From NCBI GenBank assembly GCA_004144185.1, contig SEFP01000001.1, forward strand, positions 434,001-498,000: DNA of 64,000 nt. Direction: 5' to 3'. Source of the stretch: Sphingobacteriales bacterium. Lineage in GTDB: Bacteria; Bacteroidota; Bacteroidia; Chitinophagales; Chitinophagaceae. Below are positions 1-64,000 of this stretch, piece after piece. Position 1 is the stretch's first letter. The number at the start of each line of letters is the position of its first letter. The position numbers and the translations under genes are program-made. Below the pieces are notes generated by a model. That model worked only from the letters and a program-made list of their open reading frames with translations, was not told the origin of the DNA and made no database searches.

Positions 1-724
1 GATCACGCCCCGCACCAAGGCGATTATGATCTGCAATCCCAACAACCCGACTGGTTACCTTTACAGTCCGGAAGAGTTGGAAACACTGCGCGATATCTGC
101 CTGAAATATGATTTGTTTTTGTTTGCCGATGAAGCGTACCGGGAGTTTTGCTACGATGGTCGTAAACACCTCAGTGCCCTGGCGATGGACGGTATGGAAA
201 ACAACGCCATTCTGCTGGATACGATCTCCAAGCGCTATAGTGCCTGTGGCGGCCGTATCGGTGCCTTTGTAACCAAGAATCAGCAGGTGCTCGACACGGC
301 GATGAAGTTTGCGCAGGCCCGTTTGTCGCCGCCTACGTTTGCGCAGATTCTGGGCGAAGCGGCCACCGAACTTCCGGATGATTATTTTGACGGGGTTCAT
401 GCCCAGTACACCGCCCGTCGCAATGTGCTGGTGAGCCGGTTGCAGGCGATGCCGGGCGTGGTGTGTCCGAATCCGGGCGGTGCGTTTTATGCGATGGCGC
501 AGTTGCCGGTGGATGATACCGAGAAATTTTGCCAGTGGCTGCTCGAAGATTTTTCACACAACGGCGCGACCGTGATGATGGCGCCTGCCGCCGGGTTTTA
601 TGCCACAGCCGGTCGGGGACGGGATGAAGTTCGCCTCGCCTACGTGCTCGACGAAGCAGATATCCATGCAGCAATGGATTGCCTGGAAGCGTCTTTGAAG
701 GTGTATCCGGGACGGCTGAGCTAG
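1..724 (+). CDS. Pyridoxal-phosphate aminotransferase, class I/II (3' part)
   Basis: This is the C-terminal part of a fold-type I aminotransferase of the aspartate aminotransferase family, which moves amino groups between amino acids and 2-oxo acids. The frame is open from the left edge, so the 5' end lies outside the window. Seen are the NPNNPTG motif (bases 35-55), the DEAY block with the cofactor-contacting Asp and Tyr, the SK motif with the PLP-binding lysine (about base 230), an Arg a few residues later for the phosphate, and a C-terminal EVRLAY block whose Arg normally binds the substrate carboxylate. The substrate cannot be told from this fragment. It converges on the globin gene downstream. 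Confidence 0.9.
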   Translation, partial: ITPRTKAIMICNPNNPTGYLYSPEELETLRDICLKYDLFLFADEAYREFCYDGRKHLSALAMDGMENNAILLDTISKRYSACGGRIGAFVTKNQQVLDTAMKFAQARLSPPTFAQILGEAATELPDDYFDGVHAQYTARRNVLVSRLQAMPGVVCPNPGGAFYAMAQLPVDDTEKFCQWLLEDFSHNGATVMMAPAAGFYATAGRGRDEVRLAYVLDEADIHAAMDCLEASLKVYPGRLS

Positions 725-732
725 GGAGATCA

Positions 733-1128
733 CTACTGTACAAAGCCGTTTGTACGAGCAGCCTGTACTTTAAATGCTATGAGCTTCGCCATCAGCGAAG
801 CTCTTTTTTTGGCTTCTTCCGCCACCTCACCGGCATACAGTTCATCGACGGTCTGATGAAACAACCCGACCCACCGGTTGAAATGATCCGGCTCCAGCGG
901 AAAGATCTTATCGAGCCGGATATGCGGTGGAATGGGCGCGCGTTTGTACCGGGCTGCGTGTAGCAGAATGGTTTCCCAGAAATCGCCGATGATACTCAGA
1001 TGTCCGGGCCAGTGATCGTCCGGAATCGTAGCGTTGAAGATGGGTCCGATAACGGGTTCAGTCCGGATACGGCTGTAGAACAGTGCCAGCAGATGGTCAA
1101 TGTCTTCGCGGGTTTGAATGGCGTTCAT
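733..1128 (-). CDS. Group III truncated haemoglobin
   Basis: A 131-residue single-domain globin of the truncated haemoglobin group III type. These haem proteins bind oxygen or nitric oxide in the cytoplasm. Recognisable blocks are FYSRIRTEP near the N-terminus, FWETILLH in the middle, and PDHFNRWVGLFHQTVDEL followed by AEEAKKRA. The His of HFNRW is probably the proximal haem ligand. The frame stays open to 1191, but those extra codons come from a palindromic repeat, so the ATG at 1128, which gives the family-like start MNAIQTRED, is preferred. The repeat arm ends only five bases upstream of this ATG, so any promoter must lie in or beyond it. Confidence 0.85.
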   Translation of the reverse strand: MNAIQTREDIDHLLALFYSRIRTEPVIGPIFNATIPDDHWPGHLSIIGDFWETILLHAARYKRAPIPPHIRLDKIFPLEPDHFNRWVGLFHQTVDELYAGEVAEEAKKRASLMAKLIAFKVQAARTNGFVQ

Positions 1129-1132
1129 AATG

Positions 1133-1230
1133 GTAGGGACACGCGGCGCGTGTCCGCAGATACAATGTGTGTTGGTTCGCTGTGCGGACACGCGCTACTT
1201 GCTGGGCGGACACGCGCCGCGTGTCCCTAC
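1133..1230. repeat. Inverted pair of REP-like palindromes
   Basis: A perfect 25-base inverted repeat (arms 1133-1157 and 1206-1230) flanks about 48 bases. Each arm is itself nearly palindromic around GGACACGCG/CGCGTGTCC. A shorter third copy of the half-site lies at 1184-1198. The pattern of paired, self-complementary GC-rich units between genes matches REP/BIME elements, which are usually moved by RAYT-type tyrosine transposases. No such transposase is present in the window. Confidence 0.8.
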
Positions 1231-1287
1231 GAGATCGTTTTGTGATTGTTCCGGAACTAAACAGGAGCGCGATACGCCGATACCCTC

Positions 1288-1938
1288 TTACGTATTCACC
1301 AGCATTAAAATAACTTCGCCCGGACCGTGTACTCCCACTACCAGCGTTTTTTCGATATCGGCAGTACGGCTGGGTCCGGTATTGAGGTGAATCATCGACG
1401 GCAGTGGCGTACCGCGTTCAGTCAGCAGTTTCAGACCGTCTTCGATATCCGGCAGGATCTGCGATACGGTGGCCACGATCAGATGTACCGGGTAGTACAC
1501 CGGCGCGGTACGGCCAAAAGGCAGGGTGCTCGACAATAAAACAGACCCGGTACGGGCAATCAGCGCATCACAGGCAGTGATGCACACGTCTGCGCGCTCA
1601 ATATGCGTTTCCGGACTAGCAACAGCCAGTCCCTGGGTCGTCAGCGTCTGTGCCAGCCGTTCGTCAGCACACATCACCTGCTGCCAGGACCGGCTCTCGG
1701 CCAATGCAAGGATATTCTGTTCGAGTTGCGTTTCGTTCTCGCAAAACACGAATAGCCCTCCGAGCGCTGTAAACCTGGTTACAAACTGCTCTTCCGGACT
1801 CAGGTCAGAACCGGCAAAGACGCTGTTCAAGGGTGTTTCCAGCACGTGCGGAAACGGTCTTGGAACGCTTCCGGCAGCCAGGCCGGTGCGTATTTTCTGA
1901 AGGATTTCCGTTCGTGCGTCTGTCGGGTGCCGGGCCAT
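1288..1938 (-). CDS. lutC: LUD-domain protein, LutC/YkgG family
   Basis: A 216-residue protein of the LutC family, the small subunit associated with the LutABC L-lactate-oxidising iron-sulfur complex. The C-terminal signature TGPSRTADIE followed by VGVHGPGEV is typical of the LUD domain, and the ARTGSVL stretch also fits. The upstream frame extends to 2055, but the ATG at 1938 (MARHPTDARTE) matches the family N-terminus, and the earlier codons run through a terminator hairpin. It is the last gene of the block rsfS-ftsH-lutC. lutA and lutB are not adjacent, so a role in lactate oxidation is uncertain. Confidence 0.8.
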   Translation of the reverse strand: MARHPTDARTEILQKIRTGLAAGSVPRPFPHVLETPLNSVFAGSDLSPEEQFVTRFTALGGLFVFCENETQLEQNILALAESRSWQQVMCADERLAQTLTTQGLAVASPETHIERADVCITACDALIARTGSVLLSSTLPFGRTAPVYYPVHLIVATVSQILPDIEDGLKLLTERGTPLPSMIHLNTGPSRTADIEKTLVVGVHGPGEVILMLVNT

Positions 1939-1976
1939 AAAAAAGGGCTGTTTCCTTATCCGGAAACAGCCCTGCA
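1939..1976 (-). terminator. Hairpin terminator between ftsH and lutC
   Basis: An 11-bp perfect stem (1945-1955 with 1962-1972) with a six-base loop. Read on the minus strand it is followed by six T residues that run directly into the lutC ATG. It should end most ftsH transcripts, and it leaves no room for a ribosome-binding site on any RNA starting after it. Confidence 0.8.
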
Positions 1977-1999
1977 AAAATAGGTTTTCAAAAAAGGAG

Positions 2000-4021
2000 T
2001 TACGGAATAGCTGTTTCCGATGCCGGAGAATCGGTAACCGCCGGGATGCCTTCATTCGGCGACATGTCCTTATTGTACGGACTTTCCCCGATCAGGCGCT
2101 CCAGATCGTCTTTAAACAGTACTTCTTTCCGCAGCAGTTCTTCGCCCAGTGCTTCAAGGTGACCGATGTGTTTACGAAGCAGGCTTTTGGCGCGTTCGTA
2201 TTCACGGGCAATCAGCACACGTACTTCCTCATCAATCATTTGTGCAGTCGCTTCACTGTATGGCTTCTGCGTCATGTACTCGCTTCCGGAATCGTGGAAG
2301 GATACATTGCCCACATTTTCGGTCATGCCGTAGATGCTGACCATACTATACGCCATCTTGGTGATGCGCTCCAGATCGTTTTGTGCACCGGTACTTACTT
2401 TACCGAAGATGATTTCTTCCGCAGCCCGTCCGCCAAACAGCGACACCATCTGGTCGTTCATCTGGTCCATGGTGTAGAGGTACTGCTCTTTGGGCAGATA
2501 CTGGGCATAGCCCAGCGCGGCTACCCCACGAGGTACGATCGACACTTTAACCAATGGATGGGCGTGCTCCAGGAACCAGCCGCAGATGGCGTGACCAGCT
2601 TCATGATAGGCAATGACTTTCTTTTCTTCCGGAGAAATGATTTTGTTTTTCTTTTCCAGTCCACCGATGACCCGGTCAATGGCATCGTTAAAATCCTGCA
2701 TTTCTACCTCCGTCTTACCCTTACGAGCTGCAATGAGTGCGGCTTCGTTACAGATATTGGCGATATCGGCACCGGCAAATCCAGGCGTTTGGTTAGCCAA
2801 TCGGTCAATATTGAGATCGGCTGCTTTTTTAATGCCTTTGAGATGGACTTCGAAGATCATTTTCCGGCCTTTCACATCCGGTACATCAATCGAAATCTGC
2901 CGGTCGAAACGTCCCGGACGCAGCAAGGCGGTATCCAGTACATCGGGCCGGTTGGTAGCCGCCAGAATGATGATTCCGGAATCGCCGGAGAAGCCGTCCA
3001 TTTCTACCAGCAACTGGTTGAGCGTGTTTTCGCGCTCGTCGTTGCTCATCATCATGTTTTTACCCCGTGCCCGACCGATTGCGTCAATTTCATCGATAAA
3101 GACAATACATGGTGCTTTCTCGCGGGCCTGCTTAAACAGATCACGAACCCGGGATGCACCTACCCCAACAAACAGTTCGACGAAGTCAGAGCCACTCATG
3201 GAGAAGAACGGCACCTGCGCCTCACCGGCAACAGCCTTGGCCAGCAGGGTTTTACCGGTACCCGGAGGGCCAACCAGCAAGGCGCCTTTCGGTATTTTAC
3301 CACCCAAAGCGGTGTATTTTTTTGGATTCTTCAGGAAATCCACGATTTCCATGACCTCTACTTTGGCTTCGTCGAGACCAGCAACATCATTGAAGGTGAT
3401 ATTGACTTTAGTGCCTTTCTCGAACAGCTGCGCTTTAGACTTTCCGATGTTGAAAATGCCGCCAGGACCACCGGAGCCACCAGCACCGCCGCCCATCTTG
3501 CGCATAATCAGGAACCACATACCTACCAGCAGAATCAGTGGCAGCAGGAAGCTTCCCAGCAGTTCGCGCAGCAGATTGCGGTCCTGATCGTAGGTCACTT
3601 CTACCGGCTGATACGCGGGATTAACTGTGGCAGCCTGCTTTTCGGCTTCCCGCAGATTGTCATCAAACGATTCTACCGAACCGATTTTGAAGGACAGTGC
3701 GGGCGCATCCGATGCAGCTGCAAATCGTCCGGGAGGCGCCGGACTGGCTTCACCGCCTTTCAGAAACACTTCTGCTTCCAGCGTGTTTGTGATGACGACG
3801 ACCTTGTTTACCTTACCCGGAAGCAGGTAATCGGTTTTAAATTTCTGGAACGATACGCTTTTAGCAGCGCTGCCGGAGCCGTTGCCAAAGAAGTTGAGGG
3901 CGATCAGCGTAAGTACGATGATGCCGTAGATCCAGTAGATGTTGAAACGCGGCCCTTTGCGCGGTGCTTTGGATCCGTCACCGGATCCACCGGGAATAGG
4001 ACGCTGATTAGTGTCTTCCAT
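2000..4021 (-). CDS. ftsH: ATP-dependent zinc metalloprotease FtsH
   Basis: A 673-residue membrane-anchored AAA+ protease that degrades misfolded or regulated membrane and cytosolic proteins. Two transmembrane helices (about residues 29-46 and 153-173) flank a periplasmic domain. The AAA+ module has Walker A GPPGTGKT at 251-258, Walker B IVFIDEID near 307-313, the pore motif region and the second region of homology with RPGRFDR. The M41 protease domain carries the zinc motif HEAGH at 473-477. The length is normal for the family. It lies 41 bases after rsfS on the same strand and is followed by a strong hairpin. The short N-terminal region rich in Gly, Pro and Arg is common in Bacteroidota orthologues. 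Confidence 0.97.
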
Positions 4022-4062
4022 ACGACGTGTGCGCCTGATGGCGCAACCTGCATAAATGTGAT

Positions 4063-4479
4063 TTAAAGATCCTTCTTACCCGTATCCTGATGCTCCATTC
4101 GTCCCGCATCAGCCCACAGGCCTTCGATGTCGTAGAACTTCCGGTAATCGGGTGTAAAAATGTGCACAACAATATTTACGTAGTCGATCAGCGTCCATTG
4201 CTGGCCTTCTTCACGATGATAGGGCCGCTCGCCGGTCGTATTCTTTACATCCTGCTCAATGGCATCAACGATGGCTTTGATCTGCGTATGCGACTGTGCT
4301 TCGCATAAAATAAAAAAGTCAGCAACGGCTTCATCTATTTTCCGGAGATCAAGCGATATGACCGCTTCGCCTTTTTTATCGGCAATAGCTTCCAGAATAA
4401 GTTTAAAAAGCTTGCTGTTACGGGTAAGCCTGGTAGCCGATTTAGGACGGCTTTGCAAGGCAGTTATAATTTTCTCCAA
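4063..4479 (-). CDS. rsfS: Ribosomal silencing factor RsfS
   Basis: A 138-residue protein of the RsfS/YbeB/Iojap family. It binds large-subunit protein L14 and blocks subunit joining when nutrients are scarce. Family blocks are KGEAVISLDLRKI, ADFFILCEA, the EGQQWTLIDY segment and VVHIF followed by the tyrosine-rich YRKFYDIEGLW. The start is the TTG at 4479, since no in-frame ATG precedes the conserved domain. A TAACTTTG -7 box on the same strand lies about 55 bases upstream. The first 20 residues are basic and poorly conserved, so the exact start is uncertain. It is co-oriented with ftsH and divergent from the biotin ligase. Confidence 0.93.
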   Translation of the reverse strand: MEKIITALQSRPKSATRLTRNSKLFKLILEAIADKKGEAVISLDLRKIDEAVADFFILCEAQSHTQIKAIVDAIEQDVKNTTGERPYHREEGQQWTLIDYVNIVVHIFTPDYRKFYDIEGLWADAGRMEHQDTGKKDL

Positions 4480-4534
4480 ATGTTTACAGTCGGGATTTTG
4501 AAATTAAAGCGGCTTTTGATGCGCTTCAAACAGT

Positions 4535-4542
4535 CAAAGTTA
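4535..4542 (-). promoter_or_regulatory. Probable -7 box for rsfS-ftsH
   Basis: Exact Bacteroidota -7 consensus on the minus strand (TAACTTTG), 55 bases before the rsfS start. Confidence 0.55.
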
Positions 4543-4706
4543 GGGGTTAACAGGAGTGCGAAGCCTTAATGAACTTTCAAAAAAGGCCTAACAACCATCG
4601 GCTCTATCAGCAACGCAACAAATATGCCACTCACATAAACCTGACGTTTCGGCAGCCAGCGAGCCGTTATTTATGCCGCATCTTCGCTTCCGGAAAATTT
4701 GTTCCC

Positions 4707-5474
4707 ATGATGTTGCCTTCTCCTGAATGGTATGCGGTGCTCGATAGTACCAACAGTTATCTGCTTCAAAAGTTGGAAACCCAGCCGGCGCTGCCCAGCG
4801 GAACGACGGTTTGTACCCAGCATCAGACTGCGGGTCGCGGCCAGCGGCAGAAGCCGTGGATGGATACGCCGGGCAAAAGTCTGTTGTTTTCAGTGGCAGT
4901 GCAGCCGGTAGCCGAACTGGCCGAGCAGCCGTTGTTTTGCTTTGGAATTGCCGTTGCCGTTGCCGAAACCTTAAAAGCCTTTATTCCGGACCTGCCGCTT
5001 CAACTCAAATGGCCCAACGACCTGTATGTAAACAACGGCAAGCTGGGTGGCATTCTGATTGAAAATATATTGCGCGGGAGTCGGTGGCAGTGGGCGGTGA
5101 TCGGAATCGGGATTAATCTGTTGCCGCAACCCTTTGACGCTTCGTTCCGGCCGGCACCGGCGTTTCTGGCTCAGCTGACGGATCAGCTGCCGCTTCCGGA
5201 ACCACTGGCGCAGGCCCTGCAAACAAGCCTGACGGCATTCAGTACCCATCCGCTGGCGCCGGATCTTCTGACCCGATACAATCAGCAGCTGTACCGGAAG
5301 GGATGCCTTCAAACCTTTGAAACCGCCGGTGTTCGCTGGCAGGGAATCGTTCAGGAAGCGCTTCCGGATGGCCGGTTACTTCTTTTGGAAAACGGACGGG
5401 AACGTACCTGTGTGCATGGCACCGACCTTTGGATCCCGGAACCGAATGCTTCCGGAACAACTTCTGCGGCATGA
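4707..5474 (+). CDS. birA: Biotin-[acetyl-CoA-carboxylase] ligase
   Basis: A 255-residue biotin protein ligase that activates biotin as biotinyl-AMP and attaches it to the carrier domain of acetyl-CoA carboxylase. Catalytic blocks are visible: QTAGRGQRQKPW (the GRGR-type adenylate loop), KWPNDLYVNNGKLGG and IGIGINLL. There is no N-terminal helix-turn-helix, so it is a monofunctional ligase and not the E. coli-type repressor. The frame is open from 4569, but the ATG pair at 4707/4710 (MMLPSPEWYAVLDSTN) fits the family start. The stop codon overlaps the ATG of the next gene (ATGA), so the two are likely translationally coupled. Confidence 0.93.
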   Translation: MMLPSPEWYAVLDSTNSYLLQKLETQPALPSGTTVCTQHQTAGRGQRQKPWMDTPGKSLLFSVAVQPVAELAEQPLFCFGIAVAVAETLKAFIPDLPLQLKWPNDLYVNNGKLGGILIENILRGSRWQWAVIGIGINLLPQPFDASFRPAPAFLAQLTDQLPLPEPLAQALQTSLTAFSTHPLAPDLLTRYNQQLYRKGCLQTFETAGVRWQGIVQEALPDGRLLLLENGRERTCVHGTDLWIPEPNASGTTSAA

Positions 5475-6088
5475 CCCGAATCCTTCCTAAACTTTTACTT
5501 GGCCTTGCAGTGCTGTTTCATCTGATCGGCTGGATCGGCATCGGTGTGCTGCACAATGCACAGATTTTGCAGGCGACCCCGATTCATCTGTTGCTGATGG
5601 CCCTCCTGTTGGTCATCAGCGCCCGTCACGACCGCCGGTTGCTGGGCTGGATGGGAGGCGTTTTTGTGTTGGGTTATGTTGTAGAGTGGATTGGCATTCA
5701 TACCGGGCTGCTGTTTGGCAACTACCGGTACGGCTCCGTGTTAGGAACCCAATTGGATGCGGTACCCCTGTTGATCGGCCTCAACTGGGTGACGGTTTTA
5801 ACGGGCGCCTGCTCTGTAACTGCGATGGCCAACCGGCCGCGCTGGCAACAGGTCTTGGGAGCGGCGTTGATCGCCACTGCGTTTGACTGGCTGATTGAGC
5901 CGGTAGCCGTTCGGTTGGGCTACTGGCAGTGGGTGGACGGGACTATTCCTGCTTTTAATTACCTGTGCTGGTTTGGTGTTTCGGTAGTGATGGCAGCCGG
6001 CTGGACGGCCTTGCGGCTCCGGCCCAACCACTTTGCTATAGCTTTGTTGTTGATAGAAGCTGTCTTCTTTGCGTTGTTAAGGCTCTAG
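5471..6088 (+). CDS. Carotenoid biosynthesis membrane protein (CruF family)
   Basis: A 205-residue integral membrane protein of the carotenoid biosynthesis family that includes CruF, a 1',2'-hydratase acting on the end of the carotenoid chain. About seven hydrophobic segments are seen, with conserved blocks VVEWIGIHTG.LFGNY and DWLIEPVAVRLGYWQW, then FNYLCWFG. The start is the ATG at 5471, which overlaps the birA stop by four bases. A beta-carotene hydroxylase gene follows 75 bases later, which supports pigment synthesis. The exact reaction is inferred from family and context only. Confidence 0.85.
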   Translation: MTRILPKLLLGLAVLFHLIGWIGIGVLHNAQILQATPIHLLLMALLLVISARHDRRLLGWMGGVFVLGYVVEWIGIHTGLLFGNYRYGSVLGTQLDAVPLLIGLNWVTVLTGACSVTAMANRPRWQQVLGAALIATAFDWLIEPVAVRLGYWQWVDGTIPAFNYLCWFGVSVVMAAGWTALRLRPNHFAIALLLIEAVFFALLRL

Positions 6089-6163
6089 CCGCTCTGGCCT
6101 GATCCTTGACTGCCACGCCGGGAAGGATTCATAGGCTTTTCTGAACCCTGTTTTCCGGAAATC

Positions 6164-6646
6164 ATGCTTTTCGTTTATATCCTTATCGTACTGGCGGCCT
6201 TTGCCGGAATGGAATTCATGGCCTGGGCTACGCATAAGTATGTGATGCACGGCATTGGCTGGTATTTTCATAAAGACCACCACGATGGCGGCTATCATCC
6301 GTTTCAAAAAAATGATGTCTTCTTTCTGATCTACGCCATTCCATCCTGGTTATGTATCATGCTAGGCTGGATGAACGAGGTCTGGTGGGTGGTATCGATC
6401 GGTGTTGGCATTTTGCTGTACGGCATTGCGTACTTTCTGGTGCATGATGTGATCGTACATCAGCGGTTCAAATGGTTTGAGCGGTCGAACAACCGGTATG
6501 TACGGGCCATCCGCTGGGCGCACAAGATGCATCACAAACACCGCCAGAAAGAAGATGGTGAATCGTTTGGCCTGCTGGTATTCGGTAAACAGTACTGGGA
6601 TAAAATCCGTCAGGACGACGCGCGGTTAAAGGCTAATAAGGCCTGA
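6164..6646 (+). CDS. crtZ: Beta-carotene 3-hydroxylase (CrtZ-type)
   Basis: A 160-residue membrane di-iron hydroxylase of the fatty-acid hydroxylase superfamily, expected to convert beta-carotene to zeaxanthin. The four histidine clusters that bind the iron pair are all present in order: HKYVMH, HKDHH, HDVIVHQR and HKMHHKH. Hydrophobic segments lie at the N-terminus and mid-protein. The length is typical of CrtZ. It follows the CruF-like gene and probably shares its transcript. A pair of REP-like repeats lies just downstream. Confidence 0.93.
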   Translation: MLFVYILIVLAAFAGMEFMAWATHKYVMHGIGWYFHKDHHDGGYHPFQKNDVFFLIYAIPSWLCIMLGWMNEVWWVVSIGVGILLYGIAYFLVHDVIVHQRFKWFERSNNRYVRAIRWAHKMHHKHRQKEDGESFGLLVFGKQYWDKIRQDDARLKANKA

Positions 6647-6680
6647 TAGCTGCTCAAAAGAAGCTGACTTTTTCAGATGG

Positions 6681-6775
6681 CCCTTCGACATGCTCAGGGT
6701 GACACAGCATAGCATATACTTCAGCGTTCATTAGTCAGACTAATTATGCGGGCTTCGACACGCTTAGGGTGACAC
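6681..6775. repeat. Two direct copies of a 25-base REP-like unit
   Basis: Units at 6681-6705 and 6751-6775 share the pattern CTTCGACAnGCTnAGGGTGACAC. The same family recurs at 22808-22898. These are short intergenic palindrome-like repeats seen in many bacteria. They lie between crtZ and the PIG-L gene. Confidence 0.75.
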
Positions 6776-6841
6776 CGTACATAGCGATTCCTGATGGATC
6801 AGGATCGTTTATCTTCCGGAAGAAGGGTCATCGCCTTAGCC

Positions 6842-6849
6842 TACTTTTG
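6842..6849 (+). promoter_or_regulatory. -7 box for the PIG-L gene
   Basis: Exact TACTTTTG ending seven bases before the ATG at 6857, which implies a transcript with almost no leader. Confidence 0.6.
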
Positions 6850-6856
6850 CGTCCTT

Positions 6857-9433
6857 ATGAGACAACGTTTTCTCGCCGGATTGCTGCTGTGTTTGCTGGC
6901 TGTTTCCGGAAGGGCACAAGGCTGGAAGCCCTACCGGCAACTCAATGCCGCCGAAATTTTCCATGAAGTGCAGAAACTGGGCGTTACCGGATCGGTGCTA
7001 TACATCGCTGCCCACCCGGATGATGAAAACACCAAAATGCTGGCCTGGCTGGCGAATGAGAAAAAAGTACGCACCGGTTACCTGTCGCTGACCCGCGGCG
7101 ATGGCGGCCAGAATCTGATTGGCACCGAACAGGGCGAAGCGCTGGGCATTCTGCGAACGCAGGAGCTGCTGGCTGCCCGTCGGATCGATGGCGCCGAGCA
7201 GTTTTTTACCCGCGCCTACGACTTTGGCTTTTCTAAAAATCCGGAAGAAACCTTCCGCTTCTGGAATCATGATTCCGTACTGTCGGACGTGGTCTGGGTG
7301 ATCCGGAAATTTCAGCCTGATGTGATCATCACACGCTTTCCCACCACTGGCGAAGGCGGCCATGGTCACCATACCGCCTCAGCCATTCTGGCCGGTGAAG
7401 CCTTTGACGCCGCTGCCGACCCCACCCGGTTTCCGGAACAGCTTCAATACGTGCAGCCCTGGAAAACCAAGCGGCTGTTCTGGAACACGTTCAACTTCGG
7501 CACCACCAATACTACCAGCGAAGACCAGATTAAAGTAGATGTCGGCGGCTACAACGCACTGCTGGGCAAAAGCTATGGCGAAATCGCCTCCGAAGCCCGC
7601 ACCATGCACAAAAGCCAGGGTTTTGGTACGGCACTGCAACGGGGCAGCAGCGTTGAATATTTTAAGCAAATCAAAGGCGATCCGGCCAAGAACGATTTAT
7701 TCGAAGGCATTGACCTGACCTGGAACCGGTATCCGGAATTGAAAGACGCAGACAAGGCGTTCAGAAAAGTAGTTTCAAACTGGGATTTCTCAGCTCCAGA
7801 AACAAACCTTCTCCGGCTACAGGATTGGATATCAAATGATGTAGCAGCTGCGTACAAGCACTACAACTACGAGATGAACTATGACGACGCGAAGGCCGGC
7901 GTTCGCTTCTTAAACCGGGTAGGCGCAAAATATGCTGCTTTGGCTCCGCAACTGGCAGGCATCTGGGCAGAAGGCCGGGTCGAAGAGCCTATGTTGGCTC
8001 AAAGAGGGCGCACAAAGGTGTACGCGTCCATGCTAAACCGGTCTCAAGTGCCTGTAGACGTTCAAAGACCCGCCGCAGGAGATACCAACGGCGTATACCA
8101 TCACTCTTACCAAAAAGACACCAGTGTTGCTGCCAGGGGTCGGTCATCCAAGCCCTTTGCATTAGCAGCCAATCAGTCTTTCCTGGACACAAGCATTTAT
8201 TATCAGAGAAGCAGTCCGGACAGAGCCGCTACTATTTACTGGCTTCAAAACCCCAGACAGCAGGCGTTGTTCAGCAGGCCAGCGCTCGATCTGTTGGGGA
8301 TGCCGGAGGCCCCGTCTCCATCTATTTCCCGCAGTATAACTACGAATGGTTCAAGCTTTACTGTTGAGCTTCCCCTCGTCACCAAAACCATCGATCCGGT
8401 CAAAGGCGAGATCTATCAGCCTTTGCAGATTCTTCCGGAAGTAACACTGGATATTCTGGCTAATTCGCTGGTGTTTGAAAACTACCAGCCCAAAACAGTT
8501 TTTGTAAAAATCCATTGCCACGCCGACAGTATTTCCGGGAACCTGGAAATCGATGCACCAGACGGCTGGGCGATGCAATCCGGCGATCGGCAGGTACGGC
8601 TTCGCAAAGGACAGGATACGACCCTGGCTGTAAAATTGATTCCATCCAAGACGGCTACCAATTACTACTTCACTCCGGTATTTGTCAGCGGCGAGAAGCG
8701 GTTCAGCCAGCACGCCCGGTTTATTCATTACGATCATATTCCCAACCAGACGTACCTGAGTGAAACCAAAGCATATGTCACAGCGTTTCCGCTTCAGAAA
8801 GGCGGCACCCGCATTGGGTATATCACCGGCGCCGGCGATGAGGTTCCGGAAGCCTTGCGCAACGTAGGCTATACGGTTACAGAGCTGAACGAGAACCAAA
8901 TTCAGTCCGGCGATCTGAGTCGTTTCGATGCGATCGTAACCGGTGTCCGCGCGTACAATACTCAGGATTGGTTGCAGGGTGCCTACCCGCGCCTGATGGA
9001 CTACGTCCGGAAAGGCGGCAACCTGATTGTGCAGTACAATACCAACAGCCGGATCGGTCCGGTGAAAGCACAGATCGGTCCCGATTCCTTTACCATCACC
9101 CGCGACCGCGTCACCGACGAAAATGCGGCCGTAACATTTCTGGCTCCGCAACACCCGGTGCTGAACACGCCCAACAAGATCACTCAAAGCGACTTTAACG
9201 GCTGGCTTCAGGAACGCAGCATCTATCATGCATCCAACTGGGCCTCGTCCTTTACGCCGGTGCTGTCTATGGCCGATGCAGGTGAAAAACCAGCTACCGG
9301 CAGTCTGATCGTAGCGCCGTATGGCAAAGGCAACTTCGTATACACCGGCCTCGTGTTTTTCCGGGAATTGCCGGCCGGCATTCCGGGTGCGTACCGTTTG
9401 TTTGCCAATTTGCTGGCGATCCCGAAGCGATAA
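6857..9433 (+). CDS. Secreted PIG-L family deacetylase, large form
   Basis: An 858-residue exported protein. A signal peptide (MRQRFLAGLLLCLLAVSGRAQ) precedes a PIG-L/LmbE zinc-dependent N-deacetylase domain with AAHPDDE near residue 55, a GDGGQN block and the second metal site GEGGHGHH near residue 170. The remaining 600 residues are probably beta-sandwich and a C-terminal glutamine-amidotransferase-like domain (from about residue 630, GYITGAGDEV). This long architecture is common in Bacteroidota and is thought to act on acetylated sugars, but the substrate is unknown. The start was moved from 6794 to the ATG at 6857 because of the signal peptide and the -7 box just upstream. Confidence 0.88.
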   Translation: MRQRFLAGLLLCLLAVSGRAQGWKPYRQLNAAEIFHEVQKLGVTGSVLYIAAHPDDENTKMLAWLANEKKVRTGYLSLTRGDGGQNLIGTEQGEALGILRTQELLAARRIDGAEQFFTRAYDFGFSKNPEETFRFWNHDSVLSDVVWVIRKFQPDVIITRFPTTGEGGHGHHTASAILAGEAFDAAADPTRFPEQLQYVQPWKTKRLFWNTFNFGTTNTTSEDQIKVDVGGYNALLGKSYGEIASEARTMHKSQGFGTALQRGSSVEYFKQIKGDPAKNDLFEGIDLTWNRYPELKDADKAFRKVVSNWDFSAPETNLLRLQDWISNDVAAAYKHYNYEMNYDDAKAGVRFLNRVGAKYAALAPQLAGIWAEGRVEEPMLAQRGRTKVYASMLNRSQVPVDVQRPAAGDTNGVYHHSYQKDTSVAARGRSSKPFALAANQSFLDTSIYYQRSSPDRAATIYWLQNPRQQALFSRPALDLLGMPEAPSPSISRSITTNGSSFTVELPLVTKTIDPVKGEIYQPLQILPEVTLDILANSLVFENYQPKTVFVKIHCHADSISGNLEIDAPDGWAMQSGDRQVRLRKGQDTTLAVKLIPSKTATNYYFTPVFVSGEKRFSQHARFIHYDHIPNQTYLSETKAYVTAFPLQKGGTRIGYITGAGDEVPEALRNVGYTVTELNENQIQSGDLSRFDAIVTGVRAYNTQDWLQGAYPRLMDYVRKGGNLIVQYNTNSRIGPVKAQIGPDSFTITRDRVTDENAAVTFLAPQHPVLNTPNKITQSDFNGWLQERSIYHASNWASSFTPVLSMADAGEKPATGSLIVAPYGKGNFVYTGLVFFRELPAGIPGAYRLFANLLAIPKR

Positions 9434-9456
9434 AACGCCTTTCCTTCCGGAAACTT

Positions 9457-9491
9457 AAAACGCCCTCTTTCGATCAGAAGGAGGGCGTTTT
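9457..9491. terminator. Bidirectional terminator
   Basis: Eleven-base arms at 9457-9467 and 9481-9491 (AAAACGCCCTC and its complement) with A and T runs on the two sides. It serves the PIG-L gene and the convergent DUF2911 gene. Confidence 0.8.
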
Positions 9492-9517
9492 TCAGTTCTT
9501 AGAAACCGAAGGAACTT

Positions 9518-10363
9518 TTACTTGGCTTTTGCCTGAGCAATAAGCTTTTCGTTCATCGCTACGTAATCGGCGTTCTGGGCTTCTCGGGCCAGCTCGATCG
9601 ACTTTTGTGCGGTGGCAATCGCCCCGGCTTTATCGCCCTGCTTCAGCTGAATTTTAGCTTTGAGGTGATACATGTAAAATGCCTTTGGGTTTTGCTCTAC
9701 GGCTTTGTTCACCCAGTTCAGCGCCTGACCGAGGTCTTTACCGTTGTCGTAGTAGTAACCGGCTGCCTGGAAGTACGGCCGGCTGTCCATCGCCATCGTT
9801 TTGGTGATGTTGCCCATGATTTTGCTGTCGATGTCCGCTTTTACCATAAACGACGCACGGGTGTTTTCCCACATCAGGTCTACACGGGCGCTGCTGGCCG
9901 TCAGATCGGCAAAATTGATGGTAAAGGTTTCCACGCGATCTGCCAGGCGGGCAGGAGATACCGTTACGCGCAAAGCTTCTTCATTGGTTTTGTAATTGGC
10001 TACATCGCCACCCAGCGTCAGGTCTTTGTTGAACATCACTTCCCAACGGTCAACGGCCGGAATGGTATAGATTGAATAGGTACCGGCAGCCAGTGACTTG
10101 CCTTCGATCATCACATCTTCGCCAAAGGTGATTCTGGTCGAACCGTTGGCACCCGTGCGCCAGATTTTGCCAAACGGCACCACATCGCCATAAATGGTCC
10201 GGGTTTTAGCCGATGGGCGGGAGTACTCAACTTTGATATTGGACAGTGCGAACGCCTGATCAATCGTTTGCATCGGAGACGGAGCCGGTACTTTCAGTCC
10301 CTGAGCAGATACAATTCCGGAAAACAGGCAACCAGCCAGTGCCAGTGTAAATAATTTACGCAT
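9518..10363 (-). CDS. Exported DUF2911 protein with C-terminal TPR repeats
   Basis: A 281-residue protein with a signal peptide (MRKLFTLALAGCLFSGIVSAQ), then a DUF2911 domain recognisable by VEYSRPSAKTRTIYG, FGKIWRTGANGSTRI and the AGTYSIYTIP block. About 80 residues at the C-terminus form two TPR-like helical repeats (ALNWVNKAVEQNPKAF, AIATAQKSIELA). The function of DUF2911 is not known, and it is very frequent in Bacteroidota. The frame extends to 10450, but the ATG at 10363 begins the signal peptide. A CAAAAGTA box (-7 on the minus strand) lies 23 bases upstream. Confidence 0.88.
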   Translation of the reverse strand: MRKLFTLALAGCLFSGIVSAQGLKVPAPSPMQTIDQAFALSNIKVEYSRPSAKTRTIYGDVVPFGKIWRTGANGSTRITFGEDVMIEGKSLAAGTYSIYTIPAVDRWEVMFNKDLTLGGDVANYKTNEEALRVTVSPARLADRVETFTINFADLTASSARVDLMWENTRASFMVKADIDSKIMGNITKTMAMDSRPYFQAAGYYYDNGKDLGQALNWVNKAVEQNPKAFYMYHLKAKIQLKQGDKAGAIATAQKSIELAREAQNADYVAMNEKLIAQAKAK

Positions 10364-10385
10364 AAAAAGAGGTTTTTGAATGGCG

Positions 10386-10393
10386 CAAAAGTA
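10386..10393 (-). promoter_or_regulatory. -7 box for the DUF2911 gene
   Basis: Minus-strand TACTTTTG, 23 bases before the ATG at 10363. Confidence 0.55.
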
Positions 10394-10470
10394 GCCCTTT
10401 CCGGAACGAACCTGCTCATATACATCTGATAGCCATCCCATGCAGATCATCCCGCCACAGGAATACTGGT

Positions 10471-10983
10471 TTAAGTTTCCGGGAATTCCCAGCCCGCTTC
10501 GACCTGTGCTTTCAGCCGGCTTACCAGCTCATACGTTGCCGGACATTTATCCACATTGCCGATAAACGTATCGTTCCACTCGTCAAACGGTTGCTTGTTG
10601 TGGTGTGGAAACTCGGCACAGTCGAGCGGACGAATCGCATAAATACCACAGCGATTGTCGGGCTGCAAAAACTGACAGGGCGTGTCCCGGTTGACCCATT
10701 CGCCAGCCGTATCGCCGGGTTTCAGCCATTTTTCCTTAAACAGCTTCACCGGCATCCGGAAGTGTTGGGCAATGCGCTGCAAATCGTCTTTGGTGTAAGT
10801 CGGCGTCATCTTCTTGCAGCAGTTGGCACAGGTCGTACAGTCGATCTCCTGCCAGACCTGGCGGTCGGTTGCATCTACCAACGGCTGAAAATCTTCCGGA
10901 ACCAAGTCGTCCAGCTTGCGCAGGAATGCGCGGAGTCGGCTGCGGTTGCGCTGGGCAAGCCGGTTGAAACGGGCCAGGTCCAT
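10471..10983 (-). CDS. YkgJ-family cysteine cluster protein
   Basis: A 170-residue cytoplasmic protein with the metal-binding cysteine cluster of the YkgJ/CxxCxxCC family. CTTCANCC is followed by single cysteines in DTPCQFL, NRCGIY, LDCAEFP and DKCPATY. Members are thought to bind zinc or an iron-sulfur centre, but no reaction is established. The order of the cluster, including the RPLDCAEFP block, matches the family, and the length is normal. It is flanked by the DUF2911 gene and a small lipoprotein gene on the same strand, with no evidence of a shared function. Confidence 0.9.
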   Translation of the reverse strand: MDLARFNRLAQRNRSRLRAFLRKLDDLVPEDFQPLVDATDRQVWQEIDCTTCANCCKKMTPTYTKDDLQRIAQHFRMPVKLFKEKWLKPGDTAGEWVNRDTPCQFLQPDNRCGIYAIRPLDCAEFPHHNKQPFDEWNDTFIGNVDKCPATYELVSRLKAQVEAGWEFPET

Positions 10984-11056
10984 AATACTAAGTGGGTTTC
11001 CGGAAGGGACTCTGAAAGGGTGATTTTATAAGGCCCGAAAACATCAGACCAGCGGA

Positions 11057-11350
11057 CTAAGGTTCCGGAACCACTACCGCAGGCGGACGGCTGACAGGAC
11101 GTTGTGGAGCCGGGGCGGCAGCCTTGCCGGAAGCCTGTCGGATACTATCGGCCCGAAGCTGGGCAGCCTGCCGGATGACAGAATCATTGCGTCGCTGAAG
11201 CGTGTTTTGCACCGAATCCAGCCGGGCGTTCACGGTTGAATCCACCCGGTACTGAAAGGCAGCGTCGGCCATGCGGTTGTTGTCTGCACACGCGGCCAGT
11301 CCCAAAGGAAGTACCCATTTCAGCCCGTTCCGGAATCGTATTTTCTTCAC
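11057..11350 (-). CDS. Small lipoprotein, function unknown
   Basis: A 97-residue protein starting at a GTG at 11350. That start gives a lipoprotein signal: basic VKKIRFRNGLKW, a short hydrophobic stretch and the lipobox LAAC. The remainder is a charged helix with Asp-Ser-Val/Ile repeats (RVDST, RLDSVQ, RNDSVIR, RADSIRQ) ending in a Pro/Ala/Val-rich tail. A longer frame to a TTG at 11401 would bury the signal. A near-consensus -7 box (CACCTTTG) precedes the GTG. No family was recognised. Confidence 0.6.
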   Translation of the reverse strand: MKKIRFRNGLKWVLPLGLAACADNNRMADAAFQYRVDSTVNARLDSVQNTLQRRNDSVIRQAAQLRADSIRQASGKAAAPAPQRPVSRPPAVVVPEP

Positions 11351-11496
11351 AACGCGTTTATAAAAGAACGCTGCAAAGGTGCAGTGAATCGCCGGATGCA
11401 ATTACCCCTCTCCATCGGAACGAAATTCCGCCTCTATTTGCCCCTGATCATGGCAGGCATCTCCGGAATCCGGTACCCATCCGATCCTGCTATCCG

Positions 11497-11504
11497 TACC
11501 TTTG
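11497..11504 (+). promoter_or_regulatory. -7 box for the Cys/Met lyase gene
   Basis: Exact TACCTTTG, eight bases before the ATG at 11513. It supports this start over the upstream in-frame codons. Confidence 0.65.
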
Positions 11505-11512
11505 AACGTACT

Positions 11513-12754
11513 ATGGCAGCGGATCATTCTTCCCAAAAGGGATTTCATACTTTATGCATTCATGGCGGCCACCGGCCCGATGGCCATCACGCGCACCTCA
11601 CGCCTATCTATGCGTCTTCTACCTATACCTTTGATGACGCCGCACAGGCTGTAGCCGTTTTCAACGGCGAGCAGGACGGCTATATCTACAACCGCTGGGG
11701 CAACCCTACCGTGCGCGAAGCCGAAGAGAAAATTGCGCTGATGGAAGGCTACGGACTAACCGGCGAAGACGGCAAACAGCTGCAACCGGCGGCCATCCTG
11801 CATGCATCCGGAATGGCGGCGATCCAGACTCTGTTTTTCGGCACCCTGCGCACCGGCGATGCCATCCTGACCCAGGAGTCGCTGTATGGCGGCACCCAGG
11901 AAACCATTGATCGAATTTTACAGCCGCTGGGGATTGCCTCCTATGCAGTCGATTTTGACGATGAGGCTGCGCTGAACCAGATGCTTGCCGAACATCCGGA
12001 AATCAAGCTGGTGTATGTGGAAACTCCCGACAACCCGACCATACGGCTGATTGATCTGGCGCGGGTCGGTGCGTTTTGCCGGCAGCAGCAGCTGCTGATG
12101 GCTGTAGACAACACGTTTTGCACGCCGTATCTGCAACAGCCGTTTAAGTACGGAGCCGATTATATCGTTCACTCGACCACCAAATACCTCAACGGACACG
12201 GGACGGCTATTGGCGGCGCGCTGGTAGGTCGCACAGCCGCGCATCTGGACGGCCAGGTTACCAAGACCTTCCGGCTGATGGGCGGCAGTGCCAGTCCATT
12301 CGATGCTTTTTTACTGGTCAACGGGATGCGGACGTTGCCCTTGCGACTGGACCGGCATTGCCAGAATGCCCAGCGGCTGGCGGACTACCTAACGGCCCAC
12401 CCTGCTGTTGCTGCAGTTCATTTTCCGGGACTGGACACGTACCCACAGAGGGCGCTGGCCCGTCAGCAGATGACCAATACCGGTGCCATGCTTTCGTTTG
12501 AGCTTAAAGGCGGTCTGGTGGCAGCAAATGCATTTGTAGATGCCCTCCAGATGTGCACGTTTGCCGTGTCGCTTGGCACCACGGATACCCTGATTTCGCA
12601 TCCGGCCACCTCTACTCACAAAGGCGTTGCACCGGAAACCCGGATTCGTGCCGGTGTGACGGATGGCCTCATCCGCGTGAGTGTAGGGCTTGAGAATCCG
12701 GAAGATATCTTGGCGGATATCGAACAGGCCATCGCCGCCCAAGATCTGAGCTAA
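11513..12754 (+). CDS. Cys/Met metabolism PLP enzyme (methionine gamma-lyase-like)
   Basis: A 413-residue enzyme of the cystathionine gamma-synthase/methionine gamma-lyase family, acting on sulfur amino acids through pyridoxal phosphate. Motifs in order are THLTPIYASSTY-like strand, YNRWGNPT, HASGMAAI, YVETPDNPT, AVDNTF and HSTTKYLNGHG with the PLP-binding lysine. The C-terminal block THKGVAPETR and DGLIRVSVGLE completes the family. Choosing among gamma-lyase, gamma-synthase and sulfhydrylase needs a tree. The upstream frame to 11384 is rejected because a -7 box and the family N-terminus agree with 11513. Confidence 0.85.
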   Translation: MAADHSSQKGFHTLCIHGGHRPDGHHAHLTPIYASSTYTFDDAAQAVAVFNGEQDGYIYNRWGNPTVREAEEKIALMEGYGLTGEDGKQLQPAAILHASGMAAIQTLFFGTLRTGDAILTQESLYGGTQETIDRILQPLGIASYAVDFDDEAALNQMLAEHPEIKLVYVETPDNPTIRLIDLARVGAFCRQQQLLMAVDNTFCTPYLQQPFKYGADYIVHSTTKYLNGHGTAIGGALVGRTAAHLDGQVTKTFRLMGGSASPFDAFLLVNGMRTLPLRLDRHCQNAQRLADYLTAHPAVAAVHFPGLDTYPQRALARQQMTNTGAMLSFELKGGLVAANAFVDALQMCTFAVSLGTTDTLISHPATSTHKGVAPETRIRAGVTDGLIRVSVGLENPEDILADIEQAIAAQDLS

Positions 12755-12829
12755 ACAACCGGTTCCGTCTACCCTGTTCATGAGTTAGGCCTTGTACCCT
12801 TCTGTTTTCCAAACGCTTTTTGCGCTTCT

Positions 12830-13099
12830 ATGAACCGTTCGTTTTTCAGTGCCGACGGCAAAATTCAGCTTCCGGAAGCCATGATCCGGCAGTTGGATCT
12901 GCAACCACAGATGCCCGTTCATCTGTTCGTTGAAGGCAATCAGGTGGTGATTCAGCCGCTCAACGCCGTGTATTTTGAAACCCTGCGCGGCTTGCTGATT
13001 GGTGAAGGCATCTCGGCCGAAACCATCCGGGAGGACAAAGCGCTGGACCTTCCTTTTGAAGAACGTAAACTCAATCACCTGTTTTCTTCCGGATTATGA
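12830..13099 (+). CDS. AbrB/SpoVT-like antitoxin
   Basis: An 89-residue protein whose first half (MNRSFFSADGKIQLPEAMI, then MPVHLFVEGNQVVIQPL) resembles the swapped-hairpin AbrB/MazE DNA-binding fold used by VapB antitoxins. The second half is acidic and probably wraps the toxin. Its stop overlaps the toxin ATG (ATGA), the usual translational coupling of type II pairs. The assignment rests on fold-like pattern and position. Confidence 0.65.
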   Translation: MNRSFFSADGKIQLPEAMIRQLDLQPQMPVHLFVEGNQVVIQPLNAVYFETLRGLLIGEGISAETIREDKALDLPFEERKLNHLFSSGL

Positions 13100-13503
13100 A
13101 TAACCTGATCTTCGACAGCAGTGCCCTGGCGGCGTACCTAACGGATGGCCCCGGTGCGGGAGACGTATCGGACTGGCTGCTCCGGCTGGTCGGCGAAACC
13201 GAGCTGCACGGCTGGATGAGTACCACTGCGGCCGGCGAACTCTACCATATGGTGATGCGGCGCAAAAACGAGCAGACTGCCGAACGGGCGCTACGGGCGC
13301 TGACCAGTCTTCCGATTCAGCTGGTCGAACCCGACCTGGAACTAGCCGTTGAAGCTGCGAAGCTGAAGGCCACACATGCAATTTCCTATGTAGATGCCCT
13401 TACGGCAGCGCTGACCATCCGGGAACAGGGACTGCTGATTGCAGCCGATCCCATCTTTGAAGAGCTCCGGGGAATCCCTCATTTTTCGGTGCAGTACCTC
13501 TAA
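13096..13503 (+). CDS. PIN-domain ribonuclease toxin, VapC-like
   Basis: A 135-residue PIN-domain protein, expected to be a Mg2+-dependent RNase that cuts RNA when freed from its antitoxin. The acidic active-site residues are visible: Asp in LIFDSSAL, Glu in AAGELYHM, Asp in SYVDALTAA and Asp in AADPIF. The length is typical of VapC. It overlaps the preceding antitoxin-like gene by four bases. No recombinase or other mobility gene lies nearby. Confidence 0.82.
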   Translation: MNNLIFDSSALAAYLTDGPGAGDVSDWLLRLVGETELHGWMSTTAAGELYHMVMRRKNEQTAERALRALTSLPIQLVEPDLELAVEAAKLKATHAISYVDALTAALTIREQGLLIAADPIFEELRGIPHFSVQYL

Positions 13504-13637
13504 ACCTCCAACAGTACCCCATCAAAGGCTGTGTTGTTTCGGATAGACAGGGAATGTGTTAAATCCCCTTTCCGGATCCTTCCGTTGCGGCCGATTCCGG
13601 AACTTTGCTGCCCTTACCTTTTTAATTTATACTCTCC

Positions 13638-14837
13638 ATGACTGCGTACGTTATAGACGCCATTCGAACCCCCATCGGTAAATACGGCGGTGCCCTGGCA
13701 GGCGTCCGCCCGGATGATCTGCTGGCCGGCCTTTTAAAAGCGTTGCAGACCCGCAATCCGGACGTGGATTTTGCAGCGCTGGAAGATGTGATCATCGGTG
13801 CTGCAAACCAAGCCGGTGAAGACAACCGCAACGTAGCCCGTATGGCATCTCTGCTGGCCGGCTTGCCGCAAACTGCCGGTGGCACCACGGTCAACCGGTT
13901 GTGTGCGTCCGGACTGGATGCGATCATGACGGCTGCGCGGGCTTTGCAGTGCGGCGATGGCGATCTGTACATTGCCGGTGGCGTGGAAAGCATGAGCCGT
14001 GCGCCGATGGTGATGGGTAAATCCGACAGCGCGTTTGGTCGCAGTCAGCAGCTGTACGACACGACAATGGGCTGGCGTTTTACGAATCCGGCACTGGAAG
14101 CAGCAGGTCATACCGATACAATGGGCCAGACGGCTGAAAACGTCGCGGCGAAGTACCAGGTGAGCCGTGAAGCGCAGGATGCTTTTGCGGCCAACACCCA
14201 GCAGAAATACGCGCAGGCCGATGCAGCAGGCGCGTTTGCCAATGAACTGGTACCGGTACAGGTTCCCGGTAAAAAAGGCAGCGTTACTGAGGTGACCAAA
14301 GATGAACATCCACGCCTTTCGACCGAGGAGCAGCTCGCAACCCTGAAACCGGCCTTTACCAAAACCGGAAGTGTCACCGCCGGCAACAGCAGTGGTATCA
14401 ACGACGGGGCCAGTGTATTGCTGCTTGCATCAGAAGCCTACGTGCAGAAACACAACCTAAAGCCACTGGCTAAAGTGGTATCGATGGCTGTAGCCGGTGT
14501 AGAACCGAAGTATATGGGCATGGGTCCGGTACCGGCGATGCAGAAAGCCCTGAGCCGCGCGCATCTTACTGCTTCTGATCTGGATCTGGTAGAGCTGAAC
14601 GAAGCCTTTGCAGCGCAGGCCATTCCCTGTATGCAGGAACTGGGTCTGGACGAGGAAAAAGTAAACATTCATGGCGGCGCGATTGCACTCGGCCATCCGC
14701 TGGGCTGTAGCGGCGCGCGCATTTCTACCACGCTGCTTCATGCGCTTCAAAAAACCGGCGGTAAGTACGGTGCAGCCTCTATGTGTGTAGGCGTTGGTCA
14801 GGGCGCGGCCATCATTTATGAACGCGTAGACGCGTAA
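13638..14837 (+). CDS. Thiolase, 3-oxoadipyl-CoA/acetyl-CoA acetyltransferase type
   Basis: A 399-residue degradative thiolase that cleaves 3-oxoacyl-CoA with CoA (or condenses acetyl-CoA). Catalytic residues are Cys89 in [11 protein letters not shown], His in [11 protein letters not shown] and Cys in SMCVGVGQG. The N-terminal AFVVDAIRTP-like strand, [16 protein letters not shown] and GWRFTNP resemble the PcaF/PaaJ branch used in aromatic degradation more than generic acetoacetyl-CoA thiolases. An ACMSD-like gene follows 93 bases downstream, behind a hairpin. The substrate assignment is inferred. Confidence 0.88.
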
Positions 14838-14855
14838 GAAACGTATCTTAAAAAC

Positions 14856-14902
14856 AACGGCCGTCTGGGCTTAGAAGTTCCGGCTGGCCGTTTTGCTTTT
14901 TT
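14856..14902 (+). terminator. Terminator after the thiolase gene
   Basis: Arms AACGGCC (14856-14862) and GGCCGTT (14886-14892) are followed by a T-rich tract. The 23-base loop can form further pairs. It separates the thiolase from the decarboxylase gene. Confidence 0.6.
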
Positions 14903-14930
14903 CTGGAATCCTACCTTCGCGTTCTCTGCC

Positions 14931-15920
14931 ATGAAAATTGATATTCACACGCACATTCTTCCGGAAAACATTCCCAACTATTTCCAGAAATTCGGGTACG
15001 GGGAGTTTATCCATCTGGAGCATCATTGCCCGGGCTGTGCGCGGATGATCAAAGGCGACAAGGTGTTCCGGGAAATTGAACCGAACTGCTGGGATGCCCC
15101 TACCCGCATTCTGGAGATGGACGCTACAGACGTAAACGTGCAGGTGCTGTCTACGATTCCGGTGCTGTTTAACTATTGGGCGAAACCACAGGATGGGCTG
15201 GAAACCGCGCGATTCTTCAACGATCACATTGCCTCTTGTGTCACGCAGTTTCCCAAGCGGTTTATCGGGCTGGGAACGGTGCCGTTACAGGATATCGACC
15301 TGGCGATCCGCGAGATGGAACGGTGTGTCAAAGAGTTGACATTTCCCGGATTGGAAATCGGTTCCAACATCAACGGCGCCAACCTGAGCGATCCCAAATT
15401 TGATCCGTTCTGGCAGGCCGCCGAAGAACTGGGCTGTGCTTTGTTTGTGCACCCTTGGGAGATGATGGGCGAAGACCAGATGATGAAGTATTGGCTGCCC
15501 TGGTTGGTCGGGATGCCGGCCGAAACGGCACGCGCCATTGCATCCATGATTTTTGGCGGCGTGTTCCGGAAATTCCCGAAGCTGAGGGTGGCGTTTGCGC
15601 ACGGTGGCGGATCGTTTCCGTTTACCGTAGGCCGGATCGAGCATGGCTTCAACGTACGACCCGACCTCTGCGCCATCGATAATCCGATCAATCCACGCGA
15701 CTATCTGGGCCACTTCTGGATTGATGCGCTGCTACACGATGCCGACGCGCTGAACTATGTCCTGAAGACGGTGGGCGAAGACAAGATCTGCTGTGGCAGT
15801 GATTATCCGTTTCCGCTGGGTGAGCATCATCCGGGTCAACTAATTGAAAGCATGGGTTATGACAAGCCGCTGGAGGAAAAACTGCTTTCCGGAAATGTCC
15901 TTGCCTGGCTGAACCTGTAA
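14931..15920 (+). CDS. Amidohydrolase, ACMSD-like decarboxylase
   Basis: A 329-residue TIM-barrel metal enzyme of the 2-amino-3-carboxymuconate-6-semialdehyde decarboxylase family. In the kynurenine pathway it diverts the semialdehyde away from quinolinate and NAD. Metal ligands are His6 and His8 (DIHTHILP), the His of FVHPWEMMG and the Asp of CGSDYPFPLG. Other family blocks are FPKRFIGLGTVPLQD and AHGGGSFPF. Length and motifs match ACMSD closely. No other kynurenine genes are adjacent. Confidence 0.87.
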   Translation: MKIDIHTHILPENIPNYFQKFGYGEFIHLEHHCPGCARMIKGDKVFREIEPNCWDAPTRILEMDATDVNVQVLSTIPVLFNYWAKPQDGLETARFFNDHIASCVTQFPKRFIGLGTVPLQDIDLAIREMERCVKELTFPGLEIGSNINGANLSDPKFDPFWQAAEELGCALFVHPWEMMGEDQMMKYWLPWLVGMPAETARAIASMIFGGVFRKFPKLRVAFAHGGGSFPFTVGRIEHGFNVRPDLCAIDNPINPRDYLGHFWIDALLHDADALNYVLKTVGEDKICCGSDYPFPLGEHHPGQLIESMGYDKPLEEKLLSGNVLAWLNL

Positions 15921-15938
15921 GGTGCCGGTTAGCCCGCT

Positions 15939-16595
15939 CTAAGCCGGATCGACCAGCAGCCGCTCGCATACCACAGTACTCAGCGTTTCATTGGGATGCT
16001 TTTCATAGCTGACCACCATGCTGCCATCGAAGGATTCTACCGATTTGATTTTAAGCTTCAGGCCCAACCGGAGCTCGCGGCTGTTGAGAAAACGCAGAAA
16101 CTCATCTCCGGAGGTCGTAACACCGGTGAGCGTGACTATTTCGCCAGCCGTACAGGTACTCAAATGTCGGTACTGACGCCATTCCATCCGGCCGTTTTGA
16201 TCCGGAATCGGTGACCCATGCGGATCCAGCGTAGGATAGCCCAGCAGCTCGTCCATCTTCTCAAAAAATCTTGGCGACTGCACGTGTTCGATCTGCTCGG
16301 CGATATCGTGCACTTCTTCCCAGCCAAAGCCCATCTGCTGCACCAGGTACATCTCGGTCAACCGGTGCTTGCGCAGGATGAGGCCGGCTTCTTTTTTTCC
16401 TTTTTCAGTAAGCTGTAAGGGCTGGTAGCTTTCATAGCGCACCAGCTTCTTTTCGGCCAGCCGCTTCACCATGCCGTTTACGGTCGGCATTTTAGTGCCC
16501 AGCCGCTTGCTCAGTTCGTTGACACTGACCGCACCGGTTTCGGCCGAAAGCAGCAGCAACGCTTTGAGATAGTTTTCCTCTGTCAGGGAATGCAT
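15939..16595 (-). CDS. Metal-dependent regulator, DtxR/MntR family
   Basis: A 218-residue repressor that binds DNA when loaded with Fe2+ or Mn2+. The N-terminal winged helix-turn-helix (SVNELSKRLGTKMPTVNGMVKRL) is followed by the dimerisation/metal domain (RKHRLTEMYLV, EEVHDIAEQIEHVQSP with the His/Glu ligands) and a C-terminal FeoA/SH3-like domain. The frame is open to a GTG at 16667. The ATG at 16595 (MHSLTEENYLKAL) gives the standard family start and has a TATCTTTG box six bases upstream. It is divergent from a TonB-dependent receptor that it probably controls. Confidence 0.9.
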   Translation of the reverse strand: MHSLTEENYLKALLLLSAETGAVSVNELSKRLGTKMPTVNGMVKRLAEKKLVRYESYQPLQLTEKGKKEAGLILRKHRLTEMYLVQQMGFGWEEVHDIAEQIEHVQSPRFFEKMDELLGYPTLDPHGSPIPDQNGRMEWRQYRHLSTCTAGEIVTLTGVTTSGDEFLRFLNSRELRLGLKLKIKSVESFDGSMVVSYEKHPNETLSTVVCERLLVDPA

Positions 16596-16600
16596 ACCGC

Positions 16601-16608
16601 CAAAGATA
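16601..16608 (-). promoter_or_regulatory. -7 box of the DtxR/MntR gene
   Basis: Exact minus-strand TATCTTTG, only five bases before the ATG at 16595, giving a leaderless or nearly leaderless message. Confidence 0.6.
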
Positions 16609-16655
16609 GAAAGCGCCTTCTGGCAGGATTCTTTTAAGGTCGTCAAAATTATTTT

Positions 16656-16671
16656 GTTAGCCTTCACTAAC
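16656..16671. promoter_or_regulatory. Candidate DtxR/MntR operator
   Basis: GTTAG-N6-CTAAC, a perfect five-base inverted repeat between the divergent regulator and TonB receptor genes. DtxR-type operators are built from TTAG/CTAA half-sites of this kind. A further TTAGCC half-site follows near 16679. The site overlaps the likely receptor promoter. Confidence 0.5.
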
Positions 16672-16701
16672 TATCTAATTTAGCCAACGCAAACCTGCTG
16701 T

Positions 16702-18987
16702 ATGTATCGACTTTTCCTTTTTCTGCTGGCGTTTGGATGCAGCCCCTTTCTGTGGGCGCAGACGGGCCAGATTTCCGGAGTCGTCTGGGCCGGCGACCAG
16801 CCGGCGTCGGGCGCGACCGTTGTTTTATCCGGGACCGCGTTTTCAACTTATACCGATTCTATGGGCGCCTATGTGCTGGATTCGATTCCGGAAGGCCGGT
16901 ACACGTTGTTGATACGTGCCCTGCGGTACGGCTCCAGCAGCCGTAGCTTGACCATTCGCGCCAACACCCAACAAACCGAAGATGTGGATCTGAGCCGCAC
17001 CAGCCAGGGACTGGATGAGGTGGTTATTTCCGGAACGTTGAAGCCGGTGTCGCGCTCGGAAAGTCCGGTGCCGGTAGAAGTGTATTCCAGTGCCTATTTC
17101 AAGAAAAATCCAACGGCCAACATCTTTGAGGCGTTGCAAAACGTCAATGGCGTTCGTCCGCAGCTCAACTGCAATGTCTGCAACACCGGCGACATCCATA
17201 TCAACGGTCTGGAAGGCCCGTATACCCTAGTGCTGATCGACGGGATGCCCATTGTATCGGCGCTTTCAACGGTCTATGGCCTTTCCGGAATCCCCAATTC
17301 GCTGATCGACCGGATTGAAGTCGTTAAAGGCCCCGCGTCTTCGCTCTATGGCTCGGAAGCCGTGGGCGGACTGATCAATATCATCACCAAAACCCCACAA
17401 AAAGCCCCCCGTGTTTCCGCCGATGTGTTCGGCACGACGTATGGCGAGTACAACGCCGATATCGGACTCAAATGGAAGGCCGGTAAAAAGGCGACGGTGC
17501 TTTCCGGAATCAACTACTTTAACTACCAACAGCCGACCGACCGCAATGGAGACGGCTTTACAGACGTCACACTTCAAAACCGGATTTCACTGTTTCAGAA
17601 ATGGGATGGGGACCGTAAAGACCACCGGGTATTCAGTCTGGCCGGACGCTACCTGTATGAAGACCGCTGGGGTGGTGATATGCGCTGGAACAAAAACTAC
17701 CGCGGCGGCAGTGAGATCTATGGCGAAAGCATTTACACCAGCCGCTGGGAGCTGATCGGAAAGTACCAGCTGCCTACCCGCGAGCATTTGACGTTGTGGG
17801 GTTCCTTCAACCAGCACGAGCAGGACAGCCGCTACGGTGCCACTTCCTATATCGCATCACAGCGCATTGCCTTCGGACAATTACTGTGGCGCAAAGCGCT
17901 GGGCAAAAATGAGCTACTGACCGGTCTGGCGCTGCGCTATACCTATTATGATGACAATACCCCGGCTACTGCAACAGCTGACTCCAGCACGTCGCAGAAT
18001 GCACCTTCCAGAACCTGGCTGCCCGGCTTGTTTGTGCAGGACGAGATTAAAATCGCGCTGAACCACGATGTGCTGCTGGGACTACGGTATGACTACAACA
18101 GTTACCACGGCAGCATTTTCACGCCCCGGCTGGCCTACAAATGGGCCGTAAATCCGGAAAATATCATCCGGCTGAATCTCGGCACCGGTTACCGGGTCGT
18201 CAACCTGTTTACCGAAGACCACGCGGCCCTGACCGGTGCCCGGCAGGTGGTGGTCCGGAATGAACTGCGCCCCGAACGCTCCTACAATGCCAACCTGAAT
18301 TACATCCGGAAATTCGTGACTGCCTTTGGTTTTATTGGGCTGGATGCCTCAGCGTTCTACACGTATTTCAACAACCGGATTGTAGGGGATTACGATACCG
18401 ATCCCAACCAGATTATCTACGACAATCTATCCGGACATGCCGAAAGCCGGGGCCTGACACTGAATGCAGATGCGTCGTTTACCAACGGTCTCAAAATCAT
18501 TCTGGGCGGTACACTGATGGATGTTTCGCTGACCGAAAACGGCGTTCGCCGGTCGCAGATTCTGACTGAGCATTTTACCGGCACTTGGGCTATTACGTAT
18601 CCGCTCCGGAAACTGCATCTCAGTCTTGACTACACCGGCAATGTATACAGTCCGATGCGGCTGCCGTTGCTGGGTCCGGAAGACCCACGTCCGGAATACT
18701 CGCCTTGGTGGAGCATCCAGAATATCCAGGTGACCTACAACGGCTTCTGGAATCTGGAACTGTATGGCGGCGTCAAAAATCTGCTCAACTGGACGCCGGC
18801 CCGAACCGCGCCGTTTTTGATTGCCCGAAGCCATGATCCGTTTGACAAGCAGGTGCAATTTGGGAGCGATGGGCATGTTCGGGCAACACCGGAAAACCCA
18901 TATGCCCTGACGTTTGATCCCAACTATGTGTATGCACCCAACCAGGGTATCCGGGGCTTTATCGGTGCCCGACTGACGCTGAACTAA
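16702..18987 (+). CDS. TonB-dependent outer-membrane receptor, probably for metal
   Basis: A 761-residue outer-membrane transporter. A signal peptide (to about residue 20) precedes a carboxypeptidase-like regulatory domain (about 22-95: ISGVVWAGDQPASGATVVLSG), then a plug with the TonB box region DEVVISG and the LIDGMPIVSALSTVYG and RIEVVKGPASSLYGSEAVGG blocks. A beta-barrel ends in an aromatic C-terminal strand. A paired-Cys motif (CNVCNT) sits in the plug, as in many Bacteroidota receptors of this type. The divergent metal-responsive regulator suggests iron, manganese or a metal chelate as substrate. This is inference from context. Confidence 0.9.
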   Translation: MYRLFLFLLAFGCSPFLWAQTGQISGVVWAGDQPASGATVVLSGTAFSTYTDSMGAYVLDSIPEGRYTLLIRALRYGSSSRSLTIRANTQQTEDVDLSRTSQGLDEVVISGTLKPVSRSESPVPVEVYSSAYFKKNPTANIFEALQNVNGVRPQLNCNVCNTGDIHINGLEGPYTLVLIDGMPIVSALSTVYGLSGIPNSLIDRIEVVKGPASSLYGSEAVGGLINIITKTPQKAPRVSADVFGTTYGEYNADIGLKWKAGKKATVLSGINYFNYQQPTDRNGDGFTDVTLQNRISLFQKWDGDRKDHRVFSLAGRYLYEDRWGGDMRWNKNYRGGSEIYGESIYTSRWELIGKYQLPTREHLTLWGSFNQHEQDSRYGATSYIASQRIAFGQLLWRKALGKNELLTGLALRYTYYDDNTPATATADSSTSQNAPSRTWLPGLFVQDEIKIALNHDVLLGLRYDYNSYHGSIFTPRLAYKWAVNPENIIRLNLGTGYRVVNLFTEDHAALTGARQVVVRNELRPERSYNANLNYIRKFVTAFGFIGLDASAFYTYFNNRIVGDYDTDPNQIIYDNLSGHAESRGLTLNADASFTNGLKIILGGTLMDVSLTENGVRRSQILTEHFTGTWAITYPLRKLHLSLDYTGNVYSPMRLPLLGPEDPRPEYSPWWSIQNIQVTYNGFWNLELYGGVKNLLNWTPARTAPFLIARSHDPFDKQVQFGSDGHVRATPENPYALTFDPNYVYAPNQGIRGFIGARLTLN

Positions 18988-19115
18988 AGCAGAACTGCGA
19001 CGACCGTTCCGGAACGCGATGGAGCAGATTCCTTTTAATTAAGCCCTCCTAGCGGATTCAATAAGGACTGGTAGCCATTCAAGTCTGCCGGTCGTCGTAC
19101 TTTGCCGCACACACC

Positions 19116-20477
19116 ATGTCCCAGCCTCATCTTCGACGCGACCTCAACCTACTTCAGGCCACTGCTATCAATGCCATCGATATGGTGGGCATCGGGCCTT
19201 TTATTACGCTGTCGGGCGTAGCGGCCATTATGGGTGGCAGCGGCAGCATTTATGCCTGGCTGCTGGGTGCGTTGCTTAGTCTGGCAGATGGCACCGTCTG
19301 GGCCTCGCTGGGGGCCAAATGGCCCGAAGCCGGTGGAAGCTATGTCTTTCTCCAAAAGCTGTTTCCACGGGAACGGGGCGGCCGGTTGATGGCGTTTTTG
19401 TTTGTGTGGCAAACCACCCTACAGGCGCCGCTGGTTGTGGCCTCTGCCGCCATCGGTTTTGCGGGTTATTTCCGGTATCTGGTGCCGCTCACCACACTTC
19501 AGGCACGCTTTGTGGCCGGAGGCCTGGTACTGACGATGATCGTTCTGCTGTACCGGGATATCAAAAGCATTGGCCGCATGAGTGTCGTACTGGGCATCAT
19601 TACCGTGGGCACTTTGCTGTGGCTGATTTTCTCTGCGGTGCCGTCCTTTGATGCAGCCGCTGCCTTTCCGAAGTCCTGGAGCGGATTTCCGACCTCGACG
19701 CTGTTTTTTGCCGCGCTGGGCAATGCCACGACCAGCACCGTGTATTCGTACCTGGGCTATTACAACGTCTGCCATCTGGGTGGTGAAATCAAGCAACCGG
19801 AAAAGAATATTCCCCGGGCTATTTTCATATCCATTGCGCTCATCGCAGTATTGTACTTAGCGATGCAGACTGCAGTAGCCGGCGTTCTGCCCGCTGCTGC
19901 CATTGCCGAGTCCAAGTTTGTAGTGAGTCTGTACTTTGAAAAGCTGTACAACGCGGGGGTGGCCAAAATTGCTACCGGATTGATTCTGGTCATCGCGCTG
20001 GCGTCGCTGTTTTCAGTGCTGCTGGGGTACTCACGCATTCCATATGCAGCGGCCAAAGGCGGCGACTACTTTCCGGTCTTCGCCAAGCTGCACCCTACCA
20101 AAAACTTTCCGCACCTGTCGCTGCTTACAATTGGCGGCATTGGCTTTCTGCTCAGCATTGCCTTTACCGAAAAACCCGCAGCGGTGATCAAAGCAATTGT
20201 GATTATGCGCATCTTGGTGCAGTTTATTGCGCAGGCCGTCGGGCTGATCCGCTACCGGCAACTAAATCCGGGAGCTGCGATGCCGTGGAAAATGCCGTTG
20301 TATCCCATCCCGGCGATTCTTTCGATCCTCATCTGGGGGTTTCTGTTCTGCACCGCCGATTTTCCGTTTATACTGGGTTCGGTTACGGTAATCACTGCCG
20401 GGATTGTGCTGTACTTTATCTTCCTGCATGGTCGCCCGTCCAATCCGGAAAGCACTGAAGCCGAGACAGGTCAATAA
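19116..20477 (+). CDS. APC-superfamily amino acid permease
   Basis: A 453-residue inner-membrane transporter with about twelve hydrophobic helices. The N-terminal signature NAIDMVGIGPFITLSG and the glycine-rich GGSGSIYAWLLGALLS, with the GAKWPEAGGSYVFL block, are typical of amino acid/polyamine permeases of the APC superfamily. The substrate cannot be deduced. The ATG at 19116 lies 11 bases after a TACTTTG box. The gene stands alone and ends before a bidirectional hairpin shared with the glycosyltransferase on the other strand. Confidence 0.88.
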   Translation: MSQPHLRRDLNLLQATAINAIDMVGIGPFITLSGVAAIMGGSGSIYAWLLGALLSLADGTVWASLGAKWPEAGGSYVFLQKLFPRERGGRLMAFLFVWQTTLQAPLVVASAAIGFAGYFRYLVPLTTLQARFVAGGLVLTMIVLLYRDIKSIGRMSVVLGIITVGTLLWLIFSAVPSFDAAAAFPKSWSGFPTSTLFFAALGNATTSTVYSYLGYYNVCHLGGEIKQPEKNIPRAIFISIALIAVLYLAMQTAVAGVLPAAAIAESKFVVSLYFEKLYNAGVAKIATGLILVIALASLFSVLLGYSRIPYAAAKGGDYFPVFAKLHPTKNFPHLSLLTIGGIGFLLSIAFTEKPAAVIKAIVIMRILVQFIAQAVGLIRYRQLNPGAAMPWKMPLYPIPAILSILIWGFLFCTADFPFILGSVTVITAGIVLYFIFLHGRPSNPESTEAETGQ

Positions 20478-20521
20478 CTGCTCCCCCGGCGATCCGCTGC
20501 ATCTGTTTGAGTTTCTGCACT

Positions 20522-20550
20522 AAAAAAGGCCGCCTGTAGCGACCTTTTTT
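20522..20550. terminator. Bidirectional terminator
   Basis: AAAAAAGG (20522-20529) pairs with CCTTTTTT (20543-20550), extended by three more pairs next to the loop. It serves both convergent genes. Confidence 0.7.
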
Positions 20551-20602
20551 GGATTCGTATTGGCTTTGACGGATGAAACCGATGTACCGGAGCAGGTATT
20601 TT

Positions 20603-21760
20603 CTAAACGGTCTGAGGCTTCCGGATTCGTTTTCCGGCCAGTGCCTGTTGCAGGTTTCCCATCATACAGTTGTACGTGCTATCCCAGCTCTGTCCGCTGA
20701 TTTCGGCATCGGCTTGTCGCCGCCAAGAGGTCATTTCTTCTTCGGTATCATCGAGTAACGAGTTGGCAACGTTGATAAAGACTTCCGGACCGGACACCAC
20801 CTGTACCAGCCCTTTACGACCATAGGTAGCTACGATGTCTTCAAGAGGTGAGGAGATGACCCGGAGGCCCGCTGCCAGGTATTCGGGCACCTTGGCGGGT
20901 ACCACTGAATAGGTTCCATATCCTTCTTTAAGCGGCACCAGTCCCAGATCCCAGCCCTGTACATACTGCGGCAGCACTTCGTAACTTTTAGTGCCGAGGT
21001 AATGAATATTAGGGGCCTGAGACAGTTCGATTTCCGGAATGTTGACCACCGGACCGATCAGCACAAAATGCCAGTCGGGCTTACTGGAGGCTACTTGTGC
21101 AATCAATCGCATATCGAAGTGCTCATTGATGACTCCATAATAGCCTAGCCGGGGGTGCGGGATGGCCTGCTGATCAGCCGGTTCAGACGCCTGCGGCAGC
21201 CGTGCCTGACCGAAATGCCGGATATCGATCCCGTTGGTACAAACGTTTACATTATTGTTGACTTTTTTACGACTCTTGGCCAGCGCATTTCCGGATGTAA
21301 AAACCAGATCGGCCCGGTCGAGCAGCCGTTCTTCCAGCGCGGTGATATCTGGATGGGCACCCGGCAGATTTTCCGGTTCGCCGATGCAATCGTATACGGT
21401 CAGTGCCGGGGTCAGATGATCGGAGTAGCGGATCGACGCCGGATTGTAATACCAGAAGATAGCATCCTGCGCGCCGTCTGGTCCCAGCAGTTCGTCCAGA
21501 AACGCGCGAATCCGGGTGATATAGGCTTCATCCGGCAATGCAGCAGGCAACATGGGCCGTACCACATGAATCCCGTCGTAATACTCTTGTTCAAATTGAA
21601 TTCCGTCTACTTCAGAAGCCACTTTGCTTTCGATATAAATCACCCGCATGCCGTTGGCAGCGAAGCGCGTCAGCAGATGCTGGGGGCGCTGAAATAAAAA
21701 ATTCCAGCGTAGCGACGCGAAGCAGACCAGCACAGAAGGCATTACCACAGATTGAGGCAT
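20603..21760 (-). CDS. Glycosyltransferase, GT-B fold
   Basis: A 385-residue protein with a GT-B glycosyltransferase layout. The N-terminal Rossmann half starts with the RPQHLLTRFA block (Bacteroidota enzymes often begin WxFLFQRPQHL) and includes TVYDCIGEPENLPGA. The C-terminal half has LGYYGVINEHFD, FVLIGPV, a LGTKSYEVLPQYVQ element and the donor-binding stretch VPAKVPEYLAAGLRVISSP. Such enzymes transfer sugars for exopolysaccharide or teichuronic-like polymers. Donor and acceptor are unknown. It is monocistronic and divergent from a probable ncRNA gene. Confidence 0.85.
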   Translation of the reverse strand: MPQSVVMPSVLVCFASLRWNFLFQRPQHLLTRFAANGMRVIYIESKVASEVDGIQFEQEYYDGIHVVRPMLPAALPDEAYITRIRAFLDELLGPDGAQDAIFWYYNPASIRYSDHLTPALTVYDCIGEPENLPGAHPDITALEERLLDRADLVFTSGNALAKSRKKVNNNVNVCTNGIDIRHFGQARLPQASEPADQQAIPHPRLGYYGVINEHFDMRLIAQVASSKPDWHFVLIGPVVNIPEIELSQAPNIHYLGTKSYEVLPQYVQGWDLGLVPLKEGYGTYSVVPAKVPEYLAAGLRVISSPLEDIVATYGRKGLVQVVSGPEVFINVANSLLDDTEEEMTSWRRQADAEISGQSWDSTYNCMMGNLQQALAGKRIRKPQTV

Positions 21761-21959
21761 AAAAAGGTCATTTTGGGCAAAAAGCTGCCATATCTGACAA
21801 GGCTATTAAAGCTGTGCCGGCCTCAAAATGAGACGCAACCTACCGTATTTGGGCTTGTTTAAGTTTACCCCTTCTATACTGTCTTTTTAGTTGAAACCTT
21901 CCTAAACTTTTGTTACACCTGCACCGGATAAGATTTAGGGAAACAAAAGGCGTCGTACT

Positions 21960-22109
21960 TTAGAGGTACACTCTTCAGCCTTCCTGTATTGCGTCGTAAA
22001 TCGTTATTGTGGGGTCATCAGGAAGGCGAGAAGTAGTCTTACTCCATACGCCATGAGAGAAGAGAGAGGGGAAAACCCGCCGGAATATTCCAGGCGGGTT
22101 TTCCTTTTA
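21960..22109 (+). ncRNA. Candidate structured small RNA
   Basis: A stretch of about 150 bases with no ORF. A 16-bp helix is interrupted by small bulges: 21970-21976 and 21978-21986 pair with 22019-22027 and 22030-22037. Its core is the perfect 9-bp GCCTTCCTG/CAGGAAGGC, enclosing a 32-base loop. The terminator at 22070-22109 follows. Because the neighbour on the left is on the other strand, this plus-strand terminator needs its own transcript. A long helix with an open centre could be a 6S-type RNA, but this was not identified. The 5' end is a guess near a TACTTTAG box at 21957-21964. Confidence 0.45.
22070..22109 (+). terminator. Strong intrinsic terminator
   Basis: A 12-bp perfect stem (22070-22081 with 22093-22104), with a loop that is itself palindromic (GGAATATTCC), followed by TTTTAT. 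It ends a plus-strand RNA just before the J-domain gene. Confidence 0.85.
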
Positions 22110-22127
22110 TAGCATCTTTGCGTTTGT

Positions 22128-22784
22128 ATGCCTGCCGCTTCGCTTCCGGACTATTATGCACTGCTGGGCGTTTCGCCTACGGCAGATGCCGATGCCATCC
22201 GGAAAGCCTACCGGACACAGGCCCGCCGGTATCATCCCGATGCAGCACCCGACAATCCGTTTGCCCCGGCACAGTTCCGGGCGCTGAAAGATGCGTACGA
22301 GATTTTGTCGGTGCCGCAAAAACGCCGTCGTTACGATGACGAACGCTGGCTGCGCGGGCTGTCCGGAAAAACCATTCGGGCGCTTTCACCGGAAACCCTG
22401 ATCCGGGATGCCGAGCGGCTGTGTCAACGCCTTCAAGGTATTGGCCGGTCTGCCGTTCAGCCCCGCGCCTTGCAACAGTTGCTGCTGTATTTGGTGCAGG
22501 ACGCGCACCTGGCGTTGTTTGTCGAGGCCGGAGACGAAGCGCTGAGTGGGTCCTTTGGAGAAACTCTTTTGAATTCAGTCGCTTATCTACCGCACCGGTA
22601 TATCCCGCCGGTACTAACGCAACTGCGCCGGTTGCAGCCTATTCCGGAGGATTTTGAGACGCAGTTAACGACGCTGCTAAAGACCCGGATGCAACAACAC
22701 CAATGGGAGCGCCGCCTGCCCTGGCTGGTCCTGCTGATCACCCTGCTGTTGTGTACCTTGATAGCCCTCAGTCATCGCTCCTGA
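22128..22784 (+). CDS. J-domain protein with C-terminal membrane anchor
   Basis: A 218-residue protein. Residues 7-70 form a DnaJ domain (YYALLGVSPTAD, HPD motif in YHPDAAPDNP, FRALKDAYEILSVPQKRRRYD), which stimulates the ATPase of Hsp70/DnaK partners. The middle is helical and unrecognised. Residues about 197-213 (LVLLITLLLCTLIAL) form one transmembrane helix, so it probably recruits DnaK to the membrane. It lacks the Gly/Phe and zinc domains of DnaJ itself. A CATCTTTG box ends seven bases before the ATG. Confidence 0.88.
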   Translation: MPAASLPDYYALLGVSPTADADAIRKAYRTQARRYHPDAAPDNPFAPAQFRALKDAYEILSVPQKRRRYDDERWLRGLSGKTIRALSPETLIRDAERLCQRLQGIGRSAVQPRALQQLLLYLVQDAHLALFVEAGDEALSGSFGETLLNSVAYLPHRYIPPVLTQLRRLQPIPEDFETQLTTLLKTRMQQHQWERRLPWLVLLITLLLCTLIALSHRS

Positions 22785-22807
22785 ATACAGCATCAGTCCG
22801 GCCAATA

Positions 22808-22898
22808 GCCCTTCGACACGCTCCCGGTGACAACACATAGCGAAACAGGTAACTGCAGGAATTGTAGAAGCTTTGTCAGGCTGAGCCTGTCGAAGCCC
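22808..22898. repeat. Inverted pair of REP-like units
   Basis: One unit at 22808-22833 and an inverted copy at 22875-22898 (GTCAGGCTGAGCCTGTCGAAGCCC) belong to the same CTTCGACA-nGCTCAG family as the copies at 6681-6775. They lie between the convergent J-domain and smc genes. Confidence 0.75.
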
Positions 22899-22915
22899 TG
22901 CTAGTTATATTCAAA

Positions 22916-25900
22916 TCAGGCCTGTTCGCTCAGGCTCCGGAAATCGACCGGCACCAGCTTGCTGACGCCCGGCTCCTGCATCGTTACGCCATAGATCACA
23001 TCCACAGCGGCCATGGTCTGCTTATTGTGCGTCACAATAATGAACTGCGAGTTGTCGGAAAACTTCCGGATCATATTGGTAAACTTACCGACGTTAGCGT
23101 CATCCAGCGGCGCGTCGACTTCATCGAGAATACAGAACGGCGCCGGTTTGATGAGATAGATGGCAAACAGAAAGGCCGTTGAGGTCAGGGTTTTTTCTCC
23201 TCCGGAAAGCTGCGTCAGCGTACTGGGCTTTTTGCCTTTGGGCTGGGCATAAATCTCGATGCCGCTTTCGCTCAGATTGCTTTCATCCGTCAGGCGCAGA
23301 TCCGCATTGTCGGCTTCGGAAAACAGCGCTTTAAACACGGTAATGAAGTGTTCCCGTACCTGGTCGAAGGTTTCTTTAAACTTGCTGTTGGCCGTATTTT
23401 CCACTTCTTCGATGGTCGCTAGCAGCGAATCGCGGGCGCTCACCAGATCGCCTTTCTGCTCAGCAATAAAGTCATGGCGTGCCTTCATCTCGGTGTACGC
23501 TTCGATGGCCATAGGGTTCACTTCTCCCATTGTATCGAGGCGCTTTTTGAGCCGGTCGGTCTCGGCCTGAAGCTCGTCCAGCGGCAGTGTGGTATTCCGC
23601 GCTTCTTCCAGAATGGTATCGAGGTCTACCTTAAACTCCACCTGCATCCGTTCTTTCATCCCGGCCAGTTGCAGCTTCATCTCGCTTAATTTTTCGCGCA
23701 CGGCCATCAGCATGGTATCGGCCGTTTCTTTCTCCCGGCGCTGCTGACTCAGACTGGTTTCTGCACTGCTTACCTGGTTGCGCAGTTCGTAGTAGCCGGT
23801 TTCGGTATGTTTCAGTTCAGCTTCCTGGGTCTGCCGTAGCTGGTTTTGAACGGCCAGAGCAGCCGATTCGGTTGCCAAGAGCATGTCCATCTCGGCAATG
23901 CGGCGTTGGCTGTCGGCCTGATCCCGGGTGCTGGTGGCAATCTGCTCCTGCAAGCTGGTGCGCTGCGAGGCCCGGAACCCGGCTTCCTGTTTGAGTTGCT
24001 CGATCCGGCTTTGCTGCTGATGCAGCCGGATGGTGTGCGCGTTGTAGGTAGTGTTTGCCTGATTGTATTCCCGCTCCACCTGCGCAAAAGCGTCCTGTGC
24101 GGTCGCTACAGTTCCGGAAAGCGCTTCGAGCGTGGTGCGGACCTGTTGCATCTCGACGCGGGCGGCTTCCAGTGCAGCGTCGTTTCCAGAAAGCTGTTGG
24201 GTCAGGTCGTCCATCCGCCGGGTAGTCGACTGCGCCAGTTGTTCCAGTTGTTCGGCACGGGAACCGGCATTGGAAGCAGTGTTGTGCAGCCGGTTGATCT
24301 CCTCCTGCACCTGTTGCAGCGAGCGGTCGCTCAGGGCCGTACGGTAACCGGCGATTTCGGTTTGCAGGGCTGTTTGCCGCTCCCGGAGGGTGTTGGTCTG
24401 AGTCGTATGACTAGCCACATCTGCGGCCAGTCGCTCCAGGTTTTTGGCCCGACCAATTTTATTGCCTTCAAACGCGCCGACCGAGCCTCCATGCGCTGAA
24501 AGCGGCTGCGATCGGAAGCCGCCGTTCTGCGCGACTACTGTGATGTCCGGAAGGTCGGTGGGCACCGTTTCGTCCGGGCAGATGTAAACATTTCGCAGCA
24601 GTTGCGACACCACCGGCGCGTACTGGTAGTCGACTTCGACCACGTCCAGCGCAGCCACGGACCCTTCCGGAAGGCACGCAGGAAGGTCTGCTTCAGCGGG
24701 TGTGTTGAGCGCCGTCATCCGGTCGAGTAGAAAGAAATTGGCTTTGCCTTTCTTCGACGTTTCGAGGAGTCGGATAGCGGCTACGGCCTCTTCGAGGTGC
24801 GCAACGATGTAGTAGTTGAGATACGGCTCCAGCACGCTTTCAAGCGCTTTGCGGTAGGCCGGGGCCACGATAAAAATATCGGAGAGCAGCGGGGCATTCG
24901 TGCTCCAGGCCGGATTCTTTTTCAGGAACTTGATGGATTCCGGATAGCCTTCGAGCGAGTCGACCAGGTTTTTGAGGAGGGCATATTCGTTGCGGCGGGC
25001 ATCCAGCGTGCGGTTGGCATCAGCCAGTTCGGTACGCACGCCTTCCAGCTGGTCCTGCGCGGTGGTGAGCTGCGTTTGGATTGCTTCCTGCCGGGTGCGC
25101 AGTTCGGAAAGGGTTTCCTTTTTCTGAGCTTCCTGTTGCTGAGCCTGCTGCTGTTCGGCCCGCAGGCGTTCCAGCTGACTGTGGCGGTGGGCCGTTTCGT
25201 CTTCCAGCTGCTGCCAGTTACGTTGCAGGTTGGTTTGGGTGGCTTCGGCCAGGGCCAGTCGCTTCTCGGCGTCGAAGCTGCTTCGCTGGATCCTACTTTG
25301 CTCGTCGCGCAGTTGCTGAACAGCTGTTTTTTTAGCATCAAAATGTTTCCGGACGGTATCCAGCGTCGCTCGCAGGGCATCCAGTTCGGTGCGCAGATCG
25401 GTCAGGGTTTGTTCGGCTTCCAGTTGCTGACTTCCGGATGCATCCATCGCCCGGGTGAGTTCGCGGAGCTGATCGTCGGCACCGGCCAGGAAGCGGGTCA
25501 GGCTCTGAGTGCGTTCTTCGAGGTGGGTTTTGCGCTGGCTCGCCAGCTTGTGTTCGCTTTCGCGGTGCCGGATGTCGGCAATCAGCTCATTAAAGGCTTT
25601 CTGCAAGGCATTGAGGGATGCTTCCTGGGTGAGCAACAACGCCTTGTCTGTTTCCAGCGCAGCTTCGCTTTGAGCAATGGCTTCGTCGAGCTGGGCTTTC
25701 CGGAACGCTTCATTGCTGCTTTGGGTATTCAGCGTCTGGTACTGGTCGTTGAAATGTTCGAGGGACGCTTTAGCCAGTTCAATGCTACTGGCTTTGTAGT
25801 CGGTGCGGATTTGCAGGTAGCGTTCCGCTTTCCGGGCTTGGTTCTCGAGGCTTCGCAGGTTGTTGCCGATTTCAAACAGCAGATCATCGATGCGCGACAA

Positions 25901-26461
25901 GTCGCTTTCGGTGCCTTCGAGTTTTTGCTTGGCTTCTTTTTTCCGTGTTTTGTAGATGGAGATGCCGGCAGCCTGTTCGAGCATCCGGCGGCGGCTGCCT
26001 TCTTTGTCTTTGATGATATCATCCACCATGCCCAGTTCGATGATGGCGTAGGAATCGTTGGAGACGCCGGTGTCGAGAAAGAGGTTGTGGATGTCTTTGA
26101 GCCGGCAGGCAACGTCGTTGAGCCGGTATTCGCTTTCGCCGCTTTTATAAAACCGCCGGGTAATGGTGACCGTCGTAAACTCAGTAGGCAGCAGCCCGCG
26201 GGTATTTTCGAAGGTGAGACTGACCTCGGCCATTCCGGAACGGGCGCGGGTGCGGGAGCCGTTGAAGATGAGATCTTCGAGGTTGTCGGACCGGAGGGAT
26301 TTGATTTTATGTTCGCCGATCACCCAGCGGATGGCATCGACGATATTAGACTTCCCGCAACCATTGGGACCGACGACGCCAGTGATGGGGTGATCGAGCA
26401 GGACCTGGGTTTTATCAGCAAAAGACTTAAAACCTTTAATGTCGAGGGATTTTAAACGCAA
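22916..26461 (-). CDS. smc: Chromosome segregation ATPase SMC
   Basis: A condensin subunit of 1181 residues. The N-terminal head has Walker A GPNGCGKSN within the first 40 residues. Two long coiled coils (about 170-500 and 670-1010, rich in Gln, Glu, Ala and Leu) flank the hinge (about 520-640, EGYPESIKFL onward). The C-terminal head holds the signature LSGGEKTLT and Walker B FCILDEVDAPLDD. It compacts and organises the chromosome. The frame runs to a TTG at 26554. The TTG at 26461 (reading RLKSLDIKGFKSFAD) is preferred because a TAAATTTG box lies 28 bases upstream. scpA and scpB are not adjacent. Confidence 0.96.
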   Translation of the reverse strand: MRLKSLDIKGFKSFADKTQVLLDHPITGVVGPNGCGKSNIVDAIRWVIGEHKIKSLRSDNLEDLIFNGSRTRARSGMAEVSLTFENTRGLLPTEFTTVTITRRFYKSGESEYRLNDVACRLKDIHNLFLDTGVSNDSYAIIELGMVDDIIKDKEGSRRRMLEQAAGISIYKTRKKEAKQKLEGTESDLSRIDDLLFEIGNNLRSLENQARKAERYLQIRTDYKASSIELAKASLEHFNDQYQTLNTQSSNEAFRKAQLDEAIAQSEAALETDKALLLTQEASLNALQKAFNELIADIRHRESEHKLASQRKTHLEERTQSLTRFLAGADDQLRELTRAMDASGSQQLEAEQTLTDLRTELDALRATLDTVRKHFDAKKTAVQQLRDEQSRIQRSSFDAEKRLALAEATQTNLQRNWQQLEDETAHRHSQLERLRAEQQQAQQQEAQKKETLSELRTRQEAIQTQLTTAQDQLEGVRTELADANRTLDARRNEYALLKNLVDSLEGYPESIKFLKKNPAWSTNAPLLSDIFIVAPAYRKALESVLEPYLNYYIVAHLEEAVAAIRLLETSKKGKANFFLLDRMTALNTPAEADLPACLPEGSVAALDVVEVDYQYAPVVSQLLRNVYICPDETVPTDLPDITVVAQNGGFRSQPLSAHGGSVGAFEGNKIGRAKNLERLAADVASHTTQTNTLRERQTALQTEIAGYRTALSDRSLQQVQEEINRLHNTASNAGSRAEQLEQLAQSTTRRMDDLTQQLSGNDAALEAARVEMQQVRTTLEALSGTVATAQDAFAQVEREYNQANTTYNAHTIRLHQQQSRIEQLKQEAGFRASQRTSLQEQIATSTRDQADSQRRIAEMDMLLATESAALAVQNQLRQTQEAELKHTETGYYELRNQVSSAETSLSQQRREKETADTMLMAVREKLSEMKLQLAGMKERMQVEFKVDLDTILEEARNTTLPLDELQAETDRLKKRLDTMGEVNPMAIEAYTEMKARHDFIAEQKGDLVSARDSLLATIEEVENTANSKFKETFDQVREHFITVFKALFSEADNADLRLTDESNLSESGIEIYAQPKGKKPSTLTQLSGGEKTLTSTAFLFAIYLIKPAPFCILDEVDAPLDDANVGKFTNMIRKFSDNSQFIIVTHNKQTMAAVDVIYGVTMQEPGVSKLVPVDFRSLSEQA

Positions 26462-26488
26462 AGCAGCGGGAGACCTTTTAGAAGAACG

Positions 26489-26496
26489 CAAATTTA
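26489..26496 (-). promoter_or_regulatory. -7 box for smc
   Basis: Exact minus-strand TAAATTTG. It lies inside the longer smc reading frame and so argues for the TTG start at 26461. Confidence 0.55.
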
Positions 26497-26677
26497 ATCG
26501 TTTCGCTTGCCGAATCACAGCGTTAGAACTAAAGCCTCTTTGGAAATCAAGCAATGATTGTGAGGCTGAGGTCAGTTACGTGAATAATCGATTCAATGTG
26601 CTTTTAAGGTCGCTTAATAATTTGAAAAACCTATGTGTATTTTTGAGTGATGCAGCTGCACCAACAGCAAGATACCA

Positions 26678-27247
26678 ATGGGAGTATTTGACAAGATCAA
26701 AAGAATGATGGGATTATTTTGACGAGCTCAAAACACGAACAGACGAGTATGCCGGGTTATAGAATGGAACCCTCAATGGGATAGAGCGGCTCCAATGCCA
26801 CAAGTCTTTTCAAATGGGAGCAGAATATTCTTAGTATACCTCATCAACGAGCCGGAGCCCAATCAAGACGGGGCTTCTATCTATATGGTTGATCATGTAA
26901 GTGAGACGAACTACCCGTTAGCACTTGTCGAGTTTAGCGAACATACCTTTCGTTTTGGAATGGCAAATGATGAAGTTTTTAGCGGGCTTCCTCTCTCGAA
27001 CAAGGGTCTTGAAAGTTACAAAGCACACACAATCGAAAATTCAACCTGGATAGAAGAGATCAAAGCGATTCATAAGGTTCATCCCTATTACAGCGCTGAT
27101 CGTTGGAAGGCCCAAAAGCACTTCTCCTTATTGTTCCATGATCAAATACTTGAGGTAATTGCCACCGGATATCATGTTGATCTATTCAAAACGACCTTTG
27201 GACAACTAGCGATAGAGGTAGCAAATCGGATGAACAAACGAGCCTGA
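26678..27247 (+). pseudogene. Frameshifted hypothetical gene, AT-rich
   Basis: An intact frame runs from the ATG at 26795 to 27247 (150 residues). Coding sense continues upstream in the same frame as EWNPQWDRAAP and, after two shifts, back to an ATG at 26678 (MGVFDKIKRMMGLF). An extra T in the TTTT run at 26717-26720 throws the frame into DELKTRTDEYAGL, and a missing base near 26758-26762 restores it. The joined product would be about 190 residues, soluble, and rich in Phe, His and Asn. No family was recognised. Base composition is clearly more AT-rich than the neighbours and TTCCGGAA is absent, so recent transfer is likely. Sequencing error is the alternative. Confidence 0.6.
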
Positions 27248-27427
27248 CGGCTATCAAAGATCCCTGGACTTGAATCCTGCCAACAAAAACGCCCGGACGA
27301 TTCTAAACCAGAACGACTAGCGAACAATTCCGCTCCCAGACCGATGCCTCTGGATTCCGGATCTTCCCAAACGCAGAAAACCACCTCCTGAGAGATGGTT
27401 TTCCGGAACGATAGGTTCACTGATTGC

Positions 27428-30400
27428 TTACTGAATCACCAGCTTGGCGGTATACAGTTTCCGCGAGTGAATGCGGATGAGGTAAGTACCGGGTGGTAGA
27501 TCCTGATGCAGCAGCGAGAAGCGGTTGTTGTTGATGTTTTTAGACTGGTAGATCATCTGACCGGTCGCATCCAGCACATCAATCTGATCAATCGGATACG
27601 GCGACTCGATAATGCTGTGACTGCCGGCAACGGCCGGATTAGGATAGACACTCACCGTATTCTGCCCGGTTTCGTTCCGGTGAATCTGAATCGTTTCCGA
27701 AAAGGTTGTTTTACCGTCCGGTGCCGTCAGTTGCAGCCGGTAATAATTCTGGCCATCTGCCGGCGTTTCGTGCTGGTAGGCATACGACCCGTTCAAAGCC
27801 GGTTGCGGCGCGGTCCGATACAACGAGCCAAAGGTTTTTCCATCGGTGCTGTGTTGCAGCTCATACGCAACTACGGTTCCGGTCTCAGCATTTTCCCAAT
27901 GGAGCAGATTGGCGGCGCCTGCGACCGTTCCGGAAAACTGAAGCAAGTTGCTTGCAAGCGCCTGACCGTTGAGCATCTGAAACGATACGCGGTTGGATAC
28001 TTCGTTGTACGAGTCATTGGTAAACAACACCACGAAATAGTTGCCCGGCTGCCGGGGCATGGCCGTATCCGGAAGATTGCGCGCACCGGCCGGCAGCCCA
28101 TTGATATATGTGTATGAAATCAGCGGGTCTATGTTTGGGTTATCGCCCTGATGGTACACGCCCAGCCAGTCTTTCGGATTGCCTGGCCCATCCACCCAAG
28201 TAGCCGAAATGTACTCGCCCAGGTTGTAGATGGTTTTGTTGGTCGTAAGCGTAGTGATGGTGTCGCCCACCGAGAAGTACACACGGGGACTGGCTTCAAA
28301 CCATTTGTCGCGGATGAGATAGGTCGCGAAATAATAGCCTTTGGCTAGTGGCTTCATCACCACCTTTCCGGATGTACCGGTTTTGTAGCTCCAGATCACG
28401 GAGGGCGATGTGCCGGTGCCGGTACCCGGTGTCATGCCTACCTTGTACACGCCGATCCAGTCGTTGGTTAACGTAGGGGCATTGCTGAAGGCGATGCGGA
28501 TGCTGTCTGTTTTCCGGTATCCGGTGCTATCCGAGCTGAGCGTAACGGCCGGACCATAGTAAAACGCTTTGCGCGGGGCTACTTCATTGGTATAGCCATT
28601 GTCGCCAAAATAGGCTACGTAATATTCATCCGCATCCGTCAGCACATACTTCTTGATGCCATTGGTCCCGTTGGTGTATTCAAACTTCGTGTACTGATTG
28701 CCGGTTTTGTCACGCTTGTAAATCCCAATCCAGGCCTGTGCATTGGTAGGACCGTTGCTAAAGGTGACCCGTACGGTATCGCCTATCCGGTAGTGCGTGG
28801 TATCGAGCGCCAGGGCCGGATTAACCACCACACTGTTGTACACCTTGAATGAATCGGTATTGGACCAGGCCGACCAGTTTAAATTCCGGTCGCGGTGCCG
28901 GACCCGCACATAATGCCGGCCGTTGGGCAACGCCCCGCTGGCAATGGTGTACTGCGTAATATCGACGCCCAGATTCACATCGGCAGTGGTATCCGGATTT
29001 TGTCCGACCACTTTCCCAAACAAATCTTCATAATGCCGGTAGCTGCTTTTCTCCACCACGGAAAAATTGCGGTCGAGGGCCACCTGAAACTCCGTAGAGT
29101 TGAGCAGTTCACTACTGGCCGTCTGAAACGCGCTGCCGGAAAGGGTGAGCGGCAGTTGCAGTGAATCCGGAAATGCATTGGTAATAGAAGGCTTCGCGGG
29201 TGCGGGCAGGCCGGCGTAATGGTGAAAGGAATCGATCACCACATTGTTTTTAAGTCCATAGACACTACCGATGGAATAGGTCGTGACGTTGAATTTCTGG
29301 CTGACCATATCTACATCTACAAGCTGGTAGGCCCAGTTGGAGATGGTTTTCTGAACATCATCAAAGTTTTGCTCTGTAGCCATGCCCCAGTACTGGTCCC
29401 AGGCGGTGCCACCGGAGATCACATTATAGGCCGGCACATCCTTCATCTGGCCCCGTGCATACAGGTGATGGTGGGCACCGACGTGCAATACAAATTTGGG
29501 CGACGTCATGCAATACGGCACGACCGTATTCCGGATCCAGGGCGAAATATCGCCGACGTATTGCTCGGCCTGATACGGGCGGTGGGCAATGGTAACGATC
29601 CATTTTACGGCCGGGTCTGCATTGGCACTGTCGATCACCCGTTTGATCCAGTTGAACTGGGTGGTGCTGGTGTTTTCCGTATTCAGGTACGCGATCACCA
29701 CGTTGCCCGCCTGAAACGAATAGTAATCTTCGCTTCCGGAATAAATGCCTTTGTACTGCATACTATCCAGCAAGAAGTGCCGGTAGTAGGCTTCCATTTT
29801 CAGCGTACCGTAGGTTTCGTGGTTGCCAACAGCGGTCTGGATCGGAAGCTCGCCCGACAGGTAGCGCGATTTCTTCAGATGCACATACTCGTAGTGGTCC
29901 AGTGTACCTACATCCACCTGATCGCCCATGTTGAGTAGAAACGACACCGAATCGTTGTAATCGGGACCGTACAGTTCCAGTAGCTTGCGACGGGCGGCTA
30001 CCATCAGCGAGTCATAGCGAGGCTGGGCTTTGATCTGGTTATCGCCCAGGATCAGAAACCGAAGCCGGCCGCCGGCATTGGGCGCAGCACCCGGTGTGGG
30101 CAGGGTCCGGAAGGAATGCACGGTACTGGAATCGGTTGCGCTTACAATCCGGTAATAGTACTTCGTGGCCGGCTGGAGCCCCCGCAGTTTTACGGTGTGG
30201 TAAAAATAATTGTTGCTGTACCCGACATCGGTCATCGTATCCGTTGTACCCGGAACAGTGGTGGTAAGGTTGGTTATGCTGGTGCCATACCGAACGATCG
30301 GTGTACCGCCGGTAGCCATCTTCCAGTTCACGCCAACAGAAGACGGGGTAATGGCTTGCAGGTATGGGTCCAGCGTCTGGGCAGGCAGCAGTGACGGGGT

Positions 30401-30448
30401 CAGCAGCAGTGCAGTCAGAATCCGCAACTGCTTGAAAAACACGATCAT
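27428..30448 (-). CDS. Secreted purple-acid-phosphatase-like phosphoesterase, T9SS cargo
   Basis: A 1006-residue exported protein. A signal peptide precedes a fibronectin-like purple acid phosphatase N-domain (about 25-115). A calcineurin-like metallophosphoesterase domain follows with GDNQ, GDQVD, GNHET and the later HRPY and GAHHHLY metal-site blocks (about 125-400). Several beta-sandwich repeats come next, each with YRIGD.VRV.FSNGPTN..AWIGIYK-like sequence. The C-terminal 75 residues (VSVYPNPAVAGS to KLVIQ) are a type IX sorting domain, so it is probably surface-anchored or released. The likely role is extracellular phosphate release. The ATG at 30448 is chosen over a TTG at 30475. Confidence 0.9.
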   Translation of the reverse strand: MIVFFKQLRILTALLLTPSLLPAQTLDPYLQAITPSSVGVNWKMATGGTPIVRYGTSITNLTTTVPGTTDTMTDVGYSNNYFYHTVKLRGLQPATKYYYRIVSATDSSTVHSFRTLPTPGAAPNAGGRLRFLILGDNQIKAQPRYDSLMVAARRKLLELYGPDYNDSVSFLLNMGDQVDVGTLDHYEYVHLKKSRYLSGELPIQTAVGNHETYGTLKMEAYYRHFLLDSMQYKGIYSGSEDYYSFQAGNVVIAYLNTENTSTTQFNWIKRVIDSANADPAVKWIVTIAHRPYQAEQYVGDISPWIRNTVVPYCMTSPKFVLHVGAHHHLYARGQMKDVPAYNVISGGTAWDQYWGMATEQNFDDVQKTISNWAYQLVDVDMVSQKFNVTTYSIGSVYGLKNNVVIDSFHHYAGLPAPAKPSITNAFPDSLQLPLTLSGSAFQTASSELLNSTEFQVALDRNFSVVEKSSYRHYEDLFGKVVGQNPDTTADVNLGVDITQYTIASGALPNGRHYVRVRHRDRNLNWSAWSNTDSFKVYNSVVVNPALALDTTHYRIGDTVRVTFSNGPTNAQAWIGIYKRDKTGNQYTKFEYTNGTNGIKKYVLTDADEYYVAYFGDNGYTNEVAPRKAFYYGPAVTLSSDSTGYRKTDSIRIAFSNAPTLTNDWIGVYKVGMTPGTGTGTSPSVIWSYKTGTSGKVVMKPLAKGYYFATYLIRDKWFEASPRVYFSVGDTITTLTTNKTIYNLGEYISATWVDGPGNPKDWLGVYHQGDNPNIDPLISYTYINGLPAGARNLPDTAMPRQPGNYFVVLFTNDSYNEVSNRVSFQMLNGQALASNLLQFSGTVAGAANLLHWENAETGTVVAYELQHSTDGKTFGSLYRTAPQPALNGSYAYQHETPADGQNYYRLQLTAPDGKTTFSETIQIHRNETGQNTVSVYPNPAVAGSHSIIESPYPIDQIDVLDATGQMIYQSKNINNNRFSLLHQDLPPGTYLIRIHSRKLYTAKLVIQ

Positions 30449-30811
30449 AAAGGGGAGGAGTAAGGAAGGCCGCAAAAGTCAGCGACTCATGTAGCCACAG
30501 TGTCAACAGCAGCTTACCAAATCGTTACGAACGGGCCGGACGCCAGATTTTACGATCCAACTTCTACTTGAACCCCCTTGCTAAAATATCCGGAACGACA
30601 CCCATTCAAGGAATCGTTCCGTTTCCTCACATCAGGCATTTGGCGACTTCAATAGGTCCTTCATTAAAATTGATGCTTTTGCGTATTTAAAAAAGTACTT
30701 TTATAGCACAGGATTGTCCTGAGCTTTTTGGTAGTCCGATGGGTTCACCTCCGAAACCGGTGGCCGGGCCCGTAAAAATCCAGGACAGCTGCTTCTTTTT
30801 TTCTTTGTATT
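30449..30811. other. Intergenic region with possible structured leader
   Basis: 363 bases. On the minus strand a GACTTTTG box (30473-30480) serves the phosphatase gene. On the plus strand a TTTTG...TACTTTTA promoter-like pair near 30676-30704 precedes about 105 bases of leader. TGTCCTG in that leader (about 30714-30720) can pair with CAGGACA (about 30781-30787), enclosing a GC-rich segment. No reading frame is convincing, and no known riboswitch class was recognised. Confidence 0.35.
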
Positions 30812-32716
30812 ATGGGTTCAAACGATCTCTCCTCGCCTGACCAAGTGCCGGATGCTGCTGTTACAAATGCATCGGCTGGCCTTGCTGTTCCCTACCGTTC
30901 GTTTCCGGATCATCCGGATCCCAACTTTGAAAAATATGCCCGTAAAGAATTGGGTGTACGGCGCTATGTACCGGCGCAAGTAGAGCTGGCAACGCTGGCC
31001 CGGAGCACTGCCGTTACGACGGGTCTTGCCCCCTACAGCGGCTCCTGGACAGGGTGGGAGGCGGCGCATTTGCTTCGCCGTACCGGATTTGGTGTGACGC
31101 TGGCCGCCATCAATGCGGTATTGACTCAAACCGTTGGTGATGCCGTGGATACCCTTACAACGGTAACCCAGCAACCGTCCTTGCCTTCTGCAACGCCGCT
31201 CAACTACTATCAAAGCCAGCTGCCCGACTCTTCCGGAGTGGCCCTGGGCAGTTCCTGGACCGGAACCAATCTGGGTTATGCCACCGGCAGCAGCGACAGT
31301 ACGCTGGATCTGTACCGGATCTACAGCCTGCGACGCTGGATGTGGGGCGTGTATCTGAACGACGGCTCCAGCATCCGCGAAAAGATGACGCAGTTCTGGT
31401 TTCATTTCATTCCGGCCAGTTCAGATGATGTGAATGGGGCCGCCAGCAATTCCGGAACGATCTGTCACGACTACTTTGCGTTGCTACGGGCCAATGCCAC
31501 CGGCAATTTCTTTACCCTGATCCAGGCCATTACCAAGTCGCCGGCCATGCTGGTGTACCTGGGAGGCCAAAACAGCACGGCCAGTGCGCCCAACGAAAAT
31601 TTTGCACGTGAGTTGCTGGAATTGTTTACGCTCGGTAAGGTGCCGACGCAGAACTATACCGAACCGGATATCCAGGCCGCCGCAAAGGTCTTTTCCGGCT
31701 GGCGCGTAACCAGTTTCAACAGCCCGTATCCGTTTGCAGTGGCGTTCAACAATACCTACCACAATAAAACCGCTAAAACCTTTTCAGCCTTTTTCGGCAA
31801 CAGCACCATTTCCAGTCAGACGACCGGGACTACTACTGCTCAGGCTGCGTACAATGCCACCGAGTTTGATCAGTTTTTCAATCTGCTGTTTACCCAACAG
31901 GCCACTACAATCGCCCGGTATGTGTGTCGGCGCCTGTACCGGTTTTTTGTTTATTACGACATCGATGCTACGGCTGAAACGAATATCATCGCGCCTCTGG
32001 CTACGTTGTTTATCAACTCCAACTGGGAGATTTTACCGGTCCTGAAAACGCTGCTAAAAAGCGAGCATTTCTTTGACATGGCCAACCGCGGCGTGATGAT
32101 TAAAAGCCCGCTGGACCTGGTCGCCGGTTCGCTGCGCACATTCGGCTTGGATCTGACGCCTGCCAGCACCACCACGACTCCTATGCTGGATCAGTATTAT
32201 ATCTGGAAATATTTTGAAGATTATTGCGCCAACAATCTGGAGCAGGGTATCTGCAATGTTCCTAATGTATCCGGGTGGAAAGCCTTTTACCAGACACCCG
32301 CGTTTTATCAGAACTGGATTAACTCCAATACCATTCAGAAGCGGTATTCAATGTTGACGACGCTGACTACTGTCAATGGCTTTACCATAGGGGTCAGTGG
32401 GGGTACCAATAAGATCGTAAAGATGAACTTTCCGGGATTTGTGGCGCAGTTCCCAAGTACGGTTGCACCGGATCCGGATTTACTGATGGATGCTGTGATT
32501 CAGCTGCTGTTGCCGATTGATTTACCGGCCAGCCAGAAAGCCAGTATCAAAGTCCGGACGCTACTCAACAACCAAGTGACCAACAGCTACTGGACCGGCA
32601 TCTGGAATACCTATGTCAGTACGCCCGGCAATACAACTAACGCCAACCAAGTTCGGGACCGGTTTCGGGCACTGCTGGTAGAACTGATCGGCCTGGCTGA
32701 ATATCAATTGATGTAA
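30812..32716 (+). CDS. DUF1800 domain protein
   Basis: A 634-residue protein with the DUF1800 hallmark HLLRRTGFG near residue 87. Further blocks are MTQFWFHFIP, NENFARELLELFTLGKV, DIQAAAKVFSGWR and NVSGWKAF. No signal peptide is evident in the first 60 residues, which are Pro- and Asp-rich. It is 15 bases upstream of a DUF1501 gene. The two families are almost always paired in Bacteroidota, Planctomycetota and Pseudomonadota, with no proven function; a role in handling an extracellular polymer has been guessed. The pairing is seen here, the role is not. Confidence 0.9.
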   Translation: MGSNDLSSPDQVPDAAVTNASAGLAVPYRSFPDHPDPNFEKYARKELGVRRYVPAQVELATLARSTAVTTGLAPYSGSWTGWEAAHLLRRTGFGVTLAAINAVLTQTVGDAVDTLTTVTQQPSLPSATPLNYYQSQLPDSSGVALGSSWTGTNLGYATGSSDSTLDLYRIYSLRRWMWGVYLNDGSSIREKMTQFWFHFIPASSDDVNGAASNSGTICHDYFALLRANATGNFFTLIQAITKSPAMLVYLGGQNSTASAPNENFARELLELFTLGKVPTQNYTEPDIQAAAKVFSGWRVTSFNSPYPFAVAFNNTYHNKTAKTFSAFFGNSTISSQTTGTTTAQAAYNATEFDQFFNLLFTQQATTIARYVCRRLYRFFVYYDIDATAETNIIAPLATLFINSNWEILPVLKTLLKSEHFFDMANRGVMIKSPLDLVAGSLRTFGLDLTPASTTTTPMLDQYYIWKYFEDYCANNLEQGICNVPNVSGWKAFYQTPAFYQNWINSNTIQKRYSMLTTLTTVNGFTIGVSGGTNKIVKMNFPGFVAQFPSTVAPDPDLLMDAVIQLLLPIDLPASQKASIKVRTLLNNQVTNSYWTGIWNTYVSTPGNTTNANQVRDRFRALLVELIGLAEYQLM

Positions 32717-32731
32717 CCTTCCGGAACTTCC

Positions 32732-34621
32732 ATGAATCGCAAGACCTTTCTACAAAACGCATCGCTCCTGTCTATTCCGCTGGTCTTGAAAGGACTTCCG
32801 GTTTTCGCAGGCAACACCCTCAATCATCCCTGGTTGCAATCGCTGGCTAAAACGGCTAACAGTTGCGGCAAGGTGCTGGTGATCATTCAGCTCAATGGCG
32901 GCAACGATGGTCTGAACATGGTGATTCCGCTCGATAAAATGAGCGAACTGAACACCGCGCGTCCCGGTCTGTACATTCCGGCGGCCAATACGCTCAGCCT
33001 TACCAATAATGCTACCACAGGACTGCATCCGGCCATGAGCGGGCTGCAAAGTCTGTACAATTCCGGAAAAGCAACCATCATACAGGGCGTTACCTACAGC
33101 AATCCCAGCTACAGCCACTTTACGGCACAGGATATCTGGTTTTCATCACCGGCCACCAGTGCTACCACCGTTGATACCGGCTGGATGGGCCGCAGTCTGG
33201 ACCAGACGTATCCGGGATATCCCAACGGGTATCCCAATACCACAGCACAGGATCCACTGGCGATCCAGATCGGCGGCTCTCTGCCGCTGATGTTGCAGGG
33301 CGGTAACGTTAATATGGCATACAATGTGCCCAGCAATGCAGCACTAACCAGTGTAGCCACCGGCAGCGCCGCTCCTGCGCCGGCCTCCGACTACGGCACC
33401 GAGCTTACGTTTGTCCGGCTGATGCAGCAACAAAGCAATGCCTATCAGAGCCGGATTTCGGCAGCTTATACTGCCACCAATGGCTTTTCCCACTCGGCCC
33501 TTTATACCACGGCTTCCGGAAGTGGTTATACCATTGCTTCCAACAGCCTGGCCGACCAGCTTAAGACCGTTGCGCGACTCATCGGCGGCGGGCTTACCAC
33601 ACAGGTCTATGTGGTGAATCATCCCGACAGCTTTGACACGCACGTCAACCAGAATGCAAGCGGCTCGGTCACGACCGGATCGCATGCCAACTCGCTCGCC
33701 CGGCTGTCCAATGCCATTGCTGGTTTTATGGCCGATATCCAGACGATGGGCAAGCAGAACCTGGTGGCCGGGATGACCTTTTCGGAATTTGGCCGCCGCA
33801 TCATCAGCAATACGTCGCAGGGTACCGATCACGGTGCAGGCGCACCGGTACTATTATTTGGCGCGATGCTCAACGGTGGCATGGTAGGAACTTCGCCCAA
33901 TTTACCTACTACGCCAACAGCTTCGTCACAGGTTCCGCTTCAGCACGACTTCCGGCAGCTGTATGCGTCGATCCTGCAGGAGTGGATGTGCGTATCGGCA
34001 TCTGACTCGCAAAGCATCCTCAACACCAGCAGTACCACCAACACGCCACTCGGACTGTTCCGGACCACCCAATTGCCGGTGGAAGGCATTGAACTGACGG
34101 CCACCTGGCAGGGTCACCTGGCTCAGGTAGACTTCATGGCCTACAACAACAGCCATTTTGATCGATTTGCCGTGGAGCGCAGTACCGATGGGCGCGATTT
34201 TGAGCGGGTGGGCCTAATGCGCCGGATAGACAGTCAACTGAGCGCCCAGCCGTATCGCTACACCGAAGGCCGCATTGATGCCCCAACCGTTTTCTATCGC
34301 GTGGTGGGCTTGGGCTATCAGAATCCGGTATATTCAAGAACCGTGGAGCTGACCAATGGTGCGCGTGCGCAGGCTGTGCAGATGTATCCCAATCCGGCAA
34401 CGGACTTTACTGTGTACGTAGACTTCCTCAAAGACGTGCAGGGGATGGTAGCCATAGAACTGTACGACATGCGTGGCAGCCGGATTTTCATGGACACACG
34501 CACGCCGCAAAATCGCCGGTTGAAACTTGTGTTTCCCGACATGTTTGGCACGTATACGCCGTACATTTTGCGGGTGCAGTGGGAGAGCGAAGACGTGCGG
34601 GAGCAAATTTTGTTTGTCTAA
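32732..34621 (+). CDS. DUF1501 domain protein with T9SS sorting domain
   Basis: A 629-residue protein. The N-terminus MNRKTFLQNASLLSIPLVLKG resembles a Tat-type signal (RK-T-FL). The DUF1501 domain has LVIIQLNGGNDGLNMVIP, YSHFTAQDIWFS, TGWMGR, SFDTHVNQ and the metal-site-like EFGRR..SN..GTDHGAGAP of the alkaline-phosphatase-like superfamily. From about residue 450 come beta-sandwich sequence and a type IX C-terminal domain (VQMYPNPATDFTVYV). A fusion of DUF1501 to a T9SS tail suggests outer-surface delivery. It forms an operon with the DUF1800 gene. Confidence 0.9.
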   Translation: MNRKTFLQNASLLSIPLVLKGLPVFAGNTLNHPWLQSLAKTANSCGKVLVIIQLNGGNDGLNMVIPLDKMSELNTARPGLYIPAANTLSLTNNATTGLHPAMSGLQSLYNSGKATIIQGVTYSNPSYSHFTAQDIWFSSPATSATTVDTGWMGRSLDQTYPGYPNGYPNTTAQDPLAIQIGGSLPLMLQGGNVNMAYNVPSNAALTSVATGSAAPAPASDYGTELTFVRLMQQQSNAYQSRISAAYTATNGFSHSALYTTASGSGYTIASNSLADQLKTVARLIGGGLTTQVYVVNHPDSFDTHVNQNASGSVTTGSHANSLARLSNAIAGFMADIQTMGKQNLVAGMTFSEFGRRIISNTSQGTDHGAGAPVLLFGAMLNGGMVGTSPNLPTTPTASSQVPLQHDFRQLYASILQEWMCVSASDSQSILNTSSTTNTPLGLFRTTQLPVEGIELTATWQGHLAQVDFMAYNNSHFDRFAVERSTDGRDFERVGLMRRIDSQLSAQPYRYTEGRIDAPTVFYRVVGLGYQNPVYSRTVELTNGARAQAVQMYPNPATDFTVYVDFLKDVQGMVAIELYDMRGSRIFMDTRTPQNRRLKLVFPDMFGTYTPYILRVQWESEDVREQILFV

Positions 34622-34645
34622 GAAGTTCCCCATCCATCAGCCACT

Positions 34646-35356
34646 ATGAGACGCACTCTTCTACTCCTGCTTTTAACCAATACAGGGGCCTTTACAATCT
34701 GTGACGGCCAAACAAAACCTATTGGAGATGCGCCTTTAAATCTGGCAACATTTAATTTCAAAACTAGCATATCGTCCCTGTATCCTGCAAAACACAAAAG
34801 CACGACGTATAAGAATGCGTATGAGGTAAAAGGAGTCGTGCATTCCCAGCTGGTGATCACGGATACCAGTTTTGGAACGCATCCGTCCGGTACTCAACGT
34901 GCCCTTGGGATTGAATACCGCCAGCAAAGCTCCACCTCTCTGGATACGATGGCGGTTTGGGGAGAACAGCCCTTTCAAAAAGTCAATATCGCCACGACAC
35001 TGGACGGCCGCATCAAGGTGGTTAGTACGGTAGCAGATCCTCTTACCGGTTCGCAAAGCAGCTATTTGATTCAACGGTTGACTGCTGCCTATGGCACACC
35101 CAAAAAAGCCAAAAGCGCCCGACACGAACGATTCACCCGGTATGAATGGACGACAGCCGGTCGCATCATACGGTTCGTATCGGCTGTTGACGATGAAAGC
35201 GCAACGCTGAAAATGGTTGTAGATCCACAGAAATCAACCATCAATTCAGGCAAAAAGGAACCTCATGTTGTGGGCTACCTGTTTCTCATCAACCCGGCTT
35301 TAAAGCAGGAGGTTTTTGGGAAACTGAGCACAGGCGATTTTGCATACCTCGACTAG
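34646..35356 (+). CDS. Exported hypothetical protein
   Basis: A 236-residue protein with an N-terminal signal (MRRTLLLLLLTNTGAFTICDG). The mature part mixes beta-strand-like sequence with Lys/Ser-rich turns and ends in VVGYLFLINPALKQEVFG. It follows the DUF1501 gene by 24 bases and may be co-transcribed. Its codons are more AT-rich than those of its neighbours and it has no TTCCGGAA, so it may be a later insertion. No family was recognised. Confidence 0.7.
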   Translation: MRRTLLLLLLTNTGAFTICDGQTKPIGDAPLNLATFNFKTSISSLYPAKHKSTTYKNAYEVKGVVHSQLVITDTSFGTHPSGTQRALGIEYRQQSSTSLDTMAVWGEQPFQKVNIATTLDGRIKVVSTVADPLTGSQSSYLIQRLTAAYGTPKKAKSARHERFTRYEWTTAGRIIRFVSAVDDESATLKMVVDPQKSTINSGKKEPHVVGYLFLINPALKQEVFGKLSTGDFAYLD

Positions 35357-35479
35357 GAAGCGGAACAACGAGCATGGCTACATATTCTATTCAGTAGATT
35401 GAATCATCTGGATGTAAACAAGTAGAGGTTTCTTTTTGCCCGGCTATCTGCGACGTTTCAACAGCACATTTCTAAAACA

Positions 35480-35519
35480 GGATAGGGTCACTGGTTATCT
35501 TTAACCAGTGACCCTATCC
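35480..35519. terminator. 18-bp perfect hairpin between convergent genes
   Basis: Arms 35480-35497 and 35502-35519 are perfectly complementary around a four-base loop. No clear T-run follows on the plus strand and only TGTTTTAG on the minus. It lies between two convergent genes and probably stops or protects both transcripts. Confidence 0.65.
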
Positions 35520-35556
35520 CAGCTACTTTCCGGAATATACGCTTCCGGAACATGGA

Positions 35557-37638
35557 TTAATTAGTCGTTGGCAGGAGGCGGTAGTTTTTACCATACTCGG
35601 CCATCTGCTCGTAGAACGAAGCCGGATACTCCACTTTGACATCGGTGATCGCACCGTTTTTCATTACCGGCACCAGTCGCGGCTGAATAAAGCCCCGGTA
35701 CGGCTTCTGGTCGAGTTTGGCATAGCGCGCCAATACTTCCCGATGCAGTTCCGGATTCACCTTTACGCCGTAAGTTTCCACCAGGCTTTTACCGGCTTCG
35801 AAGTCACCCTCGCTTTTGATGCGTTGCAACTCGCGGAGCAACTGGCCAAACAAATCGCGCAGCTTGTTGTAGTCGTTGATTTTTACGAAGGTCTTGCCGT
35901 CGCGTTTCACCAGTTCCACCACATTAGCAGCCCGCCCTTTTTCATAGGCCCAGCCGGCGTTCAACTGCCGGTTGCGCATATGTGCTTCCTCAATATTATC
36001 GCCCGGCTTCAGACGTGTCAGCTGCGTCATCAGGCCGTTCATCATATAGCTGTCGTACTCAGCTTTACCGACTTCGGTGCTCGGTGCCACACCGATCTCG
36101 ACCAGTTTCGGGTCCATCGCAAAGTACAATCCTACCAGATCAGCACGGGCTTCTTCGAGGGTACTGGCATAGTTCTTCAGCGTTTTTTCCGGAACATCTA
36201 CACCCGGATTGATCTGCCCGGACGCATGACCAATGCACTCGTGCATATCGGTATGCAGATCGGAGGCCAGTGCGCCGTATTTCTTGGCGCGGGCAACGAT
36301 TTCCGGGCTGTACGCAAACTCTTCCAGCATCCCGCTGTTGGCCGAGGCGAGGTTATACGATTGAATGATGTTGGACAGCGACACCGATTTGGAGCCGTGT
36401 TCTTTCCGGATCCAGTCGGCATTGGGCAGGTTAACACCGATCGGCGTGCTTGGAGCCGCATCACCGCTTTCCACAATCACGGTAATGGCTTTAGCCGTAA
36501 TGCCTTTTACACTTTTCTTTTTGTGGTCGGGCATCAACGGACTGTGATCTTCAAACCACTGGGCTTGTTGGGCAATGGCAGAGATTCGTTTCGTCGCTTC
36601 CAGATCTTTAAGGGAGACGACACTTTCATACGAGCCTTTTTTACCGATCGGGTCCATATACACCTCGATAAAGCCGTTGACCACGTCGATGCGCGAAGCC
36701 GTATCGGCCGCCCAGGCAATGCTGTACTCGTCAAAGGTTTTCAGGTCGCCGGTCTGGTAGAATTTCACCAGCAGTTGCAGCGATTTGCGTTGCTGGGCGT
36801 TTTCAGCAACCGGTACCGCTTTCTGCAGCCAGGAAACAATCCGGTCGATCGCCGCACCATACATCCCACCACTTTTCCAGACCCGCTCGGTGACGATTCC
36901 GTCATCGGTTTTCATCACTTTGCTGTTGAGTCCCCAGGATGGCGCATTTTCAGTGCTGTTGAATTTGGCATAAAAATCCTCGACGTCCTGCTGGGTCACG
37001 CCTTCGTAGAAGTTGACTGACGAAGCCTGTATGTTGTCGATATTCGGGCGCAGATCCACCAGCTTAGGTTCTACGGTCGGATCATAAATCACAGGACGCA
37101 GGTCTTCCCACAACTGTGCAGGCGTTTGTCCTTCCGCATGCCGGGGCAACATAGATGCGTTGCTCTTCAACACCATGTTTTTAAAGGCTGCTTCCGGAAG
37201 TTTCGGGAAGAATTTCTCGTTGCCGTAGTGGTGGTGGGTGCCGTGCGAAAACATCACCTGGCCATAGTAGTCCATAAAGGCCTTCCAGTCGGCACCGGTG
37301 CGCGGTCCGGAATAGGTATTGTAGATCGCTTCCAAAGTATGGCGAAGGGTCAGGCCGTACTTGCTTTTCTGATCCCAGATAATATCCCGGCCGGCGAGCG
37401 CAGCTTCATAGAGATAGTACGCCAGCTGCTTTTGCTGCAACGACAACTGATCGAAGCCCGGCACCTGATAGCGCAGCAATTGCAGGTCGGCAAACGATTC
37501 GGCAGCGACTTTAAAACCGGCCGAAACAGGTTTTTTGGAACTGGTTTTTTTAGACGTCTGGGCCATAGCCGGTTGGAGTATACTGGCAGCCGTTGCCCAT
37601 GCCACTGCAGCAGCTACCGGTAAGATTCTTTTTTTCAT
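35557..37638 (-). CDS. Exported dipeptidyl peptidase III (M49 family)
   Basis: A 693-residue zinc aminodipeptidase that removes dipeptides from the N-terminus of oligopeptides. The M49 motif HECIGH (HEXXGH) lies at about residues 466-471, and the third zinc ligand is in EEARADLVGLY. A signal peptide (MKKRILPVAAAVAWATAASILQPAMAQ) directs export, so it probably works in the periplasm, unlike the cytosolic eukaryotic enzyme. The length fits bacterial M49. A TACCTTTAG box lies upstream. It is monocistronic. Confidence 0.93.
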   Translation of the reverse strand: MKKRILPVAAAVAWATAASILQPAMAQTSKKTSSKKPVSAGFKVAAESFADLQLLRYQVPGFDQLSLQQKQLAYYLYEAALAGRDIIWDQKSKYGLTLRHTLEAIYNTYSGPRTGADWKAFMDYYGQVMFSHGTHHHYGNEKFFPKLPEAAFKNMVLKSNASMLPRHAEGQTPAQLWEDLRPVIYDPTVEPKLVDLRPNIDNIQASSVNFYEGVTQQDVEDFYAKFNSTENAPSWGLNSKVMKTDDGIVTERVWKSGGMYGAAIDRIVSWLQKAVPVAENAQQRKSLQLLVKFYQTGDLKTFDEYSIAWAADTASRIDVVNGFIEVYMDPIGKKGSYESVVSLKDLEATKRISAIAQQAQWFEDHSPLMPDHKKKSVKGITAKAITVIVESGDAAPSTPIGVNLPNADWIRKEHGSKSVSLSNIIQSYNLASANSGMLEEFAYSPEIVARAKKYGALASDLHTDMHECIGHASGQINPGVDVPEKTLKNYASTLEEARADLVGLYFAMDPKLVEIGVAPSTEVGKAEYDSYMMNGLMTQLTRLKPGDNIEEAHMRNRQLNAGWAYEKGRAANVVELVKRDGKTFVKINDYNKLRDLFGQLLRELQRIKSEGDFEAGKSLVETYGVKVNPELHREVLARYAKLDQKPYRGFIQPRLVPVMKNGAITDVKVEYPASFYEQMAEYGKNYRLLPTTN

Positions 37639-37783
37639 AAGCGTTGAAGACTAAAGGTAGGCAGCCCGTGCCTAAAGCAATCGTTAGCAGGCTTATAAAA
37701 GACGCATTATCAAGACATCCGGAAGCCGACAGGAAACGGTTACTTTCGCACGCCGAAAGCATTCGTTCACTTTTCCATTACAA

Positions 37784-39997
37784 ATGATATTCAGAAAACA
37801 CGCTCTCAGCCTTTTAATGGTGCTGATTGCTCATGTAAGCGCGTACGCGCAACCAAAACGAGCCTTTATTCCTCGTTTTACGGCAACGGCCCGGGGCAGT
37901 CTGGTGCTGGTCAGCAATAACATCATGACCAGCACCAACGTAACGCCCCCCGGCTACACGAAGATGCCCTCGTCACCCCCTTCCATCAACGAGTTGCCAC
38001 CGGGTACCGGAACCGGCGATCTGGTCAAAAATGACAAGTATGTAGGCGCACACATCGACATTGACAGCGACCCTTCAACGGTTAACAGCAGCAGTGCAGA
38101 TCTGACACTTCCAACCTGTCATACGATTGCCTTCGCCGGATTGTACTGGGGTGCCGGGATGGCCATCAATCAGGGCGATGGGCAGGCGGCGACCGGTCCG
38201 ACGCCGATGGATTCGGTGACTAACTGGAACCGGGTGAAGCTTAAACTTCCCGGTGCTTCTGCTTATACCAGCCTGACAGCCTCGGTTATGGATACCGTCA
38301 CGACCACCTTTCACGGCTACCAGGGATTTGTAGACGTAACGGCACTGGTGCAGGCGGGCGGAACCGGCACCTATACGCTGGCCGATGTAAAATGCCCATC
38401 CGCAAAAGTCAATACCTACGGCGGCTGGACGATCGTGGTTGTGTACGAAGACTCGACTCAGCCGGTACGCAACCTGACTGTCTTTGATGGGATGGCAATT
38501 GTAAACAGTGGGTCGGGCAGCTCGGTCGATGTCAGAATCAGCGGATTCCAGACGCCGCCGACCGGCAGTGTCGCCGCGCAGATCAGCGCCATTTGCTACG
38601 ATGGAGACCGGGGCGCCACAGATGGTTTTTTTATTAAAGACACCACTGGTACCTGGATCGACCAAACCACTTCGCCGCAGTCTGCCGCATCGACCAGCAA
38701 AACGAACGATGCCTGGAACAGCAGCATTACCAACAACGGAACCAGCGTCACCACCCGAAATCCGGCACAGGCCAACACTATGGGCTACGACGCCGATGTG
38801 TTTAGTCTCTACAACACCGATAAGCGATACCTGCGCAACCGCGACACCGCGTTTGAGGTCCGGATCAATTCCAACAGTGAAGGATTTGTACTCGGTATGA
38901 TGGCGGTCCGGATCGACAATTTCCAGCCGGAGCTGATCCTGGAAGACTCGGTGAGCAACCTCAACAATGTGGTTTTAAAGCCGGCAGATACACTGGTATT
39001 TACGTCCTTTGTCCGGAACGCCGGCAGCGATTCGGCCCAGCAGGTGGTCTTTTACGATCAGTTTGTTCCGGCTTTTCGGTATGTTCCCAACAGTATCCGC
39101 GTCAACGGCATCTCCATGACGGATGCTGCCGGAGACGATCTAGCTGCGTACGATGCAAGTACCCGGACCATTCGGGTGAACATCGGTACAGGTGCTACGG
39201 CCTTTTCCGGCGGCACGCTCCGGCTCCAGCCCAGTGATACCGCCCGGATCAGTTATCGCTTTACAGTGAGTACCAATTGTGAGGACATCGGTACTTCAAG
39301 CGCTGTTTTTTATCATAACAGTCAACTGACTTACAAAGGGCAGACGTCCGGAAATGCCCAGTCGGCCAGCTCGCGCGACCGGCCTGGTCCGGGCGGCTGT
39401 CTGAAGCGGGAAACACCCCGGCCTTTTTCGGCCCAGTCTACCTGTGTTCCGCTACCAGTTCGGCTGCTTTTATTTGAAGCCCGTCGGGAGACCGATCAGT
39501 CGGTACAGATCCGGTGGTCTGGCCATGAAGATGGTAACAACAGCCGTTATGAACTGTACCGCTCTACCGATGGCCGGCAGTTTCAGAAGATCGCGGCGCA
39601 GCCTGCATCGACTACCAAAGGTGTAAATACCTATTTCCAGACCGATGTTCCGGAATCTGATGCGGGTACGTTGTTTTATCAACTTCAGGCAGTTCAGATA
39701 GATGGCACCCGTGCGAGCAGTGCTGTGGTATCGGTTCAGACCCGACCAGGCCAGCCAGAATCGCCTCGCCTGTACCCCAACCCGGCCACGCATCAGATTA
39801 CATTAGCCCGTCCTTCCGGAACAGACGCCGAACCGGTCAGGATTTACATCTACAATCAGATGGGACAGGAAGTCCAACAACTGCTTGCAACCACCTTACA
39901 GCAGGAGATTCAACTGGACAGTTTTCCAAACGGCCTTTACTTTATCCGGTATCAATGCGGTGATTGGAGCTACCGCTTGCCATTTCTTAAGCAGTAG
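37784..39997 (+). CDS. Large secreted T9SS cargo with DUF11-like domain
   Basis: A 737-residue exported protein. A signal peptide ends near AYAQ (residue 23). The first 370 residues are beta-rich and contain AFAGLYWGAG and NTYGGWTIVVVYED, a pattern seen in surface proteins that carry DUF11-type repeats. A DUF11-like module follows (about 385-500: LKPADTLVFTSFVRNAGSDS). A proline-rich linker with CVPLPVRLLLFEA leads to a fibronectin-like region and the type IX sorting domain (RLYPNPATHQITLA to the end). It is probably a surface adhesin or structural protein. No catalytic motif is seen. Confidence 0.78.
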   Translation: MIFRKHALSLLMVLIAHVSAYAQPKRAFIPRFTATARGSLVLVSNNIMTSTNVTPPGYTKMPSSPPSINELPPGTGTGDLVKNDKYVGAHIDIDSDPSTVNSSSADLTLPTCHTIAFAGLYWGAGMAINQGDGQAATGPTPMDSVTNWNRVKLKLPGASAYTSLTASVMDTVTTTFHGYQGFVDVTALVQAGGTGTYTLADVKCPSAKVNTYGGWTIVVVYEDSTQPVRNLTVFDGMAIVNSGSGSSVDVRISGFQTPPTGSVAAQISAICYDGDRGATDGFFIKDTTGTWIDQTTSPQSAASTSKTNDAWNSSITNNGTSVTTRNPAQANTMGYDADVFSLYNTDKRYLRNRDTAFEVRINSNSEGFVLGMMAVRIDNFQPELILEDSVSNLNNVVLKPADTLVFTSFVRNAGSDSAQQVVFYDQFVPAFRYVPNSIRVNGISMTDAAGDDLAAYDASTRTIRVNIGTGATAFSGGTLRLQPSDTARISYRFTVSTNCEDIGTSSAVFYHNSQLTYKGQTSGNAQSASSRDRPGPGGCLKRETPRPFSAQSTCVPLPVRLLLFEARRETDQSVQIRWSGHEDGNNSRYELYRSTDGRQFQKIAAQPASTTKGVNTYFQTDVPESDAGTLFYQLQAVQIDGTRASSAVVSVQTRPGQPESPRLYPNPATHQITLARPSGTDAEPVRIYIYNQMGQEVQQLLATTLQQEIQLDSFPNGLYFIRYQCGDWSYRLPFLKQ

Positions 39998-40022
39998 GAT
40001 TCACCGAACGTTTTAGTTGCGC

Positions 40023-40060
40023 AAAAGCGTCTTTTCCTGTCGTAGGAAAAGACGCTTTTT
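40023..40060. terminator. Terminator after the T9SS cargo gene
   Basis: A 16-bp perfect stem (40023-40038 with 40044-40059) with a five-base loop, A-rich on one side and TTTTT on the other. Confidence 0.88.
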
Positions 40061-40108
40061 GACTTGTGGCGCTTCCCGAAACAAATCCGGGAATCGAAAT
40101 TAAATTTG

Positions 40109-40131
40109 GTACTGTACAGTACATAGTACCT
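40109..40131. promoter_or_regulatory. Candidate PadR operator
   Basis: A perfect 14-base palindrome GTACTGTACAGTAC at 40109-40122, nested in GGTACT...AGTACC. Another GGTAC follows at 40138-40142, next to the -7 box. The location just upstream of the padR promoter suggests autoregulation. Confidence 0.5.
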
Positions 40132-40142
40132 GTTATTGGTAC

Positions 40143-40150
40143 TATCTTTG
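40143..40150 (+). promoter_or_regulatory. -7 box of padR-pspC
   Basis: Exact TATCTTTG, 30 bases before the padR ATG. Confidence 0.65.
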
Positions 40151-40179
40151 CTTTCAATAGTTCCAAATGATGCAGGCTA

Positions 40180-40509
40180 ATGGTTAATACTGACAATATG
40201 CAGGCGCAGATGCGCAAAGGCATTCATGAGTTTTGCATTCTCTCGGTCATCAAACGGGGTGAAGTTTATCCGGCAGAAATCGTGGCGCAGATGCAGGACG
40301 CACAGCTGACGCTTTTGGAAGGAACGCTTTACCCGTTACTCACCCGCCTTAAAAACGCCGGGTTACTGACCTATCGCTGGGTGGAGAGCAGCAGTGGTCC
40401 GCCGCGTAAATATTTTCTGCTGACCCCCGCCGGCCATCAGTACTATCAGGAGCTGCTGACGATCTGGCAAGACCTCTCCAGTGCAGTCAATAACCTTATC
40501 CATCTTTAA
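40180..40509 (+). CDS. PadR-family transcriptional regulator
   Basis: A 109-residue winged-helix protein. The PadR core is clear: MRKGIHEFCILSVIKRGEVYPAEIV, then LLEGTLYPLLTRLKNAGLLTYRW and GPPRKYFLLTPAG. Short PadR proteins of this type are repressors responding to small molecules or envelope state. The gene is followed 32 bases later by a PspC-domain membrane protein, a conserved Bacteroidota pairing, and it is preceded by a palindromic GTAC-rich element. Confidence 0.92.
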   Translation: MVNTDNMQAQMRKGIHEFCILSVIKRGEVYPAEIVAQMQDAQLTLLEGTLYPLLTRLKNAGLLTYRWVESSSGPPRKYFLLTPAGHQYYQELLTIWQDLSSAVNNLIHL

Positions 40510-40541
40510 TTTTTCGTTTTTTCCACTTCATCTCATCCCTC

Positions 40542-41354
40542 ATGGAAAAGATCATCAGTATCAATATTGCCGGCCGGGTTATGCCCATCGAAGAAGCCGC
40601 CTTCAACCGGTTACAGACGTATTTCAACGAGCTTCGGGCCTATTTCAGCCGGGCCACAGATGGCGATGAAATCCTGACGGATCTGGAAAGCCGGCTGGGT
40701 GAATTGCTATCAGATCGCATCATGGTAGGCCACCCTACCCTGCAACTGGCAGATGTGGAAAGCGCTATGACCACCCTGGGTCGCCGCGAGGATTTTGAGC
40801 AGCAATACGGAAATGCTTCGTACAGCACGTCGCACCCCACTCCTGTACATCCGGAACCGGGGCCACAGCAGCCGCGCACCCACTTCTACCGCAACACCAG
40901 CGACAAAGTATGCGGCGGCGTTTGTTCCGGAATTGCGCATTATCTGGGCCTCGACCCGTTGCTGATCCGTATTGTCACCGTACTGCTGTTCTTTACCGGA
41001 TGGGGCGTTCTGGGGTATATCCTGGTCTGGATTATTGCGCCGGAAGCGCCGCTGGAAAAACGTCATAGCCTGCGTTTGTACCGCAACCGTACCGATAAGT
41101 GGCTGGGCGGGGTTTGCGGGGGACTGGCATCAGCCTTCGGGAAAGAATCCTGGTTGTTCCGGCTGTTATTCGCAGTACCGGTGCTGTTTGGCATTGGCAA
41201 CGGCACGTTCAACCGGGTTTTTGGCAGCCTGATCATCACCGGCACGCTTTCCGGAACGATCATCGTAGTGTATCTATTGCTCTGGATGCTGCTTCCGCTT
41301 TCCAAACCCGGACAGGAACAAGCCCGTTGGAGCCAACCGTCCGGCCGGTCTTAA
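40542..41354 (+). CDS. Membrane protein with two PspC domains
   Basis: A 270-residue protein. An N-terminal soluble segment of about 100 residues (MEKIISINIAGRVMPIEEAAF, DILTDLESRLGELL-like helix) precedes two PspC domains: HFYRNTSDKVCGGVCSGIAHYLGLD from about residue 112, and LYRNRTDKWLGGVCGGLASAFG from about residue 178. Each is followed by hydrophobic helices. PspC domains sense or respond to membrane stress. The preceding PadR regulator probably controls it. The length and double-domain form are usual in this phylum. Confidence 0.9.
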   Translation: MEKIISINIAGRVMPIEEAAFNRLQTYFNELRAYFSRATDGDEILTDLESRLGELLSDRIMVGHPTLQLADVESAMTTLGRREDFEQQYGNASYSTSHPTPVHPEPGPQQPRTHFYRNTSDKVCGGVCSGIAHYLGLDPLLIRIVTVLLFFTGWGVLGYILVWIIAPEAPLEKRHSLRLYRNRTDKWLGGVCGGLASAFGKESWLFRLLFAVPVLFGIGNGTFNRVFGSLIITGTLSGTIIVVYLLLWMLLPLSKPGQEQARWSQPSGRS

Positions 41355-41459
41355 ACCGCTTTCCCTTATTCCGGAAACACATGTCTACGCGCGCTGCTAC
41401 GGTCAACTGTCACGCCGGTGAGGCACGTAACGCACGTGTTTATGACCGTTCTTTGCGCG

Positions 41460-41885
41460 ATGCGGATTCTTGCTTTCATCGCCCTGCTTCCGGTAGCTGG
41501 CTGCCAGTCTTCCGGAACTTCAACCGACGTATCGGCCAGTACGCCTGCGCTTATGGCCCCTGCACCGGGTACCGTAGTAGCGGTAGACAGTATTCAACAC
41601 ACCGATGCGCTCAACACCTTTACCTTTCGGGTAACCATTACGAAGGCTTCGGAAGCAGGTGTCTATACGGTAGAGGCAGTCGATGGTCCCAACCGCGGTA
41701 CGACGCAGTTTACCATGCCCAAAGGCGCTACCGACTATCCGGTAGCCATGCGACGGGGCGGTACCAGCCGGATGGAGATCGGGTTCCGGATGCCCGATGA
41801 ACCTACGTTTTATCCCTATTACGAGGTCGTGGCTGAGAATAAAACCATCCGGGCGCAGTATACCAACGCCTACAAGTTTGAGTAA
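41460..41885 (+). CDS. Lipoprotein, function unknown
   Basis: A 141-residue protein beginning MRILAFIALLPVAGCQSSG, a lipoprotein signal with the lipobox VAGC. The remainder is a beta-rich domain (TFTFRVTITKASEAGVYTVEA) of no recognised family. The frame is open to 41418, but the ATG at 41460 begins the signal and lies four bases after a GTTCTTTG box. Confidence 0.65.
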   Translation: MRILAFIALLPVAGCQSSGTSTDVSASTPALMAPAPGTVVAVDSIQHTDALNTFTFRVTITKASEAGVYTVEAVDGPNRGTTQFTMPKGATDYPVAMRRGGTSRMEIGFRMPDEPTFYPYYEVVAENKTIRAQYTNAYKFE

Positions 41886-41933
41886 GCACTGTTGATGACC
41901 TGGTGTACTGGATTATCAGCCTGGGGAGGAGCG

Positions 41934-42374
41934 CTAACGGTAACTTCCTTCTTCTATTTCCAGACGATGAGACAGTGTGTACGATTTGTTGGCTACAATA
42001 TCTGCGAACCACCAGTTCTCCATCGCCTCGTCTTCAGGTAAGTTAGGGGTTTGGTCACAAAACACAACGAGCGTAGCGCCATTCCGGAACGTTCGGTTCA
42101 GATCTCCCCTATTGGATACCTGTATACCCGTTACATAGCTCTTTTCGAGTGTTTTTAACCCCGTGACCATCGGGCCGTTAGAAGTGTTATCCTCATTCCA
42201 GCCGGTAATCGCTTCACGGTCCGTTTCAAGTTGCCACACGCAACAGATTTGAAAGGAGAAGCGTTCGATTCCATCCACACTCAGAATCATGGTGATGATA
42301 GAACCTGCAGGCGAGCCAGCAATGATCTCTGTTACGTGAGCGTTTATCAACGCTTCCGGAAAGGTAAATTTCAT
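41934..42374 (-). CDS. Hypothetical protein
   Basis: A 146-residue soluble protein with no signal or membrane segment. Notable stretches are FSFQICCVWQLETDREAITGW and MENWWFADIVANKSY. The acidic character, length and isolated position resemble immunity-type small proteins, but no family was recognised and no toxin gene lies near. It is convergent with the lipoprotein gene. Confidence 0.65.
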   Translation of the reverse strand: MKFTFPEALINAHVTEIIAGSPAGSIITMILSVDGIERFSFQICCVWQLETDREAITGWNEDNTSNGPMVTGLKTLEKSYVTGIQVSNRGDLNRTFRNGATLVVFCDQTPNLPEDEAMENWWFADIVANKSYTLSHRLEIEEGSYR

Positions 42375-42548
42375 CTTAGTGGTCTAAGTTAGGCGGAAAG
42401 CAGAGCGAATTACATTCGTCTGTACCCATCAGTATCCAATGCTTCTGTACAGCTCCCAAAGACAACTTCCTGATTTTAAACCTGTACATGGTTAATCAGT
42501 GATAGTCTGTAAAACAAGGTTATGCTGACATACAAGTCTGAGTAGCCC

Positions 42549-43247
42549 TCAGGCAATTCGTTTTTCGCAGATGCTGGTCACCACTTTGGTGCAGCTGCAA
42601 TGTGGACAGGCAATAGCGGTGGCGGCATCCGGAAAGGCATGCGTATAGCCACATTGTACACAGGAATAGGTACCGCCTTCGGTTATCACCGGACTGGCGG
42701 TCTTGAGGTTTTCCGGATACAGCGGCAACCCGGCAATCACCTGTTCGTCTTCAAAATAGTAGATACTTAATTCGCCGGAAAATTCCAGATAGGCCCGCCG
42801 GATCTGTCCCAGATGCGAAATGCTGTTCTGCCGCAGTTCTGCAAACAGTTCCAGTGTGGTCCACCCCTCTGATTTCAATTGTTTGAGGTTGACTATGCCG
42901 TCTTTCACCAGCTGTGTGGTTTCGCCTTGCAGCAGTACATCTACTTTATGGCTGACCTGGGTCAGCCGGTTGAGGCCCAGATACAGCATCAGAATCACGA
43001 CAAAAACGGTCAGCGCATGCAGCAGCGGTACATCCGCCATAAACATCGGATCGCCTGCGGCAGAACCGAGCCCAATGATCAGAATCAGGTCAAAAACCGT
43101 GAGCTGTTTAATCCCTTTTTTGCCCGTGATCTTAAAGAACACCAGCAGAATGGTATACATGGTTACCGAGCGGAACATGATCTCCAGCAGGTAGGTCCAA
43201 GGATGATCTTCGCCGATCAGCAGCCGCCGCCATTCAAAAGGATCCAT
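42549..43247 (-). CDS. DUF421/YetF-type membrane protein with zinc-ribbon tail
   Basis: A 232-residue protein. Three N-terminal transmembrane helices (about 18-110) are followed by the DUF421 cytoplasmic domain with GQIRRAYLEFSGELSIYYFED, as in YetF/YcaP proteins of unknown function. The last 40 residues form two Cys-x2-Cys pairs (CVQCG and CPHC), a zinc-ribbon-like addition not normally part of the family. The ATG at 43247 is preferred over a TTG at 43289. It lies downstream of atpA behind a strong terminator, in the place where atpG often sits. Confidence 0.85.
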   Translation of the reverse strand: MDPFEWRRLLIGEDHPWTYLLEIMFRSVTMYTILLVFFKITGKKGIKQLTVFDLILIIGLGSAAGDPMFMADVPLLHALTVFVVILMLYLGLNRLTQVSHKVDVLLQGETTQLVKDGIVNLKQLKSEGWTTLELFAELRQNSISHLGQIRRAYLEFSGELSIYYFEDEQVIAGLPLYPENLKTASPVITEGGTYSCVQCGYTHAFPDAATAIACPHCSCTKVVTSICEKRIA

Positions 43248-43335
43248 TTGTAAAATAAGGATTAGGTCTGTAGATGGGTTCCGGAACAAATGCTTCGTAC
43301 CGACCCCAATCCTGCTATCCCTAAAAAGCAGACCA

Positions 43336-43372
43336 TTAAAAAAGCCCTGCTTCCTTCCGGAAGCAGGGCTTT
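43336..43372 (-). terminator. Terminator of the ATP synthase operon
   Basis: A 14-bp perfect stem (43341-43354 with 43359-43372), with TTCCGGAA spanning the loop and one arm. Read on the minus strand it ends in TTTTTT. Confidence 0.9.
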
Positions 43373-43390
43373 GCCGAATGCTTAAAGCAC

Positions 43391-44971
43391 TTATTTCTTA
43401 AACTGTGGAACCAGATCCTGCACCAGCTTGGTCATTTTCGCCAGGCTGTCATCACTCAGACCACCTTTTTTAAAGTCGGCCAGTACGTCCGGAAGCTGCG
43501 CATCCATCTCACGGAGGAAGGTATCTTCAAACTCACGCACGCGGTTTACCGGTACGTCACGGAGCAGGTTGTTGGTACCCAGGTAGACGATAGCAACCTG
43601 CTGCTCTACGCGATACGGCGAGAACTGCCGCTGCTTCAGGATTTCTACGTTCCGGGCACCTTTATCGATTACGTTTTTAGTTGCGGCATCGAGGTCACCA
43701 CCAAATTTGGAAAACGCTTCCAGCTCCCGGTACAGGGCCTGGTCAAGCTTCAGCGTACCCGATACTTTCTTCATCGACTTGATCTGGGCGTTACCACCTA
43801 CGCGGCTTACCGAGATACCCACGTTGATGGCCGGACGGATACCAGATAGGAACAGGTTGCTTTCAAGGAAGATCTGACCGTCGGTGATCGAGATTACGTT
43901 GGTCGGGATGTATGCGGATACGTCACCGGCCTGTGTTTCAATGATCGGCAGGGCCGTCAAAGAACCACCACCTTTTACCAGATGCTTGATGCTCTGTGGC
44001 AGATCGTTCATGGTTTTGGCAATGCCATCATCATTGATCACCTTGGCAGCGCGCTCCAGCAAACGGCTGTGCAGGTAGAATACGTCACCCGGATAGGCTT
44101 CACGGCCCGGCGGACGGCGCAGCAACAGCGATACCTCACGGTAGGCCACAGCCTGCTTGGACAGATCATCATAGACAACCAGTGCCGGACGACCGGTATC
44201 CCGGAAGAACTCACCGATGGCAGCACCTGCAAACGGGGCGTAGAACTGAAGTGGAGCCGGCTCCGAAGCACCAGCAGCTACGATGGTGGTATACGCCATC
44301 GCACCGTTGTCTTCCAGCGTCTTCATCACCTGCGCAATGGTAGACGCTTTCTGACCGATCGCTACGTAGATGCAATACACCGGCTTGCCGGCTTCATAGA
44401 ATTCTTTCTGGTTGATGATGGCATCCAGGCAGATCGCGGTTTTACCGGTCTGACGGTCACCAATCACCAGTTCCCGCTGTCCACGGCCAATCGGAATCAT
44501 GGCGTCGATCGCTTTGATACCCGTTTGAAGCGGCTCTTTTACAGGCTCCCGGAACAGTACGCCCGGCGCTTTACGCTCGATCGGCATTTCATACAGTTCC
44601 CCTGTGATCGGGCCTTTACCGTCGATAGGAGTACCCAGTGTGTTTACCACGCGGCCAACCATGCCTTCGCCTACGTTAATAGACGCAATCTGCTTGGTCC
44701 GGCGCACTTTGGCACCTTCACGGATATTACCGGATTCACCCATCAATACCACCCCTACATTGTCTTCTTCCAGGTTCAGGGCAATCGCTTTTACGCCATT
44801 GTCAAACTGTACCAGCTCACCCTGACGTACGCTGCTCAGGCCATATACACGGGCAATACCATCGCCGATTTGCAGTACGGTGCCTACTTCCTCAAGGTTG
44901 TCGGCAGCGTCGAGTGAAGAAAGCTGCTGGCGAAGAATCGCCGATATTTCGTCCGGTTTAATGTCAACCAT
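43391..44971 (-). CDS. atpA: ATP synthase F1 subunit alpha
   Basis: The 526-residue alpha subunit of F-type ATP synthase. It carries the non-catalytic nucleotide site of the alpha3-beta3 hexamer. Walker A is GDRQTGKT. Other family blocks are ARVYGL near residue 35, [12 protein letters not shown] and [22 protein letters not shown]. The length is normal for Bacteroidota. It is the last gene of the operon atpB-E-F-H-A and is followed by a strong terminator, so gamma must be encoded elsewhere. No TTCCGGAA lies within the gene. Confidence 0.97.
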
Positions 44972-45009
44972 TTCGAAGGAATATTAAAAGTTATCTGTAA
45001 AAATAAGGG

Positions 45010-45579
45010 TTAGTTAGACAGCACCTGCGAGATATACAGGTTGTCCTTGAATTGCTTACGCACTTCAGACAGGTCGCGGCGCACAGAAGCATCAATCATC
45101 TTGTCGCCCACTTCCAGTATAAACCCGCCGATGATCGACGGATCCACTTCGGTCTGAAATTCTACGGTATAGCCTGGTAAAGCGGCTTCTGCTTTCGCCT
45201 GAAGCGTTTGCTTCAGCTGGTCGTTGGCAGGGGTAGCCGTAATCAGTTTGGCGACCCGGATGCGCTTCAGTTCTTTGTACTGACTGATAAAGGAAGCGGT
45301 GATTTCCAGAAGCACTTTCTCCCGGCCTTTGGACGTCAGCAGGTGGATAAAGGCAATCGACAACGGCTGCACTTTACCTTCGAAGATGGCTTTCAGAACC
45401 GTGTTTTTCTTTTCCGCGTTGACAATCGGACTGCGCATCAGCTGAGCCAGTTCCGGAGTACCCGCAGTGGCGGATTGAATCAGCTGCATATCCTGAAGCA
45501 CCGAATCCAGCTGGTTCTGCTCCTGCGCCAAATCCAGCAGACTTTTGGCGTAACGGGAAGCAAGACGTGGGTTTTGCAT
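45010..45579 (-). CDS. atpH: ATP synthase F1 subunit delta
   Basis: The 189-residue delta (OSCP) subunit, linking the F1 head to the peripheral stalk. The N-terminal MQNPRLASRYAKSLLDLAQ and the C-terminal DPSIIGGFILEVGDKMIDASVRRDL blocks are diagnostic. It lies between atpF and atpA, 38 bases before atpA. Confidence 0.95.
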   Translation of the reverse strand: MQNPRLASRYAKSLLDLAQEQNQLDSVLQDMQLIQSATAGTPELAQLMRSPIVNAEKKNTVLKAIFEGKVQPLSIAFIHLLTSKGREKVLLEITASFISQYKELKRIRVAKLITATPANDQLKQTLQAKAEAALPGYTVEFQTEVDPSIIGGFILEVGDKMIDASVRRDLSEVRKQFKDNLYISQVLSN

Positions 45580-45700
45580 GAGGTTGATTTGAAGACGGGA
45601 GCATCTGACAAGGAGGAAGAAAGCACTTTTCGTCCGGAAATCGTTCAGATGCTCAGATCAGGTCGTTGATTAAGGGCGGTTCCATACGCCCGGCTTCAGA

Positions 45701-46195
45701 TTAGTTGAGGGTCAGTTCCTGTGCCAGATTCTGTGCAAAAGAGCTTTGAGCACTGTCGCTTTTCAGGTTATCACGCAGAATGCGTTCGGCAATCGTTACC
45801 GACAGCTGGCCGATTTCGTTGCGCACTTCCGTCATGGCTGCCAGCTTCTGGTGCTGAATCTGCGTACGGGCTTCTTCGATCATTTTATCGGCAACCGCTT
45901 TAGCTTCTGCTTTGGATTTGGCAACCATAGCATCACCGGCTTCCTTGGCTTCGCGCAGCAGCGTGGTACGCTCTTCGCGGGCCTGACGCAGCATGGTTTC
46001 GTTCTCGCTTTGCATCCGGGCCATCTCGGCACGCACTTTATCGGCCTGGGCGATCGAATCGGCAATGCCGCGCTCACGCTCTCCCAATCCTTTCAGGATC
46101 GGCTTCCAGGCAACCGCCCGCAGGATTACAAAAACAATCAGGAACGCTACCAGCGTCCATACAAATAAACCGAGTTCGGGGGTCAGCAGCTCCAT
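45701..46195 (-). CDS. atpF: ATP synthase F0 subunit b
   Basis: The 164-residue stalk subunit. One N-terminal membrane helix (LFVWTLVAFLIVFVILRAVAW) is followed by a long charged alpha-helix with heptad-like spacing that dimerises and binds delta. Order and length are typical. About 120 bases separate it from atpH and 190 bases from atpE, the latter gap holding a hairpin. Confidence 0.95.
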   Translation of the reverse strand: MELLTPELGLFVWTLVAFLIVFVILRAVAWKPILKGLGERERGIADSIAQADKVRAEMARMQSENETMLRQAREERTTLLREAKEAGDAMVAKSKAEAKAVADKMIEEARTQIQHQKLAAMTEVRNEIGQLSVTIAERILRDNLKSDSAQSSFAQNLAQELTLN

Positions 46196-46310
46196 AAAAA
46201 CGTAAAATTCTAAATGCGGTTAAACAGGTGGGGAATGAGGTGCCTGGGGAGGCGGTTTTCTTTTTCTTTTTTCGACTTCTGTGGGGTCTTAAATCCCGAA
46301 TGAAAGCAAA

Positions 46311-46350
46311 AGAGACAGCGCCCGTTGCCCTCTGCGTGGGGCGCTGTTTC
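46311..46350 (-). terminator. Attenuator-like hairpin between atpE and atpF
   Basis: A 9-bp stem (46315-46323 with 46339-46347) and 15-base loop, followed on the minus strand by the weakly U-rich CTCTTTTGC. Partial termination or RNA protection here could raise c-subunit output over the distal genes. Confidence 0.55.
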
Positions 46351-46385
46351 TTTAAATGCTTTGGAGGTTCTTCTCCGGCAGAGCC

Positions 46386-47964
<1,579 letters not shown>

Positions 47965-48026
47965 AAAGGTCTTCAGGCTCGTTTTCAGAAGGCATTTTAA
48001 AATAATACTCCCCCTGAAATTTTGCG

Positions 48027-48034
48027 CAAAGGTA
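48027..48034 (-). promoter_or_regulatory. -7 box of the atp operon
   Basis: Exact minus-strand TACCTTTG, 63 bases before the atpB ATG. It is the only consensus box between the operon and the gene upstream. Confidence 0.6.
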
Positions 48035-48199
48035 ACAGTCTGCCGCTGAAAAAAAGAAACCTGTTTTGAACCCTGTTGAAGACCCTCCAAAAGAAGAGAC
48101 CGGTATGACCAAACAGCCCTTTCAGATAAGCGCCATTTTTACTGGCTTTAATCCCTGCTTATCTTAGTTTTCCGGAATGAAACACCTGCGGAATAAAGC

Positions 48200-51160
48200 T
48201 TACCGCTTCACTACCGGCAGGCCAAAGGCTTCGTAAATCCGGTCCTGCGCTTCGGTACGTACGCCCAGCTTGGTAATCAATCCGTTCTCCGCACTGGGGT
48301 GTACCCGGTTGGATAAAAAAACGAATACGATTCCTGTTTCCGGATCGGCCCAGGCACAGGTACCGGTAAATCCGGTGTGTCCAAAGGTCTGCGCGCTGCA
48401 CCGGTCCGAAGTCGTTACGGCATTGGTGCCCCGCTCTGGTTTGTCGAACCCCAGTCCACGCCGCGAAGCAGTTGATCCATATCCGGTAAATCGTTCCACG
48501 GTTTCAGCCTTAAAATAGCGCTTGCCCTTGTACGTACCGCCATTCAGCAGCATCTGAAAAATCACGGCCACCTCATCTGCCGTCGAAAAAATGCCGGCAT
48601 GACCCGCAACACCACCCAACATGGCTGCACCCTGATCGTGAACAGTGCCCCAGACCAGATTGCCGCGCCAGAGCTGATCATTTTCAGTTGGTGCAATCTC
48701 GGTTTTGGTAAAGCGCGCCAGTGGATTATAACCGGTGCGCTGCAATCCCAGCGGACCGTAAAAGGTCTCTTGCAGGTATTGCGGCATCGGTTTTCCGGAA
48801 ATCTGCTCTACAATGGCCCATAAAAAGTAATAGTCATTATCGCTGTATACATATTTACCAGCCGGTCCCAGCTTAGAGGCGTAGATGGCGTCCCAGAGGG
48901 TATCGCGGTAGTCGTTCCGGATAAACAATCCCTCACTGACCTGCAGATCAAAGCCTTTTTGACGGCTGTTGCGATACGCCCTGGCGTCTTTGGATTTGGT
49001 CGAATCCAGCGTTTCTTTCCAAAAGGGAATGTACGCGACCAGTCCGGCCCGGTGTAGCAACAGATCGCGCACCCGGATGGCCGCCTTATCCGTTCCACGA
49101 GCCCTAGGCAAATACTGACCAATGGTGCCGTCGATCGACAGTTTTCCGTCTTCAGTCAGCTTCATCACAGCCAAAGTCGTTGCCAGCACTTTCGTCAACG
49201 AGGCCACGTCATAAATCGTGTTCCGGGTCACCGGAGGCGCTGCCGGACCATACGTGGTCTTACCAAAAGCATTGTCGTAAAATACTTTTCCATTCCGCGC
49301 AGCCAGCACCCGGCACCCCGGAAACGCACCGCGGCCAATGGCAGATCCAATCAGTTGACTCAGTACAGTCAGTTTGGGTGGATCGGTCACACCAGCTTCG
49401 TCGTAGGAGCCGGGGACCAGCTCAGCCGGCGACCCGCTTTTAGGCATGGGAATGACTCCTGTCTTGGGTGGCAGGATGGCACCGGTTTTCACTTCCGGAC
49501 ACGGCGTTACCGGCAACCGGCCTTTGGTACCGGTTCGTCCCAGAATGACGCTCGCCACCGCCCGCTGACTGAACGAATCGTCTTCATAGGTGACCAGTCC
49601 ACTTCCAATCCGGCACAGGTCCTTGATGGCGTACGCATTGCCACCGATCACCAGCAGCACTTTGCTTTCGCTTTGTACTTTTTGCAGAAACGCCATCGCA
49701 CCGGCATCGAGTCCGTAATTGTTGGCCGGTGTCCAGCCAATGCCGTGTACGCCTACGATCACTGCATCGTACCGATCCAGATTCCGGAACAGTTCATTGG
49801 CGGTGGCTTCAGTGCTGCCTTTGGGCAACCAGCGGGCTTCCAATCCGGCTCCAAGACTGTCTTTGAGTGCCTGAAACAAGGCATTGGGTCCGGCAGCATT
49901 CACACCAATGTACCCTACCCGGCTGCCTTTTTGCCGGATCGTGGTCAAAGACCGGTTGCTGGAACCGATTACGGTCACCGCTGCGGCAGAGGCTTCTGTA
50001 CGCAATTGCGCCGTACTCCGGTTGAGATCTTCGGTAATGCCCACTGTAGAGATGGGGGTGAAGGACGTTAGCCCAGCCCGGTGCTTGGCGGCCAGGATTT
50101 TCTTCACCGAAGTTTCGAGACGGGCTGCACTGATCCGTCCGTCTTTCATAGCACTTTCTATGGCCGCGATCGCAGCCGGTACATCCTGCGAAAACAACAA
50201 CACATCGTTGCCGGCCAGAAACGCTTTCAGATCGACCTCTCCCGGTGCAAAATATTTGGCAACGCCCTCCATATTCAGTGCGTCTGTGAACACCAACCCG
50301 GAAAAGCCTAAGTCTTTTTTCAGAACCTGCGTAATGGTACTATACGAGAGGGTTGTCGGGATTTTGGGACTTTTCTCCAGCGCCGGCACCTCCAGATGCG
50401 CTACCATCACGCTCTGCACACCGGCCTCAATCAGCTTCCGGAACGGATAAAACTCAGTGCTGTCCAGCGAGGCGCGGCTTTCGGAGATTACCGGCAAATC
50501 CTTGTGTGAATCCACGCTGGTATTGCCATGACCCGGAAAATGCTTGGCACAGGCCATGATGCTGTTATTTTGAAGCCCGCGCATATACGCAATGCCCATA
50601 CGGGACACCTCATATTTATTTTCGCCAAACGACCGGGTATTAATAACCGGATTGTCCGGATTGTTGTTCACATCTACATCTGGCGCAAAATTGACATGAA
50701 CGCCCAGTCGCTTGCACTGAAGCGCAATCGCGGTTCCGATCCGGTACATCAGGGCCGTATCACGGGTAGCACCCAGCAGCATCTGACGCGGATAATTCTG
50801 TACGCTATCGAGCCGCATGCCCAGGCCCCACTCAGCATCCATAGCCAGTAACAATGGCACAGGAGCCAGTTTTTGGTATTTATTGGTCAGTACCGCCTGC
50901 CGCACGGGTCCACCCTGCATAAAGATGAGCCCGCCAACACTTCCGGAAGCGACCAGCGAGGTCACTTTTTCATCGTTCATGTTTTTACCACCGCTGTACG
51001 CAGCAATCATAAACAACTGGCCGATCCGCTCGCGCGGGGTCAGTCGCTTGTAGACGCTGTCGGCCCAGTATTGGGGACTATTGTGGGGCAACGGCTGTGC
51101 CGTACCGGCCAGGCCGTTAAAAAGAAGGCAAAAAAGGGAGATTAAACGCAGGTAGGGCAT
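48200..51160 (-). CDS. Glycoside hydrolase family 3 fused to a beta-lactamase-like serine hydrolase
   Basis: A 986-residue exported protein. After a signal peptide (to about residue 21) comes a NagZ-like glycoside hydrolase family 3 beta-N-acetylglucosaminidase domain with GHGNTSVDSHKDLP (the catalytic His loop) and FTDALNMEGV (nucleophile Asp), then a GH3 C-terminal domain. From about residue 600 there is a class C beta-lactamase/DD-peptidase fold with SLTK (SxxK), YSDNDYY (YxN) and HTGFTG motifs. The two halves probably cut murein sugar and peptide bonds in the periplasm. The fusion is known in Bacteroidota. It is divergent from mutL. Confidence 0.92.
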   Translation of the reverse strand: MPYLRLISLFCLLFNGLAGTAQPLPHNSPQYWADSVYKRLTPRERIGQLFMIAAYSGGKNMNDEKVTSLVASGSVGGLIFMQGGPVRQAVLTNKYQKLAPVPLLLAMDAEWGLGMRLDSVQNYPRQMLLGATRDTALMYRIGTAIALQCKRLGVHVNFAPDVDVNNNPDNPVINTRSFGENKYEVSRMGIAYMRGLQNNSIMACAKHFPGHGNTSVDSHKDLPVISESRASLDSTEFYPFRKLIEAGVQSVMVAHLEVPALEKSPKIPTTLSYSTITQVLKKDLGFSGLVFTDALNMEGVAKYFAPGEVDLKAFLAGNDVLLFSQDVPAAIAAIESAMKDGRISAARLETSVKKILAAKHRAGLTSFTPISTVGITEDLNRSTAQLRTEASAAAVTVIGSSNRSLTTIRQKGSRVGYIGVNAAGPNALFQALKDSLGAGLEARWLPKGSTEATANELFRNLDRYDAVIVGVHGIGWTPANNYGLDAGAMAFLQKVQSESKVLLVIGGNAYAIKDLCRIGSGLVTYEDDSFSQRAVASVILGRTGTKGRLPVTPCPEVKTGAILPPKTGVIPMPKSGSPAELVPGSYDEAGVTDPPKLTVLSQLIGSAIGRGAFPGCRVLAARNGKVFYDNAFGKTTYGPAAPPVTRNTIYDVASLTKVLATTLAVMKLTEDGKLSIDGTIGQYLPRARGTDKAAIRVRDLLLHRAGLVAYIPFWKETLDSTKSKDARAYRNSRQKGFDLQVSEGLFIRNDYRDTLWDAIYASKLGPAGKYVYSDNDYYFLWAIVEQISGKPMPQYLQETFYGPLGLQRTGYNPLARFTKTEIAPTENDQLWRGNLVWGTVHDQGAAMLGGVAGHAGIFSTADEVAVIFQMLLNGGTYKGKRYFKAETVERFTGYGSTASRRGLGFDKPERGTNAVTTSDRCSAQTFGHTGFTGTCAWADPETGIVFVFLSNRVHPSAENGLITKLGVRTEAQDRIYEAFGLPVVKR

Positions 51161-51165
51161 CTTCG

Positions 51166-51173
51166 CAAAAATA
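51166..51173 (-). promoter_or_regulatory. -7 box of the GH3/beta-lactamase gene
   Basis: Exact minus-strand TATTTTTG ending five bases before the ATG at 51160. Confidence 0.65.
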
Positions 51174-51192
51174 GGGCTCCCCTTCTTGGACG

Positions 51193-51200
51193 TACCTTTG
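51193..51200 (+). promoter_or_regulatory. -7 box of mutL
   Basis: Exact TACCTTTG, 23 bases before the GTG start. The two divergent -7 boxes are only 19 bases apart. Confidence 0.65.
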
Positions 51201-51223
51201 CCGCCTGTTAATATTGATTTACT

Positions 51224-53065
51224 GTGGCGGACGTTATTCGATTACTTTCTGATCATCTGGCCAACCAGATTGCTGCCGGTGAGGTGGTTCAACGACCTGC
51301 TTCGGCGGTGAAGGAACTGCTTGAAAATGCTATTGATGCCGGCGCGCAGAATATCCAGTTGATCCTGAAAGATGCCGGTAAAGAACTGATTCAGGTGGTG
51401 GATGACGGCTCCGGTATGAGTATGACCGATGCCCGGATGGCTTTTGAACGTCATGCTACCTCCAAGATCCGGACTATTGAAGATTTATTCCGCATCCGGA
51501 CCATGGGCTTCCGGGGAGAAGCACTCGCTTCGCTGGCCGCGGTAGCGCAGGTCGAGCTCAAAACGCGCCGTGAAGAAGACACCAACGGCACCCGCCTTCT
51601 CGTAGAGGCGACCGAAGTCAAAACGCAGGAACCCTGTGCCACACCGGTTGGCAGCAGCCTGGCGGTTAAAAATCTGTTTTACAATGTGCCCGCCCGCCGG
51701 CATTTCCTGAAGGCGACCAGCACCGAAATGCGCCATGTGGTTGAGGAATTTACCCGGGTGGCGATGGCCTATCCGGAAATTTCGTTCCGGCTGTATCACA
51801 ATAGTGTCGAGCAGTTCCGCCTGGAAAAAGGATCGTCTAAAGCCCGGATCGTGGATTTGCTCGGTGCCGGGTCAGCCAAGAACCTGGTGCCGGTCGAAGA
51901 AGATCTGGATTTCCTTAAAATCCGCGGTTTTATCGGCAAACCTGAAGTATCGGCCCGGACCCGGGGCAACCAGTTTTTCTTTGTCAACGGCCGGTTTGTT
52001 CGAAGCCCGTTTTTGAATCATGCCGTAACAACGGCGTATGGTGCACTGCTGCCCAAAGAAGTATTTCCGTTCTATGTGCTGTTTCTGGATATCGATCCCA
52101 AGCGGGTAGATGTAAATGTGCATCCAACCAAGCAGGAAGTGAAGTTTGAAGATGAGAAATTGCTGTATCAGTACCTGCAGGCAACGGTAAAACATGCGCT
52201 TGCCAAGTTCAACATCACGCCTTCACTGGATTTTACCGAAGAAGCCAACGACCCGACTGCACTGGACGCCTTCACGGCTCCGCTAACCGACGAGCGCATT
52301 GCAACCATTCAGCAGAGCCCGCTGGCGCAGTCGTTTGCGATCAACCACCGCGAGGAGAAACCAAGTCGTGCGTCCATCGGTGCAACCATGCAGTACTGGA
52401 AAGATCATTTTGAAGAAGCCAGTACCTTGCCTTCCGAAGTGGAGGTACCGACCCCGACCCCGTTGATTCCGGAAGCAGCCCTGCCATCGCTACCGGTTTC
52501 CGGAAGCCGTAGTGCCTTTCAGGTTCAGGGACTGTACCTGATTACAAACGTCAAATCGGGGGTGCTAATCATTCACATCCGGCGTGCGCAGGAGCGGCTG
52601 CTGTTTGAACGGCTGGCCCGCACCTTTTCGTCGGGTGGAGTTGCATCCCAGCAATTATTGTTTCCCATTGCCATGGAATTTACAGCCGCCGATGTTCCGC
52701 TGGTTCAGGAAGCCATTCCGGGTCTGGCTCAGTTAGGGTTTGAGATCAACGCTCTGGGGCCACGCTCGTTTTCCATTCAGGGCGTTCCGGTGCACCTGCC
52801 CAGCGGCGAGGAGCGCATGGTGATTGAAGATGTACTGGAAGAGCTGAAAAATGCCAGCACAGGCACAGGCATCACCCGCACGGAGCGCCTTCTGACGACC
52901 GTAGCCCGCCGGTTGGCGCACAGTGTTCCAACGCCCCGGCAGCCGGAAGAGCTACAGGCGTTGATTGAGGAACTGTTCGCTTGTCCGCAACCTGAATTTA
53001 CCCCGGGCGGTAAAGTGATTTCCAGGATTCTGGATCAGAATGACCTCGAAGGGTTATTTGGATAA
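51224..53065 (+). CDS. mutL: DNA mismatch repair protein MutL
   Basis: A 613-residue mismatch-repair protein that couples MutS to downstream steps. The GHKL ATPase is intact: IAAGEVVQRPASAVKELLENAIDAGA, DDGSGM, HATSKI and GFRGEALAS, with a KQEVKFEDE transducer end. The C-terminal dimerisation domain lacks the DQHA(x)2E(x)4E endonuclease motif; the aligned stretch near residues 446-458 reads LIIHIRRAQERLLFE. It starts at the GTG at 51224, which gives the family N-terminus MADVIRLL. It is convergent with gltX. Confidence 0.96.
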   Translation: MADVIRLLSDHLANQIAAGEVVQRPASAVKELLENAIDAGAQNIQLILKDAGKELIQVVDDGSGMSMTDARMAFERHATSKIRTIEDLFRIRTMGFRGEALASLAAVAQVELKTRREEDTNGTRLLVEATEVKTQEPCATPVGSSLAVKNLFYNVPARRHFLKATSTEMRHVVEEFTRVAMAYPEISFRLYHNSVEQFRLEKGSSKARIVDLLGAGSAKNLVPVEEDLDFLKIRGFIGKPEVSARTRGNQFFFVNGRFVRSPFLNHAVTTAYGALLPKEVFPFYVLFLDIDPKRVDVNVHPTKQEVKFEDEKLLYQYLQATVKHALAKFNITPSLDFTEEANDPTALDAFTAPLTDERIATIQQSPLAQSFAINHREEKPSRASIGATMQYWKDHFEEASTLPSEVEVPTPTPLIPEAALPSLPVSGSRSAFQVQGLYLITNVKSGVLIIHIRRAQERLLFERLARTFSSGGVASQQLLFPIAMEFTAADVPLVQEAIPGLAQLGFEINALGPRSFSIQGVPVHLPSGEERMVIEDVLEELKNASTGTGITRTERLLTTVARRLAHSVPTPRQPEELQALIEELFACPQPEFTPGGKVISRILDQNDLEGLFG

Positions 53066-53100
53066 AAAAACGCTTCCGGAAGGGCATCTTCCGGAAGCGT
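53063..53100 (-). terminator. gltX terminator built from two TTCCGGAA copies
   Basis: A 12-bp stem (53070-53081 with 53089-53100), each arm containing a complete TTCCGGAA, followed on the minus strand by seven T residues. It ends gltX. Confidence 0.9.
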
Positions 53101-53155
53101 CTCAGTAGCATGAGCCTACTTCTAGTATTAGTTTACTTCGGCCCTTGAGTCGAGA

Positions 53156-54685
53156 TTAGCTGAGCAGGTTGCGTACGGTTCGGATACGGGCTGCCGCTTC
53201 CGGACCACCGATATGCGACAGGATAAAAAACAGATCGGGGCCAAATTTGCCGCCGACCAGCATCACGCGTAACGGCAGCATGGCTTCTCCTTTCTTAATT
53301 CCGGCAGCCGCAAGAGCCGCTTCAAAACCGGCAGCGGCTTCGCTTTCGGTTAGTGTAGGCTGCGCTTCCAGAACAGTCGCATAGCTTTCAAAAAAGGCAG
53401 CAGCTTTATCGGTCCATTTGGCGCGCAGGGCATCGGCATCCGGTGCTTCCGGCGCCTGGAAGAAAAAGCGACACTGCTCGTAGAAGTCGCTGAGCAAGTG
53501 ACAGCGTTCCTTGATCACCGGCAGTACTTTCAGCAGATCGGCGTCACTGGCCTGTAACCCGCTGGTCTCCAGAAATGGTTTTACGTTCGCCACCAGATCG
53601 GCATCCGACAATTTAAGCAGGTGCTGCTGATTGACCCACTTGGCTTTTTCGTAGTCAAACACAGCGCCGGAAGCCGCTACACGGTCGAGTGAGAACTTGG
53701 CTATCAGTTCCGGAAGCGTAAAGATTTCGTCGCCGCTGCCATCGTTCCAGCCCAGGAGTGCCAGACTGTTCAGGAATGCTTCCGGTAAGAATCCACGTTC
53801 GCGGAAGCCTTCGGTTGGTTCACCTGTTTTCGGATCGGTCCAGTTCATGGCAAAAATCGGGAAGCCATATTTGGCACCATGCCGCTTAGACAGCTTGGCG
53901 CCATCCGGACCAAGAATCAAAGGCAAATGTGCCCACTGCGGCATCTGAGCGTTCCAGCCCAGCGCCTCCCACAAAAACACATGCACCGGAGCTGATGGCA
54001 GCCACTCTTCGCCCCGGAAGGCGTGTGTAATCTCCATTAGGTAATCATCTACCACGACGGCCAGGTGATAGGTTGGCATTCCGTCACGTTTCAGTAGGAC
54101 TTTATCATCGACCAGTGCCAGATCGAATCGTACTTCACCACGAACCGCATCGTTGAAAGCCACCGTTCCGGAAGAAGGCATTTTGACGCGCACTACATAA
54201 GGCGTACCATCATCCAGCAACGTCTGGGTTGCTTCGGCACCGAGCGACAGCGAGTTGCGCATCTGCATCCGCGTGTGCCGGTCGTATTGTGGGGAAGGAT
54301 TGTCAGCGGTTTTGAACGTTTCACGCATGGCGTCCAGTTCTTCCGGGGTATCGAAAGCATAGTACGCATGTCCGGATTCGATGAGCAGATCGGCATACTG
54401 CCAATAGTCGGATTTACGCTCGCTCTGGCGATACGGGCCGTATAGACCGGGTTTTGCCACGCTTTCATCAGGACTGAGGCCACACCATTCGAGACAGTTG
54501 AGGATGTACTCCTCGGCGCCCGTTACAAAACGGGTCTGGTCGGTGTCTTCGATGCGCAACACGAAGGTGCCGTTGTGCTGGCGGGCAAACAGATAATTGT
54601 ACAGCACTGTGCGCACACCACCGAGGTGCAGGCCGCCGGTAGGGGAAGGTGCAAAACGCACCCGAACAGGACGTGAATCAGTCAT
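53156..54685 (-). CDS. gltX: Glutamyl-tRNA synthetase
   Basis: A 509-residue class I aminoacyl-tRNA synthetase that charges tRNA-Glu. The HIGH-type motif is in PSPTGGLHLGG, the LRIEDTDQTR block follows, and the KMSKS equivalent is KLSKRHG near residue 268. The C-terminal anticodon-binding helical region is complete. A TACCTTCG box lies about 18 bases upstream of the ATG. It ends in a HIP-containing terminator. Confidence 0.97.
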   Translation of the reverse strand: MTDSRPVRVRFAPSPTGGLHLGGVRTVLYNYLFARQHNGTFVLRIEDTDQTRFVTGAEEYILNCLEWCGLSPDESVAKPGLYGPYRQSERKSDYWQYADLLIESGHAYYAFDTPEELDAMRETFKTADNPSPQYDRHTRMQMRNSLSLGAEATQTLLDDGTPYVVRVKMPSSGTVAFNDAVRGEVRFDLALVDDKVLLKRDGMPTYHLAVVVDDYLMEITHAFRGEEWLPSAPVHVFLWEALGWNAQMPQWAHLPLILGPDGAKLSKRHGAKYGFPIFAMNWTDPKTGEPTEGFRERGFLPEAFLNSLALLGWNDGSGDEIFTLPELIAKFSLDRVAASGAVFDYEKAKWVNQQHLLKLSDADLVANVKPFLETSGLQASDADLLKVLPVIKERCHLLSDFYEQCRFFFQAPEAPDADALRAKWTDKAAAFFESYATVLEAQPTLTESEAAAGFEAALAAAGIKKGEAMLPLRVMLVGGKFGPDLFFILSHIGGPEAAARIRTVRNLLS

Positions 54686-54772
54686 AAAAGTTCCGGAAAG
54701 GGAAGCGAAGGTAGGACGTGGTCGAAGAGTGGATACCCGTCGAAAAAGGAAACTCCCGCAAGGCCAAAACGC

Positions 54773-54807
54773 AAAAAAGCCTTTCCGGATAAGGGAAAGG
54801 CTTTTTT
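54773..54807. terminator. Bidirectional terminator
   Basis: A 14-bp stem (54773-54786 with 54794-54807) with A and T runs on its two ends. On the minus strand it serves the outer-membrane protein gene and insulates gltX. Confidence 0.9.
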
Positions 54808-54834
54808 AGCAGGCTTTTGGAAAAGCAATGCAAC

Positions 54835-55449
54835 TTACCAACCGAACTTGTAACCGAGGCTGATGTTGATCGCACCGTTACGGGTAGAGTAATCAGAATT
54901 GTTGTGGCTGGAGATGTTCATAGCACCCAAGATGTATTGTGCACGAAGCATCAGGCCCATTTTAGTCTGATAGCCGGCACCACCTTGGAAACCAACGTCC
55001 CAGCGACGGATATCATCTTTAGCTTCATCGCCACCGATGCTGTAGTCGATCTTTTGGTCGCCAATTTTACCGTATCCGGAAACGGCAGCAGCAGCATAGG
55101 CACCTGCATTCAGGAAGAAACCGCTTTGGTCTTCCATAAAGTAGTACACCAGGTTTACAGGGATCTCAACATAGTTGATTACACTTTGAGTAGTTACACC
55201 CATAGTTTCCTGAGAACCACCTTTCTGAGAGAAGAAGATACCCGGTTGGATAGACAGATTGTTACCAACAGCAATACCAACGTTTACACCACCGCGGAAA
55301 CCGGCTTTGGTGCTTGAAGTTGATTTTTCACCAGCAACCGTAGAACGGATGTTAGCCAGGTTTACACCAGCTTCAGGGATGAGGCTGATTTGTGCATTTG
55401 CGCCAAGCGCGAGAGCAGACACTGCTGCTGTGAGGAGAAGGGATTTCAT
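54835..55449 (-). CDS. Outer-membrane beta-barrel protein (PorT-like family)
   Basis: A 204-residue exported protein. A signal peptide (MKSLLLTAAVSALALGANA) precedes an eight-stranded barrel of the outer-membrane beta-barrel family common in Bacteroidota, with GVNLANIRS, FRGGVNVGIAVG, QPGIFFSQKG and a C-terminal aromatic strand ending in KFGW. The ATG at 55449 is preferred over a TTG two codons upstream. The function is structural or unknown. Confidence 0.85.
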   Translation of the reverse strand: MKSLLLTAAVSALALGANAQISLIPEAGVNLANIRSTVAGEKSTSSTKAGFRGGVNVGIAVGNNLSIQPGIFFSQKGGSQETMGVTTQSVINYVEIPVNLVYYFMEDQSGFFLNAGAYAAAAVSGYGKIGDQKIDYSIGGDEAKDDIRRWDVGFQGGAGYQTKMGLMLRAQYILGAMNISSHNNSDYSTRNGAINISLGYKFGW

Positions 55450-55550
55450 AACCAAATAAATGGGGTTTGTGTGAAAGAATCGAGATTGAGTTAAAGCAGA
55501 TTGGATCGTTACAGGAACGTCAAACGGCTACTTATCAAAAAATATGCCAG

Positions 55551-56387
55551 TCAGGATGTCATGACAGCAAAGGCAGCATGGAACAACGCTTCGGTGATTC
55601 CTTTTGCATATCCTTTGTGTTCACAACGCGCTACCCAGCGGAGGCCGTAAAACGCATTGGTCAAAAAAAGCGTGTCGGCCTCCCACAATGTTTCAATTGT
55701 CAGGGGCGTTTCCTGAACCGGAATATTCCGGTGTGAAAGAACTTCCAGCAACCGACTTCTGGCAACCCCCGCTACAATTGGTTCAGTAAGCGGTGGCGTA
55801 TGCAATAGGCCGTTGTGTACCCAGAAAACGTTGGCAGCAGACCCTTCCCCTATCCGACCTGCCTTATTGCGCATCAAAACATCTGTTAATCCCCGCTGCT
55901 TCGCTTCCTGTGCAGCCATCAGATATGGCAGATAATTACCAGTTTTAAAACGCGCCAAAGGCATCGAAAGGGGCAGAAATGGTCCGGAATAAACTCCTGT
56001 CTCTAATCCCAATTTATTGAATTTCAATGCTTTGCACGAGTATGATTCAATTTTGTAGAATATCTGATGATTTTCTTCCGGTGTCTCCGGTAGATACGTC
56101 CAGCTGATTTGAACCCGGATTCGGGCGTCCCCTACGAGGTCGTTTTTCTTAACAGTCTTTTGTATCTCTGCTGCCAGCCATTCAATAGTGGTGGCAGCAG
56201 GCAGGGACGTAAACAGCAATTCAATTCCTGCCGTCAGGCGCTGCCAATGATAGCGTAGGAGCGGCACCTTCCCCGCAGTGAATCGCATGGTTTCAAACAG
56301 ACTGGCCCCGTATTGCCAGGCCGGATCGGTTGCAGAAACCGGAACCGATGCAGCCGGAAAAAACCGGCCATTGTAATTTACCCACAT
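55551..56387 (-). CDS. Class IV aminotransferase, aminodeoxychorismate-lyase-like
   Basis: A 278-residue PLP enzyme of fold type IV, the family of branched-chain aminotransferases, D-amino-acid transaminases and 4-amino-4-deoxychorismate lyase (PabC). Seen are DPAWQYGASLFETMR at the N-terminus, the FKTGNYLPYLMAAQEAK block with the PLP-binding lysine and the RIGEGSAANVFWV phosphate loop. The C-terminal TLWEADTLFLTNAFYGL is typical. The length is nearer to the PabC type, so a role in folate synthesis is possible but unproven. The ATG at 56387 is chosen over 56453. It is divergent from the LpxD-like gene. Confidence 0.85.
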   Translation of the reverse strand: MWVNYNGRFFPAASVPVSATDPAWQYGASLFETMRFTAGKVPLLRYHWQRLTAGIELLFTSLPAATTIEWLAAEIQKTVKKNDLVGDARIRVQISWTYLPETPEENHQIFYKIESYSCKALKFNKLGLETGVYSGPFLPLSMPLARFKTGNYLPYLMAAQEAKQRGLTDVLMRNKAGRIGEGSAANVFWVHNGLLHTPPLTEPIVAGVARSRLLEVLSHRNIPVQETPLTIETLWEADTLFLTNAFYGLRWVARCEHKGYAKGITEALFHAAFAVMTS

Positions 56388-56473
56388 CAGCAGACCCTTA
56401 AAATTTTTCTGTGCAAAGTTGCAGAGGCTCATTCTACATTTAGCATTCGGCAACGTCCTGCCATTCTAATATT

Positions 56474-57433
56474 ATGCAACTTCCACAACCTGTTCCGGTA
56501 ACCTGGTTGGCCGATTTCCTGTCGGCACAGCTGCTGGGCAACGATCAGCAGCACGCCACCGGTCTTAATGAAATTCATAAAGTGCAGCCAGGCGACATTT
56601 CATTTGTAGATCACCCTAAATATTACGACCGTTCCATTCATTCAGCGGCAACGGTTATTATTATCGACCAGGCTGTTGACACTATTCCGGAAGGCAAAAC
56701 GTTGCTGGTGTGTGCCGATCCGTTTTCAGCCTACGTAAAACTGGTCAAGCAGTTCCGGCCGTTTACCCCAGCCAGTCAACTGGTTGCAGATACCGCGCTG
56801 ATTGGTGAAGGCACGCAGTTACAGCCGGGCGTTTTTGTAGGCAACCGGGTCCGCATCGGCGATCACTGTCTGCTGCATCCGGGTGTGGTGATTTATGACG
56901 ATGCCATTATCGGCGATCATGTAATTATCGGTGCCAACACGGTAGTAGGGTCAGATGCGTTTTACTTTAAGCGCCGTAAAGAGCGGGCAGTTCAGTACGA
57001 TAAGCTCGAAAGCTGTGGCCGGGTGCTGATCGAATCGGATGTAGAAATCGGCTCCGGCTGTACGATTGACCGGGGCGTGAGTGGTGATACGATTATTGGG
57101 CAAGGCACCAAGATTGACAATGCCGTTCATGTAGGGCACGGCGTGATCATCGGCAAAAACTGCCTGATTGCCGCCCAAGTCGGGATTGCCGGCAAGACCA
57201 TTCTCGAAGATGAGGTGACCCTTTGGGGACAAGTAGGCGTAAACAAAGACCTAACGATCGGCAAAGGGGCGGTGGTGCTGGCACAGAGCGGGGTTCCGGG
57301 TTCACTCGAAAGCGGGAAGACGTATTTTGGCTCTCCGGTCAGTGAAGCCCGTACCAAGCAGCGGGAACTCGCCTATGTCAAGCAGCTTCCGGAAATCCTT
57401 AAAACCCTGCGTGAGCTGAAGCTGAACCGGTAA
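56474..57433 (+). CDS. UDP-3-O-acylglucosamine N-acyltransferase-like (LpxD family)
   Basis: A 319-residue left-handed beta-helix acyltransferase with an N-terminal LpxD uridine-binding domain (GDISFVDHPKYYDRS) and about ten hexapeptide repeats (IGDHCLLHPGVVIYDDAIIG and others). The catalytic His is probably in NAVHVGHGVIIGKN. LpxD adds the N-linked acyl chain in lipid A synthesis. Many Bacteroidota carry two LpxD-like genes and this may be the paralogue, because lpxA and lpxC are not adjacent. Confidence 0.85.
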   Translation: MQLPQPVPVTWLADFLSAQLLGNDQQHATGLNEIHKVQPGDISFVDHPKYYDRSIHSAATVIIIDQAVDTIPEGKTLLVCADPFSAYVKLVKQFRPFTPASQLVADTALIGEGTQLQPGVFVGNRVRIGDHCLLHPGVVIYDDAIIGDHVIIGANTVVGSDAFYFKRRKERAVQYDKLESCGRVLIESDVEIGSGCTIDRGVSGDTIIGQGTKIDNAVHVGHGVIIGKNCLIAAQVGIAGKTILEDEVTLWGQVGVNKDLTIGKGAVVLAQSGVPGSLESGKTYFGSPVSEARTKQRELAYVKQLPEILKTLRELKLNR

Positions 57434-57531
57434 TGCAGTATATAGGAGACCTTGAGAGAATTGTTAATCCGGCATGGTTTTATTTCCTGTTCTGATGAAA
57501 CCCTATCTCTCATCCCAAAACTCTCTTTCTC

Positions 57532-57792
57532 ATGGGCATTCTATCGTGGATCATCTTCGGACTTATTGCAGGCGCTATTGCCAAAGGACTTCATCCTGGT
57601 AAAGATCCGGGCGGCTGGATCATCACGATTATCATTGGTATCGTTGGTGGGATCGTTGGCGGCTGGATCGGTACGCTTATCGGCTGGGGCGATGTAAACG
57701 GCTTTAATCTGTATTCCTTCCTGATGGCAGTTGTTGGCGCTATCGTAGTGTTGTGGATCTACCGGAAAGCGACCAGCGGCCGGGCCGTCTAG
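57532..57792 (+). CDS. GlsB/YeaQ/YmgE-family membrane protein
   Basis: An 86-residue protein with three hydrophobic helices. The family pattern is clear: LSWIIFGLIAGAIAKGL, GKDPGGWIITIIIGIVGG and GGWIGTLIG. Members are small stress-induced inner-membrane proteins (transglycosylase-associated by an old name) without a proven activity. It is followed by a strong terminator. Confidence 0.92.
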   Translation: MGILSWIIFGLIAGAIAKGLHPGKDPGGWIITIIIGIVGGIVGGWIGTLIGWGDVNGFNLYSFLMAVVGAIVVLWIYRKATSGRAV

Positions 57793-57818
57793 TACCGTAT
57801 CACCGCACACAGTTATAC

Positions 57819-57851
57819 AGCCGCTTTCCACTCTCGGAAAGCGGCTTTTTC
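57819..57851 (+). terminator. Terminator after the GlsB-like gene
   Basis: An 11-bp stem (57819-57829 with 57836-57846) with a six-base loop followed by TTTTT. Confidence 0.88.
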
Positions 57852-57900
57852 GTATTATTTATTTGCCGGCCGCTACACTCAGAGCCGCTTCATTTTGGGC

Positions 57901-57908
57901 TATTTTTG
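57901..57908 (+). promoter_or_regulatory. -7 box of the outer-membrane protein gene at 57954
   Basis: Exact TATTTTTG, 45 bases before the ATG. Confidence 0.55.
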
Positions 57909-57953
57909 CGTTTCCGGATCAAGATCCTTATATCTACCGGAGCTTTTACTGCT

Positions 57954-58604
57954 ATGAAGTACGCCAAGTTTGTTCTGTTCTGTGTTCTTTTATTGCCTAC
58001 GCTGCTGCGTGCGCAGGATGTGTATACCTCTTCTGGAAAACCAATAGGTCAAAAACGCGCCAATCCCCCTGAGAAAATGGGCTTTAACCCCGACCGGATG
58101 GTATATGGCGGTGGCCTTTCGCTGGGTTTGGGTGGCGGTGGCGGATACAGCGCGTTTCAGATCGGAATATCTCCCTTTGCAGGCTACCGGATCACCGACA
58201 GGTTTTTAGCCGGCGTGGGCCTTGGATACCAATACCAGAGCGTCAAAAACGCCTTCCAGAATCCCTCTACCGGTCAGTTGTATCCCGCGCGCTATCATTT
58301 CATAACGCCCAGCATCTGGGCGCGCTATGGCATCTTCGAAAGCATTTTCCTGCAGGGCGAACTGGAATACAACCTGCTCAACTACAACGAGCTGGCATTT
58401 GATGCGTCCGGAAATGTAGTCAACCAGCGTAAAAATGTGTCCGGTCCGGCCCTGCTGCTGGGCGGCGGGTTCCGGCAACCTATTTCCGAGCGCGCGTCCT
58501 TTATGATTTCGGTGTTGTACAATGTGCTGCACAACAGCGGTTACAATCCGTATCAATACAGCAACAATCTGGTGTTCCGGACCGGCATCATCATCGGCTA
58601 CTAA
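57954..58604 (+). CDS. Exported beta-barrel-like protein
   Basis: A 216-residue protein with a signal peptide (MKYAKFVLFCVLLLPTLLRAQ) and a Gly-rich beta-strand pattern (GGGLSLGLGGGGGYSAFQIG, FLAGVGLGYQYQS) ending in an aromatic strand (IIIGY), consistent with a small outer-membrane barrel. The long upstream frame from 57753 is not coding, as it crosses the previous terminator. The next gene begins 20 bases downstream, so the symporter may be co-transcribed. Confidence 0.75.
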   Translation: MKYAKFVLFCVLLLPTLLRAQDVYTSSGKPIGQKRANPPEKMGFNPDRMVYGGGLSLGLGGGGGYSAFQIGISPFAGYRITDRFLAGVGLGYQYQSVKNAFQNPSTGQLYPARYHFITPSIWARYGIFESIFLQGELEYNLLNYNELAFDASGNVVNQRKNVSGPALLLGGGFRQPISERASFMISVLYNVLHNSGYNPYQYSNNLVFRTGIIIGY

Positions 58605-58624
58605 ACGCGACCGTTCCTTTTTTC

Positions 58625-60109
58625 ATGCAACACGGTATTTTGCTGGCCATTGTGCTCGGCTATTTTGGGCTGCTGCTGAGCATTGCGTTTTACACGTCAC
58701 GCGGCGCTACCAACGAGTCTTTTTTTATCGGCAACCGCTCCTCCAACTGGGTACTGGTTGCGTTTGGGATGATCGGCACGTCGCTGAGCGGCATGACATT
58801 TATCTCCGTTCCGGGAACGGTGGCGGCGGGCGGGCTGGGGTATTTTCAGGTCGTAATCGGATACCTGCTCGGCTACCTGGTGGTGGCCTTTGTACTGCTG
58901 CCACTCTATTACCGGCTTCAGCTCACCTCGATCTACGCGTATCTCGAGCAGCGCTTTGGCGGAACGGCGTATAAAACCGGTGCACTGTTTTTTATTCTAT
59001 CCCGTACACTTGGGGCTACGCTCCGGCTGTATCTGGTCATCAAAGTGCTTCAGAAATTTGTGCTGGCCGATATGGGCATTCCGTTTGAAGCCACAGCCAT
59101 TGCCATTCTGCTGCTCATCCTGCTGTATACCTACCGCGGCGGCGTTAAAACCATCGTCTGGACCGATACGTTGCAAACCACGTTTATGCTGCTGGCACTG
59201 GGCGCCTGCGTCTGGTACCTGTTCCGGAAACTGGAATTTCCTTCGGTCGGCACGGGCTGGAAAACGCTTTCTGATTATGGCCTGACCCAGTTGTTTAACT
59301 ACGATCCGGCTTCGCCCAACTTCTTTCTGAAACAGATTCTGGGCGGTGCGGCCATTACCGTAGCTATGACCGGCCTCGATCAGGAAATGATGCAGAAAAA
59401 CATTTCGGTGCGCACCGTAGGCGACTCGCAAAAAAATGTGCTGGTGCTTTCGGTTCTCCAGGCCGTTGTGGTCTTTATTTTCCTGATTCTGGGTGGATTG
59501 CTGACGTTGCATGCCCAGGCCACCGGTGCGGCCATTAGTCAGGGCGATGATTTATTTCCAACATTCGCGGTCAACCAGGCACCGTTCTGGATCACGGTTT
59601 GTTTTCTGATCGGCCTCATCTCGGCGTTATTTCCGTCGGCCGACGGGGCACTAACCGCGTTGACCTCTTCCTTCTGCATCGATATTCTGGGCATCCGGAA
59701 ACCGGAGGCAGCCCTGAGCGAACAGGCGCAGCAGAAAATCCGGCTGCGGGTTCACTACAGTTTTGCACTGCTGTTCCTGTTCTGTGTATTTATCTTCCGT
59801 GAGATCGACAATGGATCGTTGATCAGTACTCTGCTCACCATTGCAGGATATACCTACGGGCCGCTATTGGCATTGTTTGCGTTTGGAATGCTGACGCGCC
59901 GGAGCCTGCACCCGAAGCTGCTGCCGGTAGTCTGCATCCTGGCTCCGGTTTTGTGTTACGTTATCAAGCTGCATGATAAAGCCTTGTTGAACGGATACAC
60001 GATCGGAACCGAATTGCTGATTATCAATGCTGCGCTCACCTATATCGGATTGCTGCTGATTTCCGGAAAACCACGCACCAGCCCGGTTTCCGGAAACACC
60101 GTTGCCTGA
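58625..60109 (+). CDS. Sodium:solute symporter (SSS family)
   Basis: A 494-residue transporter of about thirteen helices. The SSS pattern FFIGNRSSNWVLVAFGMIGTSLSGMTFISVPG and the later YRGGVKTIVWTDTLQ and GLISALFPSADGALTALTSSF blocks are diagnostic; the latter includes a Na+-site serine-rich helix. The substrate is unknown. Bacteroidota paralogues often carry sialic acid, sugars or amino acids. Confidence 0.93.
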   Translation: MQHGILLAIVLGYFGLLLSIAFYTSRGATNESFFIGNRSSNWVLVAFGMIGTSLSGMTFISVPGTVAAGGLGYFQVVIGYLLGYLVVAFVLLPLYYRLQLTSIYAYLEQRFGGTAYKTGALFFILSRTLGATLRLYLVIKVLQKFVLADMGIPFEATAIAILLLILLYTYRGGVKTIVWTDTLQTTFMLLALGACVWYLFRKLEFPSVGTGWKTLSDYGLTQLFNYDPASPNFFLKQILGGAAITVAMTGLDQEMMQKNISVRTVGDSQKNVLVLSVLQAVVVFIFLILGGLLTLHAQATGAAISQGDDLFPTFAVNQAPFWITVCFLIGLISALFPSADGALTALTSSFCIDILGIRKPEAALSEQAQQKIRLRVHYSFALLFLFCVFIFREIDNGSLISTLLTIAGYTYGPLLALFAFGMLTRRSLHPKLLPVVCILAPVLCYVIKLHDKALLNGYTIGTELLIINAALTYIGLLLISGKPRTSPVSGNTVA

Positions 60110-60143
60110 TTTCATTTAATTAATTTTTTACGACCTCTATCCT

Positions 60144-60923
60144 GTGGAAGAACCTATCGATAATCAGAATCCGAACTCTCAGGCACCGTTAGAACAGCCC
60201 GCCAAAATAGTAGTGCCGCCTCCGACCCGTGGCCATTTTTCCAATCTCAATATGCGCAACTGGACCGAGACGCGAGCTTCGTCCAGCTGGCAGATTTTCC
60301 GGATTATGGCAGAGTTTGTGCAAGGCTTTGAAGCCATGGCCAAGATCGGCCCCTGCGTTTCGGTTTTTGGCTCCGCCCGTACCCAACCCGGCTCGAAGTA
60401 TTATGAACTGGCCGTTGAAATTGCCCGGTTGCTGTCGCTCGAAGGCTTTGGGATTATTACCGGTGGGGGTCCGGGCATAATGGAAGCGGGTAATAAAGGT
60501 GCGCATCTGGCAGGCGGCAAGTCGGTTGGTCTCAACATCGAACTGCCGTTTGAACAGCATTCCAATCCATTCCTACCGCGGGAAGGCAACCTCAACTTCG
60601 ATTACTTTTTCGTCCGGAAAGTGGTGTTTACCAAGTATTCGCAGGGCTTTGTTATGATGCCCGGCGGCTGGGGCACGATGGATGAGTTTTTTGAAATTGC
60701 CACTCTCATTCAGACCCGGAAATTTACCCAAACGCCGATGGTCTGTGTAGGTCGGGAATACTGGCAGGGGTTATTTGACTGGATGCGCGGTACCATGCTG
60801 GAGAAGGAAGGCAATATCTCGCCCGGCGATCTGGAGATGATCAAAGTGTACGACACGGCCGAGGAAGTGGTAAGCTATATCTGCGATTTCTACACCCACA
60901 ACAAGCTGCAACCAAATTTCTAA
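60144..60923 (+). CDS. LOG-family Rossmann-fold protein
   Basis: A 259-residue protein of the LOG (cytokinin riboside 5'-monophosphate phosphoribohydrolase) family, long annotated as lysine decarboxylase. The nucleotide-binding motifs are FGSARTQPGS, TGGGPGIMEAGNKGA and the catalytic PGGWGTMDEFFE. A GTG at 60144 starts the gene. The first 40 residues are Pro/Asn-rich and variable. In bacteria the family cleaves nucleoside monophosphates, but the natural role is not known here. Confidence 0.9.
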   Translation: MEEPIDNQNPNSQAPLEQPAKIVVPPPTRGHFSNLNMRNWTETRASSSWQIFRIMAEFVQGFEAMAKIGPCVSVFGSARTQPGSKYYELAVEIARLLSLEGFGIITGGGPGIMEAGNKGAHLAGGKSVGLNIELPFEQHSNPFLPREGNLNFDYFFVRKVVFTKYSQGFVMMPGGWGTMDEFFEIATLIQTRKFTQTPMVCVGREYWQGLFDWMRGTMLEKEGNISPGDLEMIKVYDTAEEVVSYICDFYTHNKLQPNF

Positions 60924-61126
60924 CCGTTTCTGGAAGCTGCATCCACGCATAGAAGTTTCAGAGGCAGGTTCCGGATTTTCCGGTAACGAAAATCCGAAGT
61001 GTTGCAGGCCCAGTCAGGTCTAGGTGTTTTTGCGGCACCGGCATTCAATCCCGTTCCGGAAAAAGATGCTTTTGACGGATGCATTTTTCAGCAATAGGTT
61101 TTGAAACAGACCTGAGAACCATACCC

Positions 61127-61774
61127 ATGATTCATGAACTAGAAGAGTACTGCGCGCGTTTTTCCATGCCAGAGTCGGATCTGCTGCGGCAGCTGCGTGA
61201 AGACACCTATCGTACGGTAGCCCAGCCGCATATGCTTTCCGGACCTGTGCAGGGCGCCTTGCTGAAAATGCTGGTTGCCATGAGTGGCGCCCGGCGCATC
61301 ATAGAGGTGGGCACGTTTACCGGGTATGCCACGCTCTGGATGGCGGAAGGGCTGCCCGAAAATGGTCAGATTTATACGCTGGAGGCCGATGCCGCCCGTG
61401 CCGCATTTGCCCAGCGGTATTTCGATCAGTCGCCGCTCAACTACCGGATTTTCCCGTTGCTGGGTCGGGCACTGGAGGTATTGCAGTCGCTTGCCGGCCC
61501 GTTCGACCTTGCGTTTATTGATGCCGACAAAGGCGGCTACGACGCCTACTATGAGGCGCTGCTGCCTAAGTTGCGTATGGGAGGCTTGATTGTAGCTGAC
61601 AACGTCCTGTTTCGCGGTGAAGTGTTGCAAACAACCGAACAGCAAGGCAATACCGCGCGCTACATGGCTCAGTTCAATCATAAAATCCGCACCGACTGGC
61701 GTGTGGAAAATGTCATCCTGCCCGTCCGCGATGGCCTGAATGTGATTCGTAAGATCGCAGACGGATCTTTGTAA
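61127..61774 (+). CDS. Class I SAM-dependent O-methyltransferase
   Basis: A 215-residue methyltransferase of the caffeoyl-CoA/catechol O-methyltransferase family. The SAM-binding motif I is IIEVGTFTGYATLWMA. Acidic FDLAFIDADKGGYDAYYEALLP and GGLIVADNVLF supply metal-binding residues. The length is family-normal. The ATG at 61127 (MIHELEEYCARFS) is preferred over 61079. The substrate is unknown. Confidence 0.9.
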   Translation: MIHELEEYCARFSMPESDLLRQLREDTYRTVAQPHMLSGPVQGALLKMLVAMSGARRIIEVGTFTGYATLWMAEGLPENGQIYTLEADAARAAFAQRYFDQSPLNYRIFPLLGRALEVLQSLAGPFDLAFIDADKGGYDAYYEALLPKLRMGGLIVADNVLFRGEVLQTTEQQGNTARYMAQFNHKIRTDWRVENVILPVRDGLNVIRKIADGSL

Positions 61775-61834
61775 CCTTATCTCTCCTTTCTTTTCCTTTT
61801 GAACGTCCGCGTTCCGCTTCAATAGTTCCCCGAT

Positions 61835-63418
61835 ATGCAAACTGTTTTGTGCCGATTGTTTATGCTGTTGCTTGTAGCCAGTTCTGTTTCCGGAACGGCA
61901 CAAACGCGGTACGCCGAGAATGCCCGTGCCTACGTGGAGCAGTATAAAGAGCTGGCGATGGCCGAGCAGCGCCGTACCGGCATACCGGCAGCAATCAAGC
62001 TGGCGCAGGGCATTTATGAAACCGGTGCCGGCACCTCCGAACTAGCCACCCAGGCCAACAATCATTTCGGCATGAAGTGCAAGCGAAACTGGACGGGCGA
62101 TACGTTTGCGCATACCGACGATGCACCGGATGAATGCTTCCGGAAATATCCCAGCGCCGAAGAATCGTATCGCGATCAGAGCAATTATCTGAAAGGCAAT
62201 CCACGCTATGCAGCTTGCTTTGCCACAGATGTAAAAGACTATAACGGCTGGGCCATTCAGTTGCGCAAAGCCGGCTATGCAACCAATCCAAAATATGCGG
62301 GCCTGATTTCCAAAACGGTTGAAGATTTTGAATTGCAGCAGTATACTCTTAAGGCCCTTGAAACCACGCCGGCAGAAGTGATTCCGGAAGCCGATAAACC
62401 TACAGTTACCCAAGAGGTCCGGCAGGAAGTCAAAGAGATTTTGCAGGAAGCCAAGGCGCTACCTGGTCGGCTGAAAGACGGGCTGGAAACGGCCTTCCGG
62501 AAAACACCTGCTGGCCAGCTGGAAACGTATAAAGGCTTACAGGGATTTTATGCAGGTGCCGGTCAAAGCCTGCTGGAAGATGCCACCCGCTACAACGTGC
62601 GGTATGCTAAGCTGCTGGAATGGAACGATCTGCCCGATGCCCCCGTGCCGTTCGATATGTTTATTTTCCTGGAAAAAAAGCCGGCCCGGGGTACGACCGA
62701 ACGCCATATGGTCAAAGGCACCGAAACGATGCTGAGCATTGCCCAGTCCGAAGCCATCCAGATACGAAGCCTGCGCGACCTGAACATGATGGATATTGGT
62801 GAGGAACCCCAGGAAGGGGCTGTTTTGCGTCTGCAAAGTACCGCCGCGTCCAAACCGCCTGTGTATCTGGCCGGTACCCGGAAAGCCCCCGCAGCCATCG
62901 AAACACCTGCAAATACTTCAACAACAGAAACCGGCTGGATCAGTAAGACCTCATTGGAGGAAGCTGCACCTGTGGAGACCACAACGACTGCTACACCGGT
63001 TCCACCAGCTGCTACCGAACCGCAACCTGTTGATCCGGCTCCGGCGATTCCGGAAACCCTTGCTACCCAACCCGTTGCAGCAACCGTACCTGTAACGGTA
63101 GCAGCTACGCCAGCGGCTTCTGCTACACCAGCCGCCGCATACGACGATAGTGCGCTAGGCCGGCTGAAAGCTAAAATGGATAAAGCTGTGTATGCAAAGC
63201 AGAACCAGCCGGTCGCTGAAGCAGGAGCAGTGGCCGCACCACCGCCAGCCGTTGTTCCGGAAGCAGCTAACCGGCCTTCGTATCATACCGTAGCCAAAGG
63301 CGAAACTGTATTTGCCATTGCCAAAAAGTACGGCGTCAGCGTTACCGAGCTGCGCAAGTGGAACAAGATGGAATTCTCGGCCATGAAAGTGGGTCAGAAG
63401 CTCCGCGTAAAGCCCTGA
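61835..63418 (+). CDS. Secreted N-acetylglucosaminidase with LysM domain
   Basis: A 527-residue exported murein hydrolase. A signal peptide (to about residue 23) precedes a GH73-type glucosaminidase domain (IPAAIKLAQGIYETGAG with the likely catalytic Glu, NHFGMKCKR, FRKYPSAEESYRDQSNYL, GYATNPKYAGLI). A middle region has weak LysM-like repeats, then a Pro/Ala/Thr-rich linker, and a clear C-terminal LysM (YHTVAKGETVFAIAKKYG) binds peptidoglycan. It probably trims cell wall during growth or division. Confidence 0.9.
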   Translation: MQTVLCRLFMLLLVASSVSGTAQTRYAENARAYVEQYKELAMAEQRRTGIPAAIKLAQGIYETGAGTSELATQANNHFGMKCKRNWTGDTFAHTDDAPDECFRKYPSAEESYRDQSNYLKGNPRYAACFATDVKDYNGWAIQLRKAGYATNPKYAGLISKTVEDFELQQYTLKALETTPAEVIPEADKPTVTQEVRQEVKEILQEAKALPGRLKDGLETAFRKTPAGQLETYKGLQGFYAGAGQSLLEDATRYNVRYAKLLEWNDLPDAPVPFDMFIFLEKKPARGTTERHMVKGTETMLSIAQSEAIQIRSLRDLNMMDIGEEPQEGAVLRLQSTAASKPPVYLAGTRKAPAAIETPANTSTTETGWISKTSLEEAAPVETTTTATPVPPAATEPQPVDPAPAIPETLATQPVAATVPVTVAATPAASATPAAAYDDSALGRLKAKMDKAVYAKQNQPVAEAGAVAAPPPAVVPEAANRPSYHTVAKGETVFAIAKKYGVSVTELRKWNKMEFSAMKVGQKLRVKP

Positions 63419-63426
63419 TTGCCGCC

Positions 63427-64000
63427 TTACAACCGACCCAGCGCGTCCGCCAGTTTCCGGTCGTTGCTGAGTCGTGGCACTTTGTTTTGCCCGCCCAGCT
63501 TGCCTTCATTACGCATATAACGGATAAAAGCATCAGCTGGCAGCGTCTGGATTTTCAGCGGTTGCAGGATGCCACCCCGAAGCAAATCGTCGTAGTAAAT
63601 ATTCTTTTTCCGAAGGGCTTCATCGAGGGTCTGGGCAAAGGCGTTCAGATCTTCCGGAAGCGTTTCGAATGCAATCCACCACTCATGATGCGGCAGGCTG
63701 CCATCGGCCGGTGTAATCTGAGGCGCTACGGTAAATTCGATGACCCCTCCGCCGTGCCGCTCAACCGCCGATTTCAGGGCACTTTCGACCTCCTCACCAA
63801 TCACATGCTCGCCAAACGCCGAGATAAAATGTTTGATACGCCCCGTGACCAGCAGCCGGTACGGATCGGTACTTACGAAGCGAACGGTATCGCCCGTATT
63901 GTAGCTCCACAAGCCTGCGTTGGTACTAACGATGAGTGCATAGTTTTCGCCGGTTTTGACTTCGCTCAGCGACAGCCGGGTCGGGTTGGCCGCAAATACT
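63427..64000 (-). CDS. GH3 auxin-responsive-promoter family protein (3' part)
   Basis: The C-terminal 190 residues of a GH3-family acyl-adenylate-forming enzyme (named after the plant auxin-responsive GH3 genes, unrelated to glycoside hydrolase family 3). The frame continues through the window edge: reading inward, it includes ENYALIVSTNAGLWSYN, then the TGDTVRF and VTGRIKHFISAFGEH blocks that hold the adenylate-binding residues. Bacterial members conjugate or activate small carboxylic acids. The substrate is not known. The TTG at 63912 is not the start. Confidence 0.88.
   Translation of the reverse strand, partial: VFAANPTRLSLSEVKTGENYALIVSTNAGLWSYNTGDTVRFVSTDPYRLLVTGRIKHFISAFGEHVIGEEVESALKSAVERHGGGVIEFTVAPQITPADGSLPHHEWWIAFETLPEDLNAFAQTLDEALRKKNIYYDDLLRGGILQPLKIQTLPADAFIRYMRNEGKLGGQNKVPRLSNDRKLADALGRL

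Follow-up and report, generated by a model that had tools for sequence, protein, structure and literature searches.

Terminator-attenuator leaders, for example those of amino-acid operons, have a structured conserved stretch and a terminator just ahead of the start codon. In Bacteroidota, GibS of Bacteroides thetaiotaomicron is described as a trans-encoded intergenic sRNA of 145 nt, made up of hairpins and a final intrinsic terminator, which is conserved in close relatives and pairs through a conserved single-stranded 5′ region (PMC7366714). The same work reports 27 of the 49 high-confidence intergenic sRNAs of B. thetaiotaomicron as strain-specific (PMC7366714), so lineage-restricted, terminator-ended sRNAs are ordinary in Bacteroidota. 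The table of PMC2864571 has Flavo-1 (RF01705) and 6S-Flavo (RF01685) as separate motifs.

We analyzed a 64,000-nucleotide stretch of the genome of an uncultured Sphingobacteriales bacterium, here called the window, in which a preliminary description had proposed an unannotated structured RNA gene before a J-domain gene. It had called the RNA possibly 6S-like and had joined Flavo-1 with 6S, two motifs that the table just cited keeps apart. In layout, the element found here resembles GibS: it is intergenic, consists of hairpins and an intrinsic terminator, and is kept in a close relative. The likeness is one of layout, and the conserved part of GibS as described is the single-stranded 5′ region, whereas here it is a hairpin and a linker and the 5′ stretch is variable. 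The initial observation is confirmed and the initial interpretation partly supported. On balance, we read the element as a lineage-restricted intergenic sRNA gene on the plus strand, with its own terminator, whose product would act in trans.

Gene context and predicted structure

The element lies in a 367-base gap (21761 to 22127) bounded by a minus-strand glycosyltransferase gene (20603 to 21760; PF13692, E 1.7e-7), which is divergent and upstream, and a plus-strand J-domain gene (22128 to 22784; PF00226, E 2.7e-22), which is downstream and is a possible cis target. A minus-strand SMC gene follows the J-domain gene. The nearest convincing plus-strand gene upstream of the element is a permease gene at 19116 to 20477, and the closer plus-strand frames (e.g., 21538 to 21762, 74 amino acids) are mostly antisense within the glycosyltransferase gene. 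The location and orientation given earlier, with the neighbor on the other strand, are thus right. The J-domain protein is small and has a hydrophobic C-terminal stretch, possibly a membrane anchor.

Three structural parts can be read in the sequence. Hairpin P2 (plus strand, 21978 to 22027) has a 9-bp stem, 21978 to 21986 paired with 22019 to 22027, and a variable loop that keeps an inner stem. It is followed by a near-invariant linker (22028 to 22069), in which 22037 to 22063 can form a hairpin, P3, of 10 pairs with an ACGCC loop. The intrinsic terminator (22070 to 22108) has a stem of 12 perfect pairs (22070 to 22081 with 22093 to 22104) and 3 inner pairs beyond one bulged A, and the stem, which spans 22070 to 22104, runs into TTTTAT. 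The plus-strand terminator announced ahead of the J-domain gene is thus present as described; it is intergenic, and no plus-strand gene is open there. A simple terminator scan did not pick up the hairpin, presumably because of the bulged A.

The window's own fold has 7 outer pairs and the 9 pairs of P2 around a 32-nt loop able to pair further, and it also contains a GGCGU/ACGCC closing helix. This fold accounts for the 16-bp interrupted helix with a large open loop given in the preliminary description, of which the 9-bp core is kept in the relative compared below and the outer pairs are replaced there. Folding of 21940 to 22112 gave a z score of −5.4, with none of 200 shuffles equally good; the low energy is due mostly to the terminator. 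For 21917 to 22050 alone the z score was −0.92, and 41 of 200 shuffles were equally good. A perfect stem of at least 9 pairs arose in 3 of 500 body shuffles, and a hairpin of the stability of P3 in 181 of 500 linker shuffles. Folding of the single sequence thus speaks for the terminator and, with less force, for P2, and it lends P3 no support. By these measures, it is conservation in a relative that raises the element above chance.

Conservation in a relative of the same genus

The comparison rests on one relative of the same genus, G002 (UBA1952; record DDEO01000163.1, by eye), and hence on two sequences in all. Both genomes have the order permease, glycosyltransferase, element, and J-domain gene. 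From the 3′ arm of P2 to just past the terminator (22019 to 22112), 92 of 94 bases are identical: 44/45 over 22019 to 22063 and 48/49 over 22064 to 22112, where the single change is in the terminator loop. The 5′ arm of P2 is identical at 9/9 bases, so that the stem is the same in both species, and the P2 loop at 18/31. Outside these limits identity is 22/54 in the variable stretch before P2 (21922 to 21975), 4/15 past the terminator (22113 to 22127), and 54/129 over 21761 to 21890; a short block in between (21891 to 21921) has 26/31. The flanking genes are identical at 380 of 657 bases (J-domain gene; proteins 53%), 740 of 1,147 bases (glycosyltransferase gene; proteins 62%), and 1,028 of 1,357 bases (permease gene). 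The element holds the two longest exact runs (49 and 26 bases) of the aligned 3.7 kb. The element exceeds conserved coding DNA only modestly: the best 107-base segment of the permease gene reaches 88.8% identity, versus 93.5% in the element. On this alignment, the telling feature is the sharp edges: conservation begins at P2 and ends just past the terminator. The J-domain protein is fast-evolving between the two genus members, yet its gene adjoins a near-invariant RNA element. A gene stretch at 14912 to 15911, some 13 kb away on this conserved contig, has 78% DNA identity to G002.

RNAalifold on the two sequences predicted P2 and, within its loop, the inner stem, as well as P3 and the terminator; P3 is also present when the bodies of the window and G002 sequences are folded separately. 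Among the 46 pairs, two are double-compensatory (21998/22005 and 21999/22004, A-U to U-A, in the P2 inner stem), one is U-G in one sequence and U-A in the other, and none is broken. The two substitutions within 22019 to 22112, at 22036 and 22086, are both in unpaired bases. The P2 arms, P3, and the terminator are invariant, so the covariation evidence does not bear on them. We permuted alignment columns within conservation classes, with the terminator left out. The energy was reached in 2 of 1,000 such shuffles and two double changes in 18; none of the 1,000 combined that energy with the double changes and an unbroken set of pairs. With P2 alone, the energy was reached in 0/1,000 and the double changes in 14/1,000; with the P2 loop alone, the alignment of which is uncertain, the figures were 87/1,000 and 14/1,000. 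Taken by itself, the P2 loop would be modest evidence for a conserved structure. Without the terminator, folding favors the plus strand over the minus strand (−26.9 versus −20.0 kcal/mol), because several of the kept pairs are G-U.

The compensatory changes in relatives on which the preliminary description had staked its candidate are present, but weakly: they amount to two pairs from one pairwise alignment. The sharp-edged conserved block, the hairpin, the two compensatory loop pairs, the conserved terminator, and the plus-strand folding preference together speak for a structured RNA gene as proposed.

Distribution in related genomes

A DNA search of 394 genomes of the family found the element in two, its own genome (G000) and G002; a third match, in G137, covers 38 bases of the terminator alone. 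Among 396 genomes of the order only the own genome was found, G002 presumably not being among those drawn. In a search of 59 relatives at E ≤ 10, at least 57 had matches, which are short and weak except in G000 and G002. We also built a covariance model, R1, on the window and G002 sequences without the terminator. In the 394 family genomes it gave two matches at 117 to 120 bits, in the same two genomes, and one copy of the element in the own genome. A further 28 genomes (29 places) scored 15 to 25 bits (E 0.0066 to 1 per genome), which is fewer than 394 genomes would be expected to yield by chance. In 18 of these 29 places read by eye, 13 of them realigned and 8 of those alignments listed, no common block or following terminator was seen among the alignments listed.

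In the other two of the four genus genomes, G001 (83% complete) and G003 (100%), neither the element nor the glycosyltransferase has a match. A second glycosyltransferase copy in the own genome (L098, G000:C11:307169-308248) is 41% identical to the first, and model R1 finds no element near it. The J-domain gene has full-length relatives in many family genomes. Phage and plasmid records contained no match to the element, and an exact 20-mer of it was absent from viral contigs. Among the listed matches of a literature search on RNAs of this lineage, made by topic, not by sequence, over titles and abstract openings, no description of the element was found.

A probable stand-alone small RNA

The element is likely to stand alone. 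Transcription would start between about 21915 and 21975, from the element's own promoter, and end near 22108, giving an RNA of about 140 to 190 nt. Such an RNA would most likely act in trans, and its invariant exposed bases are the candidate sites for pairing with an mRNA or holding a protein: those that separate P2 from P3, the ACGCC loop, and the purines in a row ahead of the terminator. A target search with the 16-base P3 core found 18 complementary sites, its own included, versus 22 for the reversed control.

A candidate promoter or regulator site is the conserved block at 21891 to 21921 (plus strand), with the core AACCTT[C/G]CTAAACTTTTGTTA. With as many as 3 mismatches allowed, the genome has a single copy of the core and also a single copy of the reversed control. 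Within the block, 21895 to 21915 reads AACCTTCCTAAACTTTTGTTA, a near-palindrome of the form TAAAC-N4-GTTA with one change in G002 and poorly conserved flanks. Between the block and P2, the variable stretch at 21922 to 21975 (plus strand) keeps its length and may be the 5′ part of the RNA or a promoter spacer; from the CTAAACTTTTGTTA motif to P2 the window has 76 bases, and G002 has 77. No clear promoter was found, and scoring of TTG/TAnnTTTG motifs was not decisive. If the block is the promoter, the start would be near 21920; if it is a regulator site, the start would be nearer P2.

As far as sequence comparison goes, the element is a plausible, indeed credible, RNA gene of an ordinary kind. 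If transcribed, it would be an additional, unannotated RNA gene of a Bacteroidota lineage that has been little studied, and it would illustrate that one relative with matching gene order can expose RNA genes missed by Rfam-based annotation.

Relation to the J-domain gene

The main rival reading is that the element is a cis leader of the J-domain gene, with transcripts from an upstream promoter reaching a regulated terminator before the start codon and the conserved P2 and P3 region deciding on read-through. We consider this rather doubtful, though worth taking seriously. The T run ends only 19 bases (window) and 15 bases (G002) ahead of the J-domain start codon, which makes a leader or attenuator possible, and the element adjoins the J-domain gene in both genomes. 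In the 45 bases before the J-domain coding sequence, the best TAnnTTTG box matches at only 4/6 positions in G002 and 5/6 in the window, which is in keeping with a leader; across 30 upstream regions of J-domain genes, 20 have such a box at 5/6 or better, versus 30% of shuffles. When the 3′ terminator arm is removed from the G002 sequence, the first bases of the 5′ arm pair with an upstream CCCC. This alternative pairing is, however, absent from the fold of the window sequence, and no antiterminator common to both species was found. The best pairings of either terminator arm with the body amount to −9.9 to −15.0 kcal/mol, versus −27.8 kcal/mol for the terminator. In addition, the 28 other J-domain upstream regions among those 30 (the other two being those of the window and G002), read by eye, contain no such element. 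Like terminator-attenuator leaders, the element is structured and conserved and has a terminator just before a start codon; it differs in lacking a common antiterminator in our folds and any Rfam leader at gathering score. If transcribed, the element would make a clean case for separating a stand-alone sRNA from the leader of a chaperone gene.

Other readings of the conserved block

The conserved block might not be an RNA but a DNA element, such as a cluster of binding sites or what is left of a mobile element, or it might have passed recently between the two genomes. Its restriction to two genomes at very high identity would fit this, and inverted repeats can bind proteins. The gene order is nevertheless the same in both genomes with diverged flanks, the sequence is single copy in its own genome, and phage and plasmid records give no match; the compensatory pairs and the plus-strand folding preference likewise point to RNA. 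We regard this reading as improbable.

To a further reading we would likewise give little credence. P2, P3, and the terminator might form one compact body and represent an RNA family that has not been described before and is limited to a single Bacteroidota lineage. The ACGCC loop of P3 can pair with GCGU of the P2 loop, and the resulting switchable fold would act in cis on the J-domain chaperone gene or in trans on other genes. The GCGU bases also belong to the P2 inner stem.

It is very unlikely that the element is a small-protein gene. A 19-codon frame at 22053 to 22112 (MREERGENPPEYSRRVFLL), running through the terminator hairpin, remains open in the two species, which differ in it at one residue (Y to H), and it stops where conservation ends. 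That single change, however, alters the amino acid, the bases ahead of the start codon are equally conserved, the frame stops only after the T run, and the compensatory loop changes and strand preference favor RNA. A 14-codon minus-strand frame common to both species, which stops soon after in the window and runs on in G002, was dropped on inspection by eye.

6S RNA and other Rfam families

No Rfam family matches the element at gathering score, and 6S (RF00013, RF01685) has no gathering match in the window. At E ≤ 10, the segment 21760 to 22140 gave 13 Rfam matches, and at E ≤ 1 the G002 element gave 8; none of either set is 6S. Flavo-1 was not among the Rfam matches of the window, of 21760 to 22140, or of G002. 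The Rfam comparison suggested in the preliminary description, including 6S and Flavo-1, thus brought up neither. Matches to rnk_pseudo, RcsR1, microRNAs, and others were weak, far under gathering scores, and mostly on the terminator hairpin, and were discarded. The window contains no tRNA or tmRNA. SRP RNA was rejected, as the own genome carries it elsewhere; it has no match in G002 and is therefore unusable as a yardstick of RNA divergence.

That the element is a divergent 6S RNA is hardly credible: it shares with 6S-Flavo the size class, the terminator, and, in one of two folds, a helix with a large loop, but it has no model match, its GGCGU/ACGCC closing helix is not seen in the G002 fold and so is not conserved, and it occurs in only 2 of 394 family genomes. 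We reject the identity on Rfam, structure, and distribution, and with it the suggestion of a 6S-like RNA; knowledge of 6S RNA is left unchanged by the element. The 6S-Flavo model had no match in the own genome or in the other 35 family genomes searched, so the 6S RNA of this family, if any, escapes that model. Sub-threshold 6S-Flavo matches were seen in three other families of the order (L070 in G052, L071 in G051, and L072 in G047, at 38, 27, and 23.6 bits, respectively), and a divergent 6S RNA beyond the current 6S-Flavo model may exist.
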